Shown here: positions 1 through 64,000 of the stretch, one piece after another
How the letters are laid out: every line of letters starts with the position of its first letter
How positions within the stretch are numbered: the stretch's first letter is position 1
Notes under the pieces: model-generated
The model's input: only the letters and a program-made list of their open reading frames with translations
Told to the model about the DNA's origin: nothing
Databases searched by the model: none
Assembly (NCBI RefSeq): GCF_017115085.1
Contig: NZ_JABXKJ010000213.1
Location: 1-64,000, forward strand
DNA from: Nostoc sp. NMS7
GTDB taxonomy: Bacteria; Cyanobacteriota; Cyanobacteriia; Cyanobacteriales; Nostocaceae
DNA length: 64,000 nt
Direction: 5' to 3'
Translations under genes and position numbers: made by a program

Positions 1-79
1 CGAAGCGATCGCGCTTGAGCCAGTCGTCGAGAACGTCAAACCACCCTCTACTGGGCGCGCGTCCAACTGCGATGGTCAT
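1..79 (-). CDS. psbD: Photosystem II D2 protein, N-terminal fragment cut by window edge
   Basis: D2 is one of the two reaction-centre core subunits of photosystem II in the thylakoid membrane and binds chlorophyll, pheophytin and the QA quinone. Reading the - strand from the ATG at 79-77 gives [20 protein letters not shown] and then LKRDRF before the window ends. This is the characteristic D2 amino terminus of cyanobacteria. An AAGAGG ribosome-binding site lies at 91-96, 11 nt before the start. Only 26 codons are inside the window, so membrane helices and ligand residues cannot be checked. It is transcribed away from ycf4, with about 0.9 kb between the two starts. Confidence 0.93.
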
Positions 80-974
80 CGGACTAAAATCCTCTTTTTT
101 TACTAAAATTGCAACGTTTTTAAGGCAGTACGGAAAGTTACTGTAACTAACTCCCGTGAGGAATTAACGTTTTTTTGACAATCTCAACAGCCTGAAAGCA
201 ACTGAGATTCTGAGAGCTTACTGATCTGAAATCAGCATTTCTCTTTGTTTATGTCATTACACGTACCATCGGCTAGTAATCTAGTTTGTGGTAACTTAAT
301 GATTCTTAATTTATCACACTAGTCCGGGTTTTGCCTGATACACAACAAGCAAGTCAGGTATGAAACACTAACCTTATAATTAACAGGACTTACGCAAACA
401 ATAGCCGAAACCGTGATTTTCAGGTAGGGGCAATACCCTGCGGTCAGCTAAAGCTACATGAATTGCCCCTACAACGTGTCATTTTGCGTAAGTCCTAATT
501 AATATGAATATCAGAATTTTTACAATTTGACACAAGTTTTCTCAGAAATCTGAAAAAATTTAGTGCAGATGGGCGTCGATAGGTAACTCATTCCCCAGAG
601 GTCAAAAATAGTCAGGGAGCAGGGAAGAAAGAATTTTTAACAAATATATAGATTCTATGGGTAGCACGAACAGTGAGAGGTGCAGTTGAGTTTTTGTCAA
701 CGATGTTTGGTAAAATGTAAATGGTTACTTCGCCGCCACGATCGCTGATACACCTCTGGAAAACCTATGTGAAACGTTGGACAACGGGAAAGGAAGTTGG
801 CACATCTTGACTAATACAAATAGCCTAAGTGGTTTGTCCCATAGTGCAAGTAAGCCAGCATCATCCGGGACAGTAAAATTTGTGGGGTACAGGGTCAAGA
901 ATTCATAACTGGATGCAAAAGCGTTCAGTGTGCGAATATGTCACAACGAGTATCTCACGGGCAATGGTAGTTAA
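80..974. promoter_or_regulatory. Long divergent intergenic region between psbD and ycf4
   Basis: No open frame with coding character was found in these 895 bases. The region must hold the psbD promoter (reading left) and the ycf4 promoter (reading right). It contains one palindromic mobile-element-like repeat at 385-496, listed separately. I could not assign -10/-35 boxes with confidence. Confidence 0.5.
385..496. repeat. MITE-like palindromic element (TIR AGGACTTACGCAAA)
   Basis: Terminal inverted repeats AGGACTTACGCAAA (385-398) and TTTTGCGTAAGTCCT (482-496) bound about 112 bp. An inner inverted pair, TAGGGGCAAT and ATTGCCCCTA, would extend the hairpin. There is no open frame, so any mobility would depend on a transposase elsewhere. 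Confidence 0.8.
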
Positions 975-1544
975 ATGACGGCATCAACAACGATTAACAA
1001 AGGCGATCGCCTCCTGCATCAAAATGTTCTCGGTTCTCGTCGGTTCAGTAACTACTGGTGGGCAACTATCGTTACCTTGGGAGCAAGCGGCTTTTTATTG
1101 GCTGGCATATCCAGTTATTTGAAAGTTAATTTACTCATAGTTTCCGATCCAACTCAACTGGTATTTTTCCCCCAAGGACTAGTAATGGGGTTATATGGCA
1201 CTGTTGGCTTGCTATTAGCCACATACCTCTGGCTAGTGATTTTATTGGACGTGGGCGGCGGTTACAACGAATTTAATCAGGAAACTGGCACAATCAAAAT
1301 CTTCCGTTGGGGATTTCCTGGCAAAAACCGCCGCATTGAGATTAACAGCCGCATAGAAGATGTGCAATCTGTGCAAATAGCCGTCAAAGAAGGTCTTAAT
1401 CCCCTTCGCGCCCTCTATCTACGCATTAAAGGCCGGCGAGATATACCCTTAACACGGGTTGGACAACCGTTATCTTTAACAGAGTTGGAAACAGAAGGCG
1501 CAAAGTTAGCCCGCTTTTTGGGAGTGTCGCTAGAAGGACTTTAA
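975..1544 (+). CDS. ycf4: Photosystem I assembly protein Ycf4
   Basis: Ycf4 is a thylakoid membrane protein that helps assemble the photosystem I complex. The 189-residue length is normal. Two hydrophobic segments (about residues 28-48 and 68-91) form the N-terminal membrane hairpin. They are followed by a soluble domain with LDVGGGYNEFN (about 91-101) and FRWGFPGKNRRI, which I recognise as family-typical. The ATG at 975 is the only sensible start and follows a long non-coding leader. It stands alone, with psbD divergent on the left and a G-rich repeat right after its stop, so it is probably a single-gene transcript. The protein looks intact. Confidence 0.93.
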   Translation: MTASTTINKGDRLLHQNVLGSRRFSNYWWATIVTLGASGFLLAGISSYLKVNLLIVSDPTQLVFFPQGLVMGLYGTVGLLLATYLWLVILLDVGGGYNEFNQETGTIKIFRWGFPGKNRRIEINSRIEDVQSVQIAVKEGLNPLRALYLRIKGRRDIPLTRVGQPLSLTELETEGAKLARFLGVSLEGL

Positions 1545-1620
1545 GGGAGTGGGGAGTGGGGGAGATTAGGGAGACAAGGGAGATGGGGGAGATTAGGGAG
1601 ATGGGGGAGAGAAGGAGAAT
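1545..1620 (+). repeat. Purine-rich short tandem repeat (GGGAGA-type)
   Basis: Immediately after the ycf4 stop is a run of imperfect GGGAGTGGGGAG / GGGAGATTAGGGAGA units. Similar G/A-rich repeats occur at about 27720-27765 and, inside a gene, at 23871-23915. They resemble the short tandemly repeated sequences known from heterocystous cyanobacteria. Confidence 0.7.
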
Positions 1621-1631
1621 AACCAACTCGC

Positions 1632-1779
1632 ATCTTGCACCTAGCCCTAGCGATTAGAAATCGCGGCTATACAAACATACTCCTTTGGAGAACCCGAAGG
1701 GTAGTCCGCCTGCGCGGACTAACATAAAATCAAGGGTTTTGCCTGTGTAGCCGCGACTTCCAGTCGCCTGGTGCAAGAT
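1632..1779. repeat. 148-bp palindromic interspersed element
   Basis: ATCTTGCACC at 1632-1641 pairs with GGTGCAAGAT at 1770-1779. Inside these, GCGATTAGAAATCGCGGCTA pairs with the reverse complement of TAGCCGCGACTTCCAGTCGC. The centre has a GTCCGCCTGCGCGGAC hairpin. Related, more diverged copies lie at about 8655-8806 and 31930-32010. The short open frame on the - strand here is a product of the repeat. Confidence 0.8.
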
Positions 1780-1841
1780 ATGAGCCAATGCCCAATGCCC
1801 CTCGAAACGATAAGATAGTCTGGTTAAATCAGTAACTGGCA

Positions 1842-2642
1842 ATGCGGTTAAAAATTTCCCAATTTTTGCTTTCTTTTGTACTCATTAGTGGTTTGATGTT
1901 GGGTGGATGTTCAACACAGCAAGTCGCTTCTAATACATCTTCTCCAACCTCGACAGCTACCTCAACCACAAGTGAGGCAAGCATCAAGACAACTACTGAA
2001 GCAACATCTGTATCTCAAACTAGTAATGAGACTATTCCTGGAATCACAGATTTACCACGGCTAGAAGGCAAGGCTACTGTGGTGCTGACGGTTAAAGGCT
2101 CGCCGATTACTATCGAAGTAGACGGCACTGATGCCCCAATTACAGCTGGTAACTTTGTGGATCTAGTCCAAAAGGGCGTGTACGATGGTTTAGCTTTCCA
2201 TCGAGTTGTACGCGAACCCCAACCGTTTGTTGTTCAAGGGGGCGATCCTCAAAGCAAAAACCCGAAAGTTCCAGTAGATAAACTGGGAGAAGGTAGTTAT
2301 ATTGACCCAAAAACGGGAAATGCTCGTTATATACCTTTAGAAGTTAAGCCAAAAGGTTCAGATACACCGATTTACAATAAACCATTTGATGCTACTGCTC
2401 AACCCGTCGTATTGCCCCATAAGCAGGGTGCAGTAGCGATGGCGCGATCGCAACAACCAGATTCTGCTTCTGCCCAGTTTTACTTTGCTTTAGCCGATCT
2501 AGCCTTTTTGGATGGTAACTACGCTGTGTTTGGCAATGTCACTCAAGGCTTTGCTGTAGTGAATAAAATTCAGCAAGGCGATCGCATTGACTCTGCTAAA
2601 GTCACCCAAGGGGCTGAAAATCTGAAAACACCTGGACAGTAG
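1842..2642 (+). CDS. Cyclophilin-type peptidyl-prolyl isomerase, predicted lipoprotein
   Basis: Predicted to catalyse cis-trans isomerisation of prolyl bonds and so assist folding of exported proteins. Residues 1-22 form a signal peptide ending in the lipobox LMLGGC, with Cys23 the expected lipidation site, so the enzyme should be anchored in a membrane facing the periplasm or lumen. A Ser/Thr-rich linker runs to about residue 70. The cyclophilin domain follows, with [18 protein letters not shown] and, near the end, a [13 protein letters not shown] motif. Length 266 is usual for the cyanobacterial lipoprotein form. It sits 76 bp upstream of the ketoacyl synthase gene, with no sign of a functional link. 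Confidence 0.88.
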
Positions 2643-2718
2643 GAGAAATCAATTCAAAATTCAAAATAAAGAATTGAATGTTTGAATAGCGAAAAATTCC
2701 TCACTCGCAAAATTCAAA

Positions 2719-3876
2719 TTGGTTAAGGTTTGTGTCACTGGTATTGGTTTAATTTCCGCCTTGGGTGGAAGCTTGGAGGATAGTTGGCAAAATTTGCTAG
2801 CTGGTAAATCTGGAATTCGATTACATCAACCATTTCCAGAACTTACACCACTTCCGTTAGGTTTGATTAGTCAACAACCATCTGAGTTAATATTGTTAAC
2901 TCAGATGGTTGTTTCTTCTGCTTTGCAAGATGCTGGATTATTTCCACATGCAGCTGATTGTGCTGTAGTCATTGGATCGAGTCGATCTTATCAAGCGTCT
3001 TGGGAAATGCTAGCAAGGCAAATGTATGAAGATGCGGCGAATTCCTCGGTGTCCTCTTTGGGAAATTGGCTAGATACATTACCTCACATGAATGCGATCG
3101 CAGCTGCAAGACAAATCGGTGCATCAGGGATAGTTTTGGCACCGATGGCAGCTTGTGCTACTGGAATTTGGTCTATTGCCCAAGCAGCTTTACTTATCCA
3201 AACTGGGCAATGTCAACAAGCGATCGCTGGCGCAGTGGAAGCACCAATTACACCCTTAACTTTAGCAGGGTTTCAGCAGATGGGTGCTTTAGCGAAAACT
3301 GGGGCTTATCCCTTTGATTTGCACCGAGAAGGCTTAGTATTAGGGGAAGGCGCAGCTGTGTTTGTCTTAGAATCAGCAGAGTTAGCAAAGCAGCGTCAAG
3401 CAAAAGTCTATGGTGAAATTCTCGGTTTCGGCTTAACTAACGACGCATATCATAGCAATTCACTAGAACCTGAAGGGAAAAGTGCGATCGCTGCCATCAA
3501 ACAATGTCTAGAACGTAGTTGTCTGTCACCACCCGACATTGATTATATTCATGCTCATGGCACAGCTACCCAGCTAAATGACCGCATAGAAAGTATGGTA
3601 ATTCAGCGTTTGTTTCCTCAAAGAGTAGCAGTTAGTTCCACCAAAGGAAGCACAGGTCATACATTAGGAGCATCTGGAGCTTTAGGTGTAGCTTTTTCTC
3701 TCATGGCATTAAAGCATCAAATATTACCACCTTGTGTAGGATTGCGGCAGCCAGAGTTCGATTTAGATATCGTTACAGCCGCTCGTCTCAGTAAAATTAG
3801 GCAGGTCTTATGTTTGAGTTTTGGCTTTGGTGGACAGAATGCCGCGATCGCATTGAGAGAGAATGAAGGCACTTAA
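2719..3876 (+). CDS. Beta-ketoacyl-ACP synthase (KAS I/II, FabF-like)
   Basis: Condenses malonyl-ACP with an acyl primer in fatty-acid or polyketide chain building. The thiolase-fold catalytic set is complete: Cys146 in AACATG, His280 in HAHGTAT, Lys309 and His314 in STKGSTGHTLGASG, and the C-terminal SFGFGGQN. At 385 residues it is shorter than a typical FabF of about 415. That suggests a paralogue rather than the main elongation enzyme, although no tailoring or ACP gene is adjacent. The start is a TTG at 2719: the first residues MVKVCVTGIGLIS are the normal family N-terminus, and no ATG fits. The ribosome-binding site is weak. The specific pathway is not decidable here. Confidence 0.87.
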   Translation: MVKVCVTGIGLISALGGSLEDSWQNLLAGKSGIRLHQPFPELTPLPLGLISQQPSELILLTQMVVSSALQDAGLFPHAADCAVVIGSSRSYQASWEMLARQMYEDAANSSVSSLGNWLDTLPHMNAIAAARQIGASGIVLAPMAACATGIWSIAQAALLIQTGQCQQAIAGAVEAPITPLTLAGFQQMGALAKTGAYPFDLHREGLVLGEGAAVFVLESAELAKQRQAKVYGEILGFGLTNDAYHSNSLEPEGKSAIAAIKQCLERSCLSPPDIDYIHAHGTATQLNDRIESMVIQRLFPQRVAVSSTKGSTGHTLGASGALGVAFSLMALKHQILPPCVGLRQPEFDLDIVTAARLSKIRQVLCLSFGFGGQNAAIALRENEGT

Positions 3877-4324
3877 ACCTAAATGTTATGTAACTCTTGT
3901 GGGGTGGGCAGCGTTCGATGGTTCCTGAGCTTTGTCGAAGGACTGAGCGCTCACACCGAAGTCTTGCCCAGCCTAATTATGCAAGTTAAATGTAAAACAG
4001 CTTACCAACCCTAAGGAACTTGCAAGTAAAAAAATATCCAACTACTTCTTGTGGGATGGGCGTCTCGCCCGTCCAATAAACTGGGCGGACTAAAGAGGGA
4101 CTCCCCCCAAGATTGGATAATTTATTTTTTGGAATTCCCTAACAAAGCAGGCTATCTAGAATGCATTAGTCCATTAGTCCCCATACTGCTTTGCAGGCAT
4201 AGCAGGATATAGAAAATAAAACTGTAACAAAAACTACAAAATCCTTGTTTTTCCCAAAAAAAAGGATAAGCTAAGTATAGATGATATCCGGTTCGTAAAG
4301 ATACCGTGATTAGGAGAAAATTTT
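3877..4324. repeat. Intergenic repeats upstream of gdhA
   Basis: No gene is seen in this 448-bp gap. From 3877 to 4014 there is a relative of the MITE that disrupts the PfpI gene at 13994-14092: its right half, GCAAGTTAAATG...ACAGCTTA, is well preserved at about 3980-4003, with extra sequence in the middle. From about 4011 to 4144 lies a second palindromic element ending in AATTTATT...GGAATTCCCT. Another copy of the second element lies just after gdhA (5614-5764). The candidate NtcA box of gdhA lies between the repeats and the gene. Confidence 0.65.
4224..4237 (+). promoter_or_regulatory. Candidate NtcA-binding box upstream of gdhA
   Basis: The sequence GTA-ACAAAAAC-TAC exactly fits the NtcA consensus GTA-N8-TAC, 88 bases before the gdhA ATG. 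A possible -10 (TAAGCT, 4267-4272) is 29 nt further on, longer than the roughly 22 nt usual for class II NtcA promoters. The site is therefore plausible but not proven. NtcA is the global nitrogen regulator of cyanobacteria, so nitrogen control of glutamate dehydrogenase would make sense. Confidence 0.45.
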
Positions 4325-5614
4325 ATGATTTCAAAATCCCTGTTGCTGGCAGAACCTGCTTCTCCAGCGCATATATGCCCATTTGACCAAGCCTGTAGCT
4401 ACTTAGAAGCGGCAGCTAAAGAATTAAATTTAAATCAGGGTTTGCTGGAAATTCTCAGCCACCCGCGTAAAGTTGTCACGGTTTCCATTCCGGTGAAACT
4501 AGATGATGGGGAAATACAAGTTCTCGCTGGACATCGCGTACAGCACTGCGATGTCTTAGGCCCCTACAAAGGTGGAATTCGTTACCACCCAGCTGTGACA
4601 CTGCGGGAAGTATCCGCTCTAGCAATGTTGATGACTTGGAAATGTGCATTGTTAGGTATTCCTTATGGTGGTGCCAAGGGTGGCATTCCCATAGATCCCA
4701 AACGCTACAGTGTTGGCGAATTAGAGCGAATCAGCCGCCGATATATCAGCGAGTTGATTAAAGATATTGGACCTGCGGTAGATATTCCTGCACCCGATAT
4801 GGGTACTTCTGCCCGTGAAATGGCTTGGATGATGGATACTTACTCTGTAAATGTCGGTCATGCTGTACCAGGAGTTGTAACTGGGAAACCCGTTTCTATT
4901 GGTGGTTCTCTGGGACGAGAAATGGCAACTGGACGTGGTGTGATGATTATTGTGCGTCAGGCGCTAGCAGATAAAGGTAAATCCTTGGTCGGAGTGCGAG
5001 TAGTTATCCAGGGTTTCGGTAACGTTGGTAGTGCTGCTGCGGAATTACTATATGAAGCAGGCGCGAAAATTATTGCTGTTTCAACGGGTGCTGGGGGAGT
5101 ATTTTCCGAAGTTGGTCTTGATATTCCCAAGTTGAAAGTCTACGCTGCTGAAAATCGCAAGAGTATTATCGGTTTCCCGCAATCTGTACCAATTAGCAAT
5201 GCAGATTTATTAACTTTACCCTGCGATGTTTTAATACCAGCAGCTTTAGAAAACCAGATTACTGAAGAAAATGTGAATCAGGTGCAGGCGCAAATTGTCG
5301 CCGAAGCAGCTAACGGGCCAGTTACTCTTGAGGCTAACTTGGCGTTAGAGGCGCGGGGTGTGACAGTGCTACCAGACATTTTGGCAAATGCTGGCGGTGT
5401 GGTAGTCAGTTATTTGGAATGGGTGCAGGGTCTTTCTTACGTATTTTGGGATGAGGAGCGTGTTAATAGAGAAATGGAACATTTGATGGTGAATGCCTAC
5501 CATCGGGTGATTCACCAGTCGAAAGTACGGCAAATTTCTTTAAGGTTAGCAGCTTACACTTTAGGGGTAGGTAGAGTGGCTCAGGCGCTGACTGACAGAG
5601 GTCTTTATCCTTAA
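4325..5614 (+). CDS. gdhA: Glutamate dehydrogenase (Glu/Leu/Phe/Val dehydrogenase family)
   Basis: Catalyses reversible reductive amination of 2-oxoglutarate to glutamate with NAD(P)H in the cytoplasm. The 429-residue length is typical of the hexameric family. Substrate-site residues lie in TWKCALLGIPYGGAKGGI (Lys106 and Lys118) and PAPDMGTS (about 156-162). The Rossmann dinucleotide fold shows GFGNVGS at 230-236. A ribosome-binding AGGAG lies just before the ATG at 4325. A candidate NtcA box is upstream. Palindromic repeats flank the gene on both sides and the downstream copy begins at the stop codon. The branched-chain/Phe dehydrogenases of the same family cannot be excluded, but the length and motifs favour Gdh. 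Confidence 0.9.
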   Translation: MISKSLLLAEPASPAHICPFDQACSYLEAAAKELNLNQGLLEILSHPRKVVTVSIPVKLDDGEIQVLAGHRVQHCDVLGPYKGGIRYHPAVTLREVSALAMLMTWKCALLGIPYGGAKGGIPIDPKRYSVGELERISRRYISELIKDIGPAVDIPAPDMGTSAREMAWMMDTYSVNVGHAVPGVVTGKPVSIGGSLGREMATGRGVMIIVRQALADKGKSLVGVRVVIQGFGNVGSAAAELLYEAGAKIIAVSTGAGGVFSEVGLDIPKLKVYAAENRKSIIGFPQSVPISNADLLTLPCDVLIPAALENQITEENVNQVQAQIVAEAANGPVTLEANLALEARGVTVLPDILANAGGVVVSYLEWVQGLSYVFWDEERVNREMEHLMVNAYHRVIHQSKVRQISLRLAAYTLGVGRVAQALTDRGLYP

Positions 5615-5764
5615 GGGACTGACAAATAAAAAATACTCAACTACTTCTTGTGGGGTGGGCGACACGAGAGCCTTAAGCCAGAGGCGGGCAAGACTTCGGC
5701 GTGAGCGCTCAGTCGAACGCTGCCGACCCCACAAGATTGGGTAATTTATTTGTTGGAAGTCCCT
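5614..5764. repeat. Palindromic MITE-like element abutting gdhA
   Basis: The left end AGGGACTGACAAATAAA pairs imperfectly with the right end TTTATTTGTTGGAAGTCCCT. Inner parts CTTCTTGTGGGG and CCCCACAAG also pair. The left edge overlaps the last base of the gdhA stop codon. A diverged copy lies at about 4011-4144, and a fragment of the same end sequence is at about 47213-47241. Confidence 0.7.
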
Positions 5765-5786
5765 AAGGTTTTAGGAAAGTTTTTAA

Positions 5787-6695
5787 TTAAACACCAGCCT
5801 CAGTGAATGCCCGGCTCAAGGTATCAACCAAATCTAAATGTTCCGCCCACTCTATAAGGTAGGTGTAGTCTAAACTTTGTGTTTGCAACTTGAGTATTCC
5901 CAATACATCACGCCACTGTTTTTCAGATTGACTACTCCGCCCCCACCGCAACTTCTGTAAAATCGTATCCTCTGGCGAAGCCACCCAAAATGGAGGTATC
6001 CCATCTAAATTGGGCAATATCCGACGCGCCATCTGCGATACTGCGAATGGTGAACCATCAGTGATGTAAAGGTCGGCATTAGCTATGGTTTCGGTATGAG
6101 TGATGTTGAGCATTCGCTCGGAACCTCGCTTCAAATCTTCAACCGCCCCTGCTGGACAATAGTATCCTGCTGTTTCCAGTGTCGTTACCAACAAATCGAT
6201 TTGGTCAGGTTGAACTGAAATCACCAAATCCAAATCACGAGTCGAGCGAGGTTCCCCATGAATTGAACTAGCAACACCTCCACTAACGTAATAAGGTATA
6301 TTTATTGACTCAAAAAGTTGGTGGAGTTCGTTTGCTAGTGAGATGGAATCTTGAATCCACATACTTTCATCAACACCAATTGATTGGAAGTTTGGAGAAA
6401 ATTTTTCTGCCAGCAATGCACGGGCAAATATACAACGAATTTCTTCCTTGGAAACACCGCGATGTCGTGATTTAATTCCTGCAAGGCAAAGTTTTTTTAT
6501 CCCACGTTCATGAGCCACGAAAATTTTTATCCGTTGTTCAAGTGAGAGTTTTCGCAACTGGGTAAACAGATAAGTATCGGCATCGATGCTGATATCAGTG
6601 GCTTGCGATCGATAATTCAGTTTTGCGCCCATCTGTGAAGATGCAGCTTCAGCAGTTGCAGTATCAAAAATTATTAATCCTTGTTCTGCGGTCAT
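5787..6695 (-). CDS. Nucleotidyltransferase-fold protein (MNT/AbiEii-like)
   Basis: The C-terminal two thirds has the minimal nucleotidyltransferase signature: YYVSGGVASSIHGEPRSTRDLDLVI (about residues 130-160), i.e. GG...R-x(2)-DLD with two carboxylates for metal. Such proteins either transfer nucleotides or act as toxin/antitoxin partners. The N-terminal 110 residues are helical and unrecognised. No HEPN or AbiEi partner is adjacent, so a toxin-antitoxin role is only a possibility. The ATG at 6695 gives 302 residues. Gene debris lies directly upstream. Confidence 0.65.
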   Translation of the reverse strand: MTAEQGLIIFDTATAEAASSQMGAKLNYRSQATDISIDADTYLFTQLRKLSLEQRIKIFVAHERGIKKLCLAGIKSRHRGVSKEEIRCIFARALLAEKFSPNFQSIGVDESMWIQDSISLANELHQLFESINIPYYVSGGVASSIHGEPRSTRDLDLVISVQPDQIDLLVTTLETAGYYCPAGAVEDLKRGSERMLNITHTETIANADLYITDGSPFAVSQMARRILPNLDGIPPFWVASPEDTILQKLRWGRSSQSEKQWRDVLGILKLQTQSLDYTYLIEWAEHLDLVDTLSRAFTEAGV

Positions 6696-6835
6696 ACTAC
6701 TCTTAAACGCGATTTATCAATTTGCCCACAGGGTGATACATTGTAGCCTACAATAATTTAGCGATCGCTCCAACATAACTAATACTGATTGTCTTTGATG
6801 TTACAACAGAAATCACAATCAGATACTTGGTATAT

Positions 6836-7021
6836 ATGGCAACTGACCTCCACAAACAGGGATTATTGCTGTTGCGTCAAGCCCTTGATAACTCCACAGC
6901 CAACTTTCGCTCCGGACAATGGGAAGCTATTGAAGAATTACTCCAGCAAAAGTCACGGTTACTCGTTGTCCAACAGACTGGTTGGAGTAAAAGTCTAGTT
7001 TATTTTTTAGCAACATTATAA
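6836..7021 (+). pseudogene. RecQ-like helicase, N-terminal fragment
   Basis: About 60 residues match the beginning of RecQ-type DEAD/DEAH helicases: a short helical lead, NFRSGQWEAIEEL (Q-motif region), then LLVVQQTGWSKSLVYF, a degraded Walker A (Gly to Ser before Lys-Ser). A TAA at 7019-7021 ends the frame and no continuation of the helicase was found downstream in any frame. The start could be the ATG at 6836 or the TTG nine bases earlier. It is probably a relic left by deletion and is unlikely to have helicase function. Confidence 0.6.
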
Positions 7022-7175
7022 TGGTGTCCCAAGGCGGTAGTTTTCTTTTGGTGAAGGTAGAGCTATTGAGCTAGAGTGAGAAATTAGAGGCAATTATGCG
7101 TATTCAACACCGGAATCACAATTGATGTATAAAACACACCGTGTCTAATACAAATAATCGGAGTTTAACAAGTGT

Positions 7176-7670
7176 ATGGTGACAGAAATACAACCAACGA
7201 CTCAGACTTTATACGACGATGATTATTATCTTTGGCTTAAGACAACCATTAACCAACTTCGCGCTAGACAATTTTTATCTGTTGATTTAGATAATTTGTT
7301 AGAAGAATTAGAAACTATGGGTAGAAGGGAGAAGCGAACAATTGAAAGTTTATTAATTAAGCTTCTTGAACATCTACTAAAACTCAAGTGTTGGGATGAA
7401 GAACGAGAACGTAATGAAGGACATTGGAAAGGAGAAATCAGGACTTTTCGCAGAGAGATTAAAAATACTCTTAAAGATAGTCCTAGCTTAAAACCTTATA
7501 TTTTATAAATATTTGATCAATGTTACCAAGATGCAAGAGCAGAAGCAAGCGATCGCTCTCAACTTTCCATTGACATATTCCCCTTGATACCCATTGGTTC
7601 TTTAGAGCAAATTTTAGATGAAAACTGGTTTCCCGAATATAATCACAATCATCATGCTAAAGCTGATTAG
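7176..7670 (+). pseudogene. DUF29 family protein interrupted by an in-frame stop
   Basis: The N-terminal 110 codons match DUF29 proteins, common in cyanobacteria and of unknown function: YDDDYYLWLKTTINQLR, then a LEELETMGRREKR stretch and LLEHLLKLK. A TAA at 7506-7508 ends the frame after LKPYIL. The same frame then reopens as IFDQCYQDARAEAS and continues to ILDENWFPEY, the expected DUF29 C-terminus, before a TAG at 7668-7670. Without the stop it would be 164 codons long. A single substitution is the simplest explanation; a truncated protein could still be made. Confidence 0.8.
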
Positions 7671-7973
7671 AATAGATACTTAATTTGTGCTGACCAAAGA
7701 AAGGATCATAACCTAAATCAAAATGATAATAATTTTTTCTGAAGTGCTGTCATACATAGGGCGATGCGAGAGTTGATATCTTTTTGCTCAACTTCATCAA
7801 TACCCAATTTTACTTTGAGGTGTTGGATATGATTTTGAACAGCTCTGAGCGCTCGCGTAGCGCGATGCCCTGAGCTTGCCGTGAGCGCAGCGTCTCGTAG
7901 AGAAGGGTCTCGGAGAGAAGCCGAAAGGTTAAAATAGATACGCAACTTGGGCTTCCATAGGAGTTATCCAGCA

Positions 7974-8636
7974 GTGCAGCCGGATTTAATAGGCTTGGAA
8001 ATTAGCAAGGGGGAACTGAGACGTTTGACTGGGTTCGATCCAGAAGACGTTTTTCGACCCTCGGTTATGCAAGATAGTAAGAAGCGATTAGGGTTTTTCA
8101 TCAATGAAATGCTGGTGACGCTGGCGCTAACGCCAATAATTGTTGGCTTTGTTTATGCGTTTATTATTCTGCCGACAATTGGCTCTTCAATTCGACTCGG
8201 AATTCTTTTACTAATTTTAGTGCCAATCCCGATATTAGTTGGGCGATCGCTCTGGCGACAATTAACCTGTCCCGAAGGACTGACAATACTTTTAGATGAA
8301 GTTGATAAATATCATGACCTGATTGGCGCCATAGATATTAATGACCAATTGGCAGCATCAGGAAACGTTGAAAGCAGTATCCATGACCGAGATCAAGTAA
8401 CCGCCGCCCTGCGACTGATTAGAGAAGATTTAGTCCGCGCTCTGAAAACGGAACGAATTTTACGAGATAATAAAAAATTGCTTGCTAATAACCAAGAGTT
8501 ATTTGTAAATAATTTAGCCAGTCTGCAAGCTTTACAACTTAGTAGTCAAGCAGGCGAATATGCTCAACTGCTAAATCAATCATTGCAAATTGCGATCGAT
8601 GTGCAAGCAGAAATCAGAAAATTATACAAAGGCTAA
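7974..8636 (+). CDS. Small membrane protein of unknown function
   Basis: I do not recognise the family. Two strongly hydrophobic stretches follow residue 38 (INEMLVTLALTPIIVGFVY and LGILLLILVPIPILVG), predicting a membrane hairpin. A soluble C-terminal half of helical, Gln/Asn/Leu-rich sequence follows. The open frame extends up to a TTG at 7947. I prefer the GTG at 7974 because AGGAG (7959-7963) is 10 nt before it and sequence upstream belongs to an interspersed repeat. Length from there is 220 residues. It ends before a palindromic element and shows no operon partner. Confidence 0.6.
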   Translation: MQPDLIGLEISKGELRRLTGFDPEDVFRPSVMQDSKKRLGFFINEMLVTLALTPIIVGFVYAFIILPTIGSSIRLGILLLILVPIPILVGRSLWRQLTCPEGLTILLDEVDKYHDLIGAIDINDQLAASGNVESSIHDRDQVTAALRLIREDLVRALKTERILRDNKKLLANNQELFVNNLASLQALQLSSQAGEYAQLLNQSLQIAIDVQAEIRKLYKG

Positions 8637-8654
8637 GAGAATGTTTGAGAAGCA

Positions 8655-8806
8655 CTAGAAGGCGACTAGAAGTCGCAGCTACACATACTTGTATTGCGCG
8701 GAGTCGAAATACAAAACCTGCCTCCGCAGGTTAGAAAACCCTTGATTTATTAGTCCACGGAGGTGGACGAGAGCTTGTGTAGTAGCTAGCGACTTCGAGT
8801 TGCCTA
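8655..8806. repeat. Palindromic element related to 1632-1779
   Basis: GGCGACTAGAAGTCGCAGCTAC near the left end pairs with GTAGCTAGCGACTTCGAGTTGCC near the right end. CCTGCCTCCGCAGG and GTCCACGGAGGTGGAC form inner hairpins. It fills the gap before the DUF1537 kinase gene. Confidence 0.7.
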
Positions 8807-8843
8807 ATACTTTTAAAACATCCTCTAAGTAGAGATTACTTAA

Positions 8844-10166
8844 ATGAGCAACAAACCTAAAATAATTGTCCTGGATGATGACCCTACAGGTTCTCAAACA
8901 GTCCACAGCTGCTTGCTGCTAATGCGTTGGGATGTGGACACTTTACGCGCCGGGTTGCAGGATGATTCGCCGATTTTATTTGTGCTGACTAATACTAGAT
9001 CGCTAACGCCAGAGTCAGCTACATCTGTAACCATAGAAGTTTGCCAGAACCTAAAAATCGCCTTGAATGTTGAAGGGATTGACGATTTTCTGATTGTCAG
9101 CCGTTCTGATTCTACCTTACGGGGACATTATCCGGTTGAAACCGATGCGATCGCCCAAGAACTCGGACCCTTTGATGCCCATTTTCTCGTCCCAGCATTT
9201 TTTGACGGTGGACGCATCACCCGCGACAGTGTGCATTACTTAATTATTGGCGGTGTACCCACTCCAGTCCATGAAACTGAATTTGCCCGTGATTCAGTCT
9301 TCAGCTACCATCACAGTTACTTACCCAAGTATGTCGAAGAAAAGACTCAAGGACGAATTAGTGCCGAAGTTGTAGAAAGATTTCTCCTAGCCGATATTCG
9401 CGCTGGTAGTTTAGAACGCTTGTTACAACTCAATGGTAATCAGTGCGCTGTCGTCGATGGTGAAACTCAAGATGATCTCAACCGCTTTGCAGTAGACATA
9501 TTAGCAGCAGCAAGTCAAGGGAAACGCTTTCTATTTCGCAGTGCCGCCAGTATTTTAACAGCTTTAGCCGCTTTACCACCCCAACCCATTGCTGCCGAAA
9601 AGATGGCGCAGTACGTGCGACAAGGCAAACCAGGTGCAGTGATTGTTGGTTCCCATGTTAAAAAGACTACTCAGCAATTAGAGGCGCTGTTGCAAATAGA
9701 AGGAACTGTGGGAATCGAAGTGAATGTAGCGCGATTACTTGATGATCCAAATCAATCTGCTACACTGCTAACTGAAATTCAGAAAAGTACACGGGCGGTA
9801 CACGAAGCTGGCAAAACACCAGTAGTTTATACTAGCCGTCAGGAACTGAGTTTTAAAGATGTCAAAACACGATTGGAGTTTGGGACAAAAGTTTCAAGTT
9901 TATTGATGGATATTGTGCGCGGTTTACCATCTGATATAGGATTCTTAATCAGTAAGGGTGGTATTACCTCTAATGATGTTTTGAGTAGTGGACTCGCTTT
10001 AACTTCAGCCCGTTTACTCGGTCAAATTTTAGCTGGTTGTTCAATGGTGTTAACGCCATCCGATCATCCTCAATTTCCTAATTTGCCTGTAGTGCTGTTT
10101 CCAGGTAACGTCGGCGATGCTGATGCCTTGGGGACAATTTATCAAAGGTTGACTGTGCCAATTTGA
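8844..10166 (+). CDS. Four-carbon acid sugar kinase family protein (DUF1537)
   Basis: The family phosphorylates four-carbon acid sugars such as erythronate or threonate in bacterial catabolic pathways. The N-terminal motif IIVLDDDPTGSQTVHSC (residues 7-23) is the diagnostic substrate-binding start. SRSDSTLRGHYP (about 90-101) and the C-terminal SKGGITSNDVL and LFPGNVGDAD segments are also typical; the C-terminal domain binds ATP. Length 440 is normal. The partner aldolase and dehydrogenase genes usually found with this kinase are absent nearby, so the true substrate is unknown. The ATG at 8844 is the clear start, with AGAGAT upstream. Confidence 0.85.
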   Translation: MSNKPKIIVLDDDPTGSQTVHSCLLLMRWDVDTLRAGLQDDSPILFVLTNTRSLTPESATSVTIEVCQNLKIALNVEGIDDFLIVSRSDSTLRGHYPVETDAIAQELGPFDAHFLVPAFFDGGRITRDSVHYLIIGGVPTPVHETEFARDSVFSYHHSYLPKYVEEKTQGRISAEVVERFLLADIRAGSLERLLQLNGNQCAVVDGETQDDLNRFAVDILAAASQGKRFLFRSAASILTALAALPPQPIAAEKMAQYVRQGKPGAVIVGSHVKKTTQQLEALLQIEGTVGIEVNVARLLDDPNQSATLLTEIQKSTRAVHEAGKTPVVYTSRQELSFKDVKTRLEFGTKVSSLLMDIVRGLPSDIGFLISKGGITSNDVLSSGLALTSARLLGQILAGCSMVLTPSDHPQFPNLPVVLFPGNVGDADALGTIYQRLTVPI

Positions 10167-10179
10167 GATTTGAGACTTT

Positions 10180-10240
10180 CCTGCGGAACGCTACGCGTAG
10201 CTTGCTTCTCCAAAGGAGTACGGCTACGCTCAGTCGAACG
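10180..10240. repeat. Interspersed repeat (CTACGCGTAGC type)
   Basis: This segment, with GGAACGCTACGCGTAGCTTGCTTCTC and GGCTACGCTCAGTCGAACG-like words, belongs to a repeat family also seen at about 7845-7920, 42880-42925 and, inside lnt, at about 62905-62940. It carries no gene. Confidence 0.55.
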
Positions 10241-10389
10241 ATTTGAGATTAAAGAATCTTTTGGTTGATGTCGGACTAATGTTCCGCTACGCCAACCCCC
10301 TTGTGGGTGACACAAATCCAAGTTGCGCTGGAAGCGCACCAAAGGTGCGACCCAAAATTTAAAATCTGTTGTCTTTTGGCTAGTACTGC

Positions 10390-11454
10390 ATGACTTCTGA
10401 TTCTGCGATTCCCAATCTAAAGTCAAATTCTGCACTTCCTAATGCAGAATTTGACTCTATCGTTTCTGAGGTAGACGTAAATCCTACTGTTTCTGATCTA
10501 GAGTCAGATTCTATCCTCCCGGTTGCGGAATTAAATTCTGTCCTCCTTTATTTAAAATCAAATACTGTCCTTGGGGATGTAGAGTCAAATCCTGTTAATC
10601 CCGATGTAAATTCAAATACTGCTAACCCTAACCCAGATGTAGAGTCAAATACTGATGCGGCATCAGATTTTATCCTGACTGATTTAAATCCCGATGAGTT
10701 AGCATTACCAGGGCATCGCGTAAATGAGAATACTCAAGTCCAGTTAAAAAGTAAGGAGGGACGACTGTTATTAATTTTGCCACCAGAATCTCAAGTATCT
10801 GCCTCAGAACTCAGTTGGTCTGATATTTGGCAACAAATAAAACAGCGTCTGAATGCAGGCGATCGCTTCCGTATATCTAATAGCCCTGTGCATCTGATGG
10901 CACAAGACCGCCTAGTAGATGCCAGACAACTGCAAGAACTTGGCGAGGCTTTAAGTGAAGTCCAACTCCGGCTGATATCTGTCTCGACGAGTCGTCGTCA
11001 AACTGCGATCGCTGCGGTGACATCGGGGTATTCTGTAGAACAACTACAGCCGGTAAGTTCTCTGGTCTCCGAGTCAACAGCTACAGCCATACCCCAGGCA
11101 GATGCCCTCTATCTGGAAATGACAGTCCGTTCTGGAGTAGAAATTCGTCATCCTGGTACAGTAATTCTCTTGGGAGATTTAAATCCAGGTGGTATTGTAA
11201 TTGCAGATGGAGATATTATCATCTGGGGACGTTTACGGGGAATCGCTCATGCTGGGGCTGGAGGTAATAGTGAGTGTCTAATTATGGCCTTGCAAATGGA
11301 ACCAACCCAATTGCGGATCGCAGATGCTGTAGCGAGGGCACCAGAAAAATTACCGATGCAATTTTCTCCAGAAGTGGCGCATATTACGCCCCAAGGGATT
11401 CGCATCGCTAGGGCTAGTGATTTTTACAGAAACCAATTTACTAAGATAAATTAG
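10390..11454 (+). CDS. minC: Septum site-determining protein MinC with repetitive N-terminal extension
   Basis: MinC inhibits FtsZ assembly away from mid-cell and acts with MinD. The C-terminal beta-helix domain is clear: RSGVEIRHPGTVILLGDLNPG, then GDIIIWGRLRGIAHAGAGG (about residues 240-300). The first ~110 residues are unusual: a Ser/Asn/Asp-rich run of imperfect units such as DLESDSILPVAEL, YLKSNTVLGDVES and DVNSNTANPN, replacing or preceding a compact N-terminal domain. The total is 354 residues. minD follows after 297 bp and minE after that, all on the + strand. The ATG at 10390 is the longest start; one inside the repeat region is conceivable. Confidence 0.9.
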   Translation: MTSDSAIPNLKSNSALPNAEFDSIVSEVDVNPTVSDLESDSILPVAELNSVLLYLKSNTVLGDVESNPVNPDVNSNTANPNPDVESNTDAASDFILTDLNPDELALPGHRVNENTQVQLKSKEGRLLLILPPESQVSASELSWSDIWQQIKQRLNAGDRFRISNSPVHLMAQDRLVDARQLQELGEALSEVQLRLISVSTSRRQTAIAAVTSGYSVEQLQPVSSLVSESTATAIPQADALYLEMTVRSGVEIRHPGTVILLGDLNPGGIVIADGDIIIWGRLRGIAHAGAGGNSECLIMALQMEPTQLRIADAVARAPEKLPMQFSPEVAHITPQGIRIARASDFYRNQFTKIN

Positions 11455-11751
11455 CAGCCCTGAATATTTACTTAAAAGATGAAGAATACGAAAGATGAAA
11501 TATAGCGGTTTTCACATGGATAGAATACACTACTCTAATCCCTAATTTCTTTCCCCTAGAGAAGTGTATTGTACACAACCGAGGGTAGACGCTTCCTCGG
11601 CTTGTCCTCAGATATCGCTATAAAAAAATATTCATACCTCGCCCGAATCAGGGAGACCAGATATTTCTTCATACTTGATACGATACTTCATACTTTATAC
11701 TGCAATTTACGGTTTTATATTTCCTGAACCCTCATTGACCGCATTTCTATC
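11455..11751. other. minC-minD intergenic region with hairpin repeats
   Basis: No gene is seen. TACACTACTC...GAGAAGTGTATTGTA forms an imperfect hairpin around 11525-11575, and GTAGACGCTTCCTCGGCTTGTCC resembles a repeat near 31684-31720. minD may have its own promoter here. Confidence 0.4.
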
Positions 11752-12558
11752 ATGACTCGCATTATTGTGATTACCTCCGGTAAAGGAGGAGTGGGTAAAA
11801 CCACAGTTTCAGCAAATCTGGGCATGGCTTTAGCCAAAATGGGGCGTCTAGTTGCCTTGGTTGATGCGGATTTTGGTCTGAGAAATTTGGATTTGCTGCT
11901 AGGGCTAGAAAACCGCATCGTCTATACTGCGGTGGAAGTCTTAGCCAGAGAGTGCCGCTTAGAACAAGCCTTGGTGAAAGATAAGCGCCAACCCAATCTC
12001 GTACTCTTGCCGGCAGCCCAAAATCGCTCCAAAGATGCAGTCACACCAGAACAGATGAAGTTATTGGTGAATGCACTAGCGCAAAAGTATCAATATGTGA
12101 TCATTGATAGCCCCGCCGGCATTGAAAATGGGTTTAAAAATGCGATCGGCCCGGCAAAAGAAGCGCTAATTGTCAGCACGCCAGAAATTTCCTCAGTTCG
12201 TGATGCTGACCGGGTAGTGGGGTTACTAGAAGCACAAGGTATCAAGCGTGTTCATTTAATAATTAACCGCATTAGACCCTCAATGGTGAAAGCAAATGAT
12301 ATGATGTCTGTGCAAGATGTTCAGGAACTTCTCGCCATTCCCCTGATCGGGGTAATCCCTGACGACGAGCGTGTTATTGTATCTACCAATCGCGGCGAAC
12401 CCTTAGTGTTAGCGGAAAATCCCTCTTTAGCTGCCATAGCCTTTGAGAACATTGCTCGTAGATTAGAAGGGGAAAGTGTCGATTTTCTGGAGATCGACTC
12501 GTCCCAAGACAGCATCTTCGCCCGTCTACGAAGGTTGTTGTGGACAAAGATTGTTTAA
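11752..12558 (+). CDS. minD: Septum site-determining ATPase MinD
   Basis: MinD is a membrane-associated ATPase that recruits MinC and is driven by MinE. It has the deviant Walker [10 protein letters not shown] (residues 10-18), the switch region [15 protein letters not shown] (about 38-52), and [11 protein letters not shown] (about 118-128). The C-terminal amphipathic helix [13 protein letters not shown] would insert into the membrane. The 268-residue length is standard. The start [13 protein letters not shown] is unambiguous. minE begins 35 bp after the stop, so the two are probably co-transcribed. Confidence 0.96.
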
Positions 12559-12593
12559 CTTATTTTCCAGTCTCCGCCCCAGACCTATTCGTA

Positions 12594-12884
12594 ATGATTG
12601 AACTTCTAGAACGACTTTTTTTTCGCGGTCCTGATAGCAGTAGAACTCAAGTTAAACGTCGCCTGCAATTGGTGATTGCTCATGATCGCGCTGACATAGA
12701 CCCTCAAACATTGGAAAAAATGCGGCAAGAAATCTTAGATGTCGTCTGTCGCTATGTCGAAATTGAGACCGAGGGCTTGGAGTTCTCCTTAGAAAGCAAC
12801 CAACGAACTACAGCTTTAATTGCTAATTTGCCCATCCGCCGGGTGAAAGGTGTCATACCTGAGTGGGAAAGGGGTGATAAATAA
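12594..12884 (+). CDS. minE: Cell division topological specificity factor MinE
   Basis: MinE stimulates the MinD ATPase and confines the MinCD inhibitor. I place the start at the ATG at 12594 because [16 protein letters not shown] matches the membrane-binding and anti-MinCD helix at the start of MinE. The open frame runs 18 codons further upstream into the minD tail, but that part is not MinE-like. The resulting 96 residues include [17 protein letters not shown] and the C-terminal topological domain [18 protein letters not shown]. It is the last gene of the min cluster and is followed by a strong hairpin. Confidence 0.95.
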
Positions 12885-12976
12885 GTCTTTATAGTTTTAA
12901 TCGAGATTCGATAATTTTTATTGGAGTTTATAGTTAAGTTTCTGCAAGATTATCTATTCAACGGCGTTCTCGTAGT

Positions 12977-13011
12977 AATCGTGGTGACAGGGCGGCTTAG
13001 TCACCACGATT
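12977..13011 (+). terminator. Hairpin after minE
   Basis: A perfect 12-bp stem AATCGTGGTGAC / GTCACCACGATT with an 11-nt loop. No T-run follows, so it may be a terminator or only an mRNA-stabilising hairpin. Confidence 0.55.
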
Positions 13012-13076
13012 GCTCATTTGAGCCCTTAATTCTGAAGTAGTTTTTGCAACAAAGTCATCCTTTTTACCCCTCAAAT

Positions 13077-13493
13077 TTACTCAGTCTGATAGTGGGTAAG
13101 TGATAACGTCCGCGCTACACGATGGACAAGGCTTGAAGAAACATAGAGCAACATGAATCCAATCAGAGGATGGAGAACCTCTAGGTGAAACGGACTCTTG
13201 AGATGAATGCTCGCAAATTGGAGTCCAAGCAGGACAGGTAAACTGACGGCGAGAGATCGGATTCTGTCTGAGAATGGGGCGATGAACGACCCTCCTAGTA
13301 ATAGAAAGGATAGTCCACTATACCCTCGCACCAGCCAAACATGAATAGTCCACCAGGCAGGATCGTTGAAGTAGGCAACCCCAACCGTTAATAACTGAGC
13401 AATCAAGCAGAGGTTAAAAACGATTGAAGTCGTATAAAAACCGATTTGTATCCAACGTGTGGGAACACTCTTAATTTCTAAATTTGTGGTCAT
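13077..13493 (-). CDS. DUF6220-like four-helix membrane protein
   Basis: 138 residues with four hydrophobic segments: IGFYTTSIVFNLCLIAQLL, a second around GYSGLSFLLLGGSFIAP, a third SLAVSLPVLLGLQF and a fourth LHPLIGFMLLYVSSSLV. His residues in HVWLVRG, FASIHLKS and LHPL recur at positions resembling heme-binding small membrane proteins. I place it in the DUF6220 family from overall pattern; its function is unknown. It lies 10 bp downstream of the broken PfpI gene on the same strand, suggesting one transcript. Confidence 0.6.
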   Translation of the reverse strand: MTTNLEIKSVPTRWIQIGFYTTSIVFNLCLIAQLLTVGVAYFNDPAWWTIHVWLVRGYSGLSFLLLGGSFIAPFSDRIRSLAVSLPVLLGLQFASIHLKSPFHLEVLHPLIGFMLLYVSSSLVHRVARTLSLTHYQTE

Positions 13494-13503
13494 ATTAGAC
13501 TGC

Positions 13504-14267
13504 CTATTTTACCTCTAAACCAAATGTCGCCGCAGCATATAACATCGCTTTGTTGATTAACTCAGCCCCCGCTTTTTCGGGTGAACCGACATCGAATGGA
13601 GGGGCTGGATCGTACTCCATTAATAGTTGAGCGATCTTGGCCGCTTCCTCACCACAAAGCACTTCAGCAATCGTTAGACCAAAATCAATACCTGCGGTAA
13701 CCCCCCCACCAGTCATGCGATTTCGGTCAATCACAACTCGCTCCGTTCCGACCTCAACGCCCAACCTTGCGAGTTGTTCACGCATCATCCAGTGAGTCGC
13801 TGCTCGATAGCCTTGTAGCAGTCCTGCCTTTGCTAAAAACTCAGACCCGCCGCATACAGAGGTGATGAACTTTGCTGTGCTTCCCTGTTTCTGGAAAAAC
13901 TCAAGCACTTCTGGATCATCTACTACTGCACTCTGTCCTAAACCGCCGCCGACACCGATCACGTCCAAGGGTGGGCAATTTTCAAAGGTGGTAAGCTGAA
14001 AAACATCTAATTTGCATAACCGAATTAAACAGAACTCTTGTGGGGTGGGCATCTTGCCCGCCCTAATTATGCAAGTTAAATGTGGAACAGCTTATCAGGC
14101 AAAATCATCATTCCGTCATCGCTTTTGATCGGGTCTAACGCTTTCCAGATGCGGTGGATGTGGACACCGGGAAGTGAACTAAAAACTGTCTGGGGTCCCA
14201 CAATATCAAGTGCCGTCATGCCAGGATAAAGTACCAAGCCAATAATGTGCTTTTGTGAGTTAGTCAT
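13504..14267 (-). pseudogene. DJ-1/PfpI family gene disrupted by a MITE
   Basis: Two fragments make one gene. The first 58 codons (MTNSQKHIIGLVLYPGMTALDIVG, then GMMILPD) are the N-terminus of a DJ-1/PfpI glutamine-amidotransferase-like protein. The rest resumes at TTFENCPPLDVIGVGGGLGQ and holds the nucleophile-elbow Cys in FITSVCGGSEFLA. Between them sits a 99-bp element with TA duplications (13994-14092). Removing it and one TA joins GAT ACC ACC TTT in frame, giving ILPDTTFENC. AGGAGA precedes the ATG at 14267. Members of this class act as transcriptional co-factors or isonitrile-hydratase-like enzymes. As it stands the protein is truncated after about 63 residues. A LuxR-type gene is divergent. 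Confidence 0.87.
13994..14092. mobile_element. 99-bp MITE with TA target duplication
   Basis: The ends AGCTGAAAAACATCTAATTTG (left, + strand) and the reverse complement of CAAGTTAAATGTGGAACAGCT (right) form a 26-28 bp imperfect terminal inverted repeat. TA at 13992-13993 and 14093-14094 is the target duplication, as for IS630/mariner-type elements. The middle carries GGGGTGGGCATCTTGCCCGCC, a small hairpin. A half copy is at 37373-37440 and a rearranged relative at 3877-4003. Confidence 0.85.
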
Positions 14268-14281
14268 GAATCAATCTCCTG

Positions 14282-15115
14282 ATGAGAGTTGCTACGAAAT
14301 CTATCCTTATACTAGAAGTGGCAACCGACCTCGCGCAGTCCTCGAACGAGTACTCTTTTCGCCAGATGACGCTTTCCTTGCAGCTTTTATTTGAAGCGAT
14401 TAACCAGGTAAAAGATGAACGCGAGTTGCGCTCACAAACCGCGCCAAAAATTGGTGAATATTTTGCAGCCAAGCGATCGGGGATTTTCTTCTTCGACCAA
14501 CTGCCCTTAGCCAATCGCAATGTTCAGAAAATATTGAACGTTGCACTTTCGATCGAGCATAATCCGGTGGCGCGTTATATAGCGGAGCGTCATACTCCGA
14601 TTCATGAAGGATTGGTAACATCACCAAAGGCTTGGGCAATCATTTGTCCTCGTCCCGATCATTGGCATGTGATGGCAGGACCGATTATTGATCGTGGTCA
14701 ATTAGTAGGTATCGTGGGCTGCACTCGTGAAAAGTCGATGCCTGCCTTTGATACTCAAAATCTAGCTGATTTGAGCGCCATCTGCTTGCACTTATCAGTT
14801 TGGGCTACAACCATGCGATTAACGCAAAGTGCAACTCCAAAAGAAGCGCAGCATCAACCGTTTAAAATCAATCGTTTAACGTCTCGTGAGTTGCAAATTT
14901 CTGCGTTGGTTGCGTTGGGACGAACCAACGCAGAAATTGGGACTGAACTTTGGATTACTGAAAATTCTGTCAAGCAGGCTTTGAAGCGAATGTTCCGTAA
15001 GCTTGAGGTGTCATCTCGTGCAGCGATGGTGGCACAACTTTCTGCAACATATTATCATTTGCCAAGTGCAAAACTATCTTCATCTGACTCAGATAGGTAT
15101 TCAGCCGAGATATGA
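14282..15115 (+). CDS. LuxR-family transcriptional regulator with GAF-like sensor
   Basis: The C-terminus has a complete LuxR helix-turn-helix: RLTSRELQISALVALGRTNAEIGTELWITENSVKQALKRMFRKL (about residues 196-240). The N-terminal 170 residues look like a GAF-type ligand or redox sensor. It is divergent from the PfpI gene with only 14 bp between start codons, so it probably regulates that gene. The open frame starts at 14282, but the ATG at 14366 (MTLSLQLLFEAINQ) fits the start of the conserved sequence better; neither has a strong ribosome-binding site. With its presumed target broken by a MITE, its current role is uncertain. Confidence 0.8.
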   Translation: MRVATKSILILEVATDLAQSSNEYSFRQMTLSLQLLFEAINQVKDERELRSQTAPKIGEYFAAKRSGIFFFDQLPLANRNVQKILNVALSIEHNPVARYIAERHTPIHEGLVTSPKAWAIICPRPDHWHVMAGPIIDRGQLVGIVGCTREKSMPAFDTQNLADLSAICLHLSVWATTMRLTQSATPKEAQHQPFKINRLTSRELQISALVALGRTNAEIGTELWITENSVKQALKRMFRKLEVSSRAAMVAQLSATYYHLPSAKLSSSDSDRYSAEI

Positions 15116-15387
15116 CCTAAAACCTGCAAGATGACCTCAAAAGGCTTGATTTTCGCAGGATAGGCGCAGCCACCCACAAACGTAAACGCTCATGAATTAG
15201 TTCCCAAGTTCCATCCTGGTGACATAAATATTTTTACATACCTACTTATAAACTCAGCCGCTAGGATTTTGAGAGGAGCTTGTCAGCAGGTAGATATTTG
15301 TGGAGTGTTGGAAGTTTTGGGCGATACCTACGGCGGCAAGCTACGCAAAACTAAATAATCCTACTTATATTTTGGGATAATTAATAG

Positions 15388-15705
15388 TTAATAATGATAA
15401 CGAGCTTGTAAAAAATTTATTTCATCATCTTTTACAAGATATACAATTCTATGTTCTTGTGTTAAACGGCGAGACCAAGTATTAGGATCTAAATATTTTA
15501 AAGGTTCTGGCTTACCTTTCCCCTTAAAAGGATCTTGGCAAGTCTCTCTGACAAGATCCAAAACTTTAAGGGTAACTCGTTGATCATTTTCCACCCAAAA
15601 TTTTAAGTCTTCTAAAAATTCAGGTTGAAATACTGTTTTTCTTTGCTTTGGAGTTGCTGGAATTTCTTGTTTTGATTGGTTTTTGATGTTCTTGTTTTTG
15701 GTCAA
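15388..15705 (-). CDS. YoeB/Txe-family mRNA interferase toxin
   Basis: Predicted ribosome-dependent endoribonuclease toxin of a type II toxin-antitoxin system. The core FQPEFLEDLKFWVENDQRV, then GKGKPEPLKYLDPNTWSRRLTQEHRIVYLV and the terminal ARYHY, is characteristic of YoeB, with the terminal His-Tyr as family catalytic residues. The N-terminal ~24 residues (Lys/Asn/Gln-rich) are extra compared with E. coli YoeB of 84 residues. They result from overlap with the antitoxin, so an internal start is possible. It overlaps the upstream antitoxin by 86 nt, consistent with translational coupling. Confidence 0.85.
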   Translation of the reverse strand: MTKNKNIKNQSKQEIPATPKQRKTVFQPEFLEDLKFWVENDQRVTLKVLDLVRETCQDPFKGKGKPEPLKYLDPNTWSRRLTQEHRIVYLVKDDEINFLQARYHY

Positions 15706-15979
15706 ATCCTAACTCCTGACTAAGATCATCCAAGTTTTGAGATTTCACAACTCCTGATTTAGCTCTATTTAAAGCTGTTAGCAAACGTTCAGCATTACGG
15801 GGAGAACGTAAAAGATGAGCAGTTTCTAGAATACTAGAAAGTTCATCAACAGCTATTAAAGCTACATTTTCAGCATTCCGACGTGTAATGATTACAAAAT
15901 CACGTTCTGAAGTAACTTTCTGGCACAGTTCAGACAGCTTTTCTCGTGCTTGTGTGTAAGTATAGCTAGCAGAAACCAT
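15620..15979 (-). CDS. YefM/Phd-family antitoxin
   Basis: Expected to bind and neutralise the YoeB toxin and to repress the operon through its N-terminal Phd fold: YTYTQAREKLSELCQKVTSERDFVIITRR (residues 6-34), then NVALIAVDEL. I choose the ATG at 15979 rather than the TTG nine bases upstream. The protein is 119 residues, longer than the usual 80-95. The C-terminal extension after about residue 90 (KQEHQKPIKTRNSSNSKAKK) is encoded in the 86-nt overlap with the toxin gene and looks disordered. Confidence 0.83.
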   Translation of the reverse strand: MVSASYTYTQAREKLSELCQKVTSERDFVIITRRNAENVALIAVDELSSILETAHLLRSPRNAERLLTALNRAKSGVVKSQNLDDLSQELGFDQKQEHQKPIKTRNSSNSKAKKNSIST

Positions 15980-16114
15980 AAGTATCAAAAGTTCCGTTTT
16001 TACTTGTAAATTGAATTAAGTAGATTCTCGCTTAACCTGTACACAAACTCTGTACAGGTTGATGCTTTTATCGTAACATAATAGAAATTGATAGGCTATG
16101 GAACGCCAAAAAAT

Positions 16115-16145
16115 CTCCCGTTGTCAGCAGTGATGACAACGGGAG
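16115..16145 (-). terminator. Rho-independent terminator of the 16166-17485 gene
   Basis: A perfect 12-bp stem CTCCCGTTGTCA / TGACAACGGGAG with a 7-nt loop, followed on the - strand by ATTTTTTGG. It lies 20 bp after the stop codon of the exported-protein gene. Confidence 0.85.
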
Positions 16146-16165
16146 TAAACAAGATTTTTTATAAC

Positions 16166-17485
16166 CTATCGGTAAGCTACTTGTGGTCCTGCCCAAATTT
16201 CTGTAACCTTTTTACCAAAGGTAATCGGCTGATCATTGTCTGTTGTAGTAACAGTCTTGCCATCATTAGCAACTTGGATTAGTGGCCAGTTTTCTTCGCC
16301 CAATTCACCCGCACGAAATAGCACATTATCCGGTTGGCTTTTACTCCAACCTAACAATACGGCAATTTTTTCATGATCTTCCTCATGAGCAGGAGCAACT
16401 GTGTTAGCCTGATTTTTTTGCCGATCCCAAATGACTGCACTATCTGTCGAATCACCTGTGTTAAATATACCTTCAAACTTGCGTGCTAAAAAGCGATCGC
16501 CTTTTTCCGACCAGCTAACTGGAACTAATACCCCAATCTGACCATTTGTATCAGTTTCTTCTGACTGCGCCGCCTTTGCAGCCTTTATCTTTAATAAAGG
16601 ATCGTTAACAGGAGCAGTTGAAGCCATCACCCACAACCTTTGGGTTTGCATATCTTGGACAAACAGAATGCTGGTAACACGGCTGTTGTACATTTGGGGT
16701 TTTACCTCTAATTGCACCCGGCTATAAACAGCATATTTACCATCTGGAGAAACCACGGGTACGCTGCGGAAGTGACGCATTCCCGAACCACCCTTGGAAG
16801 CAATTGCCTCTTGAGTCGCTGTAATCCATTTCCAAGGAATAGGATGAGGACTACCTATGGGATCTATTTGTTCTGCTTGGGACTCATCGCGTGGTTCAGC
16901 AACAGGTATTTCTGTCGTTGTGGTTGGTTGTGATTCTCTCAGAGTTGGTGCTACTTGAGTTGCTGTCAATGATTTATTAAAAGAGTTTTCTTTCGAGAGA
17001 TAATTTTCTTGGACTTTCAAAGACTGGATATTAGCAGCTTTAAGTTTTCGGATTAAATTAAGTTGACTAACAGGAACATCTGTTAATGGTGCAAGTTCAA
17101 CTGCTGCTAAAGGATCAGGAACAGTTAAATCGCTGTTTGACACATAACTATCTGCTTGATCGAAAGACTCAATTTTATCTGCTGGTAATACTTGCGGTTC
17201 CTGGACAACAGTAGTTTGTGTTGGCACAGAGTCAAATTCTTCTGTTAAGGAGTTGATTTGATCTGTTTTTAATATTTCAGCTATTTTAGGTTCCCCAACT
17301 ACAGCTATTTCCTTTGATACAGAGTCAGACTCTCCAGTTCTCGAAGTTACTTTAGCTACTTCGGATCTGGCTGGGGTCGAGTGACCTGATGCCCCTAGCA
17401 AGGGTGCGATTAGTATCACAACGACAACGTAATTAAGAAATGGTTGCGCGCGGAACCATCCTGACAGCAAAAGGGGTTTAAGCAT
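16166..17485 (-). CDS. Exported protein of unknown function, possible beta-propeller end
   Basis: Family not recognised. Residues 16-32 (PFLNYVVVVILIAPLLG) form a signal peptide or membrane anchor. A long low-complexity region rich in Ser, Val, Thr and Glu follows to about residue 215. The last ~220 residues look folded, with YAVYSRVQLEVKP, SILFVQDMQTQRLWVMAS, GDRFLARKFEG and SAVIWDRQ, spaced like blades of a WD40/TolB-type propeller. It is single-copy here with its own terminator. A periplasmic or surface location is likely; no enzymatic motif is visible. Confidence 0.7.
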   Translation of the reverse strand: MLKPLLLSGWFRAQPFLNYVVVVILIAPLLGASGHSTPARSEVAKVTSRTGESDSVSKEIAVVGEPKIAEILKTDQINSLTEEFDSVPTQTTVVQEPQVLPADKIESFDQADSYVSNSDLTVPDPLAAVELAPLTDVPVSQLNLIRKLKAANIQSLKVQENYLSKENSFNKSLTATQVAPTLRESQPTTTTEIPVAEPRDESQAEQIDPIGSPHPIPWKWITATQEAIASKGGSGMRHFRSVPVVSPDGKYAVYSRVQLEVKPQMYNSRVTSILFVQDMQTQRLWVMASTAPVNDPLLKIKAAKAAQSEETDTNGQIGVLVPVSWSEKGDRFLARKFEGIFNTGDSTDSAVIWDRQKNQANTVAPAHEEDHEKIAVLLGWSKSQPDNVLFRAGELGEENWPLIQVANDGKTVTTTDNDQPITFGKKVTEIWAGPQVAYR

Positions 17486-17839
17486 TTGTAGACTCTCTAG
17501 AAGGGGCGGTTGCTATGTGCTATGTGAGAAGCAATACCTATGCAGCAATGGGGCAGCCAGTAATTATATGTATAACAAGAAACTAAAAGCAATGACTAGA
17601 TATCTTCTTCAAAGTTTCCAGAGGTTTACAAAAATTAAGTATCATTGTCCACAGCTTTTTTTTACTCAAGTACTGAATGTTTGGTTGCCAAAATATGCAA
17701 ATATAGTAAATATGCTGAAAACTCAGTAATTACTACATGATATATAATGTTGCTATACCCAACTAAACCAAAAACAGGTATTAGTCAAGGGATATTCAAG
17801 GTATAGTTTGGGCTAATGAAGCTGACAACCAAGGGTGAG

Positions 17840-18250
17840 ATGACTCAGTTATTGGGGATCGTACTAGCGATCGCTAGTACGCAGCAACTAAGGCAAGTTT
17901 CACACTAGATATAACAGCGCCAACCCCGATAATGGTAAACGTGAGGCGTTACGTGAATTAAGCTGGCAAAGCGGATGTATTAATACATCATACTCAGAAA
18001 ATCCTGCTGTCAGCAACCCCAATTTAGAAATGGCGATCTTAACTACAAAAATAGCTATAATACGCAATAGTTTTTTAGAAACCTAACTGCATTTAACGCC
18101 AATTTGCGGATAAATAATCAGGAACACAACTAAACTTACTCGGTAGATGCTCTAGGAGATCGTGAGGAGACACCACTAAACGATGAGGCTCTCCTTAGGC
18201 AGATGCAGTTGATAGTAGCTGTTACACTTATTAACTTAACTATTAAGTTA
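17840..18250 (+). pseudogene. Possible remains of an exported-protein gene
   Basis: An ATG at 17840 after AAGGGTGAG starts MTQLLGIVLAIASTQQL, which looks like a signal peptide, but the frame closes after 22 codons. Protein-like sequence continues in shifted frames: FHTRYNSANPDNGKREALRE and ELSWQSGC (17892-18086), NLTAFNANLRINNQEH (about 18080-18130) and DALGDREETPLNDEALLRQM (about 18147-18210). The quality of these segments suggests a frameshifted gene. I cannot name the family and the call is tentative. Confidence 0.35.
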
Positions 18251-18380
18251 ATCAAGCAGCCTTGGGTTTGACCAATACGAAAATATTGTACCACCAAACA
18301 GCCGATATGATTTACAGCAAATCAACTCTGCTTTGCAAATGTTTGGGAACATCTCAATGAGTGTAAAAAGTTTTGTAAAA

Positions 18381-18427
18381 CTTCACCCCAACCCTCTCCG
18401 TGGGTTCGGAGAAGGTTGGGGTGAGGG
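18381..18427. repeat. Palindromic repeat CACCCCAACC...GGTTGGGGTG
   Basis: CACCCCAACCCTCTCC pairs with GGAGAAGGTTGGGGTG across GTGGGTTC. It belongs to a common group of hairpins of the type also seen at 21906-21939, 37780-37862 and 63937-64000. Confidence 0.7.
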
Positions 18428-18601
18428 TTCTCATCTGGTATATTTGCTTTCACTGAGATGCTCCGAACTGTTTTCCCCGATACAGGAGCCTGCTAAATCC
18501 TGGCTTGGTGAATTCCATTTCAATATGCAACTTATATATTGTCAGTTATGAGCAGCGCACTTACGATTAATTAATAACTAACGACTAACAACTATTTATT
18601 A

Positions 18602-19597
18602 ATGAAAATTGTATTCTTTGGTACACCACAGTTTGCTGTGCCCACATTGTCAAAGTTATTGAATCATTCAGAATTCGAGGTGTTGGCAGTTGTCACCCAA
18701 CCAGATAAACGCCGGGAACGCGGAAATAAACTTACGCCAACAGCAGTAAAAGCGATCGCTACTGCTCACAACTTACCAGTATGGCAACCCGAACGGGTGA
18801 AAAAAGACACTGAAACTTTAACCCAACTCAAACAGTTAGGCGCAGATGTGTTTGTTGTTGTCGCCTATGGACAGATTTTATCCTCAAAAATCCTAAATAT
18901 GCCCAAGTTAGCCTGCATTAATGTGCATGGCTCGATTTTACCCAAATATCGCGGTGCAGCGCCGATTCAGTGGTGTTTGTATAACGGTGAGAGCGAAACG
19001 GGGATCACAACCATGTTAATGGATGCGGGGATGGATACTGGTGCAATGCTCCAAATCGCTACTACACCCATTGGATTACTGGATAGTGCCCAAGATTTAG
19101 CCGACAGACTAGCTGTGATCGGTGGGGATTTGTTGGTGGAAACTCTGTTGAAGTTGGAACGCCAGGAAATTCAACCAATTCCTCAAGATAATTTGGCAGC
19201 TACTTATGCACCTCTGATTCAAAAACAAGATTATGCTTTGGATTGGTCAAAAAGTGCTATCCAATTACACAATCAAATCAGAGGCTTTTACCCTAACTGT
19301 ACCGCTACCTTTCGTAACAATCTGCTGAAAATCACCGCTTCTGCTCCCCTTGGTTCTGTAGGCGATCGCAATCTCCCACCAGAATTACTGCATAAATTGC
19401 CTGATTTGTCAAATCTATCAGACAAACCGGGAGTTGTAGTGAGCATTACCAAAGGAATTGGGGCGATCGTCCAAACTGGGGAAGGTTTATTGCTGTTGCG
19501 AGAGGTTCAGCTAGCTGGTAAACGTCCCCAGTCGGGATGGGATTTTGTTAATGGTACCCGCTTAACTGTGGGAGAAGTTTTTGGTGCGGGGAGTTGA
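18602..19597 (+). CDS. fmt: Methionyl-tRNA formyltransferase
   Basis: Transfers a formyl group from 10-formyl-tetrahydrofolate to initiator Met-tRNA in the cytoplasm. The N-terminal domain has [12 protein letters not shown] (5-16), the catalytic Asn107 and His109 in [19 protein letters not shown], and Asp145 in [10 protein letters not shown]. The C-terminal tRNA-binding OB domain includes WDFVNGTRL near the end. The 331-residue length and the start MKIVFFGTP are standard. It is downstream of a gene-poor region and monocistronic as far as can be seen. Confidence 0.96.
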
Positions 19598-19619
19598 GGG
19601 GTTGTCGATTTTAGATTTT

Positions 19620-19736
19620 GGATTTTGGATTTAAGGAAAAATTCAAAATTAAATTACTTTCAATTTTAGATTTTGGATTGAAGGAAAAATCTAAAATCGT
19701 TCGACTGAACGCTCACGACAAGTCTAAAATCCAAAA
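19620..19736. repeat. TTTTAGATTTTGGATTT tandem/inverted repeat
   Basis: Copies of the word ATTTTAGATTTTGGATT occur in both orientations here and at 25085-25262. They are low-complexity A/T words typical of Nostoc intergenic DNA, with an interspersed TCGTTCGACTGAACGCTCACGACAAG fragment. Confidence 0.65.
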
Positions 19737-20099
19737 TTAAACGGCTTCTAACTTTTCATAAAAGCGGCAAGATTTGCAAGGGCCATCTGGATTGACTGCA
19801 CAGCGAATAATTTCTGAATGAGCATTGTAGCAGCAGGTGGCATCACCGATTACCCAACGTCCCGCTACCAAACTTTTCTCAGATGGTCGTTTCGCCGACT
19901 GTACATAAATCGCAATATTATGCAAGCGGTAGCGCCCAGATTGAAGTTGGTATCTATGGCGGCGCTCTAAAACCGCATAGGTTTTACCTTGAAAATCGAG
20001 ATAGTTTCCAGGTTGGGGTGTCCAATCAAGTTGCACTCTGCCAAGAGACTCACGCGGATGCATCAGAATCACCTCGGTTTGTAAAGAGTCTGGCTCCAT
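19737..20099 (-). CDS. DUF6464-like cysteine-containing protein
   Basis: 120 residues, unknown function. The C-terminal part has a cluster of cysteines, CCYNAHSEIIRCAVNPDGPC then KSCRFYE, which could bind a metal. The N-terminal ~85 residues are beta-rich with GNYLDFQGKTYAVLERRHRYQ and RLHNIAIYVQ. I assign DUF6464 from overall resemblance to a cyanobacterial family. It is monocistronic and faces fmt convergently. Confidence 0.65.
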   Translation of the reverse strand: MEPDSLQTEVILMHPRESLGRVQLDWTPQPGNYLDFQGKTYAVLERRHRYQLQSGRYRLHNIAIYVQSAKRPSEKSLVAGRWVIGDATCCYNAHSEIIRCAVNPDGPCKSCRFYEKLEAV

Positions 20100-20209
20100 A
20101 AGCTATGTTATTTGATTTACATTATGCGATCGCTCTCTTTAGCTTACCGAATTTAGATTACAATTAATAGTTGACTCTTATTGTGAGAAATATACAGCTA
20201 CCCTACAGA

Positions 20210-21721
20210 TTACGGCAACCAAAAGTTAGGTAGGATAGATTTGCCGAAGTCATGCCAAGTTTGGTTAAGCGATCGCGCGACTTGTATATGCACTTCATCC
20301 TCTTCTACGGCTAAAATCTCAGATGGCTGACCTTCTCCCAAATAAGACACCACCAAATTCGCCGCCTCCAAACCAGTAACATAAGCCTTTTCCTGTGACC
20401 AGGAACCATGACGGGTTACAATCCAATCGCCACTCATAAACACATTCTCAAAACTTGTCTTAGCGGGTAACATATAACGATAGCTACCAGGTGCAAAGTG
20501 AGTCACTGCCTGAGATAAGCGAATTACACTGCTATCAATTATCTTTGCCTCTCGAAACGCTGGCACACAAGTTGCTAAATAACCCTGAATTATTGGTAAA
20601 ATCTCCTGATCACTCAAACCCAGAAACTGATTCGCGTGATAAAAATCGGCTTCAATCACTGTTCCTGGTTCATCCCGATATTCATCATGTAAAGCATTCA
20701 AATCAAAAAACGTCCAACCTGTAGTTGCATCGAATCCAAAACAGGCATTAGAAGGACGAGGAACATCAATTTTCCGGTCAAACCATAGTCGCGTTGCTAA
20801 AACATCAATTGCTCCTAAATTGCTCAAATTACGGAATTCTTCACGGCTTTGTAAACTAGGGCTAGTTGAGACAATTTTCTTCATCCCCGTGATTCCAACC
20901 GCAAAAATTACAGCATCTGCTTCAATTACTTCATCACCGCAAACCACACCCTTGGCTCGATGATTATTATCAACAATTAAGTCTGTAACTCGGCGCTTGG
21001 GTAACACTCGCGCACCTGCTTTTTCGATACGTTCCACCCAAGGACGAAATATCTTTTCTCCAACAGTTCCCCGACACCAAACTACATCAAAATCTGGTTG
21101 ATGAGCCAGAATAAAAAAGTAAAGCATCCCTAAAGTTGCTGCGGCTGAACATTGTTCACCAGGGGCAAACAAGCCCACTAATAACATTGGTTCAAAAGCC
21201 TCGCGGTAAAGCCGTGCCGAAACATTAAAGTCTTTGAATAATTCACGGGCAGTTACAAAGTCATAGCGCCGCCAAGCTGCATCAGAATTGTCAAAATCAA
21301 CAACCGCATAAAGTAAAGGTAGGGCGCTAAGACGGTCAATTAGTGGCAGCCGCTTAAACTGAGTGTAGAGAAAAGTTCCTAGTGGGGAGGGGAGTCGCGG
21401 TAAGTCTTGAAAAATCGGTGATTCAACTTCCAAACCTGCTGGCGAATATTGCGAAGAACGAGTCCAAGTAGTAAAAGGATTAATTTCTAATTCATTGATT
21501 AGGGAAAAAATATTTTTGTAAGGATACCAAAAGCCATGAATGCCAGCTTCAACAGATTTTCCGGCAGCTGTTTGCCAACCTGCCACCAATCCACCGGGAT
21601 AGGGGCCTGCTTCTAGAAGTGTTACATCATAGCCTTGTTTTGCCAAATGGTAGGTTGCTCCTAAACCAGCCCAACCTCCACCTACAACTACCACCCGTTT
21701 TTGTTGTAACCCTTCTACCAT
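20210..21721 (-). CDS. FAD-dependent oxidoreductase of the phytoene desaturase / amine oxidase type
   Basis: N-terminal FAD-binding dinucleotide motif VVVVGGGWAGLGATYHLAKQGYDVTLLEA (about residues 9-37), then GGLVAGWQTAAG and GIHGFWYPYKNI, as in carotenoid desaturase-like and flavin amine-oxidase enzymes. A C-terminal flavin motif NVFMSGDWIVTRHGSWSQEKAYVTGLEAA closes the site. I set the start at the ATG at 21721 (MVEGLQQKRVVVVGGG), although the frame is open four codons upstream. About 503 residues. The substrate cannot be told from sequence: carotene desaturation or isomerisation and other lipid oxidations remain possible. No carotenoid gene is adjacent. Confidence 0.8.
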   Translation of the reverse strand: MVEGLQQKRVVVVGGGWAGLGATYHLAKQGYDVTLLEAGPYPGGLVAGWQTAAGKSVEAGIHGFWYPYKNIFSLINELEINPFTTWTRSSQYSPAGLEVESPIFQDLPRLPSPLGTFLYTQFKRLPLIDRLSALPLLYAVVDFDNSDAAWRRYDFVTARELFKDFNVSARLYREAFEPMLLVGLFAPGEQCSAAATLGMLYFFILAHQPDFDVVWCRGTVGEKIFRPWVERIEKAGARVLPKRRVTDLIVDNNHRAKGVVCGDEVIEADAVIFAVGITGMKKIVSTSPSLQSREEFRNLSNLGAIDVLATRLWFDRKIDVPRPSNACFGFDATTGWTFFDLNALHDEYRDEPGTVIEADFYHANQFLGLSDQEILPIIQGYLATCVPAFREAKIIDSSVIRLSQAVTHFAPGSYRYMLPAKTSFENVFMSGDWIVTRHGSWSQEKAYVTGLEAANLVVSYLGEGQPSEILAVEEDEVHIQVARSLNQTWHDFGKSILPNFWLP

Positions 21722-21733
21722 CACAGCCTCCAA

Positions 21734-22127
21734 TTGTTGCAGTCCATCAACTAATGTATCCGAACTTATGTTCTGAATCAGGCGACGGTTTGCTATTATA
21801 GCGGTTTTCCTTTGGATGCAATAGGGGCTTTGGTAGCACAGCTGTCATGCGTGTTAACTTAGGAATAAGAATTAAATAACATCCAATTTATGTCCCTGGC
21901 TTACCTCACCCTCAATCCCTCTCCTGATAAAGGAGAGGGAAGCTAGATACAGGATGAAGTTTTGCATTTTATTTAATCCACGTTCCTTAACATTAAAAGG
22001 GCTAATGGAATTCCCCTAGCTCTGAAGAAAGGCTAAGTAAAGGAGTTCAGTAAAAATCACTTGCGGTTCATGCTGAGTTAAGAGTATAACAGAAAACAGA
22101 CTTAACTATTGACGAGGAATAATTATA
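21734..22127. other. Intergenic region with hairpin repeat
   Basis: No gene is seen. CCCTCTCCT-GATAA-AGGAGAGGG at 21917-21939 inside a TTACCTCACCCTCAATCC context is another copy of the hairpin repeat family. The promoter of the following methyltransferase gene should lie in the last 150 bases. A perfect match to a consensus promoter was not found. Confidence 0.45.
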
Positions 22128-23030
22128 ATGACTCAATTAGCAAATGGAAAATTCAGTCTAAATGACTTTGAATTACGAGATGGCATTTATTTTCCTAGCG
22201 ACTACGAACAGTTGAATAATACTCAACATAAAAAAACGTGGGACGCGATTGGTAAAACATATTATGGTTCCCAAAAAGTTGAAAAACTTGCAGATACATC
22301 GCCCATAAAACAAGATTATACTCTGCTAACTGGCACACCTGGAGGTACTTGGAATAAATTCCCGTTGAATAAATCTGTTGGTTCTATTTTAGAGATTGGT
22401 TCTGGTTATGGTCGCGCACCTTTGCATCTTTCTAAAGCGAAAAATCTGAAATGCGAAAAATATTATGGAATTGATATTTCTGAGCCTTTGTTGCGGCGGT
22501 TAATCAAGGTTAAACAACAATATAATTTTTTCCCAGAAGCTGAATTTAACTTGATTTGCGATTCTGCTGAAATATTGCCTTTAGAAGATAATTCTATAGA
22601 TTTGGTCATTTCTAACTGCGTCTTTATGCATATCCCAGATGCACAATTAAGAAAATTGTTGGCTGACATAGTTCGCGTACTAAAACCTGGTGGGATTTTT
22701 GTTTTTAATCATTCCTTTCACAACAAATCCTGTCCTTCTCATATTATCCATAATTTTGTGAGAAAGCTGAACCCATTTGTGAGAAATCCAGTTTATCTTA
22801 AACAATATTCTGCCTCTGAAATAGAGGAAATGTTAGCTACTGCTGGGATGAAAACGAAATGTCCACAATACATTGTCGAACCAACGCAAGAATATGCAAT
22901 TTTGCCGGAAACTATTAAAGGAATTCCAGTACCATTTGCTAATGCTATCAATAGAAGTCTCAAGCCATCAGGTAGTTTAAAGGAAACTTTGGCTTATGGT
23001 TTTAGTGCCTACAGCAGTCAACTGGATTAA
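22128..23030 (+). CDS. Class I SAM-dependent methyltransferase
   Basis: SAM-binding motif I SILEIGSGYGRAPLHLSKAK is at about residues 86-105, motif II region YYGIDISEPLLRRL follows, and motif IV DLVISNCVFMHIPD is at about 163-176, with LKPGGIFVFNHSF after it. About 80 N-terminal residues are of unknown fold. The substrate is unknown. The ATG at 22128 follows GAGGAA and is secure. It is followed by a palindromic hairpin at 23062-23092 that may end its transcript. Confidence 0.85.
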   Translation: MTQLANGKFSLNDFELRDGIYFPSDYEQLNNTQHKKTWDAIGKTYYGSQKVEKLADTSPIKQDYTLLTGTPGGTWNKFPLNKSVGSILEIGSGYGRAPLHLSKAKNLKCEKYYGIDISEPLLRRLIKVKQQYNFFPEAEFNLICDSAEILPLEDNSIDLVISNCVFMHIPDAQLRKLLADIVRVLKPGGIFVFNHSFHNKSCPSHIIHNFVRKLNPFVRNPVYLKQYSASEIEEMLATAGMKTKCPQYIVEPTQEYAILPETIKGIPVPFANAINRSLKPSGSLKETLAYGFSAYSSQLD

Positions 23031-23061
23031 TTACAGCTATTTTCAGGTAAATAGACCACGT

Positions 23062-23092
23062 TGTAGGGGCACAGCAATGCTGTGCCCCTACA
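23062..23092. terminator. Palindromic hairpin TGTAGGGGCACAGCA/TGCTGTGCCCCTACA
   Basis: A 15-bp perfect stem around one unpaired base, 32 bp after the methyltransferase stop. Another copy of the same word is at 25354-25382, so it is a dispersed repeat that could act as a bidirectional terminator. No clear T-run follows. Confidence 0.55.
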
Positions 23093-23204
23093 GCATTGTC
23101 TAGTTTTTGCAATTTTCTTTATTATTTATTAGGTAATTTACCAACATACTGGTAATAAAGTTGGTAGATTATGGATTAGTTGAGCTAATTCTTTCCAGAC
23201 AACT

Positions 23205-25019
23205 ATGCCATTGGATTTATCGCCTCTTTGGATATCACTCAAAACTTCATTACTTGCCACATTTATCACCTTCTTTTTGGGTATCGCTGCTGCCTACTGG
23301 ATGCTGGGATATCGTGGCAAAGGTAAATCGTTGATTGAGGGTATCTTTATTGCGCCACTGATTTTGCCCCCCACGGTTGTCGGTTTCTTGTTGCTACTAT
23401 TTTTTGGGAAAAATGGCCTCGTAGGGAAACTCATGCAGGCTTTTGACTTCACCATCGTCTTTACTTGGTATGGTGCAGCGATCGCAGCTACTGTAGTTTC
23501 TTTCCCTTTAATGTATAAAACTGCACTGGGAGCCTTTGAACAAATAGATGGTAATCTGCTGCGAGTAGCCAGAACCCTTGGTGCAACTGAAGCCACAATC
23601 TTTTGGCGCATCAGTTTACCCCTAGCAGTATCTGGGATTGTAGCCGCCACAATGCTAGCTTTTGCCCGTGCTTTGGGAGAATTCGGGGCGACGTTGATGC
23701 TAGCTGGTAATATTCCCGGACAAACGCAGACAATCCCAATGGCGATTTATTTTGCTGTGGAAGCGGGAGCAATGAACGAGGCTTGGTTTTGGGCGATCGC
23801 AATTATGGTGATTTCTCTATCTGGAATTATTGCAGTCAACTTCTGGCAAGAATTGAGGGAAAAGAACAGGGGACTGGGGGGACAAGGGGGACAAGGGGGA
23901 CAAGGGAGACAAGGGAGTGAATCATCTTTATTGTCTGCACCGTCGTCAACAGTTGGACTTTTTGTAGACATCGAAAAACAACTGCCGAGTTTTCATCTCA
24001 GGGTGTCTTTTAATAGCAATGATCAGCCTTTGGGATTGTTAGGGGGTTCTGGAGCAGGTAAGAGTATGATTTTGCGCTGCCTTGCGGGGATAGAAACGCC
24101 CACTAGAGGACGCATAGTTTTAAATGGCAGAGTCCTGTTTGACTCCGAACAAAGAATTAATCTACCCAGCCGCGATCGCCGCATCGGTTTTTTAGTGCAG
24201 AATTATGCGCTGTTTCCACATCAGAGTGTGGCGCAAAACATCGCTTTCGGCTTGCCCAAAAAACTATCTGCTGGAAGTATTAGAGTGCAGGTAGAGGAGC
24301 AACTAATAGCGATGCAGTTGCAGGGATTAGGCGATCACTATCCGCACCAACTTTCTGGGGGTCAACAACAACGGGTAGCCTTAGCCAGAGCTTTGGCAAG
24401 TCAACCGGAAGCATTACTTTTAGATGAGCCGTTTTCAGCACTTGATACCCATCTGCGTAGCCAATTAGAGCAGCAAATGACAGAAACTCTAGCTGACTAC
24501 CAAGGTGTGACTTTATTTGTCACCCATAATATGGAAGAAGCTTATCGGATTTGCCCGAATCTGTTGGTATTGGAGCATGGTAGAGCCATTCATTATGGCA
24601 GCAAACATGATATTTTCGAGCATCCTACTACCGTTAGTGTCGCCCAACTTACCGGATGTAAAAACTTCTCCCGCGTTGTTCTCCAGTCATCACAACAGGT
24701 AGAAGCGACTGATTGGGGTTGTACTCTTCAAGTAATTGAACCAGTCAAGAGCGAATTATCCCACGTCGGCATTCGTGCCCATCAGTTCATTTTTACCAAC
24801 GACTCATCACAGGAAAATACCTTTCCCTGCTGGGTAGTGCGAACAAGTGAAACGCCCCATCGAATGACGTTGTTTCTCAAATTACATTCGCCTGCCAAGA
24901 ATTCTCAAGATTACCATCTGCAAGCTGAAGTCTTCAAAGAAAAATGGGCGACGATGAAAGACCAACCTTTTCCTTGGTATGTGCGTTTAGATCCTCTGCG
25001 GTTGATTTTGATGGAATGA
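23205..25019 (+). CDS. modBC: Molybdate ABC transporter, fused permease and ATPase
   Basis: Imports molybdate for nitrogenase and nitrate reductase cofactors. Residues 1-215 are a ModB permease with an EAA-type loop, RVARTLGATEATIFWRISLPLA (about 120-141), and FARALGEFGATLMLAG. Residues 250-604 are ModC: Walker A GGSGAGKS (280-287), signature LSGGQQQRVALARAL, Walker B LLLDEPFSALD, and a C-terminal Mop-like domain. The domains are joined by a linker of GGQ repeats (223-237) encoded by tandem GGGGGACAA units. modBC fusions are known in heterocystous cyanobacteria. The binding protein gene modA is not in the window. Confidence 0.92.
   Translation: MPLDLSPLWISLKTSLLATFITFFLGIAAAYWMLGYRGKGKSLIEGIFIAPLILPPTVVGFLLLLFFGKNGLVGKLMQAFDFTIVFTWYGAAIAATVVSFPLMYKTALGAFEQIDGNLLRVARTLGATEATIFWRISLPLAVSGIVAATMLAFARALGEFGATLMLAGNIPGQTQTIPMAIYFAVEAGAMNEAWFWAIAIMVISLSGIIAVNFWQELREKNRGLGGQGGQGGQGRQGSESSLLSAPSSTVGLFVDIEKQLPSFHLRVSFNSNDQPLGLLGGSGAGKSMILRCLAGIETPTRGRIVLNGRVLFDSEQRINLPSRDRRIGFLVQNYALFPHQSVAQNIAFGLPKKLSAGSIRVQVEEQLIAMQLQGLGDHYPHQLSGGQQQRVALARALASQPEALLLDEPFSALDTHLRSQLEQQMTETLADYQGVTLFVTHNMEEAYRICPNLLVLEHGRAIHYGSKHDIFEHPTTVSVAQLTGCKNFSRVVLQSSQQVEATDWGCTLQVIEPVKSELSHVGIRAHQFIFTNDSSQENTFPCWVVRTSETPHRMTLFLKLHSPAKNSQDYHLQAEVFKEKWATMKDQPFPWYVRLDPLRLILME
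23871..23915 (+). repeat. GGGGGACAA short tandem repeat inside modBC
   Basis: Four to five units of GGGGGACAA / GGGAGACAA encode GLGGQGGQGGQGRQG, the linker between permease and ATPase. The unit is nine bases, so copy changes keep the frame. Confidence 0.85.
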
Positions 25020-25465
25020 ACGCAGAGATGTACGGCATATAGGGAAGTTTCAAAAATTGCTCCAATCTTATAGCGTGAGATGCTCACCGAATTTTAGACT
25101 TTAAATTTTGGATTTTGGATTCAAAATCCAAAATTTAAAAAGGTCTGAAACCGCCGAATTTAAACGCGAGAATAAATCTAAAATCCAAAATCTAAAATTA
25201 CTTGACTTGCCCCTGATTTTAAACATGGGGTCAATCTAAAATCTAAAATCCAAAATCCAAAATTGTCTGACAATGACCGTGAACGACTGATTTACATATT
25301 CCGCGAAGCAGCTTATACCAATTCATACAAACCCTGATACATATAGATTTATCGTAGGGGCACAGCATTGCTGTGCCCCTACCAACGTATTTGTCTGATT
25401 ATTAAAGTAAAACGGTATTACCAGTATTTCATAGAGGAAATAAAAAGTAGGAGGAGTTCAGCGCC
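25020..25465. other. Repeat-filled gap between modBC and the toxin-antitoxin remains
   Basis: No gene is seen. 25085-25262 is packed with direct and inverted copies of AAATCCAAAATCTAAAATT. A hairpin GTAGGGGCACAGCA / TGCTGTGCCCCTAC is at 25354-25382, the same word as at 23062-23092. AGGAGG at 25450-25455 precedes the open frame at 25466. Confidence 0.6.
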
Positions 25466-25558
25466 ATGACCAGCCAAACCACAGAACAAGCTTTTGAAGT
25501 TGCTATACTATACTCCTTGATTGCTATTATTAGAAAAGGCTTGGTAATAATTAAATCT

Positions 25559-25904
25559 ATGGTTATCAATTTCTCCCCCGTAACGCTACCTGAATCTGAG
25601 AATCTGAAGTTACATATCCTAGTGGAACGTAATAATGAAGGAAATGTAACAGCTTCTGTCCTGGAATTTCCCAACACTCAGGTTGAAGCACCTACTCAAG
25701 AACAAGCTGTACAAGAATTGAAAAAACTTTTGTCAACTCGTCTTGAGAAGATAAAAATTATTCCAGTAGAAATTCAATTACCTCAAAGCGAAACAGAAAA
25801 TCCCTGGATTAAATTTGCGGGTGTGTTTCAAGACGATGCATGCAGATTTTGCTGAAATTGCTGATAATCTCAGATCAGAACGTAACTCAATAGATGAAGA
25901 TTAA
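25559..25904 (+). pseudogene. Antitoxin-like gene frameshifted by a TGCA duplication
   Basis: The sequence MVINFSPVTLPESENLKLHI, then VERNNEGNVTASVLEFPNTQVEAPTQEQAVQELKKLL, resembles small HicB-like or VapB-position antitoxins. The frame ends in DDACRFC at 25855. TGCA is present twice in tandem at 25837-25844. Removing one copy gives DDADFAEIADNLRSERNSIDED and a stop at 25902-25904, a convincing C-terminus of 113 residues in total. The open frame extends upstream to 25466 with 31 codons that do not look related. The toxin gene follows after 31 bp, as in an operon. Confidence 0.75.
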
Positions 25905-25935
25905 AAGCTGAAGGTTCGCTCCAGATTGAGAAAAA

Positions 25936-26367
25936 ATGATGAGTCTTTATATACTTGACACAGACCATGTTTCGCTTTTACTTCAAGGAAACCAAGGTGT
26001 TATATCTAAAGTTACTCAAGTTTATCCCAATCTGACTATCACCATTGTCACAGTTCAAGAAATTTTTAACGGGTGGGTAGTCAAAATTAATGACCGGACT
26101 GAATCTGCCAACTTGGTAAACCTTTACACTAAACTGTGGACTACTCAAGAGTATTTCAAAGGAGTGAGAATACTCAACTTTGATACTACTGCCTACACTT
26201 GCTACGAGGGTTTACTTAAAAAAAACCAGCAACTAAATAAAAAAAGACTATAAAAAGATTTGCGAATAGCTGCAATCGCTCTTTCAACAAATGCGGTGAT
26301 GGTTACTCGTAACCAAAAGGATTTCTCTCAAATTCCCGATTTGGTGCTGGAGGATTGGACACAGTAA
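25936..26367 (+). pseudogene. VapC-type PIN-domain toxin with an in-frame stop
   Basis: PIN-domain ribonuclease toxin: YILDTDHVSLLLQGN at the start carries the first acidic catalytic Asp, and TVQEIFNGWVV the Glu. The frame stops at TAA 26251-26253 after NKKRL. The same frame then continues [37 protein letters not shown], the normal end of a PIN toxin with its last acidic residues, to a TAA at 26365-26367. The intact gene would have 143 codons. With the frameshift in the antitoxin just upstream, both members of the module are broken. Confidence 0.85.
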
Positions 26368-26421
26368 AACAGAGAAATTTCAACAAAATGACCAGCCAAA
26401 CGACAGGAGAAGAGAAGAATG

Positions 26422-27630
26422 TTAAGATGTCGGTTGTAGAGTTGATTGCAATTTGAGTAAGCGAACGCTGGCTGATTGTAATGTCTCAGGTCTTTTGCTG
26501 AAGCAGAATCTGATCAATGAATGTCCTTTTTCTGCTTGGCTGAAAAAGCTGGAACCGGGAACTACGGCAATACCAATCTCTTTAATTAGATGGTAAGTGA
26601 ATTCAATATCTGTTTTGTAGCCGAATTTGGAAATATCTGCAAGCACATAATAGGCTCCTTGGGGAACGAAATAGGGAATGCCAACTTGATCTAGAATCTG
26701 TAAAATACTGTCTCGCTTCTGGTGATAAAGTTTGGCTAGTTCTTCATAATAGGATGGTGGCAGTTGCATGGCGGCAACTCCGGCTCGTTGCAATGGTGCA
26801 GGAGCGCCAACGGTGAGGAAATCATGGACTTTGCGAATCGCTCCTGTCAATTCGGGATTTGCCAAAATGTAGCCGACTCGCCAGCCGGTGACACTGTAAG
26901 TTTTAGAAAGGCCGTTGATAGTAACAGTGCGCTCTTCCATGCCGGGAAGGGTCGCTAAGGCGATATGTTGAATATCGTCATAGAGAATATGTTCATAGAT
27001 TTCATCAGTGAACGCTAACACATCCCACTTTTGACAAAGTTCAGCAATTAGGGTGAGTTCTTCACGGGTGAAGACTTTACCTGTGGGGTTGTGGGGTGTG
27101 TTGATAATAATCGCTTTAGTATTGGCATTGAAAGCTTGACGCAACTGTGCTTGATCAAATGTCCAATCGGGGGGATGCAGTGTCACGTAGCGGGGCGTAG
27201 CACCAGCTAAAATTACATCAGGACCGTAGTTTTCGTAATACGGCTCAAATATAATTACTTCCTCACCGGGATCAACTGTCGCCAGCATCACAGCTGCCAT
27301 TGCTTCTGTGGAGCCGCAGGTGACGGTGATTTGGGTTTCGGGATCGATATCTAAGCCCAGATACCAACGGACTTTTTTGGCGATCGCGTGACGAAAGGGG
27401 CGATCGCCCCAAGTGATGGCATACTGGTTGACATCTGCCTCTATTGCTTCGTAAGCTGCCTGTTTCAACTCCAAGGGACAGGGAAAATCAGGGAACCCTT
27501 GCGCCAGATTCACTGCATCGTATTGCAGCGCTACCCTGGTCATTTCTCGAATCACCGACTCTCTAAACTGGTTTGCCTTCGCTGATATTTTTTGGCGCAC
27601 AATCTCACTCACCCCTATACCTCCGTTCAT
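26422..27630 (-). CDS. PLP-dependent aminotransferase, class I/II
   Basis: Transfers an amino group between an amino acid and a 2-oxoacid using pyridoxal phosphate. NLAQGFPDFPCP (about 41-52), HNPTGKVFT with the conserved Asn, TDEIYEHILYD, and the PLP-lysine motif NGLSKTYSVTGWRVGY are all present. The pattern is closest to the kynurenine/glutamine transaminase and methionine-aminotransferase branch rather than AspC. 402 residues is normal. The start at 27630 gives MNGGIGVSEIVRQKIS; a start a few codons later is possible. It is convergent with the broken toxin gene and alone. Confidence 0.88.
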   Translation of the reverse strand: MNGGIGVSEIVRQKISAKANQFRESVIREMTRVALQYDAVNLAQGFPDFPCPLELKQAAYEAIEADVNQYAITWGDRPFRHAIAKKVRWYLGLDIDPETQITVTCGSTEAMAAVMLATVDPGEEVIIFEPYYENYGPDVILAGATPRYVTLHPPDWTFDQAQLRQAFNANTKAIIINTPHNPTGKVFTREELTLIAELCQKWDVLAFTDEIYEHILYDDIQHIALATLPGMEERTVTINGLSKTYSVTGWRVGYILANPELTGAIRKVHDFLTVGAPAPLQRAGVAAMQLPPSYYEELAKLYHQKRDSILQILDQVGIPYFVPQGAYYVLADISKFGYKTDIEFTYHLIKEIGIAVVPGSSFFSQAEKGHSLIRFCFSKRPETLQSASVRLLKLQSTLQPTS

Positions 27631-27858
27631 CTCTATTGCGGTTATGCAGGAATTTCTCTAAATCCGCTCAAATTCATAATATCGATAGATTCATCGTAGT
27701 ATACTCAAATTTCAGATCCAGAGGAAGGATTAGAGAGATGAGGAAGATGAGGGAGATGAGGAGAATAACCCATGCCCCATGCCCAATGCCCTTATTATCT
27801 ATATACTTAATTATTGAGATTAATAGTCAATTATTGAAAATACTGATCCAGAATCATC

Positions 27859-28458
27859 ATGAAATCTTTGCACCGTCCCGATCTCTATAGCTGGTCTAAT
27901 TTCAATCCGGCAAGAAATATTGATTTCAATGGGATTGCCTGGATTCGCCCAGATGGCAACATCTTGATTGACCCAGTAGCCCTATCAAACCATGATTGGA
28001 ATCATCTGAAATCCCTCGGTGGTGTAGTTTGGATTGTGTTGACGAATTCTGAACATATCAGGGCAAGTAAAGAAATTGCTGATCAAACCTATGCTAAGAT
28101 TGCCGGTCCTGTGGCAGAAAAAGACACTTTCCCCATACATTGCGATCGCTGGCTGTCTGATGGTGAAGACTTAGTACCAGGACTTCAGGTGATTGAACTC
28201 CAAGGCTCGAAAACTCCCGGTGAATTGGCTCTGTTATTGGAGGAAACAACTTTGATCACAGGGGACTTAGTACGGGCACGCAAAGCAGGTAGCTTAACGA
28301 TTTTGCCAGATGACAAGCTGCTGAATCGAGAGGAGGCTGTTGCTTCTGTTCGCAGGTTGGCTCAACTGAGTCGGGTAGAAGCTGTGCTGGTGGGAGATGG
28401 TTGGCCAGTCTTCCGAGATGGGTGCGATCGCTTACAAGAACTTGTAGCGACGTTGTAA
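27859..28458 (+). CDS. Metallo-beta-lactamase-fold protein lacking the HxHxDH motif
   Basis: 199 residues with the MBL core: IDPVALSNHDWNHLKSLGGVVWIVLTNSEHIRASKEIAD, then a GELALLLEETTLITGDLVRAR segment and LVGDGWPVF. Where active enzymes have HxHxDH this protein has TNSEHIR, so most metal ligands are missing, and a hydrolase activity like that of glyoxalase II is doubtful. Similar degenerate members exist in bacteria. The ATG at 27859 is well placed. A hairpin terminator follows. Confidence 0.75.
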   Translation: MKSLHRPDLYSWSNFNPARNIDFNGIAWIRPDGNILIDPVALSNHDWNHLKSLGGVVWIVLTNSEHIRASKEIADQTYAKIAGPVAEKDTFPIHCDRWLSDGEDLVPGLQVIELQGSKTPGELALLLEETTLITGDLVRARKAGSLTILPDDKLLNREEAVASVRRLAQLSRVEAVLVGDGWPVFRDGCDRLQELVATL

Positions 28459-28464
28459 ATGGAT

Positions 28465-28490
28465 GGGTAGCACACCTAGCTGTGCTACCC
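28465..28490 (+). terminator. Hairpin after the MBL-fold gene
   Basis: A perfect 10-bp stem GGGTAGCACA / TGTGCTACCC with a 6-nt loop, 6 bp after the stop. No T-run, so termination is inferred from position. Confidence 0.6.
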
Positions 28491-28538
28491 TACAGGAGAT
28501 TGTGGTTCAATATAGATGATAAAAGGCTGTAAGAAGAA

Positions 28539-29696
28539 TTGTTTGGATCAAATTCTCCTATAAAGGAAAAGGTAGGAACTGACTTTGACTCTCGCATGAT
28601 GCTGCGGTGTTTATCACTTGCTTGCCGCGCTTTAGGACGCACTTCCCCAAATCCGCTAGTGGGAGCGGTGATTGTCAAGGATGGCGAGATTGTAGGGGAA
28701 GGGTTTCATCCTCGTGCAGGTGAGCCTCATGCAGAAGTGTTTGCCTTGAAAGCCGCAGGCGTTAGCTCTCGTGGTGCAACAATCTATGTCAACCTCGAAC
28801 CTTGCAATCACTACGGACGTACTCCCCCTTGTTCGGAAGGATTGATCCAAGCAGGGGTGGCAAAAGTGGTGGTGGGTATGGTTGATCCCAATCCCCTGGT
28901 AGCTGGAGGTGGTATTGCCCGTTTACGGGCGGCGGGGATCGAAGTCTTGGTAGGAGTAGAAGAGTCAGCTTGTCATCAGCTAAATGAAGCTTTTGTACAT
29001 CGCATTCTCTACAAACGACCTTTGGGAATTTTAAAATATGCCATGACTTTAGATGGCAAAATTGCCACCACCTCTGGTAATAGCGCCTGGGTGACAAGCC
29101 AAGATGCCCGCAATGAAGTACATCAACTGCGAGCGGCTTGTGATGCAATAATTGTCGGTGGTAATACAGTCCGACAGGACAATCCTTACTTAACCAGCCA
29201 TCAGGTGGGGGCACATAATCCCCTGCGGGTGGTGATGAGTCGCCATCTCAACTTACCCGAAAGCGCCCATCTGTGGGAAACTGCGGATGCTCCAACTTTG
29301 GTGTTGACAGAGGAGGGTGCTAACCCCGATTTTCAAGAACTGTTGCTCAACAAAGGGGTGGAGGTAGTGAAATTCACATCACTTACACCAGATAAGGCAA
29401 TGACTTACTTATATGAGCGGGGTTTTTGTAGCGTTTTGTGGGAGTGTGGTGGGATCTTAGCTGCAAGTGCGATCGCTCAAGGAGCAGTGCAAAAAGTTTT
29501 AGCATTTATCGCCCCGAAAATCATTGGTGGTAGCATTGCTCCCACACCTGTAGGCGATTTAGGTTTTACTACCATGACTGAGGCGTTGTCTCTAGAACGT
29601 ATTCGTTGGCGTGTAGTCGGCTCTGACTGCTTAGTGGAAGGTTATTTTCCTCAAAAAGTCAATAGTAATAACAGTCATCAAACCTCAATGGAATAA
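28539..29696 (+). CDS. ribD: Riboflavin biosynthesis bifunctional deaminase/reductase
   Basis: Performs the second and third steps of riboflavin synthesis: deamination and then reduction of the pyrimidine intermediate. The N-terminal deaminase has zinc ligands in PHAEVFALKAAG and EPCNHYGRTPPC. The reductase begins around residue 165 (PLGILKYAMTLDGKIATTSG) and has IIVGGNTVRQDNP. Length 385 is typical. The start is a TTG at 28539. The stretch MFGSNSPIKEKVGTDFDSRMM resembles the leader of other cyanobacterial RibD proteins, but the ATG pair at the DSRMM codons could also serve. Confidence 0.93.
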   Translation: MFGSNSPIKEKVGTDFDSRMMLRCLSLACRALGRTSPNPLVGAVIVKDGEIVGEGFHPRAGEPHAEVFALKAAGVSSRGATIYVNLEPCNHYGRTPPCSEGLIQAGVAKVVVGMVDPNPLVAGGGIARLRAAGIEVLVGVEESACHQLNEAFVHRILYKRPLGILKYAMTLDGKIATTSGNSAWVTSQDARNEVHQLRAACDAIIVGGNTVRQDNPYLTSHQVGAHNPLRVVMSRHLNLPESAHLWETADAPTLVLTEEGANPDFQELLLNKGVEVVKFTSLTPDKAMTYLYERGFCSVLWECGGILAASAIAQGAVQKVLAFIAPKIIGGSIAPTPVGDLGFTTMTEALSLERIRWRVVGSDCLVEGYFPQKVNSNNSHQTSME

Positions 29697-29814
29697 TTGG
29701 CTTAACTCTCTTGAGATTACACAATTGCGATCGCAGTTTACAACATGAAGTAGAAGCTGAGACAAGTAAGCTAAATTTAAAATCTAACTTTTGAGATCAA
29801 CTTTTTCCAGGAAA

Positions 29815-31671
29815 TTAACACCTTTTGCCTGTCGATGGACTCACAAAATCATGTAAATCTACATCCCAAATGCTGATGTAAATAAAATCACATTCTTGGC
29901 GGATAATCTGACCTTTAACTGAGCCATTCTTGAAACTAAAATTATCTGACTGGCGCTGTTGTACCTGTTTTAGTCCCTGCTTAATTTTTTCAGTGGCTTG
30001 CCCATCTAACAATCCATTCAAGGTAGTCTCCATTATCTGTGGATCTACCGATTGGGCAAAAGATACCTCAGTTTGACGCAGCACTTGAGAATTACGATCA
30101 AATAAGTAGCCAAGGTCAATTTTATCTGGCACAAGTTTGTAAACGACAGCACGGGTTTTGCCCCATGAGCCTCTTAAATCTTGATTTGGTTTGCCGAGGG
30201 TAGCTTCTACGATGTTTCTTGCTGTCCCTGTAGGGAATGCGGGAACGCTTTCTCTGCTAATAGTGGCAGCTAATTTACTGCGCGGTTTGTTCTGTGGGGT
30301 GGAACGCGCTTTTGGTGTGGGAACTGTGTTGGTATTGCCCAGATTCGGCATCGCCTCTTTCTCTGGTTCTGGCTGTGGTGTGGATACTACTACTGGTGCT
30401 GGAGTATCTAAAATTACAGGCTTCTTTTTTCGCTGTGGTATGGATACAACTAGGGGCTTAAAGGTTGGCAAAGGATCGGGAATTACTGGCTGTTGTGGTC
30501 GTGAGATTGGTACAACTGGAACTGGAGAAGTTTGGGAAGATACAGACGGTTCGGGAGATGGAGAAGTCGTGGGCAAAGATTCTGGTGATGGGGTGGGACT
30601 TGTGGCAATAGTTATCTCTGGTTGTTGCTGACGAGTGATGCTAGAAATTGCGATCGCACCAACCAAGCCGCCTACCAGCAAACTACCAATAATTACAGCA
30701 GGTTTTTGCCAGTTTCCCCCAGAGTCAGACTGGGCGATTGCAGAATTTTTTTGCGGGGAATATAATGGCTGAGTTTGCCTCGGTGTTGCAGTAGGAGAAA
30801 AACTGACTGTGGAAGCATTTGCAGCTAACTCACTCGGTATATTAGTAGCAGACTGCAAGGCGTGTAACATTTTACTAGCAGTACTGTAGCGATCGCCAGC
30901 ATGAGGCTTAATTGCTTGATTGATTACCGCCGCAAATTCGGAAGAGACCTTAGGGGCGTACTGCTGCCAAATTATTTCGCCAGTTTTGGGATCAGTTAGT
31001 AGTTGTTGTGAATGTTTACCAGTCAGCAGATAAATTGCCGTTAAACCTAAGCTATAGATATCAGTGGCGTAAACTGGACGGCCAACGGCTTGTTCACTAG
31101 GCATATATCCAGGCGTACCAATGACGAGCGATCGCGTCGGGTATCCTGGAGAATTCCCCACTGAACGAATTGTTTCTTTGACTGCACCAAAATCAATCAA
31201 AACTGGCTTGCCATCACCAGAACGCAGAATTATGTTATCTGGCTTGATATCCCGGTGAATAATCCCTTTGCTGTGAACATAATCTAAGACTGAAAGCAGA
31301 CTCAAGAGAATTTGCCGAACAGTAGTTTCACTCTCAAATCCTTTGGCTTCGACAATTTTTGTTAGGGTTTGGCCGTGAATCCATTCTTGGACGAGGTAAA
31401 ACTGCCCGTTCTCAGAAAAGTAGGCGTAGAGTTTAGGAATTTGATGACTACTTTCACCCAAATATTCCAACGTTGCTGCTTCGCGTTCAAACCGTTGTTG
31501 GATAAGTTGGTAGGTTTGCGGATCATTATTGGTTATCGGTTTGAGTTGCTTGATCACACAGCGACGGCGAGAAGGCATGTGGATATCTTCTGCTAGAAAG
31601 GTTTCGCCAAACCCACCAGCGCCGATTACCTGAATAACTTGATAACGATTGTTCAGCAGGGTTATTGTCAT
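29815..31671 (-). CDS. Membrane-anchored serine/threonine protein kinase
   Basis: Hanks-type kinase: the glycine loop GAGGFGET (17-24), the catalytic Lys41, HRDIKPDN with Asp141, DFG at 160-162 and the activation segment GTPGYMPSEQA. After the kinase domain (to about 280) come a low-complexity stretch, one membrane helix (VIIGSLLVGGLVGAIAIS, about 325-343), a Pro/Ser/Thr-rich linker, and a C-terminal extracytoplasmic domain beginning near FPTGTARNIVEATLGKPN. This last domain recurs in cyanobacterial kinases, with unknown function. 618 residues. It appears monocistronic. Confidence 0.9.
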   Translation of the reverse strand: MTITLLNNRYQVIQVIGAGGFGETFLAEDIHMPSRRRCVIKQLKPITNNDPQTYQLIQQRFEREAATLEYLGESSHQIPKLYAYFSENGQFYLVQEWIHGQTLTKIVEAKGFESETTVRQILLSLLSVLDYVHSKGIIHRDIKPDNIILRSGDGKPVLIDFGAVKETIRSVGNSPGYPTRSLVIGTPGYMPSEQAVGRPVYATDIYSLGLTAIYLLTGKHSQQLLTDPKTGEIIWQQYAPKVSSEFAAVINQAIKPHAGDRYSTASKMLHALQSATNIPSELAANASTVSFSPTATPRQTQPLYSPQKNSAIAQSDSGGNWQKPAVIIGSLLVGGLVGAIAISSITRQQQPEITIATSPTPSPESLPTTSPSPEPSVSSQTSPVPVVPISRPQQPVIPDPLPTFKPLVVSIPQRKKKPVILDTPAPVVVSTPQPEPEKEAMPNLGNTNTVPTPKARSTPQNKPRSKLAATISRESVPAFPTGTARNIVEATLGKPNQDLRGSWGKTRAVVYKLVPDKIDLGYLFDRNSQVLRQTEVSFAQSVDPQIMETTLNGLLDGQATEKIKQGLKQVQQRQSDNFSFKNGSVKGQIIRQECDFIYISIWDVDLHDFVSPSTGKRC

Positions 31672-32068
31672 GAAAAATTACAAGCGTAGACACCGGAGAC
31701 ATTTCGCCTCTGGGCTTGTCGTCAGACATCGCCCTTTTCAAATGTACATCAGATGAGTTCATCAGTTATGGATATTGAATTAAGAACGCCATCCGTTCCC
31801 AATAGTTTTAGGACTTACACCCTGTACAAATTCATCATGATGTGCATTAGCGATGCATCGGTTGTTTCAGGCTTTTCTTAATTATCTTTTGCTCTGCTGT
31901 AGGGGTAAAGCAATGCTCATGCGTGTCAACTTAAGCCTTGGCGAATGGAATTCGCGGCTACACAAACAAAGTCCACCTCCGTGGACTAATACAAAATCAA
32001 AGATTCTTAACCCACGTTCGCCCTTGGCGTTCCACAGGAAAGGTGAACCCTTTTTGCGGTGACATCGA
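31672..32068. other. Intergenic region with diverged repeats
   Basis: No gene is seen. 31684-31720 (GACACCGGAGACATTTCGCC...GGCTTGTCGTCAGACATCGC) resembles sequence at 11581-11620. 31930-32010 (GGCGAATGGAATTCGCGGCTACACAAAC, GTCCACCTCCGTGGAC) is a partial copy of the element at 1632-1779. TGTAGGGGTAAAGCAATGCT at about 31898 is half of the hairpin at 23062. Confidence 0.5.
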
Positions 32069-33133
32069 CTAAGTGAACTCTATAGTCTCAACAAACTCTA
32101 AAATACTCTCCTTGATGTCTTCAGCTTCTTCTTCAACAGAATCGGGAGTTTCGCCGTTAATAAAGCTGTGCTGACTACTAACTATATACAAAAATTCCCC
32201 ACTGATAAAGGTGAGCAGCCCTCGGTAAGCGTCTAATCTGATCGCAGTTCCATTATTTTCTTGCTTAGAAATCGTCGAACCTTTGGGCATATCGATTAAC
32301 ACGTAGTAAGCGCCTCGCAAAGTATCTTCCAGATATTCAGAATACTCCACAGAAGCATCTGGTACATTAGTAAAAATCGCTTGGGGTACATACTTGTCTA
32401 CTAAGATTGTTTGTAAATATTCTTCTTGTCCAACAGACTCCAGTTCCTCTAACTGTTCCAACGGGAAAGGATAATAATCGATTCTTAGCAAAGTACCGAT
32501 GTCATCGGAAAAGCCAACTACTCCTTCCTGACTTTGAATTCTACCGCCCTGCTGCGGATCAACCGGAATCGCCACCCTAAAATTACCTAAAGGTGATTGA
32601 TATATCTGTTCAGTAAAATCTTCTATGACTACTGTTTCATCTTCATCATCTGCATCTTCATCATCTGCATATTCTTCCTCTTCTGCTTCTTTAAAGGCTG
32701 CAATTACCTCTTTGATGATTTCCTCTGCTTCTTCATCCTCAAGTTCCAAGGCTGCTTGTAGCTTTTTGAGATAGGCTTGTTTCGATTTGGGGATGGCGAG
32801 TTCATCGTCTAAAAGCACTATTACCCCGGCGGCAAAACCATCCAGCACTAATTCATCTGAGACAGATACTTTGGCGACATTAAATAAAGGCCCAATTCCC
32901 TCTTCTTCTGCAATGCCGATGAGTCGATCAACTATTTCTGTGATTTCATCTTCTGAGTATTCCTCGAAAACCTCGAATTCCCAAAGGATACCTGCTAAAC
33001 TTTCTGCATCTACATCTTCAATGGATGAATCAGCGATCGCCGTGACAGTTGCGATCGCCGCCACCGCTTCCTCTGCACTTAGTGATTCCTCTGATGTCTT
33101 TGCTGAGTTAAAAACCTTCTCATATTTGGTCAT
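32069..33133 (-). CDS. Acidic TerB-like protein of unknown function
   Basis: The N-terminal ~150 residues form an all-helical domain like TerB (tellurite-resistance B family): SAEEAVAAIATVTAIADSSIED, then EDEITEIVDRLIGIAEEEG and LVLDGFAAGVIVLLDDE. An extremely acidic hinge follows (Glu/Asp runs near residues 132-168). The C-terminal ~180 residues, starting at YQSPLGNFRVAIPVDPQQGG, are beta-rich and unrecognised. TerB proteins bind metal or act at membranes in stress responses, but no ter gene is adjacent. The start ATG is clear. Confidence 0.65.
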   Translation of the reverse strand: MTKYEKVFNSAKTSEESLSAEEAVAAIATVTAIADSSIEDVDAESLAGILWEFEVFEEYSEDEITEIVDRLIGIAEEEGIGPLFNVAKVSVSDELVLDGFAAGVIVLLDDELAIPKSKQAYLKKLQAALELEDEEAEEIIKEVIAAFKEAEEEEYADDEDADDEDETVVIEDFTEQIYQSPLGNFRVAIPVDPQQGGRIQSQEGVVGFSDDIGTLLRIDYYPFPLEQLEELESVGQEEYLQTILVDKYVPQAIFTNVPDASVEYSEYLEDTLRGAYYVLIDMPKGSTISKQENNGTAIRLDAYRGLLTFISGEFLYIVSSQHSFINGETPDSVEEEAEDIKESILEFVETIEFT

Positions 33134-33624
33134 AATTGCTACCTGAATTAATTGCTTAATAGTAATAACAGATTGAAAGTGACAATGGTCAGTTTACCTT
33201 ACTCAGTGCTGAGTCAGGTAAAAGTACTCAGCACCCTTGATCAATGGAGCGAATCTTGTAGAGAAAAAGTTGGCTAATACGTGGTTTAATCAGTATTGCT
33301 CAGGTGCAACCGAACCTTGCTGACTCTTGGAAAATCTGTTGTCAAATATACACTTAAACCCTAAATAGGCTCAATATTTACTGCAAGTTACTTTGACTAG
33401 ATATTGTAAATTTTTGTTATAGCGTTAATAATTGCTATATTCCTTTGTTTTTATCCTCTAGCAGATGAATTATATCTATCGATAGAATTATAAACTAGCT
33501 AGCGATAGATACCTACACCGTGGGACGGATGTCACAATACAAAAGTTTGTAGTGACACACAATACTCGAAAGGTTGTAGTGTTTGTTCTACAAGTATGAA
33601 TTACATGAAATTTTGAGTTTTTTT
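33134..33624. promoter_or_regulatory. Divergent promoter region between the TerB-like gene and the amylase
   Basis: No gene is seen. The region is A/T-rich with a self-complementary TCTATCGATAGA word near 33475 repeated as GCGATAGATACC. The words AAGTTTGTAGTGACACACAATAC and GAAAGGTTGTAGTG before the amylase start form an imperfect direct repeat. Both adjacent promoters should be here, but no consensus boxes could be assigned. Confidence 0.4.
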
Positions 33625-35553
33625 ATGGTACAAACCCCTCCATCTCAGTTTTCACCAGATCAATACAAAGTTGATTCTGCACAAGAAAAAGTAGACGCTA
33701 TTATAGAAACACCACCATCAGAAACTGAGATTGACCTAGAGTTTCTTTACACTAGAGATATTGAATTTCGTCAGGAAACGATTTACTTTCTTGTGGTCGA
33801 TCGCTTTTATGATGGCGATCCAGATAACAGCGAAGGTGCAAACTCAGAACTGTACGATCCAACTAGACAAGAGTGGGGTAAGTACTGGGGTGGCGACTTG
33901 CAAGGTGTGATCGACAAATTAGATTATCTCAAAAACATGGGAGTGACTGCCCTTTGGCTAACTCCACTATTTGAGCAGGTTGAAGAGTTATTTGTTGGCA
34001 ATGCAGCGCTACATGGCTATTGGACAAAAGATTTTAAGCGGCTCAATCCTCGCTATATTGCTGACGGAGAGAACCCTTCTTTAAACGCCACCCAAGAAGA
34101 AAAAAATACAACCTTTGATCGGTTAATTGCGGAACTGCACAAGCGGAATATGAAGTTGGTGCTAGATATTGTCTGCAACCATAGCAGCCCTGATACTAGC
34201 GGTAGCAAAGGCGAATTGTTTGATGATGGTGTCAAAATTGCTGACTTCAATGATGATGTCAATAATTGGTATCACCACTATGGCGAAGTGCAGAACTGGG
34301 AAGACGATTGGCAAGTACAGAACTGTGAACTATCTGGTTTAGCAACCTTTAATGAAAACAATACCGAATATCGAGAGTATATTAAGTCAGCAATCAAACA
34401 ATGGCTAGACCGGGGTGTGGATGCACTGCGGGTGGATACTGTCAAGCACATGCCCATCTGGTTTTGGCAAGAATTCACTGGCGATATGACCAATCACAAA
34501 CCAGATGTATTTATATTTGGTGAATGGATTTACAGTAATCCTAGTGACGATCGCTCCGTGGAATTTGTTAACCACTCAGGGATGACACTTCTAGACTTTG
34601 GCTTGTGTGTAGCAATTCGAGCCGCACTAGCGCAAGGTTCAGAAAATGGATTCCAAACAATTCAATACATTTTTGACCAAGATTATCGCTATAACGGGGC
34701 AACAGAGTTAGTCACCTTCATCGATAACCACGATATGTCCCGCTTCCAATCGCTGAACCCCGATCCAGCGATGTTGAAGCTAGCGATCACTTTAATTATG
34801 ACATCTCGCGGCATTCCCTGCATTTACTACGGTACAGAACAGTATCTGCATAATGATACCGATGGCGGTAACGACCCGTATAACCGTCCGATGATGGAAA
34901 GTTGGGATACTGAGAGTGAGATTTATCGTTGCATCAGGCTGCTGTCTGGCTTACGGCGACTGAATCCCGCCGTGTCAATGGGTAGCCACTGGCAAAAATA
35001 CTTAACACCCGACGTTTACTGTTATGTGCGCCGCTATCGTGACTCCCTGTGTTTTGTCGCTTTAAACCGGGGAGGAGAAGTTACCTTACCAGAAGTAGAA
35101 ACAGAATTACCCGATGGCGAACATACCTGCGTGGTGACTCGCAACAAGTATGAGGTAAAAGATGGCAAGATTTATAACCTAGTATTAGAAGAACGGGGAG
35201 CGCTTGTTTTTAGCCACGTTGGGGAACGGATAAAAGCACAGACAATTGTCCGCGCCCAACTGACTGGCGTCGATACTAAACCCGGTGAAATCATTGTGGT
35301 GACAGGAGATTGCCCAGAGTTGGGTAACTGGGATATCAGCAAAGCATATCCTTTAGAGTACATCAACTCAAATACCTGGTCTGCTGAGATTCCCTTTGAT
35401 GAAAGTGCTGGTAAGCTGATTGCTTATAAATATGCCATGTGGCGGGAAGGGCGATCGCCTCTGCGGGAAAATCTCGTCAATCGTCGGTGGGTGATTGCCA
35501 AAGAAGGTACCGTTAAATGGCGTGATACCTGGGCATCGGGAAGAGAATCTTAG
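33625..35553 (+). CDS. GH13 alpha-amylase-family enzyme with C-terminal CBM20
   Basis: Cleaves or transfers alpha-1,4-glucans. Conserved GH13 regions: VLDIVCNHSS, the nucleophile in GVDALRVDTVKHMP, the acid/base in FIFGEWI and FIDNHDMSRF. The last ~100 residues (TIVRAQLTGVDTKPGEIIVVTGDCPELGNWD, later YKYAMW) are a CBM20 starch-binding domain, the combination seen in cyclodextrin glucanotransferases and maltogenic amylases. There is no signal peptide, so it probably acts on internal glycogen. I start at the ATG at 33625 (MVQTPPSQFSPDQ); the frame is open 14 codons upstream but that part is not conserved-looking. 642 residues. Confidence 0.9.
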   Translation: MVQTPPSQFSPDQYKVDSAQEKVDAIIETPPSETEIDLEFLYTRDIEFRQETIYFLVVDRFYDGDPDNSEGANSELYDPTRQEWGKYWGGDLQGVIDKLDYLKNMGVTALWLTPLFEQVEELFVGNAALHGYWTKDFKRLNPRYIADGENPSLNATQEEKNTTFDRLIAELHKRNMKLVLDIVCNHSSPDTSGSKGELFDDGVKIADFNDDVNNWYHHYGEVQNWEDDWQVQNCELSGLATFNENNTEYREYIKSAIKQWLDRGVDALRVDTVKHMPIWFWQEFTGDMTNHKPDVFIFGEWIYSNPSDDRSVEFVNHSGMTLLDFGLCVAIRAALAQGSENGFQTIQYIFDQDYRYNGATELVTFIDNHDMSRFQSLNPDPAMLKLAITLIMTSRGIPCIYYGTEQYLHNDTDGGNDPYNRPMMESWDTESEIYRCIRLLSGLRRLNPAVSMGSHWQKYLTPDVYCYVRRYRDSLCFVALNRGGEVTLPEVETELPDGEHTCVVTRNKYEVKDGKIYNLVLEERGALVFSHVGERIKAQTIVRAQLTGVDTKPGEIIVVTGDCPELGNWDISKAYPLEYINSNTWSAEIPFDESAGKLIAYKYAMWREGRSPLRENLVNRRWVIAKEGTVKWRDTWASGRES

Positions 35554-35632
35554 AAATTTCAGATAAACATGGAAGTGTGAAGGAGCAAAATTTTCATCCG
35601 TCGCACTTCATTTCGTTCAAATTACAAGACTC

Positions 35633-35665
35633 AGATCCCCGACTTCTTAAAGAAGTCGGGGATCT
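35633..35665 (+). terminator. Perfect hairpin after the amylase gene
   Basis: AGATCCCCGACTTCTT and AAGAAGTCGGGGATCT are perfectly complementary with almost no loop. CGTTGTTTACG follows. It is a common dispersed hairpin and a likely terminator. Confidence 0.7.
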
Positions 35666-35795
35666 CGTTGTTTACGAATGATTAAGTAAGGCTATACATT
35701 TTAGCTTACAGTGATCTGGATCACACCATTTTGGCAGTGAGAATAGATAATATCAAGCAGATAAATACCTAATAACTGTCAAAAAGACAAGATAA

Positions 35796-36527
35796 ATGGT
35801 AATGCTTGAACTCTTACTAAAAAACCAATTAAGCGCTCCTAAAAAACTAGAATTTAAAAATGAAATTTTGGCACGGGTTCAACGACGAAACCCAGAAGCT
35901 TTAAATACCGAAATAAATTTTTATAAAACTGAGTTACTTCCCTATTTTATCAAGTTGACCCAACAGAATCATGTTTTCAGTGTTACAGAGCAATTACGAC
36001 TTTTAGTAGGTGTTTGGACACCAATCTGGTCTAGCATATCGTTTCATGAAAGTTTACCGAAAAGAATACAAGATCAGTGCTTCCAAATTTTCCAACAAGA
36101 TGGTTACTGTGCCAGTGTAGCTCGTTATATACTAGGAAAAGAGTCAGCTTTATCCGATAATTTTCAACAATCAAAATTACCAGCTTATGATTTCATGGTA
36201 ATCCAGAAATATGAAGTTAAAAATGGGAAATGGTATCTTCAAAATATTGATAGATTTCAGGCTTTTAAAAATAGAGAAATTCCTTTAACTTTAGAATCAG
36301 TTTACAACTGGTTTACTAATGTAGTTAACACGAAAGTCAAACCGAATGCGTCAAAAGCTCTGAACTTAGAAAATCTAGAGATCAATCATGTTAATGAATT
36401 TCAAAAAACATACTTAGCAACTTCTCAAGTATTTGAGCATTTATATATAGATAATGACTGGCGACTTGTGAAAACTCAAACAGATGCCTCACATCTACCT
36501 AGTTACACAATTGCTGTGAGGAGGTAA
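35796..36527 (+). CDS. Protein with weak PAP/fibrillin resemblance
   Basis: 243 residues. LRLLVGVWTPIWSSISF (about 67-83), YCASVARYIL and KYEVKNGKWYLQNIDRF have the lipocalin-like order of the plastid-lipid-associated/fibrillin family, which binds lipids near thylakoids. The match is by pattern only and the C-terminal third is unlike any family I know. The ATG at 35796 has AAGACAAG as a weak ribosome-binding site. It lies between a hairpin and a methyltransferase gene, with 85 bp before the latter. Confidence 0.45.
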   Translation: MVMLELLLKNQLSAPKKLEFKNEILARVQRRNPEALNTEINFYKTELLPYFIKLTQQNHVFSVTEQLRLLVGVWTPIWSSISFHESLPKRIQDQCFQIFQQDGYCASVARYILGKESALSDNFQQSKLPAYDFMVIQKYEVKNGKWYLQNIDRFQAFKNREIPLTLESVYNWFTNVVNTKVKPNASKALNLENLEINHVNEFQKTYLATSQVFEHLYIDNDWRLVKTQTDASHLPSYTIAVRR

Positions 36528-36612
36528 TAATTGTAAGATGTCTAGTACAGCATTGCATTGGGCGAAAATATGATAAATGTCGCTGAAATCTGAATTTATC
36601 TAAGTTAGACCG

Positions 36613-37389
36613 ATGATTTTAAGCAATATGAATAAGTGGTACAAAGAAGACCTTGCGTTTATTCATGATGACGGTTTCCGTGACTTCGCTCTCAAATCTG
36701 CTCCCGGTATCTTAGAAATATTGGCTGAAAACAAAATACATGATGGACTAGTGGTTGACTTGGGTTGCGGTAGCGGATTATGGGCACAAGAACTTACCAA
36801 AGCTGATTATCATGTTCTCGGAGTCGATATCTCTGAAGATATGCTCAATATTGCCCGAACAAGAGTGCCAACTGCTGAGTTTCGGATCGATTCACTATTT
36901 AAGACAGATATTCCGCCATGCAATGCCGTCACATCAATTAGTGAGTGCCTTAACTACCTGTTTGATCCAGACAGCGATCGCCAAACGCTTGTTCAACTTT
37001 TCCACCGCGTATATAATGCCTTAACTCCTGGGGGTGTATTCATTTTCGATATTTTGGAGAAAGGACAAGTTGCTCAGGGAACCACAATTAAAGGATTCAC
37101 TCAAGGAAAAGACTGGGTAGTATTAGTTGAAAAGGAGGAGGATCAAGAGCAAATAACTTTGACTCGCCGGATTACCAGCTTCCGCAAGGTTGGGGAACAC
37201 TACAGACGATCTGACGAAGTACACCATGTGCGGTTATACGAAGCGACAGCGATTGCAAATGAACTCTCTGGCGTGGGTTTCCAAGTTGAAACAACCCATA
37301 GTTATGGTCAATTTCTGCTGTCGAAGGGTCATGTAGCGTTCATTGCACGCAAACCAGTAGGCGTTGCTATTAAGCTAAAACACATCTAA
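36613..37389 (+). CDS. Class I SAM-dependent methyltransferase with MITE-derived C-terminus
   Basis: Motif I VVDLGCGSGLWAQEL (about 47-61), motif II VLGVDISEDMLNIAR, and LTPGGVFIFDILEK define a class I methyltransferase; the substrate is unknown. The natural protein probably ends soon after KGHVAFIARKP. The last codons (IKLKHI and the stop) lie inside a half MITE that starts at 37373, so the C-terminus has been replaced or extended by it. Start: the ATG at 36613 or the one six codons later (MNKWYKEDLAF), which fits better. The enzyme should still be functional because the SAM fold is complete. Confidence 0.83.
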   Translation: MILSNMNKWYKEDLAFIHDDGFRDFALKSAPGILEILAENKIHDGLVVDLGCGSGLWAQELTKADYHVLGVDISEDMLNIARTRVPTAEFRIDSLFKTDIPPCNAVTSISECLNYLFDPDSDRQTLVQLFHRVYNALTPGGVFIFDILEKGQVAQGTTIKGFTQGKDWVVLVEKEEDQEQITLTRRITSFRKVGEHYRRSDEVHHVRLYEATAIANELSGVGFQVETTHSYGQFLLSKGHVAFIARKPVGVAIKLKHI

Positions 37390-37440
37390 TTTGCATATTA
37401 AATTTTATCAAATTCTTGTGGGGTGGGCATCTTGCCCGCC
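37373..37440. mobile_element. Left half of the MITE found at 13994-14092
   Basis: TA at 37371-37372, then AGCTAAAACACATCTAATTTG and, after 27 bases, TTGTGGGGTGGGCATCTTGC match the left 60-65 bp of the element in the PfpI gene. The right terminal repeat is missing after GCCCGCC. Confidence 0.8.
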
Positions 37441-37572
37441 TTTAGAAACTTTTCCCCTTGAGTGTCCTTTTAGTATCGAACAGGTTATTGAACCCAAGTT
37501 TTTTGTCTAGTTAGAGCGTTTTTTAACTTTATTACTATATTTTATTCTTAAAACAGCGCAATGTTGGTTCGG

Positions 37573-37709
37573 AATATCGTGATGTTCTTTATGAATGTCG
37601 TGATGTTCTTTATGAATATCGTGATGTTCTTTATGAATATCGTGATGTTCTTTATGAATATCGTGATGTTCTTTATGAATGTCGTGATGTTCTTTATGAA
37701 TGTCGTGAT
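37573..37709 (+). repeat. 21-bp minisatellite upstream of ppsA
   Basis: Six complete copies of AATATCGTGATGTTCTTTATG and part of a seventh. The only variation is A/G at the fourth base (copies 2, 6 and 7 have AATGTC). The 98-codon open frame across it (MNIVMFF heptads) follows from the unit being a multiple of three and is unlikely to be a gene. Confidence 0.9.
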
Positions 37710-37779
37710 ATTGGTTACAACTGATCTGGATATTCTCCCAAGTCTGGCAATCGCTGTGCCAATCGCTCGGCGCCTAAAG

Positions 37780-37862
37780 AAACCTCACCCTGGTTATGCT
37801 ACGCAAAACCTGTCCCTCTCCTTAGTAAGGAGAGGGATGTCCGTCAGGACAGGGTGAGGTTT
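37780..37862. repeat. 83-bp palindromic repeat AAACCTCACCCTG...CAGGGTGAGGTTT
   Basis: 13-bp ends are perfectly inverted; CCCTCTCCTTAGTAAGGAGAGGG forms the central hairpin. An inverted copy ends the window (63937-64000). With the minisatellite it fills the 650-bp gap before ppsA. Confidence 0.85.
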
Positions 37863-38036
37863 TTGTTTACGCTTTCACCTGTCCCTCTCTTTAGTAAGGC
37901 TAGGGTGTAAATACAAGTCAGCTACGTTTAACTTACTCCCCAATACAGTTGATACAAACACTAAAATTAAACAAGGGAAAAATATACTAGCGATTACGCA
38001 CTCAGAGACTGAAGATCAACTCAAGAGGTAATACAG

Positions 38037-40517
38037 ATGACTACAGTATCTACAAGCACTTTATCTCAATTTTCTAAAGAGCGATCGCTCATTCTCTGGT
38101 TTGATGAAGTTGGTATTGCTGATATCCCTGTAGTTGGTGGTAAAAATGCCTCACTGGGGGAAATGATTCAACAGCTAACGCCCAAAGGCATTAACGTTCC
38201 CACCGGATTTGCTACCACTGCTTACGCTTATCGTCATTTCATCCAATCAGCAGGCTTAGAACCAAAGCTACGCCAACTCTTTGCTGACTTGGATGTTGAA
38301 GATGTCAAAAATTTACGAGAACGAGGTAAAAAAGCGCGATCGCTATTAATCCACACCCCATTTTCTGTAGAATTGCGGGAGGCGATCGCTACAGCATATC
38401 ATAGTCTTTCTGAACGATACAACGCAGAGACAGATGTTGCAGTTCGTTCTAGCGCCACTGCTGAAGACTTACCCGATGCTAGTTTTGCCGGACAGCAAGA
38501 AACTTACCTCAACGTTGTCGGTGTCGAAGGAGTTTTAGCAGCTTGTCATAAATGCTTTGCTTCCCTATTTACCGATCGCGCTATTTCTTATCGCCACACC
38601 AAGGAATTTGACCATTTTAGCATTGCTCTTGCCGTTGGGGTGCAAAAAATGGTGCGCTCTGACTTAGCAACCTCTGGGGTGATGTTCTCCATTGATACAG
38701 AAACCGGATTTAAGGATGCGGCACTGATTACAGCTGCTTACGGTTTAGGTGAAAATGTTGTCCAAGGGTCTGTAAATCCCGATGAATATTATGTTTTCAA
38801 ACCAACTTTAAAAGCTGGTTTCCGCCCAATCATCGATAAAAAATTGGGCAGTAAAGAACTGAAAATGATCTATGATGACGGCTCCAAATTTACAAAAAAT
38901 GTGGCTGTTCCGGCTAGCGAAAGAGCTAAATTCGCCCTGAGTGATCAAGAGATTTTACAACTAGCAAGTTGGGCGTGTTTAATTGAAGACCATTATTCGC
39001 AAGTCCACGGCATTTACACTCCAATGGATATCGAGTGGGCAAAAGATGGAATTACTAACCAACTTTTTATTGTGCAAGCGCGTCCCGAAACCGTCCAGTC
39101 GCAGAAGATGGGAAATGTGCTGCAGAGTTATCGGTTGGTATTGGAAACTGGGAACTGGGGACTAGGAACTGGCGAAAAATCTTCCCAATCCCCACTCCCC
39201 CTTATTACCGGACGTGCGATTGGAGAAGCAATTAGTCAAGGAAAAGTACGCCTAATTTTAGATGTTCAGAAACTCGGACAGTTCAAAGCCGGGGAAGTTT
39301 TGGTGACAGAGAGAACTGACCCCGATTGGGAACCAATTATGAAACGCGCCAGTGCAATTGTCACCAACTCTGGTGGTAGGACATGCCATGCAGCAATTAT
39401 TGCACGAGAATTGGGTGTACCTGCGATCGTGGGATGTGGCAATGCTACGGAAATATTGAAACCGGGTCAAGAGGTAACAATTTCTTGCGCTGAAGGGGAA
39501 GAGGGAAAAGTTTATGCAGGCTTATTACCTTTTGAAGTTCAAGAAGTTCCTTTAGAGAACTTACCGCGTACTCGCACTCAAATTTTAATGAATGTGGGTA
39601 ATCCTCAAGAAGCATTAAGTTTATCGGCAATTCCCAACGATGGCGTCGGTTTAGCGCGGACTGAATTTATTATCGCTAACCAAATCCAAATTCATCCAAT
39701 GGCGTTGATTCACTATGATTTGTTAAAAGATGAATTTGTGAAAGCTAAAATTGCTGATATAACTGCACTTTACGACGATAAACCCCAATATTTTGTAGAT
39801 AAATTAGCCCAAGGTATAGGTAGAATTGCGGCGGCATTTTATCCTAAACCAGTGATTGTCCGAACCTCAGATTTCAAAAGTAATGAATATGCTAATTTGT
39901 TAGGTGGGCGACAGTTTGAACCCCATGAAGAAAACCCAATGCTGGGTTGGCGAGGGGCGGCGCGTTATTATGATCAAGGTTACAGAGAAGCTTTTGCCCT
40001 AGAATGTCATGCTATCAAGCGGGTACGGGAAGAAATGGGTTTGACGAATGTGATCCCGATGATTCCCTTTTGTCGCACTCCCGATGAGGGGCGTTTGGTT
40101 TTGGCAGAGATGGCAAAAAATGGTTTAAAGCAAGGTGTTAACGACTTGCAGGTTTATGTGATGTGCGAGTTACCGAATAATGTAATTATGGCTGAGGAGT
40201 TTGCTGAGGTATTTGATGGTTTCTCGATTGGTTCTAATGATCTAACTCAGTTGACACTGGGGATAGATAGGGATTCGGCGTTAGTGGCGCGGTTGTTTGA
40301 TGAACGTAGTGAGGGTGTGAAGCGAATGGTAAAAATGGCCATAGAAGCGGCGAAAAAATGCGATCGCAAAATCGGCATTTGTGGACAAGCACCCAGCGAC
40401 TATCCAGAATTTGCTCAGTTTTTGGTTGAACAAGGAATTGACTCAATCAGTCTGAATCCAGATTCGGTTTTAAAAACGATGCTAGAAGTGGCAAAAGTCG
40501 AGGGTAGTAATTCGTAA
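38037..40517 (+). CDS. ppsA: Phosphoenolpyruvate synthase
   Basis: Converts pyruvate, ATP and water into phosphoenolpyruvate, AMP and phosphate for gluconeogenesis. N-terminal ATP-grasp domain with GGKNASLGEM (31-40) and VRSSATAEDLPDASFAGQQET. The swivelling domain has the phosphorylated His451 in GGRTCHAAIIARELGVPAIVG. The PEP/pyruvate barrel ends with Cys782 in GICGQAPSDYP. The protein is 826 residues, longer than the usual ~800. Part of the excess is near 39140-39200, where repeated GGAACTGGGGACT words encode LETGNWGLGTGEKSSQSPLP between domains. The stop codon lies in a heptanucleotide repeat shared with the gap before xisH. Confidence 0.94.
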   Translation: MTTVSTSTLSQFSKERSLILWFDEVGIADIPVVGGKNASLGEMIQQLTPKGINVPTGFATTAYAYRHFIQSAGLEPKLRQLFADLDVEDVKNLRERGKKARSLLIHTPFSVELREAIATAYHSLSERYNAETDVAVRSSATAEDLPDASFAGQQETYLNVVGVEGVLAACHKCFASLFTDRAISYRHTKEFDHFSIALAVGVQKMVRSDLATSGVMFSIDTETGFKDAALITAAYGLGENVVQGSVNPDEYYVFKPTLKAGFRPIIDKKLGSKELKMIYDDGSKFTKNVAVPASERAKFALSDQEILQLASWACLIEDHYSQVHGIYTPMDIEWAKDGITNQLFIVQARPETVQSQKMGNVLQSYRLVLETGNWGLGTGEKSSQSPLPLITGRAIGEAISQGKVRLILDVQKLGQFKAGEVLVTERTDPDWEPIMKRASAIVTNSGGRTCHAAIIARELGVPAIVGCGNATEILKPGQEVTISCAEGEEGKVYAGLLPFEVQEVPLENLPRTRTQILMNVGNPQEALSLSAIPNDGVGLARTEFIIANQIQIHPMALIHYDLLKDEFVKAKIADITALYDDKPQYFVDKLAQGIGRIAAAFYPKPVIVRTSDFKSNEYANLLGGRQFEPHEENPMLGWRGAARYYDQGYREAFALECHAIKRVREEMGLTNVIPMIPFCRTPDEGRLVLAEMAKNGLKQGVNDLQVYVMCELPNNVIMAEEFAEVFDGFSIGSNDLTQLTLGIDRDSALVARLFDERSEGVKRMVKMAIEAAKKCDRKIGICGQAPSDYPEFAQFLVEQGIDSISLNPDSVLKTMLEVAKVEGSNS

Positions 40518-40534
40518 TTCGTAATTCGTAATTC
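40507..40534 (+). repeat. Heptanucleotide tandem repeat GTAATTC x4
   Basis: Four exact copies of GTAATTC span the ppsA stop codon (40515-40517) and nearly all of the 26-bp gap to xisH. It is a typical short tandem repeat of heterocystous cyanobacteria. Confidence 0.9.
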
Positions 40535-40543
40535 TAGTAATTT

Positions 40544-40978
40544 ATGCCAGCTAAAGACCGTTACCACGAAAACGTCAAAAATGCCCTAATCAAAGATGGC
40601 TGGACGATTACCGACGATCCCTTTCATCTAAAGTGGGGAAAAAGGGATATGTATGTTGACTTGGGTGCAGAAAAATTGATTGCTGCTGAAAAGGAAGGAC
40701 AGCAGATAGCCGTTGAGATTAAAACGTTTCACAGCGTATCGGAAATGACCGCTCTCGAACACGCCTTGGGACAGTACCTTGCATATCGCTCTGTGATGAC
40801 TAGAACCAATCCTGATCGCGTCCTCTATCTCGCCGTTCAAGACGTAGTATACGCCGATATCTTTGATGAGCCAATTGCTAAACTTTTAGTAGAAGATTAC
40901 AAAGTTCATATTGTTCTATTTCAGCTAGAGCAGGAGGTTATTTTTAGATGGATACCTTGGAGCAATACAGGCAGTTGA
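40544..40978 (+). CDS. xisH: fdxN element excision controlling factor homolog XisH
   Basis: In Anabaena, XisH and XisI are needed for developmental excision of the fdxN element in heterocysts. The 144-residue protein has the endonuclease-like core AAEKEGQQIAVEIKTFHSVSEMTALEHALGQYLAYRSVM (about 47-85), with the E-x-K of a restriction-nuclease fold, and YLAVQDVVYADIF. It overlaps xisI by 31 bases, so the two are translationally coupled. No excisable element, fdxN gene or xisF recombinase is nearby. Such pairs are found in many copies in Nostoc genomes and their general role is unclear. Confidence 0.9.
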   Translation: MPAKDRYHENVKNALIKDGWTITDDPFHLKWGKRDMYVDLGAEKLIAAEKEGQQIAVEIKTFHSVSEMTALEHALGQYLAYRSVMTRTNPDRVLYLAVQDVVYADIFDEPIAKLLVEDYKVHIVLFQLEQEVIFRWIPWSNTGS

Positions 40979-41307
40979 TTCGGAATATTCTAATTGAACA
41001 TACAAAAATCCCCTTCAGCGCTGGTAATATTCAATTTGAAACAGTTTTTGATAGCGAACAAGACCGCTATCTCTTGATGATTTTGGGAAGAGAACCAGCC
41101 TATGATTTGTCTCCTACTGTGACTCGTCGCGTTCACGGCTGTATGATTCACATTGATATTATTGATGGCAAAATTTGGATTCAACGTGATGGTACTGAAG
41201 AGGGGGTAGCAACGGAATTAGTTAGGGCTGGTGTGCTGAAGGATCGGATTGTATTGGGATTTCGGTCTGAGGAACTGAGAGAAAATTCCGAATTTGCTGT
41301 TGCATAG
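40948..41307 (+). CDS. xisI: fdxN element excision controlling factor homolog XisI
   Basis: 119 residues, the usual XisI length. MDTLEQYRQLIRNIL at the start, YLLMILGREPAYDLSPTVTRRVHGCMIHIDIIDGKIWIQRDGTEEG in the middle and LVRAGVLKDRIVLGFR at the end are the family signature. The start codon lies inside the 3' end of xisH with AGCAGGAGG upstream. It presumably forms a complex with XisH. Both genes look intact. Confidence 0.92.
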   Translation: MDTLEQYRQLIRNILIEHTKIPFSAGNIQFETVFDSEQDRYLLMILGREPAYDLSPTVTRRVHGCMIHIDIIDGKIWIQRDGTEEGVATELVRAGVLKDRIVLGFRSEELRENSEFAVA

Positions 41308-41357
41308 TAGTGAGTGGGGAGTAGGGAAAAAAACTATTAATTATTAACCTATGACAA

Positions 41358-42845
41358 ATGACTAAAAAGTGGTTCCGAATTGGCATAGCGACTGTATTTC
41401 TTCTCTCACTTGCCTTACGGTTTTGGGGATTGGAGCGATTCAACACTCTGGTATTTGATGAAGTTTACTTTGCTAAATTCGGTAATAATTATCTCACGCA
41501 TACGCCATTTTTTAATGCTCATCCGCCGCTAAGTCAATATATTATTGGTATCGGCATTTGGATTGGTAGTCACATTCCTTTTTGGCACGATAGGGTAAAT
41601 GGGTTGACAGGTTCATTGCGATCGCCTTGGACTTATCGGTGGTTAAATGCTCTCACCGGCTCATTTATCCCTTTAGTTGTGGCTGCGATCGCTTATCAAT
41701 TGAGTTATCGCCGTAGCTTTGCAATACTTGCAGGTTTGTTCACAGCTTGTGATGGCATTTTTCTAGTTGAATCTCGCTATGCTTTAAGTAATATTTATAT
41801 CGTCATTTTTGGTTTGTTAGGACACTGGTTTTTATTATTAGCATTAGATAACCAAAATCGGCGGCGTTCTTTTTGGTTAGTTTTTGCTGGCATTACTTTT
41901 GGTGCGTCAGTCGGTACTAAGTGGAATGGTTTATGGTTCCTGTCAGGTGCTTATCTCGTTTGGATAGCAGCTTGGGTAATTCATTTGATACATTCTTTTC
42001 CTAACCCGAAACTCTTTTTTACATCCCCCTCATTGAAGGAGGCAGAAGTTACTACTTATTCTTCCTCATCTCAGACACCGCTACAAAACTTAACTCAGCT
42101 AAACATTTTCCAGATGTTATTTTATCTAGGAATTATCCCAGCTTTTATCTACAGTATCATCTGGATTCCTCACCTTCAACTAGATAAAACATATGGATTT
42201 ATTGAAGTACATCAGCAAATTTTGAAATTTCACTTGCAGCTAGGTGGCAATAGTCCTAACGTGCATCCTTATTGTGCTGCCTGGTATAAATGGCCTTTGA
42301 TGACTCGACCAATGGCATATTATTATCAAACGGCTGAAAGTATCACCGAACCGTTACCTGTGATGGGGCCGCCTTTGCCTGCTGGTGCTGGAAAAGTTAT
42401 TTATGATGTCCATGCAATGGGCAATCCATTTTTGTGGTGGTTTGGTATTGCGGCAATGTTGTTCTTAGTTGGCATGCTGGTGTCAAAAGTAGTGATTTTT
42501 TGGGTGAAGGAAAAGCGTTTTTCTGGAAGAGCAACTCTGAGTGTTGATACTTGGATTGCCTTGTATTTAGTTATCAATTATGTTGCTAACTTATTACCTT
42601 GGGTAGAGGTGACGAGGTGCGCTTTTATCTACCATTATATGTGTGCAGTAGTGTTTGTATTTTTAGCGATCGCTTGGTTTGTTGATCAGTGTCTTCGCAG
42701 TTATTATCAACAACTCCGGGCATTAGGTGTCACCATTACTTTTATCATTCTGGCTGCTTTTATTTTCTGGATGCCCATTTATTTGGGCTTACCCCTGTCC
42801 CCTAACGGTTATAAGCTGCGAATGTGGTTTAACTCTTGGATTTAG
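41358..42845 (+). CDS. Dolichyl-phosphate-mannose-protein mannosyltransferase (PMT family)
   Basis: Polytopic GT39-type membrane glycosyltransferase. The first helix is followed by the acidic motif VFDEVYFAKF (about 32-41), the typical catalytic DE of the GT-C fold, then HPPLSQYIIG and ESRYALSNIY. About ten further hydrophobic segments follow. A cytoplasmic or periplasmic loop near residue 215-245 is Ser/Thr-rich. Bacterial members transfer mannose from polyprenyl phosphate to exported proteins. 495 residues with the ATG at 41358. There is a short gap after xisI and no operon is evident. Confidence 0.88.
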   Translation: MTKKWFRIGIATVFLLSLALRFWGLERFNTLVFDEVYFAKFGNNYLTHTPFFNAHPPLSQYIIGIGIWIGSHIPFWHDRVNGLTGSLRSPWTYRWLNALTGSFIPLVVAAIAYQLSYRRSFAILAGLFTACDGIFLVESRYALSNIYIVIFGLLGHWFLLLALDNQNRRRSFWLVFAGITFGASVGTKWNGLWFLSGAYLVWIAAWVIHLIHSFPNPKLFFTSPSLKEAEVTTYSSSSQTPLQNLTQLNIFQMLFYLGIIPAFIYSIIWIPHLQLDKTYGFIEVHQQILKFHLQLGGNSPNVHPYCAAWYKWPLMTRPMAYYYQTAESITEPLPVMGPPLPAGAGKVIYDVHAMGNPFLWWFGIAAMLFLVGMLVSKVVIFWVKEKRFSGRATLSVDTWIALYLVINYVANLLPWVEVTRCAFIYHYMCAVVFVFLAIAWFVDQCLRSYYQQLRALGVTITFIILAAFIFWMPIYLGLPLSPNGYKLRMWFNSWI

Positions 42846-43308
42846 ATTAAATAAGGGGCATTGGGCACTTGTACTGAGCGTTCGCGTAGCATCTCGTAGA
42901 GAAGTCGTTGGCGTAGCCTCTCTTAAAGAAGTATTGGGCATTGGGCATCGGAACAATAATAACTCCTAACTCCTGTACAGACGCGATTAATCGCGTCTCT
43001 CCTAACTCCCAACCCCTAACTAATTTCTCAACTTAACATAGCTACATATATACAGATTTGTATAATTTCATCGATTTCACATTTCTTATTACTATGTAGC
43101 TTTATTTACTGTTAAAGTGTTAAAAGCGCAAGCAGATGAAAGTAAGGCTGCAAAACGCAACACTAGGGCATAGTGAATTAGATACTAAGTAAAAATAATG
43201 AATGAGAACTTATAAAATTTTTGACATTTATTATTCTCCGTTATTATAGATACCTAGTAGATACTTAGTTTTGATGCTCCTGAACAATAGAGGAGGATCG
43301 TTATAAAA
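42846..43308. other. Repeat-rich gap and promoter region of the phytochrome operon
   Basis: No gene is seen. 42876-42925 is an interspersed repeat (GCGTTCGCGTAGCATCTCGTAGAG). AGACGCGATTAATCGCGTCT at 42979-42998 is a perfect 20-bp palindrome. The last 250 bases are A/T-rich and end with GAGGAGG 12 nt before the phytochrome start. Confidence 0.55.
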
Positions 43309-45609
43309 ATGAATTTAGAATTGCCAGCTATTAATTTAATTAGCTTGAAAGAAGCATCGATTCATGTTTTTAGTCAAATTCAGCCTCATGGTGTCCTGTT
43401 AGTATTAGATGAGTGTGAGCTAAAAATATTACAAGTTAGCACTAATACATTAAAGTTTTTCGGAATCACTCCCGAAAATATGTTGCAAAAAAAACTAGAA
43501 GATTTACTCGACCCATTTCAAATGGAGAGAATTAAAACAGGGCTATCCGGGGCAAATCTTGATTTAATCAATTCCACCAAAGTTTGGATGCGAAAACAAG
43601 GTGATGATTACATAGTATTTGATGCAGTATTTCACCGCAATCAAGAGGGCTTTTTAATTGTAGAATTAGAACCTACTATTACTCAGGAAAATATTCCATT
43701 TTTAAACTTTTATCATCTAGCTAGAGCCTCCATAAATCAACTAGAAAAAGTATCAAATTTCCGTGATTTTTGTCAAGTTATCGTTCAAGAAGTTCGGAAA
43801 ATAACGGAATTTGACAGGGTGATGCTATATAAATTCCATGATGATGGGCATGGTTCCGTTGTCGCTGAAGAAAAACTAGAAAACCTAGAACCATACTTCG
43901 GACTGCATTACCCAGAATCAGATATTCCCCAACCAGCGAAAAAATTATTTGTTACTAATTCGATCAGAATCATACCGGATTCTTCTTCTGAGCCAGTAAA
44001 AGTTTTTCCTGTGAATAATCCAATTAGCGATCGTCCGATTGATTTAACCAACTCTATTCTCAGAAGTGCTGCTCCCTGTCATATAGAGTACTTGGATAAT
44101 ATGGGGGTTGCGGCAACACTTACTATCTCTTTAATTAAAGACCAAAAACTCTGGGGGCTAATTGCTTGTCATCATCAATCCCCTAAATATATTTCTTACG
44201 AATTGCGTAAAGCCTGTGAATTTTTGGGGCGATTAATATTTACCGAAATCTCAGCGAGAGAAGAGACAGAAGACCACGATCGCCAGATAAATTTGACATA
44301 TATTCAATCCAGACTGATTGAATATATGTCTCAAGAGGAAAACTTTATTGATGGTTTAGTTAAAAACCCACAAAATCTTCTAGATTTAGCTAGCGCTCAA
44401 GGCGCAGCCGTGTATTTTGGGGGAAATTATCGGGTAGTTGGTGAAACGCCTAAAGAAGAAGACCTGAATTCTTTAGTCCAATGGCTCAAGAAGAACGTTG
44501 AGGAAGAAGTATTCTATACAGATTCTTTGGCGCAGATTTATCCAGATGCCGAAAGTTTTAAAAACGTCGCTAGCGGTTTATTAGCTATTCCCATCGCCAA
44601 GCGAAATTATGTTTTGTGGTTTCGGCCAGAAGTAATTAAAACTGTAAATTGGGGTGGCGATCCTAATCAGGCGTTTGAAGTTAGCCAGTCAGAAGGAAAT
44701 ATCCGTTTATGTCCACGCAAATCATTTGAACTATGGAAAGAAACCGTCCACTTAACATCTTTACCTTGGAAAGATGTAGAAGTTAAAGCAGCATTAGAAC
44801 TGCGGAAAGCAATTGTGAATATTGTACTGCGTCAAGCCGATGAACTTGCCCAGTTAGCACAGGATTTAGAACGTTCTAACGCCGACCTGAAAAAGTTTGC
44901 CTACGTCGCCTCCCATGACTTGCAAGAACCTCTTAATCAAGTTGTGAATTACGTGCAGTTGTTGGAGATGCGGTATGGTGAACAACTGGACGAAGAAGCG
45001 CGGGAGTTTATCAGCTATGCTGTAGACGGAGTTACCCTGATGCAGACTTTGATTGATGACGTGCTGGCATACTCGAAAGTAGATATGCAGGCGATCGCAT
45101 TTCAAATGACTGAGGTAAAAACAGTTTTAGATCGGGCGCTGGGCAATTTACGTCAACGGATTAAGGAAACTGGGACTACGATCACCCACGACGCCTTACC
45201 AACCGTGATGGCTGACAGCACCCAACTGATGCAGCTATTCCAAAACCTCATCGGTAACGCCCTTAAATTCCACAGTGACCAGCCGCCACAAATCCATCTG
45301 GGAGCAAAAAGGATAGAAGATGCATGGCTGTTCTCAGTTCGGGATAATGGTATTGGCATTGACCCACAATTTAGCGATCGCATTTTCGTGATCTTTCAGC
45401 GCCTACATACGCGGGATGAATATATCGGTACAGGTATGGGTTTAGCAATATGTAAGAAGATTGTCGAATGCCACCGGGGGCGGATCTGGATAGAGTCAAA
45501 ACTGGGTGAAGGTGCGACCTTCTACTTTACGATTCCAGTTGGAGGACGTGAACTTGAGCCGAGAAAGGGGAGAAAAACACAAAACGATCTTTTTGATCGA
45601 GGACAATAA
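43309..45609 (+). CDS. Cph1-type phytochrome sensor histidine kinase
   Basis: Red/far-red photoreceptor kinase with PAS (about 15-120), GAF (about 150-315), PHY (about 330-510), HisKA and HATPase domains. The GAF chromophore pocket has YPESDIPQPAKKLF and Cys257 in SAAPCHIEYLDNMGV, aligned with the phycocyanobilin-attaching Cys259 of Cph1. The bacteriophytochrome N-terminal Cys is absent. The PHY tongue has WFRPEVIKTVNWGGDPN and PRKSFELW. The phospho-acceptor is His536 in ASHDLQEPL; the kinase G-boxes are VRDNGIGIDP and GTGMGLAICKK. 766 residues. It overlaps the response regulator gene, so the pair is expressed together. Confidence 0.94.
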   Translation: MNLELPAINLISLKEASIHVFSQIQPHGVLLVLDECELKILQVSTNTLKFFGITPENMLQKKLEDLLDPFQMERIKTGLSGANLDLINSTKVWMRKQGDDYIVFDAVFHRNQEGFLIVELEPTITQENIPFLNFYHLARASINQLEKVSNFRDFCQVIVQEVRKITEFDRVMLYKFHDDGHGSVVAEEKLENLEPYFGLHYPESDIPQPAKKLFVTNSIRIIPDSSSEPVKVFPVNNPISDRPIDLTNSILRSAAPCHIEYLDNMGVAATLTISLIKDQKLWGLIACHHQSPKYISYELRKACEFLGRLIFTEISAREETEDHDRQINLTYIQSRLIEYMSQEENFIDGLVKNPQNLLDLASAQGAAVYFGGNYRVVGETPKEEDLNSLVQWLKKNVEEEVFYTDSLAQIYPDAESFKNVASGLLAIPIAKRNYVLWFRPEVIKTVNWGGDPNQAFEVSQSEGNIRLCPRKSFELWKETVHLTSLPWKDVEVKAALELRKAIVNIVLRQADELAQLAQDLERSNADLKKFAYVASHDLQEPLNQVVNYVQLLEMRYGEQLDEEAREFISYAVDGVTLMQTLIDDVLAYSKVDMQAIAFQMTEVKTVLDRALGNLRQRIKETGTTITHDALPTVMADSTQLMQLFQNLIGNALKFHSDQPPQIHLGAKRIEDAWLFSVRDNGIGIDPQFSDRIFVIFQRLHTRDEYIGTGMGLAICKKIVECHRGRIWIESKLGEGATFYFTIPVGGRELEPRKGRKTQNDLFDRGQ

Positions 45610-46000
45610 AGCCGACATTCGCTTAATTCAAGAAGCGTTGAAAAATAGTTCGGTGCCACACAAGGTGGTCATTTCCAGGGATGGCATAAACGCTATGGCT
45701 TATTTACGCCAAGAAGGCGAATATGCTAATGCACCGCGCCCTGACCTTATCCTCCTGGATTTGAATTTGCCCAAGAAAGATGGTAGAGAAGTGCTAGCAG
45801 AAATTAAAACTGACCCAGCACTAAAACGTATTCCAGTCGTTGTGTTAACAACCTCAAAAAATGAGGATGACATTATTGACTGTTACAACTTGCATGTGAA
45901 TTGCTATATCACCAAATCCCGCAACCTTAATCAGCTATTCCAAATCGTCAAGAGTATTGAAGAATTTTGGTTTTGTACTGTGACGCTACCATTGGAGTAA
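45554..46000 (+). CDS. Rcp1-like single-domain response regulator
   Basis: A CheY-like receiver: IFLIEDNKADIRLIQEAL, the phospho-acceptor Asp in LILLDLNLPKKDG, VVVLTTSKNEDD and the switch Lys in CYITKSRNL. It should be phosphorylated by the upstream phytochrome, as Rcp1 is by Cph1. The frame is open from 45506 inside the phytochrome gene. I prefer the TTG at 45554, eight bases after GGAGG (45541-45545); a GTG at 45548 is the alternative. The frame therefore overlaps the kinase gene by about 56 bases, implying translational coupling. About 148 residues. Confidence 0.9.
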   Translation: MSRERGEKHKTIFLIEDNKADIRLIQEALKNSSVPHKVVISRDGINAMAYLRQEGEYANAPRPDLILLDLNLPKKDGREVLAEIKTDPALKRIPVVVLTTSKNEDDIIDCYNLHVNCYITKSRNLNQLFQIVKSIEEFWFCTVTLPLE

Positions 46001-46012
46001 AACCTGAAGATT

Positions 46013-47179
46013 ATGGTTGTGAGCTACTCAGTAAAAATCTTGTTAATTGAGGATAACCTACCTTATGCTAGGTTGTTAGAAGAGTTTATTATGCAAGAAG
46101 ACCACTCCCAAGAGTTTACTCTAGTTCATGTGAAGCGATTGGGGGAAGCACTTCAGGAACTAACTCAGCGTAATTATAATGTTATTTTGTTAGATTTAAC
46201 TCTACCTGACAGCGAAGGATTGTTATCTCTGCCTCCCCTGATTGGTCAAGCCCCAAGCATACCGATTGTTGTCCTAACCAATACAAATGACGAACAACTG
46301 GCAATTGAGGCAGTGCGGCAGGGGGCACAAGATTATCTAATCAAGCGCCAGGTAAATCCAGATATGTTGGTTCGTTCCCTGCGTTATGCGATCGAGCGCA
46401 AGCAACTTTTAGAATCATTACGCACCGTTAATGAAACGTTACAAATCCGGGTTGAAGAACGAACTGCTGAACTGGTGAAAGCCAATGAAGTTAGCCAGTT
46501 CAAATCAGAATTTGTCTCGATGCTTTCCCATGACATCCGCAATCCCCTAAATATTATTCTCTTGGCTACTGGATTGCTACAAAACTACGACGAAAAATTG
46601 ACTAAAGAGAAAAAACTGAATCATTTGCAAATGATTCGCTCGGCAATCAAAAACATGGCGCAGCTATTAGATGAAGTTTCATTCATCGGTGAAGCTGATT
46701 CTGCTAAACTGGGGTGTGAACTTCTCTCCTTAGATTTAGAAGCTTTTTGCCACCAACTCGTCGAAGAAGTTCGATTAATGGCAGACGAGAAAGATATGAC
46801 TTTGGTATTCGCTAGTTTTGGGCAATTAGGCGAAGCACTATGGGATAAAAGCTTGCTGCGGCACATTTTGAGCAATTTACTCACCAATGCTATTAAGTAT
46901 TCACTATCGGGCGGCATAGTACGCTTTGAAATAATTGGTCAGGAAAAAACAGTAATTTTCCGAATTCAAGATTGGGGAATTGGCATTCCTCAAAAAGACC
47001 AAAAGCGACTGTTTCAGCCTTTCCAACGTGCAGAGAATGTGGGACGCATTCCTGGTACCGGCATGGGGCTAGCGATCGCTAAAAAGTGTGTCGAAGCACA
47101 CGGAGGCGAAATTCTAGTTAATAGTCAAGTTGGAGTGGGTACTACATTTACTGTTACCCTCCCTTTGATCAGAATTTAA
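46013..47179 (+). CDS. Receiver-histidine kinase hybrid
   Basis: N-terminal receiver (ILLIEDNLPYARLLEEFI, Asp in VILLDLTLPDSEG, QDYLIKRQ), a coiled-coil linker (TLQIRVEERTAELVKANE), then HisKA with the phospho-acceptor His in SMLSHDIRNPLN and HATPase boxes IQDWGIGIPQKD and GTGMGLAIAKK. The receiver-first order means it can be phosphorylated by another kinase and pass the signal on. It starts 12 bp after the response regulator stop, so it is the third gene of the phytochrome operon. 388 residues; output partner unknown. Confidence 0.9.
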   Translation: MVVSYSVKILLIEDNLPYARLLEEFIMQEDHSQEFTLVHVKRLGEALQELTQRNYNVILLDLTLPDSEGLLSLPPLIGQAPSIPIVVLTNTNDEQLAIEAVRQGAQDYLIKRQVNPDMLVRSLRYAIERKQLLESLRTVNETLQIRVEERTAELVKANEVSQFKSEFVSMLSHDIRNPLNIILLATGLLQNYDEKLTKEKKLNHLQMIRSAIKNMAQLLDEVSFIGEADSAKLGCELLSLDLEAFCHQLVEEVRLMADEKDMTLVFASFGQLGEALWDKSLLRHILSNLLTNAIKYSLSGGIVRFEIIGQEKTVIFRIQDWGIGIPQKDQKRLFQPFQRAENVGRIPGTGMGLAIAKKCVEAHGGEILVNSQVGVGTTFTVTLPLIRI

Positions 47180-47401
47180 GCTTCTGCGCCTCTGTGGTTC
47201 GTTAAGGGACTTCCAAAGAATAAATTATTCCAAGAAAAACAAGAATTTAACTACGGCGTAGCGCGTCTCTAGCTGTGGGGTTTTGTTTTTGGTGAGGTGC
47301 GATCGCACTACACCATCTATTTAATTTTTTTGTTTAAGTGCATAAATCAAAAAATGCGTCGTAATCAGAGTTAGTAAAACCCTCGATTTGGATATTGCAT
47401 T

Positions 47402-47790
47402 ATGAATAGATTTTTCTTTGTGATTTCTTGTCATCGTGCCTTCACAAAGTTAGCTCTTGGCGCGGCAGCTGCTCTAACCTGTAGCCAAGCCCTTCCTGCA
47501 AACGCTACTCCAGGCGGAGCTGGCTGGCAAGGGAAGTACACCCTCTCCCATCTGGTCTGACTGACCAGTTTTTCCATTATGGGTGTCCAGCGAATTTCCC
47601 AGTTGCGGTCAGCGGCGGGTTCCTTTCAAATTTAGCGGCCAAACCGGGAATGGTCGTCCTTGGTAATGGACCACAACTGCAATTAGACCCGACCGGTTAC
47701 AACGAATGGGCTTGGCTAATTGATTGGCCAAACGGAGCGCCGGCAGGATCGGCGATAAATATTCAAGTGCAACTGCTGGCAAATGTTTAA
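47402..47790 (+). pseudogene. Small exported protein with a one-base frameshift
   Basis: The ATG at 47402 starts a clear signal peptide, MNRFFFVISCHRAFTKLALG then AAAALTCSQALPANAT, and stops at 47558-47560 after 52 codons. In the frame one base off, good protein sequence continues: PLPSGLTDQFFHYGCPANFP, VAVSGGFLSNLAAKPGMVVL and DPTGYNEWAWLIDWPNGAPA, ending INIQVQLLANV and TAA at 47788-47790. Restoring one A near 47533 would give a single 129-residue secreted protein. The family is unknown. The end overlaps the frame of the next HTH gene. Confidence 0.65.
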
Positions 47791-48437
47791 CACCCTTTCA
47801 ACGGAAACTACTGCTAGAAAATTTGTCCAAAAGTTTACCTGAATCCTACCACCAACGAATTGAAATCATGTTGTTGGCAGATGAGGGAAAAACTCAAAGG
47901 TCGATTTGTCAAACCTTGGGATGTTGTGCAGCAACAGCAAGACATTGGATGCACATAGCCCGAACTGGGATGGCGCACCAATGGCAAGATTGCCCCATTG
48001 GTCGCCCGAAGGCAGTCAATGATGAGTATTTAGAACGTTTGAAAGAACTACTTAACAGCAGTCCTCGCGATCATGGCTATGTTTTTCGACGGTGGACAAC
48101 AAACTGGCTGGGGAAACATCTGACAAAAGAATTTGGGATTGAGGTGAGCGATCGCCATATCAAGCGATTGCTAAAACAGATGGGGTTATCAACATTACCA
48201 AAACCCAGCAATGGTGAACAGGCTCAAAGTTGCAAAATTTTGATTACTGACCTTAAATCGACAACTATTCCCGATAATTCGGAATTGTTACCGATTAACT
48301 TTGCCAAATTTGGAAAAGATGTAGACATTCATGGCGCAAGATATATCCACTCAGTTGGTTTCTCTGCAACAGTTCAACAATACTCTGGGTTATTCTCTTT
48401 CCACAGAGGAATATCAACATTGTCTTCAACAAGTTAA
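47724..48437 (+). CDS. Helix-turn-helix protein preceding the peptide exporter
   Basis: Two helix-turn-helix domains: LADEGKTQRSICQTLGCCAATARHWMHIAR (about 51-80) and a winged HTH-like segment LGKHLTKEFGIEVSDRHIKRLLKQMGLS (about 130-157). Similar proteins stand just upstream of peptidase-containing ABC transporters in Nostoc, so it may regulate the export genes. The start is unclear: the only in-frame start near the family-like LTPFQRKLLLENL is the TTG at 47724, whose first ~21 codons overlap the broken secreted-protein gene. The last ~40 codons overlap the ABC transporter in another frame. It may be 5'-damaged. Confidence 0.6.
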   Translation: MAKRSAGRIGDKYSSATAGKCLTPFQRKLLLENLSKSLPESYHQRIEIMLLADEGKTQRSICQTLGCCAATARHWMHIARTGMAHQWQDCPIGRPKAVNDEYLERLKELLNSSPRDHGYVFRRWTTNWLGKHLTKEFGIEVSDRHIKRLLKQMGLSTLPKPSNGEQAQSCKILITDLKSTTIPDNSELLPINFAKFGKDVDIHGARYIHSVGFSATVQQYSGLFSFHRGISTLSSTS

Positions 48438-51060
48438 ATTTATCAACCCAAAAGTCGGCAAGTTTTGGCAAGGAACTGATGCGGAATCGGGAATCTATAT
48501 TGCGATCGCTGGTAAAGTCAGGTTGCTAGATAGCTTAGATGAGTTAATCGCCACTTTAGAGATAGGAGACTCATTTGGGGAATTTACCTTGTTTAAGGAG
48601 GGTGGCTTTAAACCTTATGCAGCAAGGGCTTCAATCAACTTGCAACTGTGTTTTGTTCCGGGTGAGGTGTTGTGGCCATTGATGGCTAAATATCCTCAAA
48701 TTCGGGAGCATTTGTGGGCTAAGGCGCTGTCCCGGAGCCCCCAACAGGTGGACTCAGATCATCCCCCAGTCAGGGCGGCTGAGTCAAATACATATCATCA
48801 AATAGAGATTTTGTCAAGGACTAGGGATCTATCGGGTGAGAAAAAAATTAGCAAAGCCTATTTTCCCAATCCGACTCAGAAAGTCGGGCATTTATGGCAA
48901 CGGGCGATGCGGCGTTATCCGTTTTTTGCCCAACACAGTGCATCCGACTGTGGTGCAGCTTGTTTAGTGATGGTGTCTCGCTATTGGGGAAAACGCTTTA
49001 GTGTGAATCGTTTGCGAGATATCGCCAATGTAGATCGCAATGGCGCATCCTTGCGGGGGTTATTGACGGCGGCGGAAAGTATTGGTTTTGCTACACGCCC
49101 TGTGAAAGCTGGACTTCAACAGTTGGCGAAGCAAAAATTGCCTGCGATCGCTCACTGGGAAGGCAAGCATTACATTGTTGTCTACGAAATTACGTCCAAA
49201 TACGTCATTGTAGCCGATCCCGCCATTGGACAACGCACCCTCAGTCACGCCGAATTTAAAGCCAACTGGACTGGTTACACATTGCTGCTGCAACCGACAG
49301 CCATGCTCAAAGATACCAAAGAGACATCCACTCCCTTTTGGCAATTCTTTGAGTTGATGAAGCCTCATTCTTTGGTAATGCTGGAGGTGTTTATTGCTTC
49401 GGTATTTATCCAGATATTTGGACTCGTTACCCCCTTATTCACCCAGTTAATTTTAGATCGGGTGGTAGTGCAGCGATCGGAACTCACCTTAACAGCAGTG
49501 GGGTTAGGCTTGCTGATGTTTAGCCTGTTTCGGGTGGCGATGACAGGGTTACGCCAATATCTCCTAGACCACACAGCCAACAGGATAGACTTGGCGCTAA
49601 TTGTGGGGTTTATTCGCCATACCCTACGGCTACCCTTGAATTTCTTCGAGTCCCGTTACGTGGGGGATATTATCTCTCGCGTCCAAGAAAACCGTAAAAT
49701 TCAACGCTTCCTCTCAGGTGAAGCATTATCTATCCTGCTAGATTTACTTACCGTCTTTATCTATGTAGGATTAATGTTTTGGTACAGCTGGCAAATGGCG
49801 TTACTATCATTGTTAATTATCCCGCCTTTTGCCTTACTAGCGTTGATTGCCACACCTTTTTTACAAAGGATTTCCAGAGAAATCTTTAATGCTGTTGCCC
49901 AGGAGAGTAGTTACCTAATTGAAACCCTAACTGGTGTGCGGACGGTGAAAGCTACGGCGGTGGAACAAACAGTCCGTTGGCATTGGGAAGAGTTATTAAA
50001 TAAAGAGATAAAAACTAACTTTTCCGGGCAAGTTATTAGCAATCGGTTGCAAATCTTTAGTAATACCATTGAAGCGCTAATCACTACTGGTTTGCTATGG
50101 TTTGGGGCATACCAAGTTATTCATAACCAATTAACTATTGGGCAACTAGTGGCATTTAATATGCTGCTTGGGAATATTATTACACCATTTCAACGCTTAA
50201 CCGTATTGTGGAATCAATTGCAGGAAGTTGTGATTGCAGTTGAACGCATTAATGATGTATTAGATGCAGAGCCAGAAGAAGATTTACATCACCAACCACG
50301 CCAAAATTTACCAGAAATTCAGGGTCATATTCGCTTTGAGGGAGTGACATTTCGCTATCACCCAGAAAGCGATATCAATATCCTAGAGAATCTCAGTTTT
50401 GAAATTAAACCAGGGCAAATGGTGGCGCTGGTGGGACGTAGTGGTTCGGGAAAAACTACCATTTCTAAGTTAGTTTTAGGGTTGTATCCAGCTACAGATG
50501 GCAAAATCTTAATTGATGGACAGGATATTACCAGTATTTCCTTAAGTTCCTTACGTCAGCAAGCTGGAGTAGTTGACCAAGATACCTTTTTATTTGGCGG
50601 AACAATTCGAGAAAACATTAGCTTAGGACATCCTGGGGCAAGTTTAGCAGAGGTGATTGAGGCAGGACAACTAGCGGGTGCTGATGAGTTTATTAAAAAG
50701 TTGCCGATGGGGTATGAAACCCAAATTGGTGAAGGTGGGGGGTTATTGTCTGGCGGACAGCGACAACGGATAGCTATTGCCAGGGCTTTATTAGGTAATC
50801 CCCAATTATTGATTTTTGATGAGGCAACGTCCCATTTAGATACTGAGTCAGAGAGGATTATACAGCAGAATTTCAACACAATTCTTAAAGGAAGAACCAC
50901 ATTAATAATTGCTCATCGTCTTTCCACTGTGCGAAATGCAAATTTGATTTTGGTGCTAGACAGAGGCGTTTTGATTGAGAGTGGCTCTCATGAAGAATTG
51001 ATGGCGAAACGGGGACATTATTTTTATCTCAATCAACAGCAGTTACATGGGAGAGCGTGA
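48331..51060 (+). CDS. Peptidase-containing ABC transporter (C39, double-glycine leader exporter)
   Basis: Cuts leader peptides after GG and exports the core. Residues 30-125 form a cyclic-nucleotide-binding-like domain (YIAIAGKVRLLDSLDELIAT, then GDSFGEFTLF). The C39 peptidase has Cys207 in SASDCGAACLVMVS, His280 in GKHYIVVYE and Asp296 in VADPAIGQ. Six helices follow from about residue 340, then the ATPase: GRSGSGKTT, LSGGQRQRIAIARAL, LLIFDEATSHLD and AHRLSTV. All catalytic residues are present. 909 residues. The adaptor and isomerase genes follow, and GG-leader precursors lie convergently at 53880-56946. Confidence 0.94.
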   Translation: MAQDISTQLVSLQQFNNTLGYSLSTEEYQHCLQQVKFINPKVGKFWQGTDAESGIYIAIAGKVRLLDSLDELIATLEIGDSFGEFTLFKEGGFKPYAARASINLQLCFVPGEVLWPLMAKYPQIREHLWAKALSRSPQQVDSDHPPVRAAESNTYHQIEILSRTRDLSGEKKISKAYFPNPTQKVGHLWQRAMRRYPFFAQHSASDCGAACLVMVSRYWGKRFSVNRLRDIANVDRNGASLRGLLTAAESIGFATRPVKAGLQQLAKQKLPAIAHWEGKHYIVVYEITSKYVIVADPAIGQRTLSHAEFKANWTGYTLLLQPTAMLKDTKETSTPFWQFFELMKPHSLVMLEVFIASVFIQIFGLVTPLFTQLILDRVVVQRSELTLTAVGLGLLMFSLFRVAMTGLRQYLLDHTANRIDLALIVGFIRHTLRLPLNFFESRYVGDIISRVQENRKIQRFLSGEALSILLDLLTVFIYVGLMFWYSWQMALLSLLIIPPFALLALIATPFLQRISREIFNAVAQESSYLIETLTGVRTVKATAVEQTVRWHWEELLNKEIKTNFSGQVISNRLQIFSNTIEALITTGLLWFGAYQVIHNQLTIGQLVAFNMLLGNIITPFQRLTVLWNQLQEVVIAVERINDVLDAEPEEDLHHQPRQNLPEIQGHIRFEGVTFRYHPESDINILENLSFEIKPGQMVALVGRSGSGKTTISKLVLGLYPATDGKILIDGQDITSISLSSLRQQAGVVDQDTFLFGGTIRENISLGHPGASLAEVIEAGQLAGADEFIKKLPMGYETQIGEGGGLLSGGQRQRIAIARALLGNPQLLIFDEATSHLDTESERIIQQNFNTILKGRTTLIIAHRLSTVRNANLILVLDRGVLIESGSHEELMAKRGHYFYLNQQQLHGRA

Positions 51061-51213
51061 ACAGTTAAGAGGAAAATTCCAAATCTATCTATCTCGTTGT
51101 AAAAGATAGATTTAGAGAGAGGTTTTCCAGATAGCGTGACAAGTCATAATATTTAATAAGCAATTGCGTAACCATTAACCATTCAAAGCTACAAATTAGT
51201 ATCAGAAATCATC

Positions 51214-52743
51214 ATGATAAATACTTCATTATTAAATGGACGGGTTACTAACTCACTCTCAGAAGACACATCCCATCAGGAAACTTTAGCCCCACAAATA
51301 CCGCCCATATCAAGCAATGATTGGTCTGACGTTACCAAAGAATCACTTGATAGCTTGCCCCAGATTTGGACGAGGGGACTACTATATTTTTTGGTTGTAT
51401 TTGTATCTATATTTTTACCTTGGGCAATGCTCTCGAAAGTAGATGAAACAGGTACAGCTATAGGGCGGACTGAGCCTAAAGAAAAGACAATTAGGCTTGA
51501 TGCTGCTGTGGCTGGAACCGTTGCCGAAATTCGAGTTAAAGAAGGTGAATCAGTTAAGGCTGGGCAGACTTTATTGTTGTTAGAATCGGAACTAGTAAAA
51601 GCAGATTTGCAGCAGGCACAGGATAAGCTAGAGGGACAGTTAAACCGTCTTACTCAGTTAAATTCGTCCAAAAATCAGTTATTTGTATCTTTAGCAACTC
51701 AAGAGCAACAAAATCAATCTCAGCAGTTAGAAAAGCAAGCACAAATTGATCAAGCGCGACAGAGTTTGAATGCTCTAAAGAATGCCTATGAATTACAAAA
51801 ATATGAAAAGTTGGCTCAAGTTAATCAGGCACAACAAACCCTTAAACATACTCGCAATACTAGTAAATTAGTGGAGAGTAGCTTGGCAAGTACTCAGAGA
51901 GAAGTTGAACGCTATAGTAAACTAAAACAAGAAGGAGTTGTTCCAGAAATTAATGTAGTAGACAAGAACGATATAGCTCAAGAGAAGCAAAAACTATATG
52001 AACAAACTAAGTCAGATATAGAACAAGCTAAGTTAAGTCTGGCAGAACAACGGAGCAGTTACGAACGAAATCTTCGTCAAACCAATGCAGATATTGAACA
52101 GGCTGGATTGCGGCTAAAAGAACAGGAAAGGAGTAATGAAACTTTGACCCGTTCTTGTGAGTTAGCTGTCCTAAAAATTCAAGAACAACAGAAAAGTTTA
52201 GAAACAGATATCACTTCGCTGAAATCAGAAATCTCTCAAAATCAAAGGCAGATTGAATCATTAAAATTTCAGTTAGGACAACGAGATATCAAAGCTACTG
52301 CAAGTGGTGTATTGTTTCAATTGCCGATTGAAAAAGCTGGATCTGTTGTCCAGCCGGGGACAATGCTAGCGGAAATTGCATCACTTAATTCACCTTTAAT
52401 AATCCGGGCACAAATGGCAACTCCTGAAAGTGGTTCTTTGCGAACAGGATTACCAGTAAAGATAAAATTTGATGCTTATCCTTTTCAGGATTATGGGGTT
52501 CTACCAGGGGAGTTAATTAAGATTTCTTCTACTACTACACAAATAGATACCCCTAATGGAAAAGTTGCAGCTTATAACTTAGATATTGCCCTAAAACAGA
52601 ATTGTATTCCATCTGCCAATAAATGTATTCCCTTGCGTGCAGGGGATACGGCGACGGCTGAAGTGATTGTACGCCAACGTCGAATTATTGATTTCCTGCT
52701 CGATCCGTTTAAGAAATTGCAGCAGGGAGGGGTGAAATTGTAG
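51214..52743 (+). CDS. HlyD-family membrane-fusion adaptor
   Basis: Links the inner-membrane exporter to an outer-membrane channel. A cytoplasmic tail is followed by one membrane helix (RGLLYFLVVFVSIFLPWAML, about 54-73), a biotinyl-lipoyl-like half motif (AAVAGTVAEIRVKEGESVKAGQTLLLLES, about 93-122), a long Gln-rich coiled coil to about 365, the second lipoyl half (IKATASGVLFQLPIEKAGSVVQPGTMLAEI), and a beta-barrel region. 509 residues with the ATG at 51214. It lies 153 bp after the ABC gene; a hairpin (51081-51113) stands in the gap. Confidence 0.93.
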   Translation: MINTSLLNGRVTNSLSEDTSHQETLAPQIPPISSNDWSDVTKESLDSLPQIWTRGLLYFLVVFVSIFLPWAMLSKVDETGTAIGRTEPKEKTIRLDAAVAGTVAEIRVKEGESVKAGQTLLLLESELVKADLQQAQDKLEGQLNRLTQLNSSKNQLFVSLATQEQQNQSQQLEKQAQIDQARQSLNALKNAYELQKYEKLAQVNQAQQTLKHTRNTSKLVESSLASTQREVERYSKLKQEGVVPEINVVDKNDIAQEKQKLYEQTKSDIEQAKLSLAEQRSSYERNLRQTNADIEQAGLRLKEQERSNETLTRSCELAVLKIQEQQKSLETDITSLKSEISQNQRQIESLKFQLGQRDIKATASGVLFQLPIEKAGSVVQPGTMLAEIASLNSPLIIRAQMATPESGSLRTGLPVKIKFDAYPFQDYGVLPGELIKISSTTTQIDTPNGKVAAYNLDIALKQNCIPSANKCIPLRAGDTATAEVIVRQRRIIDFLLDPFKKLQQGGVKL

Positions 52744-52803
52744 AAGTTTAATATAAGTTTAGGTGCTGAAGACTGTGGATTTAATAAACTATAAGTTTCA
52801 ATT

Positions 52804-52835
52804 AATTGTGCGTCTTAAAAATGTAACGCACAATT
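52804..52835 (+). terminator. Hairpin between adaptor and isomerase genes
   Basis: A perfect 10-bp stem AATTGTGCGT / ACGCACAATT with a 12-nt loop. No T-run; it may be a processing or attenuation site within the operon. Confidence 0.45.
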
Positions 52836-52888
52836 GAAGATGCTATTGATATGTTATGGTGTCACTACAAATAATCAGGAGCAAAAAT

Positions 52889-53635
52889 ATGTCACAATCT
52901 ATTCCCATTACCAGCGAAGATATTCTTCAACAAGTCAAGCTATCTTACAAAATACCTGAGATAGTTGAGCAAATAGTCAGCCGCAAAGTGATTATATCTA
53001 TTGCTGAAGAAACTGGTATAAAAGTTGAAACAGAAGAATTACAAAAAGCAGCAGACTTATTCCGCTTAATGAATAAACTCACCAGTGCTGAAGAGACTTG
53101 GGCTTGGTTGGAAAAACATAGTTTGTCATTAGATGATTTTGAAGCAATTGTCTATAATGGTGTTATTTTTGGAAAGTTAAGTCAACATCTGTTCACAGAT
53201 AAAATCGAACCATACTTCTTTGAAAATCAGTTGGACTACGCTGGCGTGGTAATGTATGAGGTTGTTTTAGATGATGAGGACTTGGCGCTAGAACTTTTCT
53301 ATGCTGTTAAGGAAGGTGAGATTAGTTTCTATGATGTGGCTCACAAATATATCCAGGATACTGAGTTACGCCGAAAAGGGGGATATCTGGGGATAGTTCA
53401 ACGCAAAGATTTAAAGCCAGAAATTTCTCCTGCTGTCTTTGCTGCTACACCCCCTCAGGTTCTAAAACCGATAGTGACCTCCAAGGGATTACATCTAATT
53501 TTTGTGGAGGAGATTATCCAGCCAGAGTTGGATAACAAACTGCGTAATCAAATTCTCACTGATTTGTTTGATGAGTGGATTAAACAACAGATTGAACCAG
53601 TTGAATTAGTGAAAAATTTTGACTTAGATAGTTAG
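52889..53635 (+). CDS. Parvulin-type peptidyl-prolyl isomerase of the export locus
   Basis: SurA/PrsA-like: an N-terminal helical chaperone part (LQQVKLSYKIPEIVEQIVSRK, LFRLMNKLTSAEETWAWL), then a parvulin domain with RRKGGYLGIVQRKDLKPEIS, VFAATPPQVLKPIVTSKGLHLIFVEEI. I start at the ATG at 52889 (MSQSIPITSEDIL), which has CAGGA at the right distance, rather than 11 codons upstream. 248 residues with no signal peptide. Its place after the exporter and adaptor suggests that it helps the precursors fold or mature before export, as seen in related cyanobacterial loci. Confidence 0.85.
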   Translation: MSQSIPITSEDILQQVKLSYKIPEIVEQIVSRKVIISIAEETGIKVETEELQKAADLFRLMNKLTSAEETWAWLEKHSLSLDDFEAIVYNGVIFGKLSQHLFTDKIEPYFFENQLDYAGVVMYEVVLDDEDLALELFYAVKEGEISFYDVAHKYIQDTELRRKGGYLGIVQRKDLKPEISPAVFAATPPQVLKPIVTSKGLHLIFVEEIIQPELDNKLRNQILTDLFDEWIKQQIEPVELVKNFDLDS

Positions 53636-53817
53636 ATGAGTAGGTTTACAGGTTTAGGTAAAAAACTAGTATAGTTTGCCTAATAAACTCTCACATATAA
53701 CGAGGGGTTTGCTGTTAGTCTAAACTATATGAATCCGATAGGAATCATATTTGATATTTGAAATATACATAGGTTAGGCAATGACCACCAAAATTCGGGT
53801 ATACTGGGCATTGTCTA

Positions 53818-53844
53818 CCCTACACTTAAGATTCAAGTGTAGGG
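53818..53844. terminator. Hairpin between the convergent export and precursor genes
   Basis: A perfect 10-bp stem CCCTACACTT / AAGTGTAGGG with a 7-nt loop, between the isomerase stop (53635) and the stop of the 51-aa peptide (53880). Probably bidirectional. Confidence 0.55.
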
Positions 53845-53879
53845 AGTTTCTTCAACAGTTATAAATCAAGGGTTTTTGA

Positions 53880-54035
53880 CTACCTTCTAATAATAATTAT
53901 TATTATGATAAGTCCTCCCCTAATATTGACAGCATCGCTTTCTGACAATTCTGTTAACTGATCTAAATAGCTTTCAGAATCAGAAGAAAATTCGTTTCTA
54001 ATCGCGGACAAATTATCAATTTTGATTTTAGCCAT
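53880..54035 (-). CDS. 51-aa double-glycine leader peptide with poly-isoleucine core
   Basis: Too short for routine ORF lists. The ATG at 54035 follows AGGAG with 8 nt spacing. The product begins MAKIKIDNLSAIRNEFSSDS, continues ESYLDQLTELSESDAVNIRGG and ends LIIIIIIIRR. The acidic leader with L-x3-L-x2-L spacing and GG at residues 40-41 is the form cut by C39 peptidases. The predicted core has seven isoleucines in a row and two terminal arginines. The Ile run is encoded by a self-complementary A/T microsatellite (TAATAATAATTATTATTA), so core length may vary. The exporter lies 245 bp beyond on the other strand. Function as a bacteriocin or signal is inferred. Confidence 0.7.
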   Translation of the reverse strand: MAKIKIDNLSAIRNEFSSDSESYLDQLTELSESDAVNIRGGLIIIIIIIRR

Positions 54036-54178
54036 TGGTTTATCTCCTTTGAATTTATTTTCGCAAGGATTAGTTTAGAAATCCGCTAATCCTCATAACT
54101 ACATATTTTCATTTATAAAGCTGTTAAGGCAACTAGATATAAGTTTTTTTTAATGACATAATTGTTTCAATACTGACA

Positions 54179-54292
54179 TTAATATAATTGAAGCCATAGT
54201 AATCCACCATGAGTCAAACTCATCTCCTCATCTGTGAGTTCATAGAGAATGCTTTCGGAAGGATTCAAGTCAGATATTGTAATTTTAGTCAT
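54179..54292 (-). CDS. 37-aa double-glycine leader peptide
   Basis: Too short for routine ORF lists. The ATG at 54292 follows GGAGT (10 nt). The product begins MTKITISDLNPSESILYELT and continues DEEMSLTHGG, then LLWLQLY and TAA. The leader start MTKITISDL and the ELTDEE-x4-HGG end are the classic form of small secreted cyanobacterial peptides. The predicted core is only seven residues, hydrophobic, with one Trp and one Tyr. It is the gene before the poly-Ile peptide on the same strand, with 143 bp between them. A longer core could be lost; the stop is clean in the sequence. Confidence 0.7.
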   Translation of the reverse strand: MTKITISDLNPSESILYELTDEEMSLTHGGLLWLQLY

Positions 54293-54492
54293 CTTGTAAT
54301 TTACTCCTTGGTAAAGTATTTTTTGAGAATTTAGCTTAAAAATGCCTCATCTCTATTGACATCATGGATGATTTACCCTGTTGTTGCAAGTTTTTTAGGA
54401 ATAGATAATGTGCCAAAATTAATACATTTATGTCTGATTCGATTCTTGATCATCTTTGATAAATAGATAAATTACGAAAAACTTATAAAAAA

Positions 54493-54520
54493 CTCAGCCC
54501 AATATTTACTTTGGGTTGAG
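54493..54520 (-). terminator. Rho-independent terminator of the Nif11/radical-SAM operon
   Basis: On the - strand CTCAACCCAA-AGTAAATA-TTGGGCTGAG is followed by TTTTTTATAAG. It lies 43 bp after the stop of the 60-aa gene and so ends the 55593-54563 transcript before the two small peptide genes. Confidence 0.85.
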
Positions 54521-54562
54521 ATGTAATAAATCTTAAAAATGAATAGTCTTGGAATATAATTA

Positions 54563-54745
54563 TTATTTATCGCTTTTCAAAATACCTGCTTCCTTTTCGA
54601 TGCGGTCTAGAGCTTTCTTTGCGCGAAAAACAATTCTCAAATAGGGTAACTGACTATTCCAAGCAGAACGAGGTAACAAGGGTTCTTGAGAGTCTGTAAA
54701 AGTTGTATTTTGTTCAGAAATAGAATCAGTGGAAATATTATTCAT
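54563..54745 (-). CDS. 60-aa protein at the end of the Nif11 operon, unknown
   Basis: Not recognised. MNNISTDSISEQNTTFTDSQ is polar; the second half, RIVFRAKKALDRIEKEAGIL, is a basic amphipathic helix. It starts 22 bp after the end of the broken maturase gene and is followed by a good terminator, so it is part of the same transcript. It might be an accessory protein of the peptide pathway, such as a binding or immunity protein, but nothing in the sequence shows this. Confidence 0.5.
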   Translation of the reverse strand: MNNISTDSISEQNTTFTDSQEPLLPRSAWNSQLPYLRIVFRAKKALDRIEKEAGILKSDK

Positions 54746-54767
54746 AAAAAAGCGATATTTGGAGTGT

Positions 54768-55167
54768 TTAATTACTGGAATTAACCAAAGATGGAACTAA
54801 CTCTGATTCGGCTTCCCACCCTTGCGGCCATTGAATGCGATCGCTAGTAAAATGAAGTGGATCGTTTTCAGGCCAAGGAGCATTTATTGGTTCCTCAATT
54901 AGCCCAAACTCCCCATTATCAAATGGGTTTCCATCCGCACGACGCTGAAGAAAAACTCGCTCTCGAATACCGCCTTTTTCCTGAGTGAGGGCGCGATGAT
55001 GACAATAAGGATTATTACCTCTCTTATCAAAAAAAACGTGAGAGGGCTTCTGCTGTGGAAAGTTCATTTGTCCTTGTATGCCCAGCACGAGAACCGCAGT
55101 GTTGACAGGCTAGATTACACTTGAGTGTAATTTCCCAAACTGCATAACTAATTCGGCGATAAGTCAT
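54768..55167 (-). pseudogene. Radical-SAM peptide maturase with internal deletion
   Basis: The ATG at 55167 starts MTYRRISYAVWEITLKCNLA, followed by CQHCGSRAGHTRTNELSTAEAL. The CNLACQHC stretch is the CxxxCxxC iron-sulfur motif of radical-SAM enzymes, and the whole segment resembles the N-terminus of maturases that act on Nif11-type precursors. The frame stops at 55027. Shifted by one base, the sequence continues RGNNPYCHHRALTQEKGGIR and DGNPFDNGEFGLIEEPINAP, which looks like the C-terminal SPASM-like end of the same family. About 250 central residues that should form the barrel are missing, so catalysis is impossible. The Nif11 precursor gene is directly upstream. Confidence 0.75.
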
Positions 55168-55260
55168 TAAAATACCCTCAATTCATTTTTCTAGAAAGGG
55201 ACGAACAAATTCCCATCCGTCCCTATAAGTTTCATCTGTTCTATTAGCAACAGAGGTTCC

Positions 55261-55593
55261 CTAAATTATGTCATCCACCCGAATAACTCCATACAACAGT
55301 TGGTATGGTGGCCGTACAACTCCATATAATGGTTGGATTTTATGTTTCCCAGTTAATCCACCAAAAACTGCTGCCAGTTCTTTTTCACTTAAATCCTTGA
55401 GTTCACTTTCCCCTTCGGCAGACTCTAGCAATTTAGCGGTATATTCTTCATACTCTTCTAGAGTGAAATCGTAGCCCGCAGCTTTAACTATTTGGCTACA
55501 TTCTTCTTTACTATTAACGCCTTGAATTTGATTACGAAATGCTTCATCATTTGCTAGCTTTTCGTAAAAACCTTTGACATGTTCTAGAGACAT
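55261..55593 (-). CDS. Nif11-type leader peptide precursor
   Basis: Precursor of a ribosomally made peptide. Residues 1-79 are a Nif11-like leader: MSLEHVKGFYEKLANDEAFR, then SQIVKAAGYDFTLEEYEEY and a cleavage region LSEKELAAVFGG (GG at 78-79). The core (80-110) has two similar units, PLYGVVRPP and LLYGVIRVDD. Repeated Tyr-Gly-Val-x-Arg cores are what Nif11-linked radical-SAM enzymes modify. AGGAG is 9 nt before the ATG. The maturase that should act on it, right downstream, is broken, so the peptide may now be exported unmodified or not at all. Confidence 0.88.
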   Translation of the reverse strand: MSLEHVKGFYEKLANDEAFRNQIQGVNSKEECSQIVKAAGYDFTLEEYEEYTAKLLESAEGESELKDLSEKELAAVFGGLTGKHKIQPLYGVVRPPYQLLYGVIRVDDII

Positions 55594-55689
55594 AATCTTT
55601 TACTCCTGAAATTACTTAACAGTTGGTAACTTTGTTGGAATATTGAACCGGCTTATTAGATAATTTTTCTTGGCCGTATTCAATAAAAA

Positions 55690-55896
55690 TTATGCTATGG
55701 TGATGGGGAAATATCCGAGAATGATTCTCAAACCACCATTAATGCCTTTTTTCTCTTCATCAGACAGATCTGACAAGGACTCTTGTGTATCTAAAACTTG
55801 GTTGCGTCGTGCAGATGCATGATCAACTGCCTCTGCAATCAAGTCTGCAATTTCAATTTGACTTTTGAGATGTCTTTGATTCATTTCTTTCGACAT
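55690..55896 (-). CDS. CTB-family bacteriocin-like precursor, 68 aa
   Basis: The leader HLKSQIEIADLIAEAVDHAS, then ARRNQVLDTQESLSDLSDEE and GG at residues 54-55, is shared with the precursor at 56662-56946 (SQIEI-x-DLI, RRN-x-VLD, SDEE). The core LRIILGYFPITIA is 13 residues and hydrophobic. AGGAGA precedes the ATG. It sits between the cysteine-rich gene and the Nif11 gene. Processing by the C39 exporter at 48331 is expected from the GG site. Confidence 0.85.
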   Translation of the reverse strand: MSKEMNQRHLKSQIEIADLIAEAVDHASARRNQVLDTQESLSDLSDEEKKGINGGLRIILGYFPITIA

Positions 55897-55973
55897 AATA
55901 ATCTCCTGAAATTACTTAATGAAATCTTTGTTAGAAAGTTCTTTCGCCTGACAAACCTAATCTGTGGTTGTGC

Positions 55974-56414
55974 TTAACCAGCAGCTAGTTTTGATACTTG
56001 AATTGCTAGTTCAGACGGATTGTAGTTATCTGTAATTACTTGCGGACAACGCATACAAGCTGCCTTGCCTTCTTGCTGCCACCACCGACAATCTCGGCGG
56101 ATAGAACAAGGAGGCAATTCCTCTGCGACTGCGGGTAATTTTTCGGCAATTTGTTTCGCTAGACGACAATCTTGTCCATCAAAATGCAGACAAGCTTTAG
56201 CGGCGCAAGGTGCTGCTGTGCGAAAAATTTCCGCAGGTGTAATTGGACTAGCTTTTGCTATCAGTTCATCGGTGATAGGTAGGGGCTGCTTGAGATAAGC
56301 TACACGGGGTTCTGCAACTGTTCCACTGATTATGCCGAAAACAACACTATCCTCAGATTCTGGTCTAGCACTGGGGCAAAGTGTAGTTTTATCCACAACA
56401 ATGTCTTCCATCAA
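55974..56414 (-). CDS. Cysteine-rich protein within the precursor cluster
   Basis: 146 residues, family not recognised. Eight cysteines at 13, 70, 75, 83, 103, 109, 120 and 123, with Cx4C, Cx7C, Cx5C and Cx2C spacings (CAAKACLHFDGQDC, CSIRRDC, CMRC). This could hold an iron-sulfur cluster or zinc. It has no GG leader and no signal peptide, so it is not a precursor; it may be an accessory redox or binding protein for peptide maturation. It is transcribed with the precursors. A terminal LAIQVSKLAAG follows the last cysteine pair. Confidence 0.65.
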   Translation of the reverse strand: MMEDIVVDKTTLCPSARPESEDSVVFGIISGTVAEPRVAYLKQPLPITDELIAKASPITPAEIFRTAAPCAAKACLHFDGQDCRLAKQIAEKLPAVAEELPPCSIRRDCRWWQQEGKAACMRCPQVITDNYNPSELAIQVSKLAAG

Positions 56415-56539
56415 TTGAGCCTCCAGTGGAGAGAATATTTATTAATACTCAGTTGGAGTATAGGAATCATATTTGATTTCTGAAAAAATCTCGGTAGTCT
56501 TGTAGTAGCCCTCTTGGCTAGAATATTGCAAAAAAATTG

Positions 56540-56615
56540 TAGGTTGGGTGGAGGCTTTGCGTAACCCAACATCCTGATAATCAGTTGGGTTGCGCTCTGC
56601 TCCACCCAACCTACC
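56540..56615. repeat. 76-bp palindromic repeat GTAGGTTGGGTGGAG...CTCCACCCAACCTAC
   Basis: Perfect 15-bp ends with AACCCAAC and GTTGGGTT as a second stem. It separates the large repeat-core precursor from the cysteine-rich gene. It is a widespread type of intergenic hairpin and may attenuate or process the transcript. Confidence 0.8.
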
Positions 56616-56661
56616 TACGTCTAATGCACTATTTTAGCCTAGAGGATTCACTACGTGCATT

Positions 56662-56946
56662 TCAAAAATTAAATACTGGTCCTATAGGATTTCCTATGAC
56701 TCCTATAGGATTTCCTATGACTCCTATAGGATTTGCTATGAGTCCTATAATAAAAGGCTTAATAAGAATGCCAGGTATTATACCTACTCCACCTGCAACG
56801 CTTTTTGCTTCCTCATCAGACATAGATAACAAAGCTTCTTCTGAATCCAAAACTTCGTTCCGACGTGTCACGGCATTTTTCACAGCATCATCAATCAAAT
56901 CGTTAATTTCAATTTGACTGTTATATTTTCTTTCTTTGGCTTCCAT
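56662..56946 (-). CDS. CTB-family precursor with tandem-repeat core, 94 aa
   Basis: Leader: SQIEINDLIDDAVKNAVTRR, then NEVLDSEEALLSMSDEE and GG at residues 52-53, strongly like the 68-aa precursor at 55690. The core (54-94) starts VGIIPGILIKPFIIGLIA and then repeats NPIGVIG three times before PVFNF. The repeat is a 21-bp tandem unit in the DNA (56680-56742). I start at the ATG at 56946 (MEAKERKYN), which has AGAGGA upstream, not at the frame's first codon nine residues earlier. It is the first gene of the precursor cluster. Confidence 0.85.
   Translation of the reverse strand: MEAKERKYNSQIEINDLIDDAVKNAVTRRNEVLDSEEALLSMSDEEAKSVAGGVGIIPGILIKPFIIGLIANPIGVIGNPIGVIGNPIGPVFNF
56680..56742. repeat. 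21-bp tandem repeat coding for the NPIGVIG core
   Basis: Three copies of TCCTATAGGATTTCCTATGAC; the third has two substitutions (GCTATGAG). The unit is seven codons, so the number of core repeats can change without a frameshift. Confidence 0.9.
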
Positions 56947-56974
56947 CTTGATTTTCCTCTGATTTTTGACCATT

Positions 56975-57369
56975 GATTAACTTTTAGGCAATTATACTAA
57001 TCAGTGTAATTGCCTTATATGTCCTCATCTTAGGAAAAAAGAAGCTACTCACTCTATATCTTAATAACTTTAAATTAGACAAAAATAAAACTTTTATGTC
57101 ACTAAAAAACGATAATTTTTGAGTTATCCCTATTTTTCTGTGGGGACATATATCAGTTATTCAAGCTATCAACTCTCGCATAGCAATTCAAATTCGATAT
57201 CTCAGGGAATTCGACCATTAACAAAAACATTTATGTCCCGAAAATATTGCCAACTGACAGAGGATATCTAATGTTTAGTTGATACATATCAACTTTAAAA
57301 CACATATAAACTCTAAAATGTCAAAATAACAAGCAATATTTGCCATAGCTCTAGACGATCGCACTATCA
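56975..57369. promoter_or_regulatory. Upstream region of the precursor cluster
   Basis: No gene is seen in about 395 A/T-rich bases. It must hold the promoter of the 56946 precursor reading left, and lies beyond the convergent trmB end on the right. No consensus sites could be assigned. Confidence 0.4.
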
Positions 57370-58020
57370 CTATTTATTCACAACTTCTCGCTTGACAAAC
57401 AAAGCTCGATAAACAGGTTCACCCTTTTTTTGCGTACTTATTTCTCGTTCTGTAGGGACTGGCAGGGGGTTTTCAGCCAACCATTCTTCTGTACCAATTT
57501 TCTCAAAAGCTGGATTTTCAGCAAAGCGATCGCGCATTTCCACAGCGACAAATTCCATATCTGATTGTAGAAATACAACGCAACCAACCGCCAGATAATT
57601 AGCTAATTCTGCCACTAGTTCTGGTTGGACTACACGACGTTTAGCATGGCGGGTTTTAAACCAAGGATCGGGGAATTGAATTGTCACGCGTTGTAAACTT
57701 CCTGGAGGGAGGGAAGATAAAAGTGAGTCCAGTGAGTTATTCACATTGCAAAACAAGTAGTGCAGGTTTGTTAAAGCCAACTCAGAACGTAATTTATTTG
57801 CCGCCACCACCAAAGGTTCCCGAATTTCTAAGCCTAGATAATTCCAGTTGGATTCTATCTGGGCCATATTCACCAAAAACTGTCCTTTAGCGCAGCCAAT
57901 ATCTAAATGTAGTGGTTGATTTGGCTTTGCATAAATGTTTTCCCAGTCAAGGGGACTTGCTGGTGTTTGATACTTTTTATTAAGTGGATTAACATGCTGG
58001 CGGACTCGGACTGTTGCCAA
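57370..58020 (-). CDS. trmB: tRNA (guanine-N7-)-methyltransferase
   Basis: Methylates G46 of tRNA using SAM. Motif I LDIGCAKGQFLVNMAQ (about 38-53), NYLGLEIREPLVVAAN, and the family signature RVTIQFPDPWFKTRHAKRRVVQPELV (about 110-140) with the catalytic Asp. 216 residues, normal. The start ATVRVRQHVNPLNK at 58020 is consistent with other cyanobacterial TrmB. It stands alone between the peptide locus and the ClC gene. Confidence 0.95.
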   Translation of the reverse strand: MATVRVRQHVNPLNKKYQTPASPLDWENIYAKPNQPLHLDIGCAKGQFLVNMAQIESNWNYLGLEIREPLVVAANKLRSELALTNLHYLFCNVNNSLDSLLSSLPPGSLQRVTIQFPDPWFKTRHAKRRVVQPELVAELANYLAVGCVVFLQSDMEFVAVEMRDRFAENPAFEKIGTEEWLAENPLPVPTEREISTQKKGEPVYRALFVKREVVNK

Positions 58021-58196
58021 AATTTGCTCTCCTTTACGTGAAAATATCCTGTGGTGTCACAAACGTTTGAAATTGTACTCAATTAGGAAGCGATCGCGCC
58101 CTGTAGACTAAAGATGATTCACTAAACTAAATAGCCTATACCATAAAAAGCGTAAACATTCAGTACTTTCCGTTTCACTCAATTAGGAAATAAGCA

Positions 58197-59532
58197 GTGT
58201 TACCAAACAAGCCCCCCGCTAACAATGAAACTCAACGCTGGACATTTGCTCAACTTTTTGGACTGGTAAAGCGTAATCCCCTAATGATTTCGGAGTGGGT
58301 AATCCTCTGGATACTTGTAGGGACTGCTGGTGGTCTATTTGCGGCGTTGTACTGGAATGTTTTAGAGTTTTTAACTCACAGACTCCAACGATTTGAGGGT
58401 TTTAGCCTGCTGATAGTGATGCCAGTTAGCGGTTTATTTATCGGTCTGGTGATTCATTTTTTGGGTAATCCGGGTGAAATCGCCGTGATTGTTGATAATA
58501 TCCATTTTCGTGGCGGACGCCTAGATGTTCGCAAAAATCCCTCAATGATTCTTGCTTCTCTAATTAGCATATCGGCAGGCGGTAGTGCTGGGCCAGAAGC
58601 ACCACTGGTACAGGTAACAGGTTCTTTTGGTACTTGGGTTGCCGATCGCTTAAAACTCCAAGGTGAAGACCTCAGAACTATTAGTTTAGCAGCGATGGCG
58701 GCTGGCTTCACTGCCTTGTTTGGCGCACCTCTTGGCGGTGCAATGTTCGCCCTGGAGATTTTGCACCATCAGCATATTGTGGAATATTATGAAGCCTTAA
58801 TGCCAGCCATTGTTTCGAGTTGCGCTAGTTATGTGGTGTTTGCAGCAATTACCCACTTGGGAATTGCCCCTACTTGGCATTTTCCTCAGTATCACCTAGA
58901 AAAGATTGATGATTTTGCGATCGCAATCATCTTCGGAATTATTGGGGCGGGGGCGGGATGGATTTTTATGGGGATTTTTCGGGGCTGTGATTGCCTTTTG
59001 GCAAGCCGTTTCACGTCTACCCATCTTTGCCCAGATTTCCGTCCCCATTTATGTACGCACAACACTAGCAGGATTGGGACTTGGCACTTTAGCAGTTTTA
59101 TTACCCCTGACGCGTTATTTTGGACATGAAGAGTTAGATTCAGTCCTCACTACTAGCTTTGGTGCTGTTTTTCTCTTAACTCTAGCTGTTGGTAAAATGG
59201 CTGCCATTAGCATTACGGTAACAGGTGGCTGGCGCGGTGGATTCATCATTCCCCTGTTTTTCACTGGTGCTTGTATTGGTAAAGCGGTAGTAGTCTTAAT
59301 TCCGGGACTTAATCCTGCCCTTGCCATGATTTGTACAATGGCGGCTGTGAATGCAGCCGTAACCCGCACACCTATAAGTACGACTTTGCTACTGTCAAAA
59401 CTGACTAACTTGAGTCCCTTTACGCCAATCCTTTTTGCCAGTTTGATTGGATTTTTTCTTGCCCCCAAAGTTCCCCTGATCGCATCTCAACTCAAATCCG
59501 AAAGAGAAGCTACCAATCAAACAAGTGCCTGA
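58197..59532 (+). pseudogene. ClC chloride channel/transporter with one-base frameshift
   Basis: The first frame (58197-59129) gives the N-terminal half: several helices, the pore motif GGSAGPEAPLVQVTG with the gating Glu, and GAPLGGAMFALEI. It leaves the ClC sequence after GWIFMGIFRG. From there a second frame continues with AVIAFWQAVSRLPIF and GGWRGGFIIPLFFTGACIG, then ends NQTSA at 59532. The join is a GGGG run at 58981-58984: with three G the reading is IFRAVIAFWQ. The whole would be about 444 residues, as expected for ClC. It is either a real slippage mutation or a sequencing error. Counted as a broken gene here. Confidence 0.85.
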
Positions 59533-59672
59533 GTTAGCTGCCCAGGCATAAAAAAGCAATATATGCTAAGATTGTATCAAATTATAGCAATTATTCAAGA
59601 GCAATTTAGAATAATTTTGCGCTTTGTTGAGTAAAAAAGCTAAAATCTACGATTTTTGGAGATTTTTAGGTT

Positions 59673-62306
59673 ATGACAACCTCACAGGAGAGGATTATCC
59701 CGATAGACTTGCGAACCGAAATGTCGCAGTCTTATCTGGAATACGCCATGAGCGTGATAGTGGGTCGGGCGCTGCCAGATGCCAGGGATGGTCTAAAACC
59801 TGTGCATCGTCGCATTCTCTACGCAATGCACGAGCTAGGTCTGCTGCATGATCGCCCCTTTAAGAAATGCGCCCGTGTGGTGGGGGAAGTATTAGGTAAA
59901 TATCACCCCCACGGCGACACGGCAGTATATGATGCCTTGGTGCGGATGGCACAGGATTTTTCGATGCGATCGCCCTTAGTTAACGGGCATGGTAACTTCG
60001 GTTCGGTAGACAACGATCCGCCAGCCGCAATGCGATACACTGAATGCCGCTTGCAAGCTTTAACTAGCGCTGGCCTACTGCACGACATCGAATTGGAAAC
60101 TGTAGACTTTGCCGATAACTTCGACGGTTCTCAACAAGAACCCACAGTTTTACCAGCCCGGATTCCCCAGTTATTACTCAACGGTTCCTCTGGGATTGCC
60201 GTGGGTATGGCCACCAACATTCCCCCCCACAACTTGGGCGAATTGATTGATGCTTTGGTGGCTGTAATCCACAATCCAGAAATCACCGATCTGGAATTAA
60301 TGGAGTATGTCCACGGCCCCGACTTTCCGACTGGGGCACAGATTTTGGGGACATCTGCGATTCGAGAAGCTTACACCACTGGGCGGGGTTCCATTACCAT
60401 GCGTGGTGTCGCTAACATTGAAACAGTTGAACAGCGCGGACGCCCAGATAGAGAAGCAATTATCATCACCGAATTGCCCTATCAAACTAACAAAGCGGCG
60501 CTGATTGAAAAAATCGCCGAAATGGTGAACGAGAAGCGTCTAGAGGGCATCGCAGACATCCGGGATGAAAGCGATCGCGACGGGATGCGAATTGTAATCG
60601 AACTCAAGCGTGATGCTTATCCCCGCGTCGTTCTGAACAACCTCTACAAGCAAACGCCATTGCAAGCCAACTTTGGGGCGAATATGCTGGCATTGGTGAA
60701 TAGCGAACCCCAAGTACTCACCCTCAAGCAGTTTTTAAGCGTCTTCTTGGATTTCCGCATCGAATCCATTGCCAGACGTACCCGCTACGAACTGCGAAAA
60801 GCTGAAGAACGCGACCATCTCCTGCAAGGGTTATTAATTGCGCTTTCCCAATTAGATCCGATTATTGTCTTGATTCGCCATGCACCAGATGCGCCCACAG
60901 CTAAAGGGGAGTTGATTACAACTTACGGACTCTCCGAAGTGCAAGCAGATGCGATTTTGCAGATGCAATTACGGCGGTTGACTGCCTTAGAAGCAGACAA
61001 AATTCGTCTGGAACACGATGAATTGCAAGCAAAAATTACCGACTTGCAAGATATTTTGGCACGTCGGGAGAGAGTGCTAGAAATCATTGAAACCGAAGTC
61101 GCACAACTGAAAACTAGCTTCGCCACACCTCGCCGCACCGTAATTTTACCAGGGGAAGGGGAACTAGATGACCGTGACCTGATCGCCAATGAAAAAGCGA
61201 TCATTCTGGTTACAGAGCAAGGTTACATCAAACGGATGCCAGTCAACACCTTTGAGGCGCAAAGCCGTGCTACTAGAGGTAAAGCCGCAGCCAAGGTAAA
61301 AGATGATGATACTGTTGAGCATTTCTTGACTTGCTGCGATCACGACAGTATTTTATTCTTTAGTCAGCGTGGTGTCGTTTACTGCCTGAGAGCGTATCAA
61401 ATTCCAGTGAGTTCGCGTACCAGTCGCGGCACACCAATTGTCCAAATGCTACCAATTCCCAAAGAGGAAAAAATCACTTCGATTGTACCCGTTGACGAGT
61501 TTAGCAACGAAGAATATTTGGTCATGCTTACCAAAGGCGGCAATATCAAGAAAACCGAATTGGCAGCGTTTAGTCATATTCGCGCCAATGGCTTGATTGC
61601 GATTTCCTTAGAAGAAGGCGACAAACTTCGTTGGGTGCGGCGTGCGAAAGCAGAGGACAGTGTAATCATTGGTTCTCGTCACGGGATGGCGATTCATTTC
61701 CGGTGCAATCACGAACAATTGCGTCCTTTAAGTAGGGCAACTCGTGGGGTGAAAGCCATGAAACTGAAAAATAAAGATGAACTGGTGGGTATGGATATTC
61801 TCCCCGCAGCAATTCTTGCCACTTTGGATACAGAAATAGAAGCCGAAATTGAAGATATCGAAGCAATCGAAGCAGTCGAAACAGAAGATATCGAAATTAG
61901 CGAAACTATCGAAACTATCGAAATTAATGAAGAATCCGCCGAAGTACCTAGCAACGGCAGTATTGGCCCTTGGGTATTAGTAATTACAATGGCAGGATAT
62001 GGTAAGCGCGTACCAGTTGCCCAGTTCCGGCTGCAAAATCGTGCTGGTCAGGGTTTAATGGCAACCAAGTTCAAAAACCGCAAAAACAAAGACAAGTTGG
62101 CAACCCTACGCATTGTCAACGATGATGACGATGAAATGATGATGGTGACAAATCGTGGTATTATCATCCGTCAAGCCTTGAATGCGATTTCTATTCAATC
62201 GCGATCGGCAACTGGAGTTAGAGTGCAGCGTTTAGATGAAGACGACGCGATTACCGGAGTGGCAATAGTTCCACCTGATGCTGTCGATGCAGAAGAAGCA
62301 GAGTAA
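59673..62306 (+). CDS. gyrA: DNA gyrase subunit A
   Basis: Breaks and rejoins DNA to introduce negative supercoils with GyrB. The active-site Tyr122 is in [28 protein letters not shown] and [17 protein letters not shown] (quinolone-pocket residues Thr83 and Asp87) are conserved. The C-terminal pinwheel follows, with a degenerate GyrA box ([10 protein letters not shown]). Between two blades is an acidic insert at about residues 711-755 of IETIE/IEAIE-type repeats. 877 residues, slightly long. A ParC-type paralogue cannot be excluded by motif alone. The lnt gene overlaps the last 29 bases. Confidence 0.92.
61828..61930 (+). repeat. 9-bp-type repeat encoding an acidic insert in gyrA
   Basis: Repeated GAAGATATCGAAGCAATCGAA / GAAACTATC words encode [19 protein letters not shown] and [11 protein letters not shown]. 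All units are multiples of three, so the frame is kept. Confidence 0.75.
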
Positions 62307-63936
62307 AAAGTCGGGGGAGAGGTTAACTTCCTCACTCCCTTACTTGATTGCCTTAGCTAGCGGCATTTTAATGGGGCTAACCGTCGCCCCTGTCGGCGCA
62401 TGGTTCCTAGGTTGGATTGCCTTAGCGCCCCTCTGGGTCTTGGTTGTTAGTTCCTCAAAACGCAAAAACCAATCCCCCCCTGCTCCCTCATCTTCCCCTG
62501 CTCCCCTTGCTCTCCTCTGGGGTATCGGTTATCACGGTGTCGCCCTATCTTGGATTACGGGAATTCACCCGATGACTTGGTTGGGCGTTCCGTGGTGGCC
62601 GAGTTTGGCAATCACTCTTTTTTGTTGGGGATTTATCAGTGTCTTGGGAGGAATATTTGTTGCTATTTGGGCGGCTGTGATGGTTCGCCAGGGTGGGCAA
62701 AAATCCTGGTTACGTATACTGATTGGTACAGCCTTATGGTGCGGCTTAGAGAGTCTGTGGAGTGCTGGTCCTCTGTGGTGGAGTTCTCTGGCTTACACCC
62801 AAAGTCCGCATAATCTCGTAATTTTACACCTTGGTCAACTCTCTGGGCCTAATACTGTGACAGCTGCGATCGCAGCCGTCAATGGTTTAATTGCAGAAGG
62901 GTGGATGAAGCGCCTTCGCGCAGCGTCTCGCAGAGAAGATGCCAAGATTTCCTCCGCGCCTCTGTGGTTTGTTAATAAATACTTTGCTACTGCCGCAGGA
63001 TTATTAATTAGCTTACACCTGATTGGTTTGATCTTATATAGCCGTCCGATCGCTCAACCCCCAGAAGCAGCTTTGAAAGTGGGGATTGTTCAGGGTAATA
63101 TCCCGAACCGACTTTTACGAAGTTCCGAAGGGTTTCGTCGCGCCCAAGAAAATTACACCAGTGGGTATATAACTTTAGCAGACCAAGGTGTAGATGCAGT
63201 CCTGACCCCAGAAGGAGCCTTACCTATTTTCCAGCGTGACTTACTGGGAACTGCCTTAGTCGCAGCCGTGAAACTAAAAGGTGTAGTTGCTTGGATTGGG
63301 GCTTTTGGCGAACGGGGAGATAATTATACAATTAGTTTGTTTACCTTCAACAGTAAAGGTGAAATTGTCAGCCGCTACGACAAAGCTAAACTAGTACCTT
63401 TGGGAGAATATATTCCTTTTGAAGGAATTTTAGGTGGAATAGTTAAGCGGTTATCGCCTTTGGATGCACACCAAGTTCCCGGTTCAGCAAATCAGCTATT
63501 TGACACTCCTTTTGGTCGGGCGATCGCTAGTATATGTTATGAATCTGCTTTTCCTGAACAATTTCGCCGTCAAGCTGCTATGGGTGGGCAATTTATCCTC
63601 AGTTCTTCAAACGATGCCCATTACACGGCATCCATGCCATTCCAGCATCATGCACAGGATATAATGCGTGCTATTGAAACTGATCGATGGTCAGCAAGGG
63701 CAACTAATACCGGATATTCAGCCTTTATAGATCCTCACGGTAAAACCTTGTGGATATCTGGATATAATACCTATGAAACTCATGCTGAAACAATTTATCG
63801 GCGACAGACAAAGACTCTATATGTGCGTTGGGGTGATTGGTTGACACCCTTGTTGTTAGTATTCTCTGGAGGAGCTTGGCTAGTGATTCAACTTCGGGGT
63901 ACAAATAAAATAAACAAAAACCTCAAAGAGTCCTAA
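62278..63936 (+). CDS. lnt: Apolipoprotein N-acyltransferase
   Basis: Adds the third acyl chain to the N-terminal Cys of lipoproteins, finishing maturation at the inner membrane. About seven hydrophobic segments, then the nitrilase-like domain with the catalytic Glu in [11 protein letters not shown], Lys in [15 protein letters not shown] and Cys in [12 protein letters not shown]. 552 residues. The segment after [10 protein letters not shown] ([22 protein letters not shown], about residues 218-240) is coded by an interspersed DNA repeat. The start at 62278 overlaps gyrA by 29 bases; a later ATG or TTG is possible, since the first ~20 residues are not conserved. The stop abuts a palindromic repeat. 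Confidence 0.93.
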
Positions 63937-64000
63937 CGGACATCCCTCTCCTTGGTAAGGAGAGGGACAGGTTTTGCGTAGCAAAACCAGGGTGAGGTTT
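63937..64000. repeat. Inverted copy of the 37780-37862 palindrome, cut by the window
   Basis: GGACATCCCTCTCCTTGGTAAGGAGAGGG then ACAGGTTTTGCGTAGC and CAGGGTGAGGTTT. It is a close reverse-complement match to 37780-37862 and begins directly after the lnt stop codon. Confidence 0.8.

What the first reader, a model, noticed from the sequence alone, without database searches (positions are those of the whole stretch)
53880..54035. Tiny precursor with a seven-isoleucine core ending in Arg-Arg
MAKIKIDNL...RGG followed by LIIIIIIIRR, with a good Shine-Dalgarno site. A highly hydrophobic poly-Ile core with a dibasic tail could be a membrane-active peptide. The Ile run is a self-complementary A/T microsatellite, suggesting a core that can expand or contract.
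Basis: partly seen in the sequence, partly recalled or inferred. Interest (0 to 1): 0.72.

Follow-up and report, generated by a model that had tools for sequence, protein, structure and literature searches.

The report
Orphaned peptide precursor with polyisoleucine core
A small cyanobacterial gene encodes a standard export tag followed by a ten-residue, almost pure isoleucine peptide; it belongs to a known family of peptide precursors, but the enzymes that usually accompany such peptides are missing beside it, so any product should be unmodified.

Summary
The ORF is real: window 53880-54035 (-), 51 aa, good Shine-Dalgarno, leader MAKIKIDNL...NIRGG, then LIIIIIIIRR. Its run of seven ATH codons is the only one, in any frame, in the 8.29 Mb genome.

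The leader is conserved (68-83% identity, pairwise dN/dS 0.18-0.38) in Nostoc and relatives, while cores differ completely. The gene lies beside an intact C39-peptidase exporter, HlyD and PpiC. A conserved element sits 133-148 nt before the start codon in 15 of 16 subfamily precursors.

13 of 13 relative loci compared, and 16 of 18, carry an APH-like kinase plus a HopA1-like lyase, the dehydratase pair of class V lanthipeptides. This fits the cyanobacterial 'Family 1A' precursors of PMC8153245. The window lacks the pair: about 4.2 kb present in Nostoc sp. S13 is missing at a junction that also truncates a neighbouring precursor. A nearby radical-SAM gene is also broken. The core has no Ser, Thr or Cys, so it could not be dehydrated or thioether-cyclised.

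Verdict: a new member of a known precursor family, orphaned from its maturation enzymes, with an unusual core. Expansion/contraction and membrane activity are unproven.

The parts
53880..54035 (-). GG-leader precursor ORF, 51 aa; leader residues 1-41 (54035-53913), core LIIIIIIIRR (53912-53883), stop TAG
   Evidence: leader conservation
53889..53909 (-). Seven ATH (Ile) codons; overlaps the perfect palindrome TAATAATAATTATTATTA at 53888-53905
   Evidence: each found at this place only in the 8.29 Mb genome
54155..54172 (-). Conserved upstream element TATTGAAACAATTATGTC, 137 nt before the ATG
   Evidence: 15 of 16 subfamily precursors carry it (4 or fewer mismatches) 133-148 nt before the ATG; alignment; for the window
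54179..54292 (-). Second GG precursor MTKITISDLNPSESILYELTDEEMSLTHGG|LLWLQLY; core truncated at the junction
   Evidence: Leader DNA differs at 1 of 90 bases from Nostoc sp. S13, whose core is LLWLLVAAAILLYSTNAY
54185..54195 (-). Approximate junction (about 54189/54190) where some 4.2 kb of the S13 locus (ScyE-like, HopA1-like, kinase) is missing
   Evidence: Alignment, sequence; pair absent from the whole window by tblastn
48331..51060 (+). PCAT exporter: cNMP-like, C39 peptidase (C207, H280, D296), ABC membrane and ATPase domains
   Evidence: Pfam (cNMP 26.9 bits, cut-off 27.5); PDB match 4ry2; dN/dS 0.09-0.10 against three relatives and catalytic residues
51214..52743 (+). HlyD-type periplasmic adaptor
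   Evidence: NCBIfam TIGR01843 207.8 bits, just under its cut-off 208.65; dN/dS 0.14-0.18
52856..53635 (+). PpiC/SurA-type peptidyl-prolyl isomerase, convergent with the precursor
   Evidence: Pfam Rotamase E 7.6e-11; dN/dS 0.12-0.17
53818..53844 (.). Inverted repeat, terminator-like (T tail on the + strand), between the convergent PpiC and precursor genes
   Evidence: 1 found, 0.4 expected in shuffles
54771..55167 (-). Remnant of a nif11-class radical SAM maturase (TIGR04103); codons 44-330 missing relative to S13
55261..55593 (-). Nif11-leader precursor, core with two LYGV motifs
   Evidence: TIGR03798 and PF07862 over cut-off
55690..55896 (-). Probable further GG precursor (..SDEEKKGINGG|LRIILGYFPITIA)
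   Evidence: relatives; no family match
56662..56973 (-). Probable further GG precursor with NPIGVIG repeats
   Evidence: relative 72% in S13; no Pfam match, and only a YidC model far under its cut-off in NCBIfam

Best explanation
It is a GG-leader peptide precursor of the cyanobacterial family that normally accompanies an APH-like kinase and a HopA1-like lyase (RiPP 'Family 1A'), orphaned in this genome by loss of that enzyme pair from the cluster. Shown: conserved leader, intact exporter next door, conserved upstream element, missing dehydratase genes, and a core with no residue that they could act on. Inferred: the leader is still recognised by the C39 domain of the neighbouring PCAT, cut after Gly41, and the decapeptide LIIIIIIIRR is exported through PCAT/HlyD without modification. 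Its most likely present state is a relic or weakly used product of a cluster that has shed its chemistry but kept export; the Ile core arose after, or together with, loss of Thr/Ser as modification sites.
For: Leader 68-83% identical across 7 named cyanobacteria with unrelated cores. HTH-PCAT-HlyD-PpiC order in 7 of 7 named relatives compared over the locus. Kinase and HopA1 in 13 of 13 relative loci (in L126 the kinase is cut by the contig end) and in 16 of the 18 loci (the exceptions are L060, whose stretch ends before the kinase that its longer version L035 shows, and L061, a whole contig of 6.9 kb); none in the window. Identities: HopA1 PF17914 E 8.7e-63; kinase APH E 2.1e-11, and LxmK model 84 bits, below its 315 cut-off. 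A junction that also truncates the MTKIT core. Core without Ser/Thr/Cys: 2 of 117 precursors, the window's and one 8-residue core. Exporter under purifying selection with a complete C39 triad. Upstream element kept. The longest terminal branch and two changes at leader positions invariant in 13 others (G13R, F17S) fit relaxed constraint.
Against: Window-branch leader changes (7 nonsynonymous, 4 synonymous, against 38:55 elsewhere) do not differ significantly, p = 0.20, so decay is not demonstrated. A genome-unique run of seven Ile is an odd outcome of mere drift. The core could not be aligned to any one relative's core better than to unrelated family cores, so an origin by Thr/Val-to-Ile change is not shown. 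The genome keeps one other HopA1 with a kinase next to it, on contig C126; I did not search the genome for further kinases. The leader is nearer to LEGE 12450 than to S13 while the MTKIT gene is nearly identical to S13, so the locus is mosaic and the 'deletion' may have been a recombination. One assembly only.
Confidence: 0.66

Rival explanations
1. Neofunctionalised, selected product: an exported, unmodified, cationic surfactant-like peptide (Ile tail, Arg-Arg head) that self-assembles into beta-sheet fibres or acts on membranes.
For: Only ATH7 run in the genome and exactly placed after the leader; leader still constrained; the nearest leader's core is also ten residues, beta-strand-like by eye and Arg-ending, TSIRIYISLR. 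Designed Ac-I3K-NH2 forms fibres thanks to the beta-sheet propensity of Ile (PMC6269506, passages).
Against: No sister sequence to test selection on the core; 0 of 116 other family members has an Ile run above 3; no expression or activity data.
Confidence: 0.2
2. Plain decaying pseudogene: not expressed, core is slippage or mutational debris at an A/T palindrome.
For: Two maturation systems lost or broken in the same cluster; two leader changes at otherwise invariant positions; mixed ATA/ATT run forming a perfect palindrome.
Against: Open frame, good ribosome site, upstream element kept; exporter constrained; such runs are not frequent in this genome.
Confidence: 0.25
3. Biofilm or cell-surface peptide like EbfG1-4 of Synechococcus elongatus, secreted by a C39 transporter and forming amyloid.
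For: Same export logic (PMC4997328, passages); EbfG1-3 gave amyloid signs in a heterologous test (PMC9981879, passages); an Ile-rich core is strongly beta-prone (inference).
Against: No sequence relation was tested or seen; relatives' loci carry dehydratase genes, which the EbfG passages that I saw do not mention.
Confidence: 0.08
4. Modified in trans by the HopA1+kinase pair on contig C126 of the same genome.
For: The pair exists (L119 9092-11468, 56% and 50% identical to the S13 pair).
Against: The core has no Ser, Thr or Cys to act on; no GG precursor of this family was found in the 20 kb taken around that pair by the pattern used.
Confidence: 0.03

Closest known systems
HopA1/phosphotransferase-associated cyanobacterial precursor 'Family 1A' (PMC8153245; passages, its section on genome mining read whole)
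   Same: Cyanobacterial; conserved leader with a double glycine; highly variable cores without conserved Ser, Thr or Cys; several non-identical precursors per cluster; relatives lie beside HopA1 and APH-like genes.
   Different: The window lacks the HopA1/kinase pair by which those clusters were found; the core has no Ser/Thr/Cys at all.
Class V lanthipeptides (cacaoidin CaoK/CaoY, lexapeptide LxmK/LxmY; PMC9486802, passages)
   Same: Relatives' loci encode the same two kinds of dehydratase protein.
   Different: No dehydratase beside the gene, no modifiable residue, no Cys; the kinase of S13 scores well under the LxmK model cut-off (84 of 315 bits).
Cyanobacterial bacteriocin clusters groups I/II (PMC3140520; passages, parts 1-2 of 5 read)
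   Same: Long-type C39 ABC transporter with N-terminal cNMP-like domain, HlyD and SurA-like rotamase, several GG precursors.
   Different: Group I or II cannot be decided here; the M16 peptidase that they link with group II was not looked for.
EbfG1-4/PteB of Synechococcus elongatus (PMC4997328, PMC9981879, passages)
   Same: Small GG-motif proteins exported by a C39 transporter; beta-prone products.
   Different: No sequence relation tested; no modification enzymes mentioned in the passages seen.
Designed surfactant-like peptides such as Ac-I3K-NH2 (PMC6269506, passages)
   Same: Short Ile tail and cationic head.
   Different: Synthetic, three Ile, capped ends; a likeness of composition only.

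Membership tests
Family 1A HopA1-associated cyanobacterial precursors | Conserved leader with double glycine | tested here: met
   20 of 41 leader columns invariant in 11 rows, Gly40-Gly41 included
Family 1A HopA1-associated cyanobacterial precursors | Highly variable core | tested here: met
   15 subfamily precursors with unlike cores
Family 1A HopA1-associated cyanobacterial precursors | Encoded near a HopA1 protein and a phosphotransferase | tested here: not met
   Absent from the 64 kb window; present in 13 of 13 relative loci and 16 of 18
Family 1A HopA1-associated cyanobacterial precursors | Falls in that paper's peptide network | not testable with these tools
   Their data sets are supplementary files, not readable here
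Class V lanthipeptide | LanK-type kinase and LanY (HopA1) lyase in the cluster | tested here: not met
   the genome has one pair on another contig
Class V lanthipeptide | Core Ser/Thr and Cys for lanthionine or AviMeCys | tested here: not met
   Core LIIIIIIIRR
C39/PCAT-exported double-glycine peptide | Adjacent transporter with intact C39 peptidase | tested here: met
C39/PCAT-exported double-glycine peptide | Leader cut after Gly-Gly and core exported | not testable with these tools
   Needs an assay
Nif11 or NHLP leader precursors | Match to the Nif11/NHLP leader models | tested here: not met
   No Pfam family at E up to 1; NCBIfam only a plantaricin model, E 0.047, 14.1 bits against a cut-off of 29
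Wang group I/II bacteriocin cluster | Long-type C39 transporter, HlyD, SurA-like protein, GG precursors | tested here: met
   cNMP domain 26.9 bits against a cut-off of 27.5, HlyD 207.8 against 208.65
EbfG-like biofilm peptides | Needed for biofilm, forms matrix | not testable with these tools
   No experiment possible

The most novel reading that the evidence does not exclude
A RiPP precursor lineage that, after losing its dehydratase, evolved into the producer of a natural, unmodified, self-assembling surfactant-like peptide (Leu-Ile7-Arg2) exported by a double-glycine exporter: a route from modified to material- or membrane-active peptide by editing the core to residues that need no enzyme.
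Probability: 0.13. Interest if true: 0.68.

Novelty: new member of a known kind. Interest (0 to 1): 0.36.

Why it matters
The family to which it belongs is large (570 peptides in 183 clusters in PMC8153245), and that paper calls determining the products of such clusters a significant future effort. A member with no modifiable residue and no dehydratase beside it is a natural knock-out: it asks whether leader plus C39 exporter suffice for secretion, and whether these exporters carry unmodified peptides. It also suggests that the export half of such a cluster can outlive its chemistry.

Tried and rejected
Chance ORF: rejected by leader conservation and dN/dS.

Common A/T microsatellite of this genome: rejected; the ATH7 run and the 18-nt palindrome are each found at one place only.

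Expanding Ile core in relatives: not found. A between-strain comparison was impossible: one genome per species is held; no plasmid record matched the locus DNA or a leader query.

Descent of the Ile run from a Val/Thr core by C-to-T and G-to-A changes (compare DVVTIIV in S13): attractive by eye, but the best subfamily windows (8 of 21 mismatches) are no better than those of unrelated family cores (6-8 mismatches) among 2857 windows, so it is left open.

Relaxed selection on the leader: suggestive (approximate omega 0.46 against 0.18) but p = 0.20 on 11 changes; parsimony on a 123-base alignment.

Promoter scan: 6 promoter-like sites against 4.7 expected, so no evidence. RNA fold of 53800-53925 (-): z = -3.99, but much of it is the terminator-like stem; the palindrome itself adds a 7-pair A-U stem. 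Rfam on the window: 0 matches.

Literature: in the one search for polyisoleucine cores, 10 of 6,001 papers were listed and none of these ten holds the word. In three searches for HopA1 with lanthipeptides or cyanobacteria, listings of 15 of 50, 10 of 416 and 8 of 19 led me to open two papers; the other listed ones were not opened. A narrow search returned nothing. Most subscription papers are not in this library.

Little used: (first 60 bases of L097). (hairpin scan of the 5' region): 6 of 15 rows have a full nine-pair stem of the type AGGGATTGG/CTAATCCTT; the slice cut off the second arm in the window's own row, so it is a side note only.

Full report
OBSERVATION. The peptide is MAKIKIDNLSAIRNEFSSDSESYLDQLTELSESDAVNIRGG followed by LIIIIIIIRR. 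The seven Ile codons are ATC ATA ATA ATA ATT ATT ATT. A pattern scan of the whole genome (8,287,246 bases) for seven ATH codons in any frame on either strand finds this one place, and the 18-base palindrome TAATAATAATTATTATTA is found at this place alone. It is therefore not one of many A/T microsatellites; Tandem Repeats Finder at score 30 reports no array there.

THE LEADER IS REAL AND CONSERVED. A search of 59 whole genomes, the window's own included, gave a match at E up to 1 in 29, mostly weak; besides the own genome two had matches below 1e-14. Searching the genus (53 genomes, own included; 11 with a match at E up to 0.01) added a third strong one. A scan of GTDB contigs gave 18 loci; the seven best are from Nostoc sp. 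LEGE 12450, N. punctiforme NIES-2108, Nostoc sp. S13, Nostoc sp. FACHB-280, Microseira wollei, Atlanticothrix silvestris and Nostoc sp. B(2019). With a profile of eleven leaders, 118 of 217 family genomes and 79 of 388 order genomes have a match at E up to 1e-6, most of them more distant members. Pairwise dN/dS of the 41-codon leader between the window and 13 relatives is 0.18-0.38; the median among the others is 0.17.

THE CORE IS HYPERVARIABLE. Cores behind nearly the same leader include TSIRIYISLR, TTWTIVTVTLLLRSDSR, ITPVIIITLTPFLLG, TSVVIIHVHSHPPAYL, TWITTRTVIPLF and LIITTPTTTIPTTTIPTITTTPTTTRTPPTTWYC. Among the 117 distinct precursors that my pattern picked from the loci fetched, the largest Ile run outside the window is 3 (2 of 116), and only two cores lack Ser, Thr and Cys: the window's and an 8-residue one. 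The 14 other subfamily cores have 3 to 18 Ser/Thr each. The nearest leader (LEGE 12450, 83%) also has a ten-residue core that ends in Arg.

THE NEIGHBOURHOOD. On the plus strand and convergent with the precursor lie a C39-peptidase ABC exporter (48331-51060), HlyD (51214-52743) and a PpiC/SurA-type rotamase (52856-53635). The exporter matches PCAT1-type structures (4ry2, E 1.7e-24), keeps the C39 residues C207, H280 and D296, Walker A and LSGGQ, and shows dN/dS of about 0.1 against three relatives. On the minus strand follow a second GG precursor, a radical-SAM remnant and a Nif11 precursor, and two more probable GG precursors without any family match over a cut-off. A terminator-like inverted repeat separates PpiC from the precursor.

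WHAT IS MISSING. In 13 of 13 relative loci compared the stretch also holds a kinase of about 386 aa and a protein of about 365 aa (in L126 the kinase is cut by the contig end). These loci were picked for their leaders, some only distantly like the window's (L033-L035, L127). In the 18 loci, 16 show both; L060 shows HopA1 alone because its stretch ends there (L035, a longer stretch of the same contig, shows both), and L061, a whole contig of 6.9 kb, shows neither. Pfam names the S13 pair APH (2.1e-11) and HopA1 (8.7e-63); the kinase also matches the class V lanthipeptide model LxmK, at 84 bits, far below its cut-off of 315. Two such proteins together dehydrate Ser/Thr in cacaoidin biosynthesis (PMC9486802, passages). 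The window holds neither. Aligned with S13, the window runs along the S13 MTKIT precursor up to ...CTATGGCTTC in its core and then continues in the region upstream of the MATIKI precursor. In S13 these points are about 4.2 kb apart (L032 about 9110-13325) and enclose a ScyE-like gene, HopA1 and the kinase. The MTKIT leader differs at 1 of 90 bases from S13, but its core is cut from LLWLLVAAAILLYSTNAY to LLWLQLY. The nif11-class radical-SAM gene, full-length in S13 (TIGR04103, 837 bits), survives in the window only as stretches matching codons 1-43 and 331-421. Two maturation systems have thus been lost while export was kept. The genome has one other HopA1, with a kinase next to it, on contig C126, 56% and 50% identical to the S13 pair; I did not search the genome for lone kinases.

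REGULATION. A sequence like TAYTGAAACAWTTATGTC lies 133-148 nt before the start codon of 15 of 16 subfamily precursors, at 4 or fewer mismatches to the window's copy (which matches by construction); the exception is the second of two tandem genes in S13. Four precursors of other types and the two MTKIT genes that I entered have none at that distance. Of 33 matches in the nine stretches, 15 are those, 4 lie further upstream of subfamily genes and 14 lie elsewhere, two of these at 3 or fewer mismatches. The rate in shuffled sequence is 1.7e-5 per position. The rows are related by descent, so this shows conservation, not independent origin. The poly-Ile gene has kept this element; the junction stops just short of it.

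HOW IT MOST LIKELY WORKS. Shown: leader, exporter, upstream element, missing enzymes, unmodifiable core. Inferred from known C39/PCAT systems: cleavage after Gly41 and export of LIIIIIIIRR. No dehydration or thioether can be made on this core, whatever enzymes the cell has. Whether the product has a use is open. For decay speak the lost enzymes, the two leader changes at positions invariant in 13 others, and the longest terminal branch, but the test of relaxed constraint gives p = 0.20. For use speak the singular core and the kept upstream region. Designed peptides with an Ile tail and a cationic head assemble into beta-sheet fibres (PMC6269506, passages), and GG peptides of Synechococcus elongatus gave amyloid signs in a test system (PMC9981879, passages); both are likenesses, not tests.

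WHERE IT BELONGS. The description of 'Family 1A' in PMC8153245 (section read) fits: 570 peptides in 183 clusters, exclusive to Cyanobacteria, conserved leader with double glycine, variable cores without conserved Ser, Thr or Cys, near HopA1 and mostly a phosphotransferase. I could not check identity with their data set. By descent the window's gene looks like a member; by gene content its cluster fails the defining feature, so it is best called an orphaned member. The cluster's export half is of the long-transporter, HlyD, SurA type of PMC3140520.

LIMITS. The genome is a draft of 271 contigs and the junctions rest on one assembly. The 117-precursor set depends on a pattern that I wrote. Subfamily statistics use few, related sequences.

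Noticed in passing
window 47724-48437 and 48331 onward (+): An HTH protein ORF overlaps the start of the PCAT gene by 107 nt in another frame; the overlap is kept in 7 of the 8 relative loci where both were seen (not in L035); possible translational coupling.
   Followed up: partly
window 54155-54172 (-) and relatives: Conserved element about 145 nt before the ATG of subfamily precursors, followed by a less regular inverted repeat of the type AGGGATTGG...CTAATCCTT in the 5' region.
   Followed up: partly
window 54417 (+); L032 13552; L122 14675; L123 14323; L124 14847: Weaker matches (4 mismatches) to the same element on the opposite strand lie upstream of MTKIT and of kinase genes.
   Followed up: no
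window 55261-55593 (-): Nif11-leader precursor with two LYGV motifs beside the remnant of a radical-SAM maturase; XYG motifs recall spliceotides (recalled, not tested).
   Followed up: no
L033 1920-2874, L034 9213-10150: Precursors with alternating cores such as SVTVTVTVSWTWTWTW beside kinase, HopA1 and an aldo/keto reductase; striking beta-strand or dehydroamino-acid candidates.
   Followed up: no
L120 9083-8961 (-): Third LEGE 12450 precursor with an in-frame TAA just before Gly-Gly: another decayed member.
   Followed up: no
L119 9092-11468 (-): HopA1 plus kinase pair in the window's own genome with no family precursor found, by my pattern, in the 20 kb read.
   Followed up: partly
window 55974-56414 (-): Conserved Cys-containing protein of about 145 aa (76-89% identity in the four loci where it was seen); no Pfam or NCBIfam match at E up to 0.01 for the S13 copy.
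   Followed up: no
window 37572-37709: 21-base tandem repeat, 6.6 copies, 97% matches.
   Followed up: no
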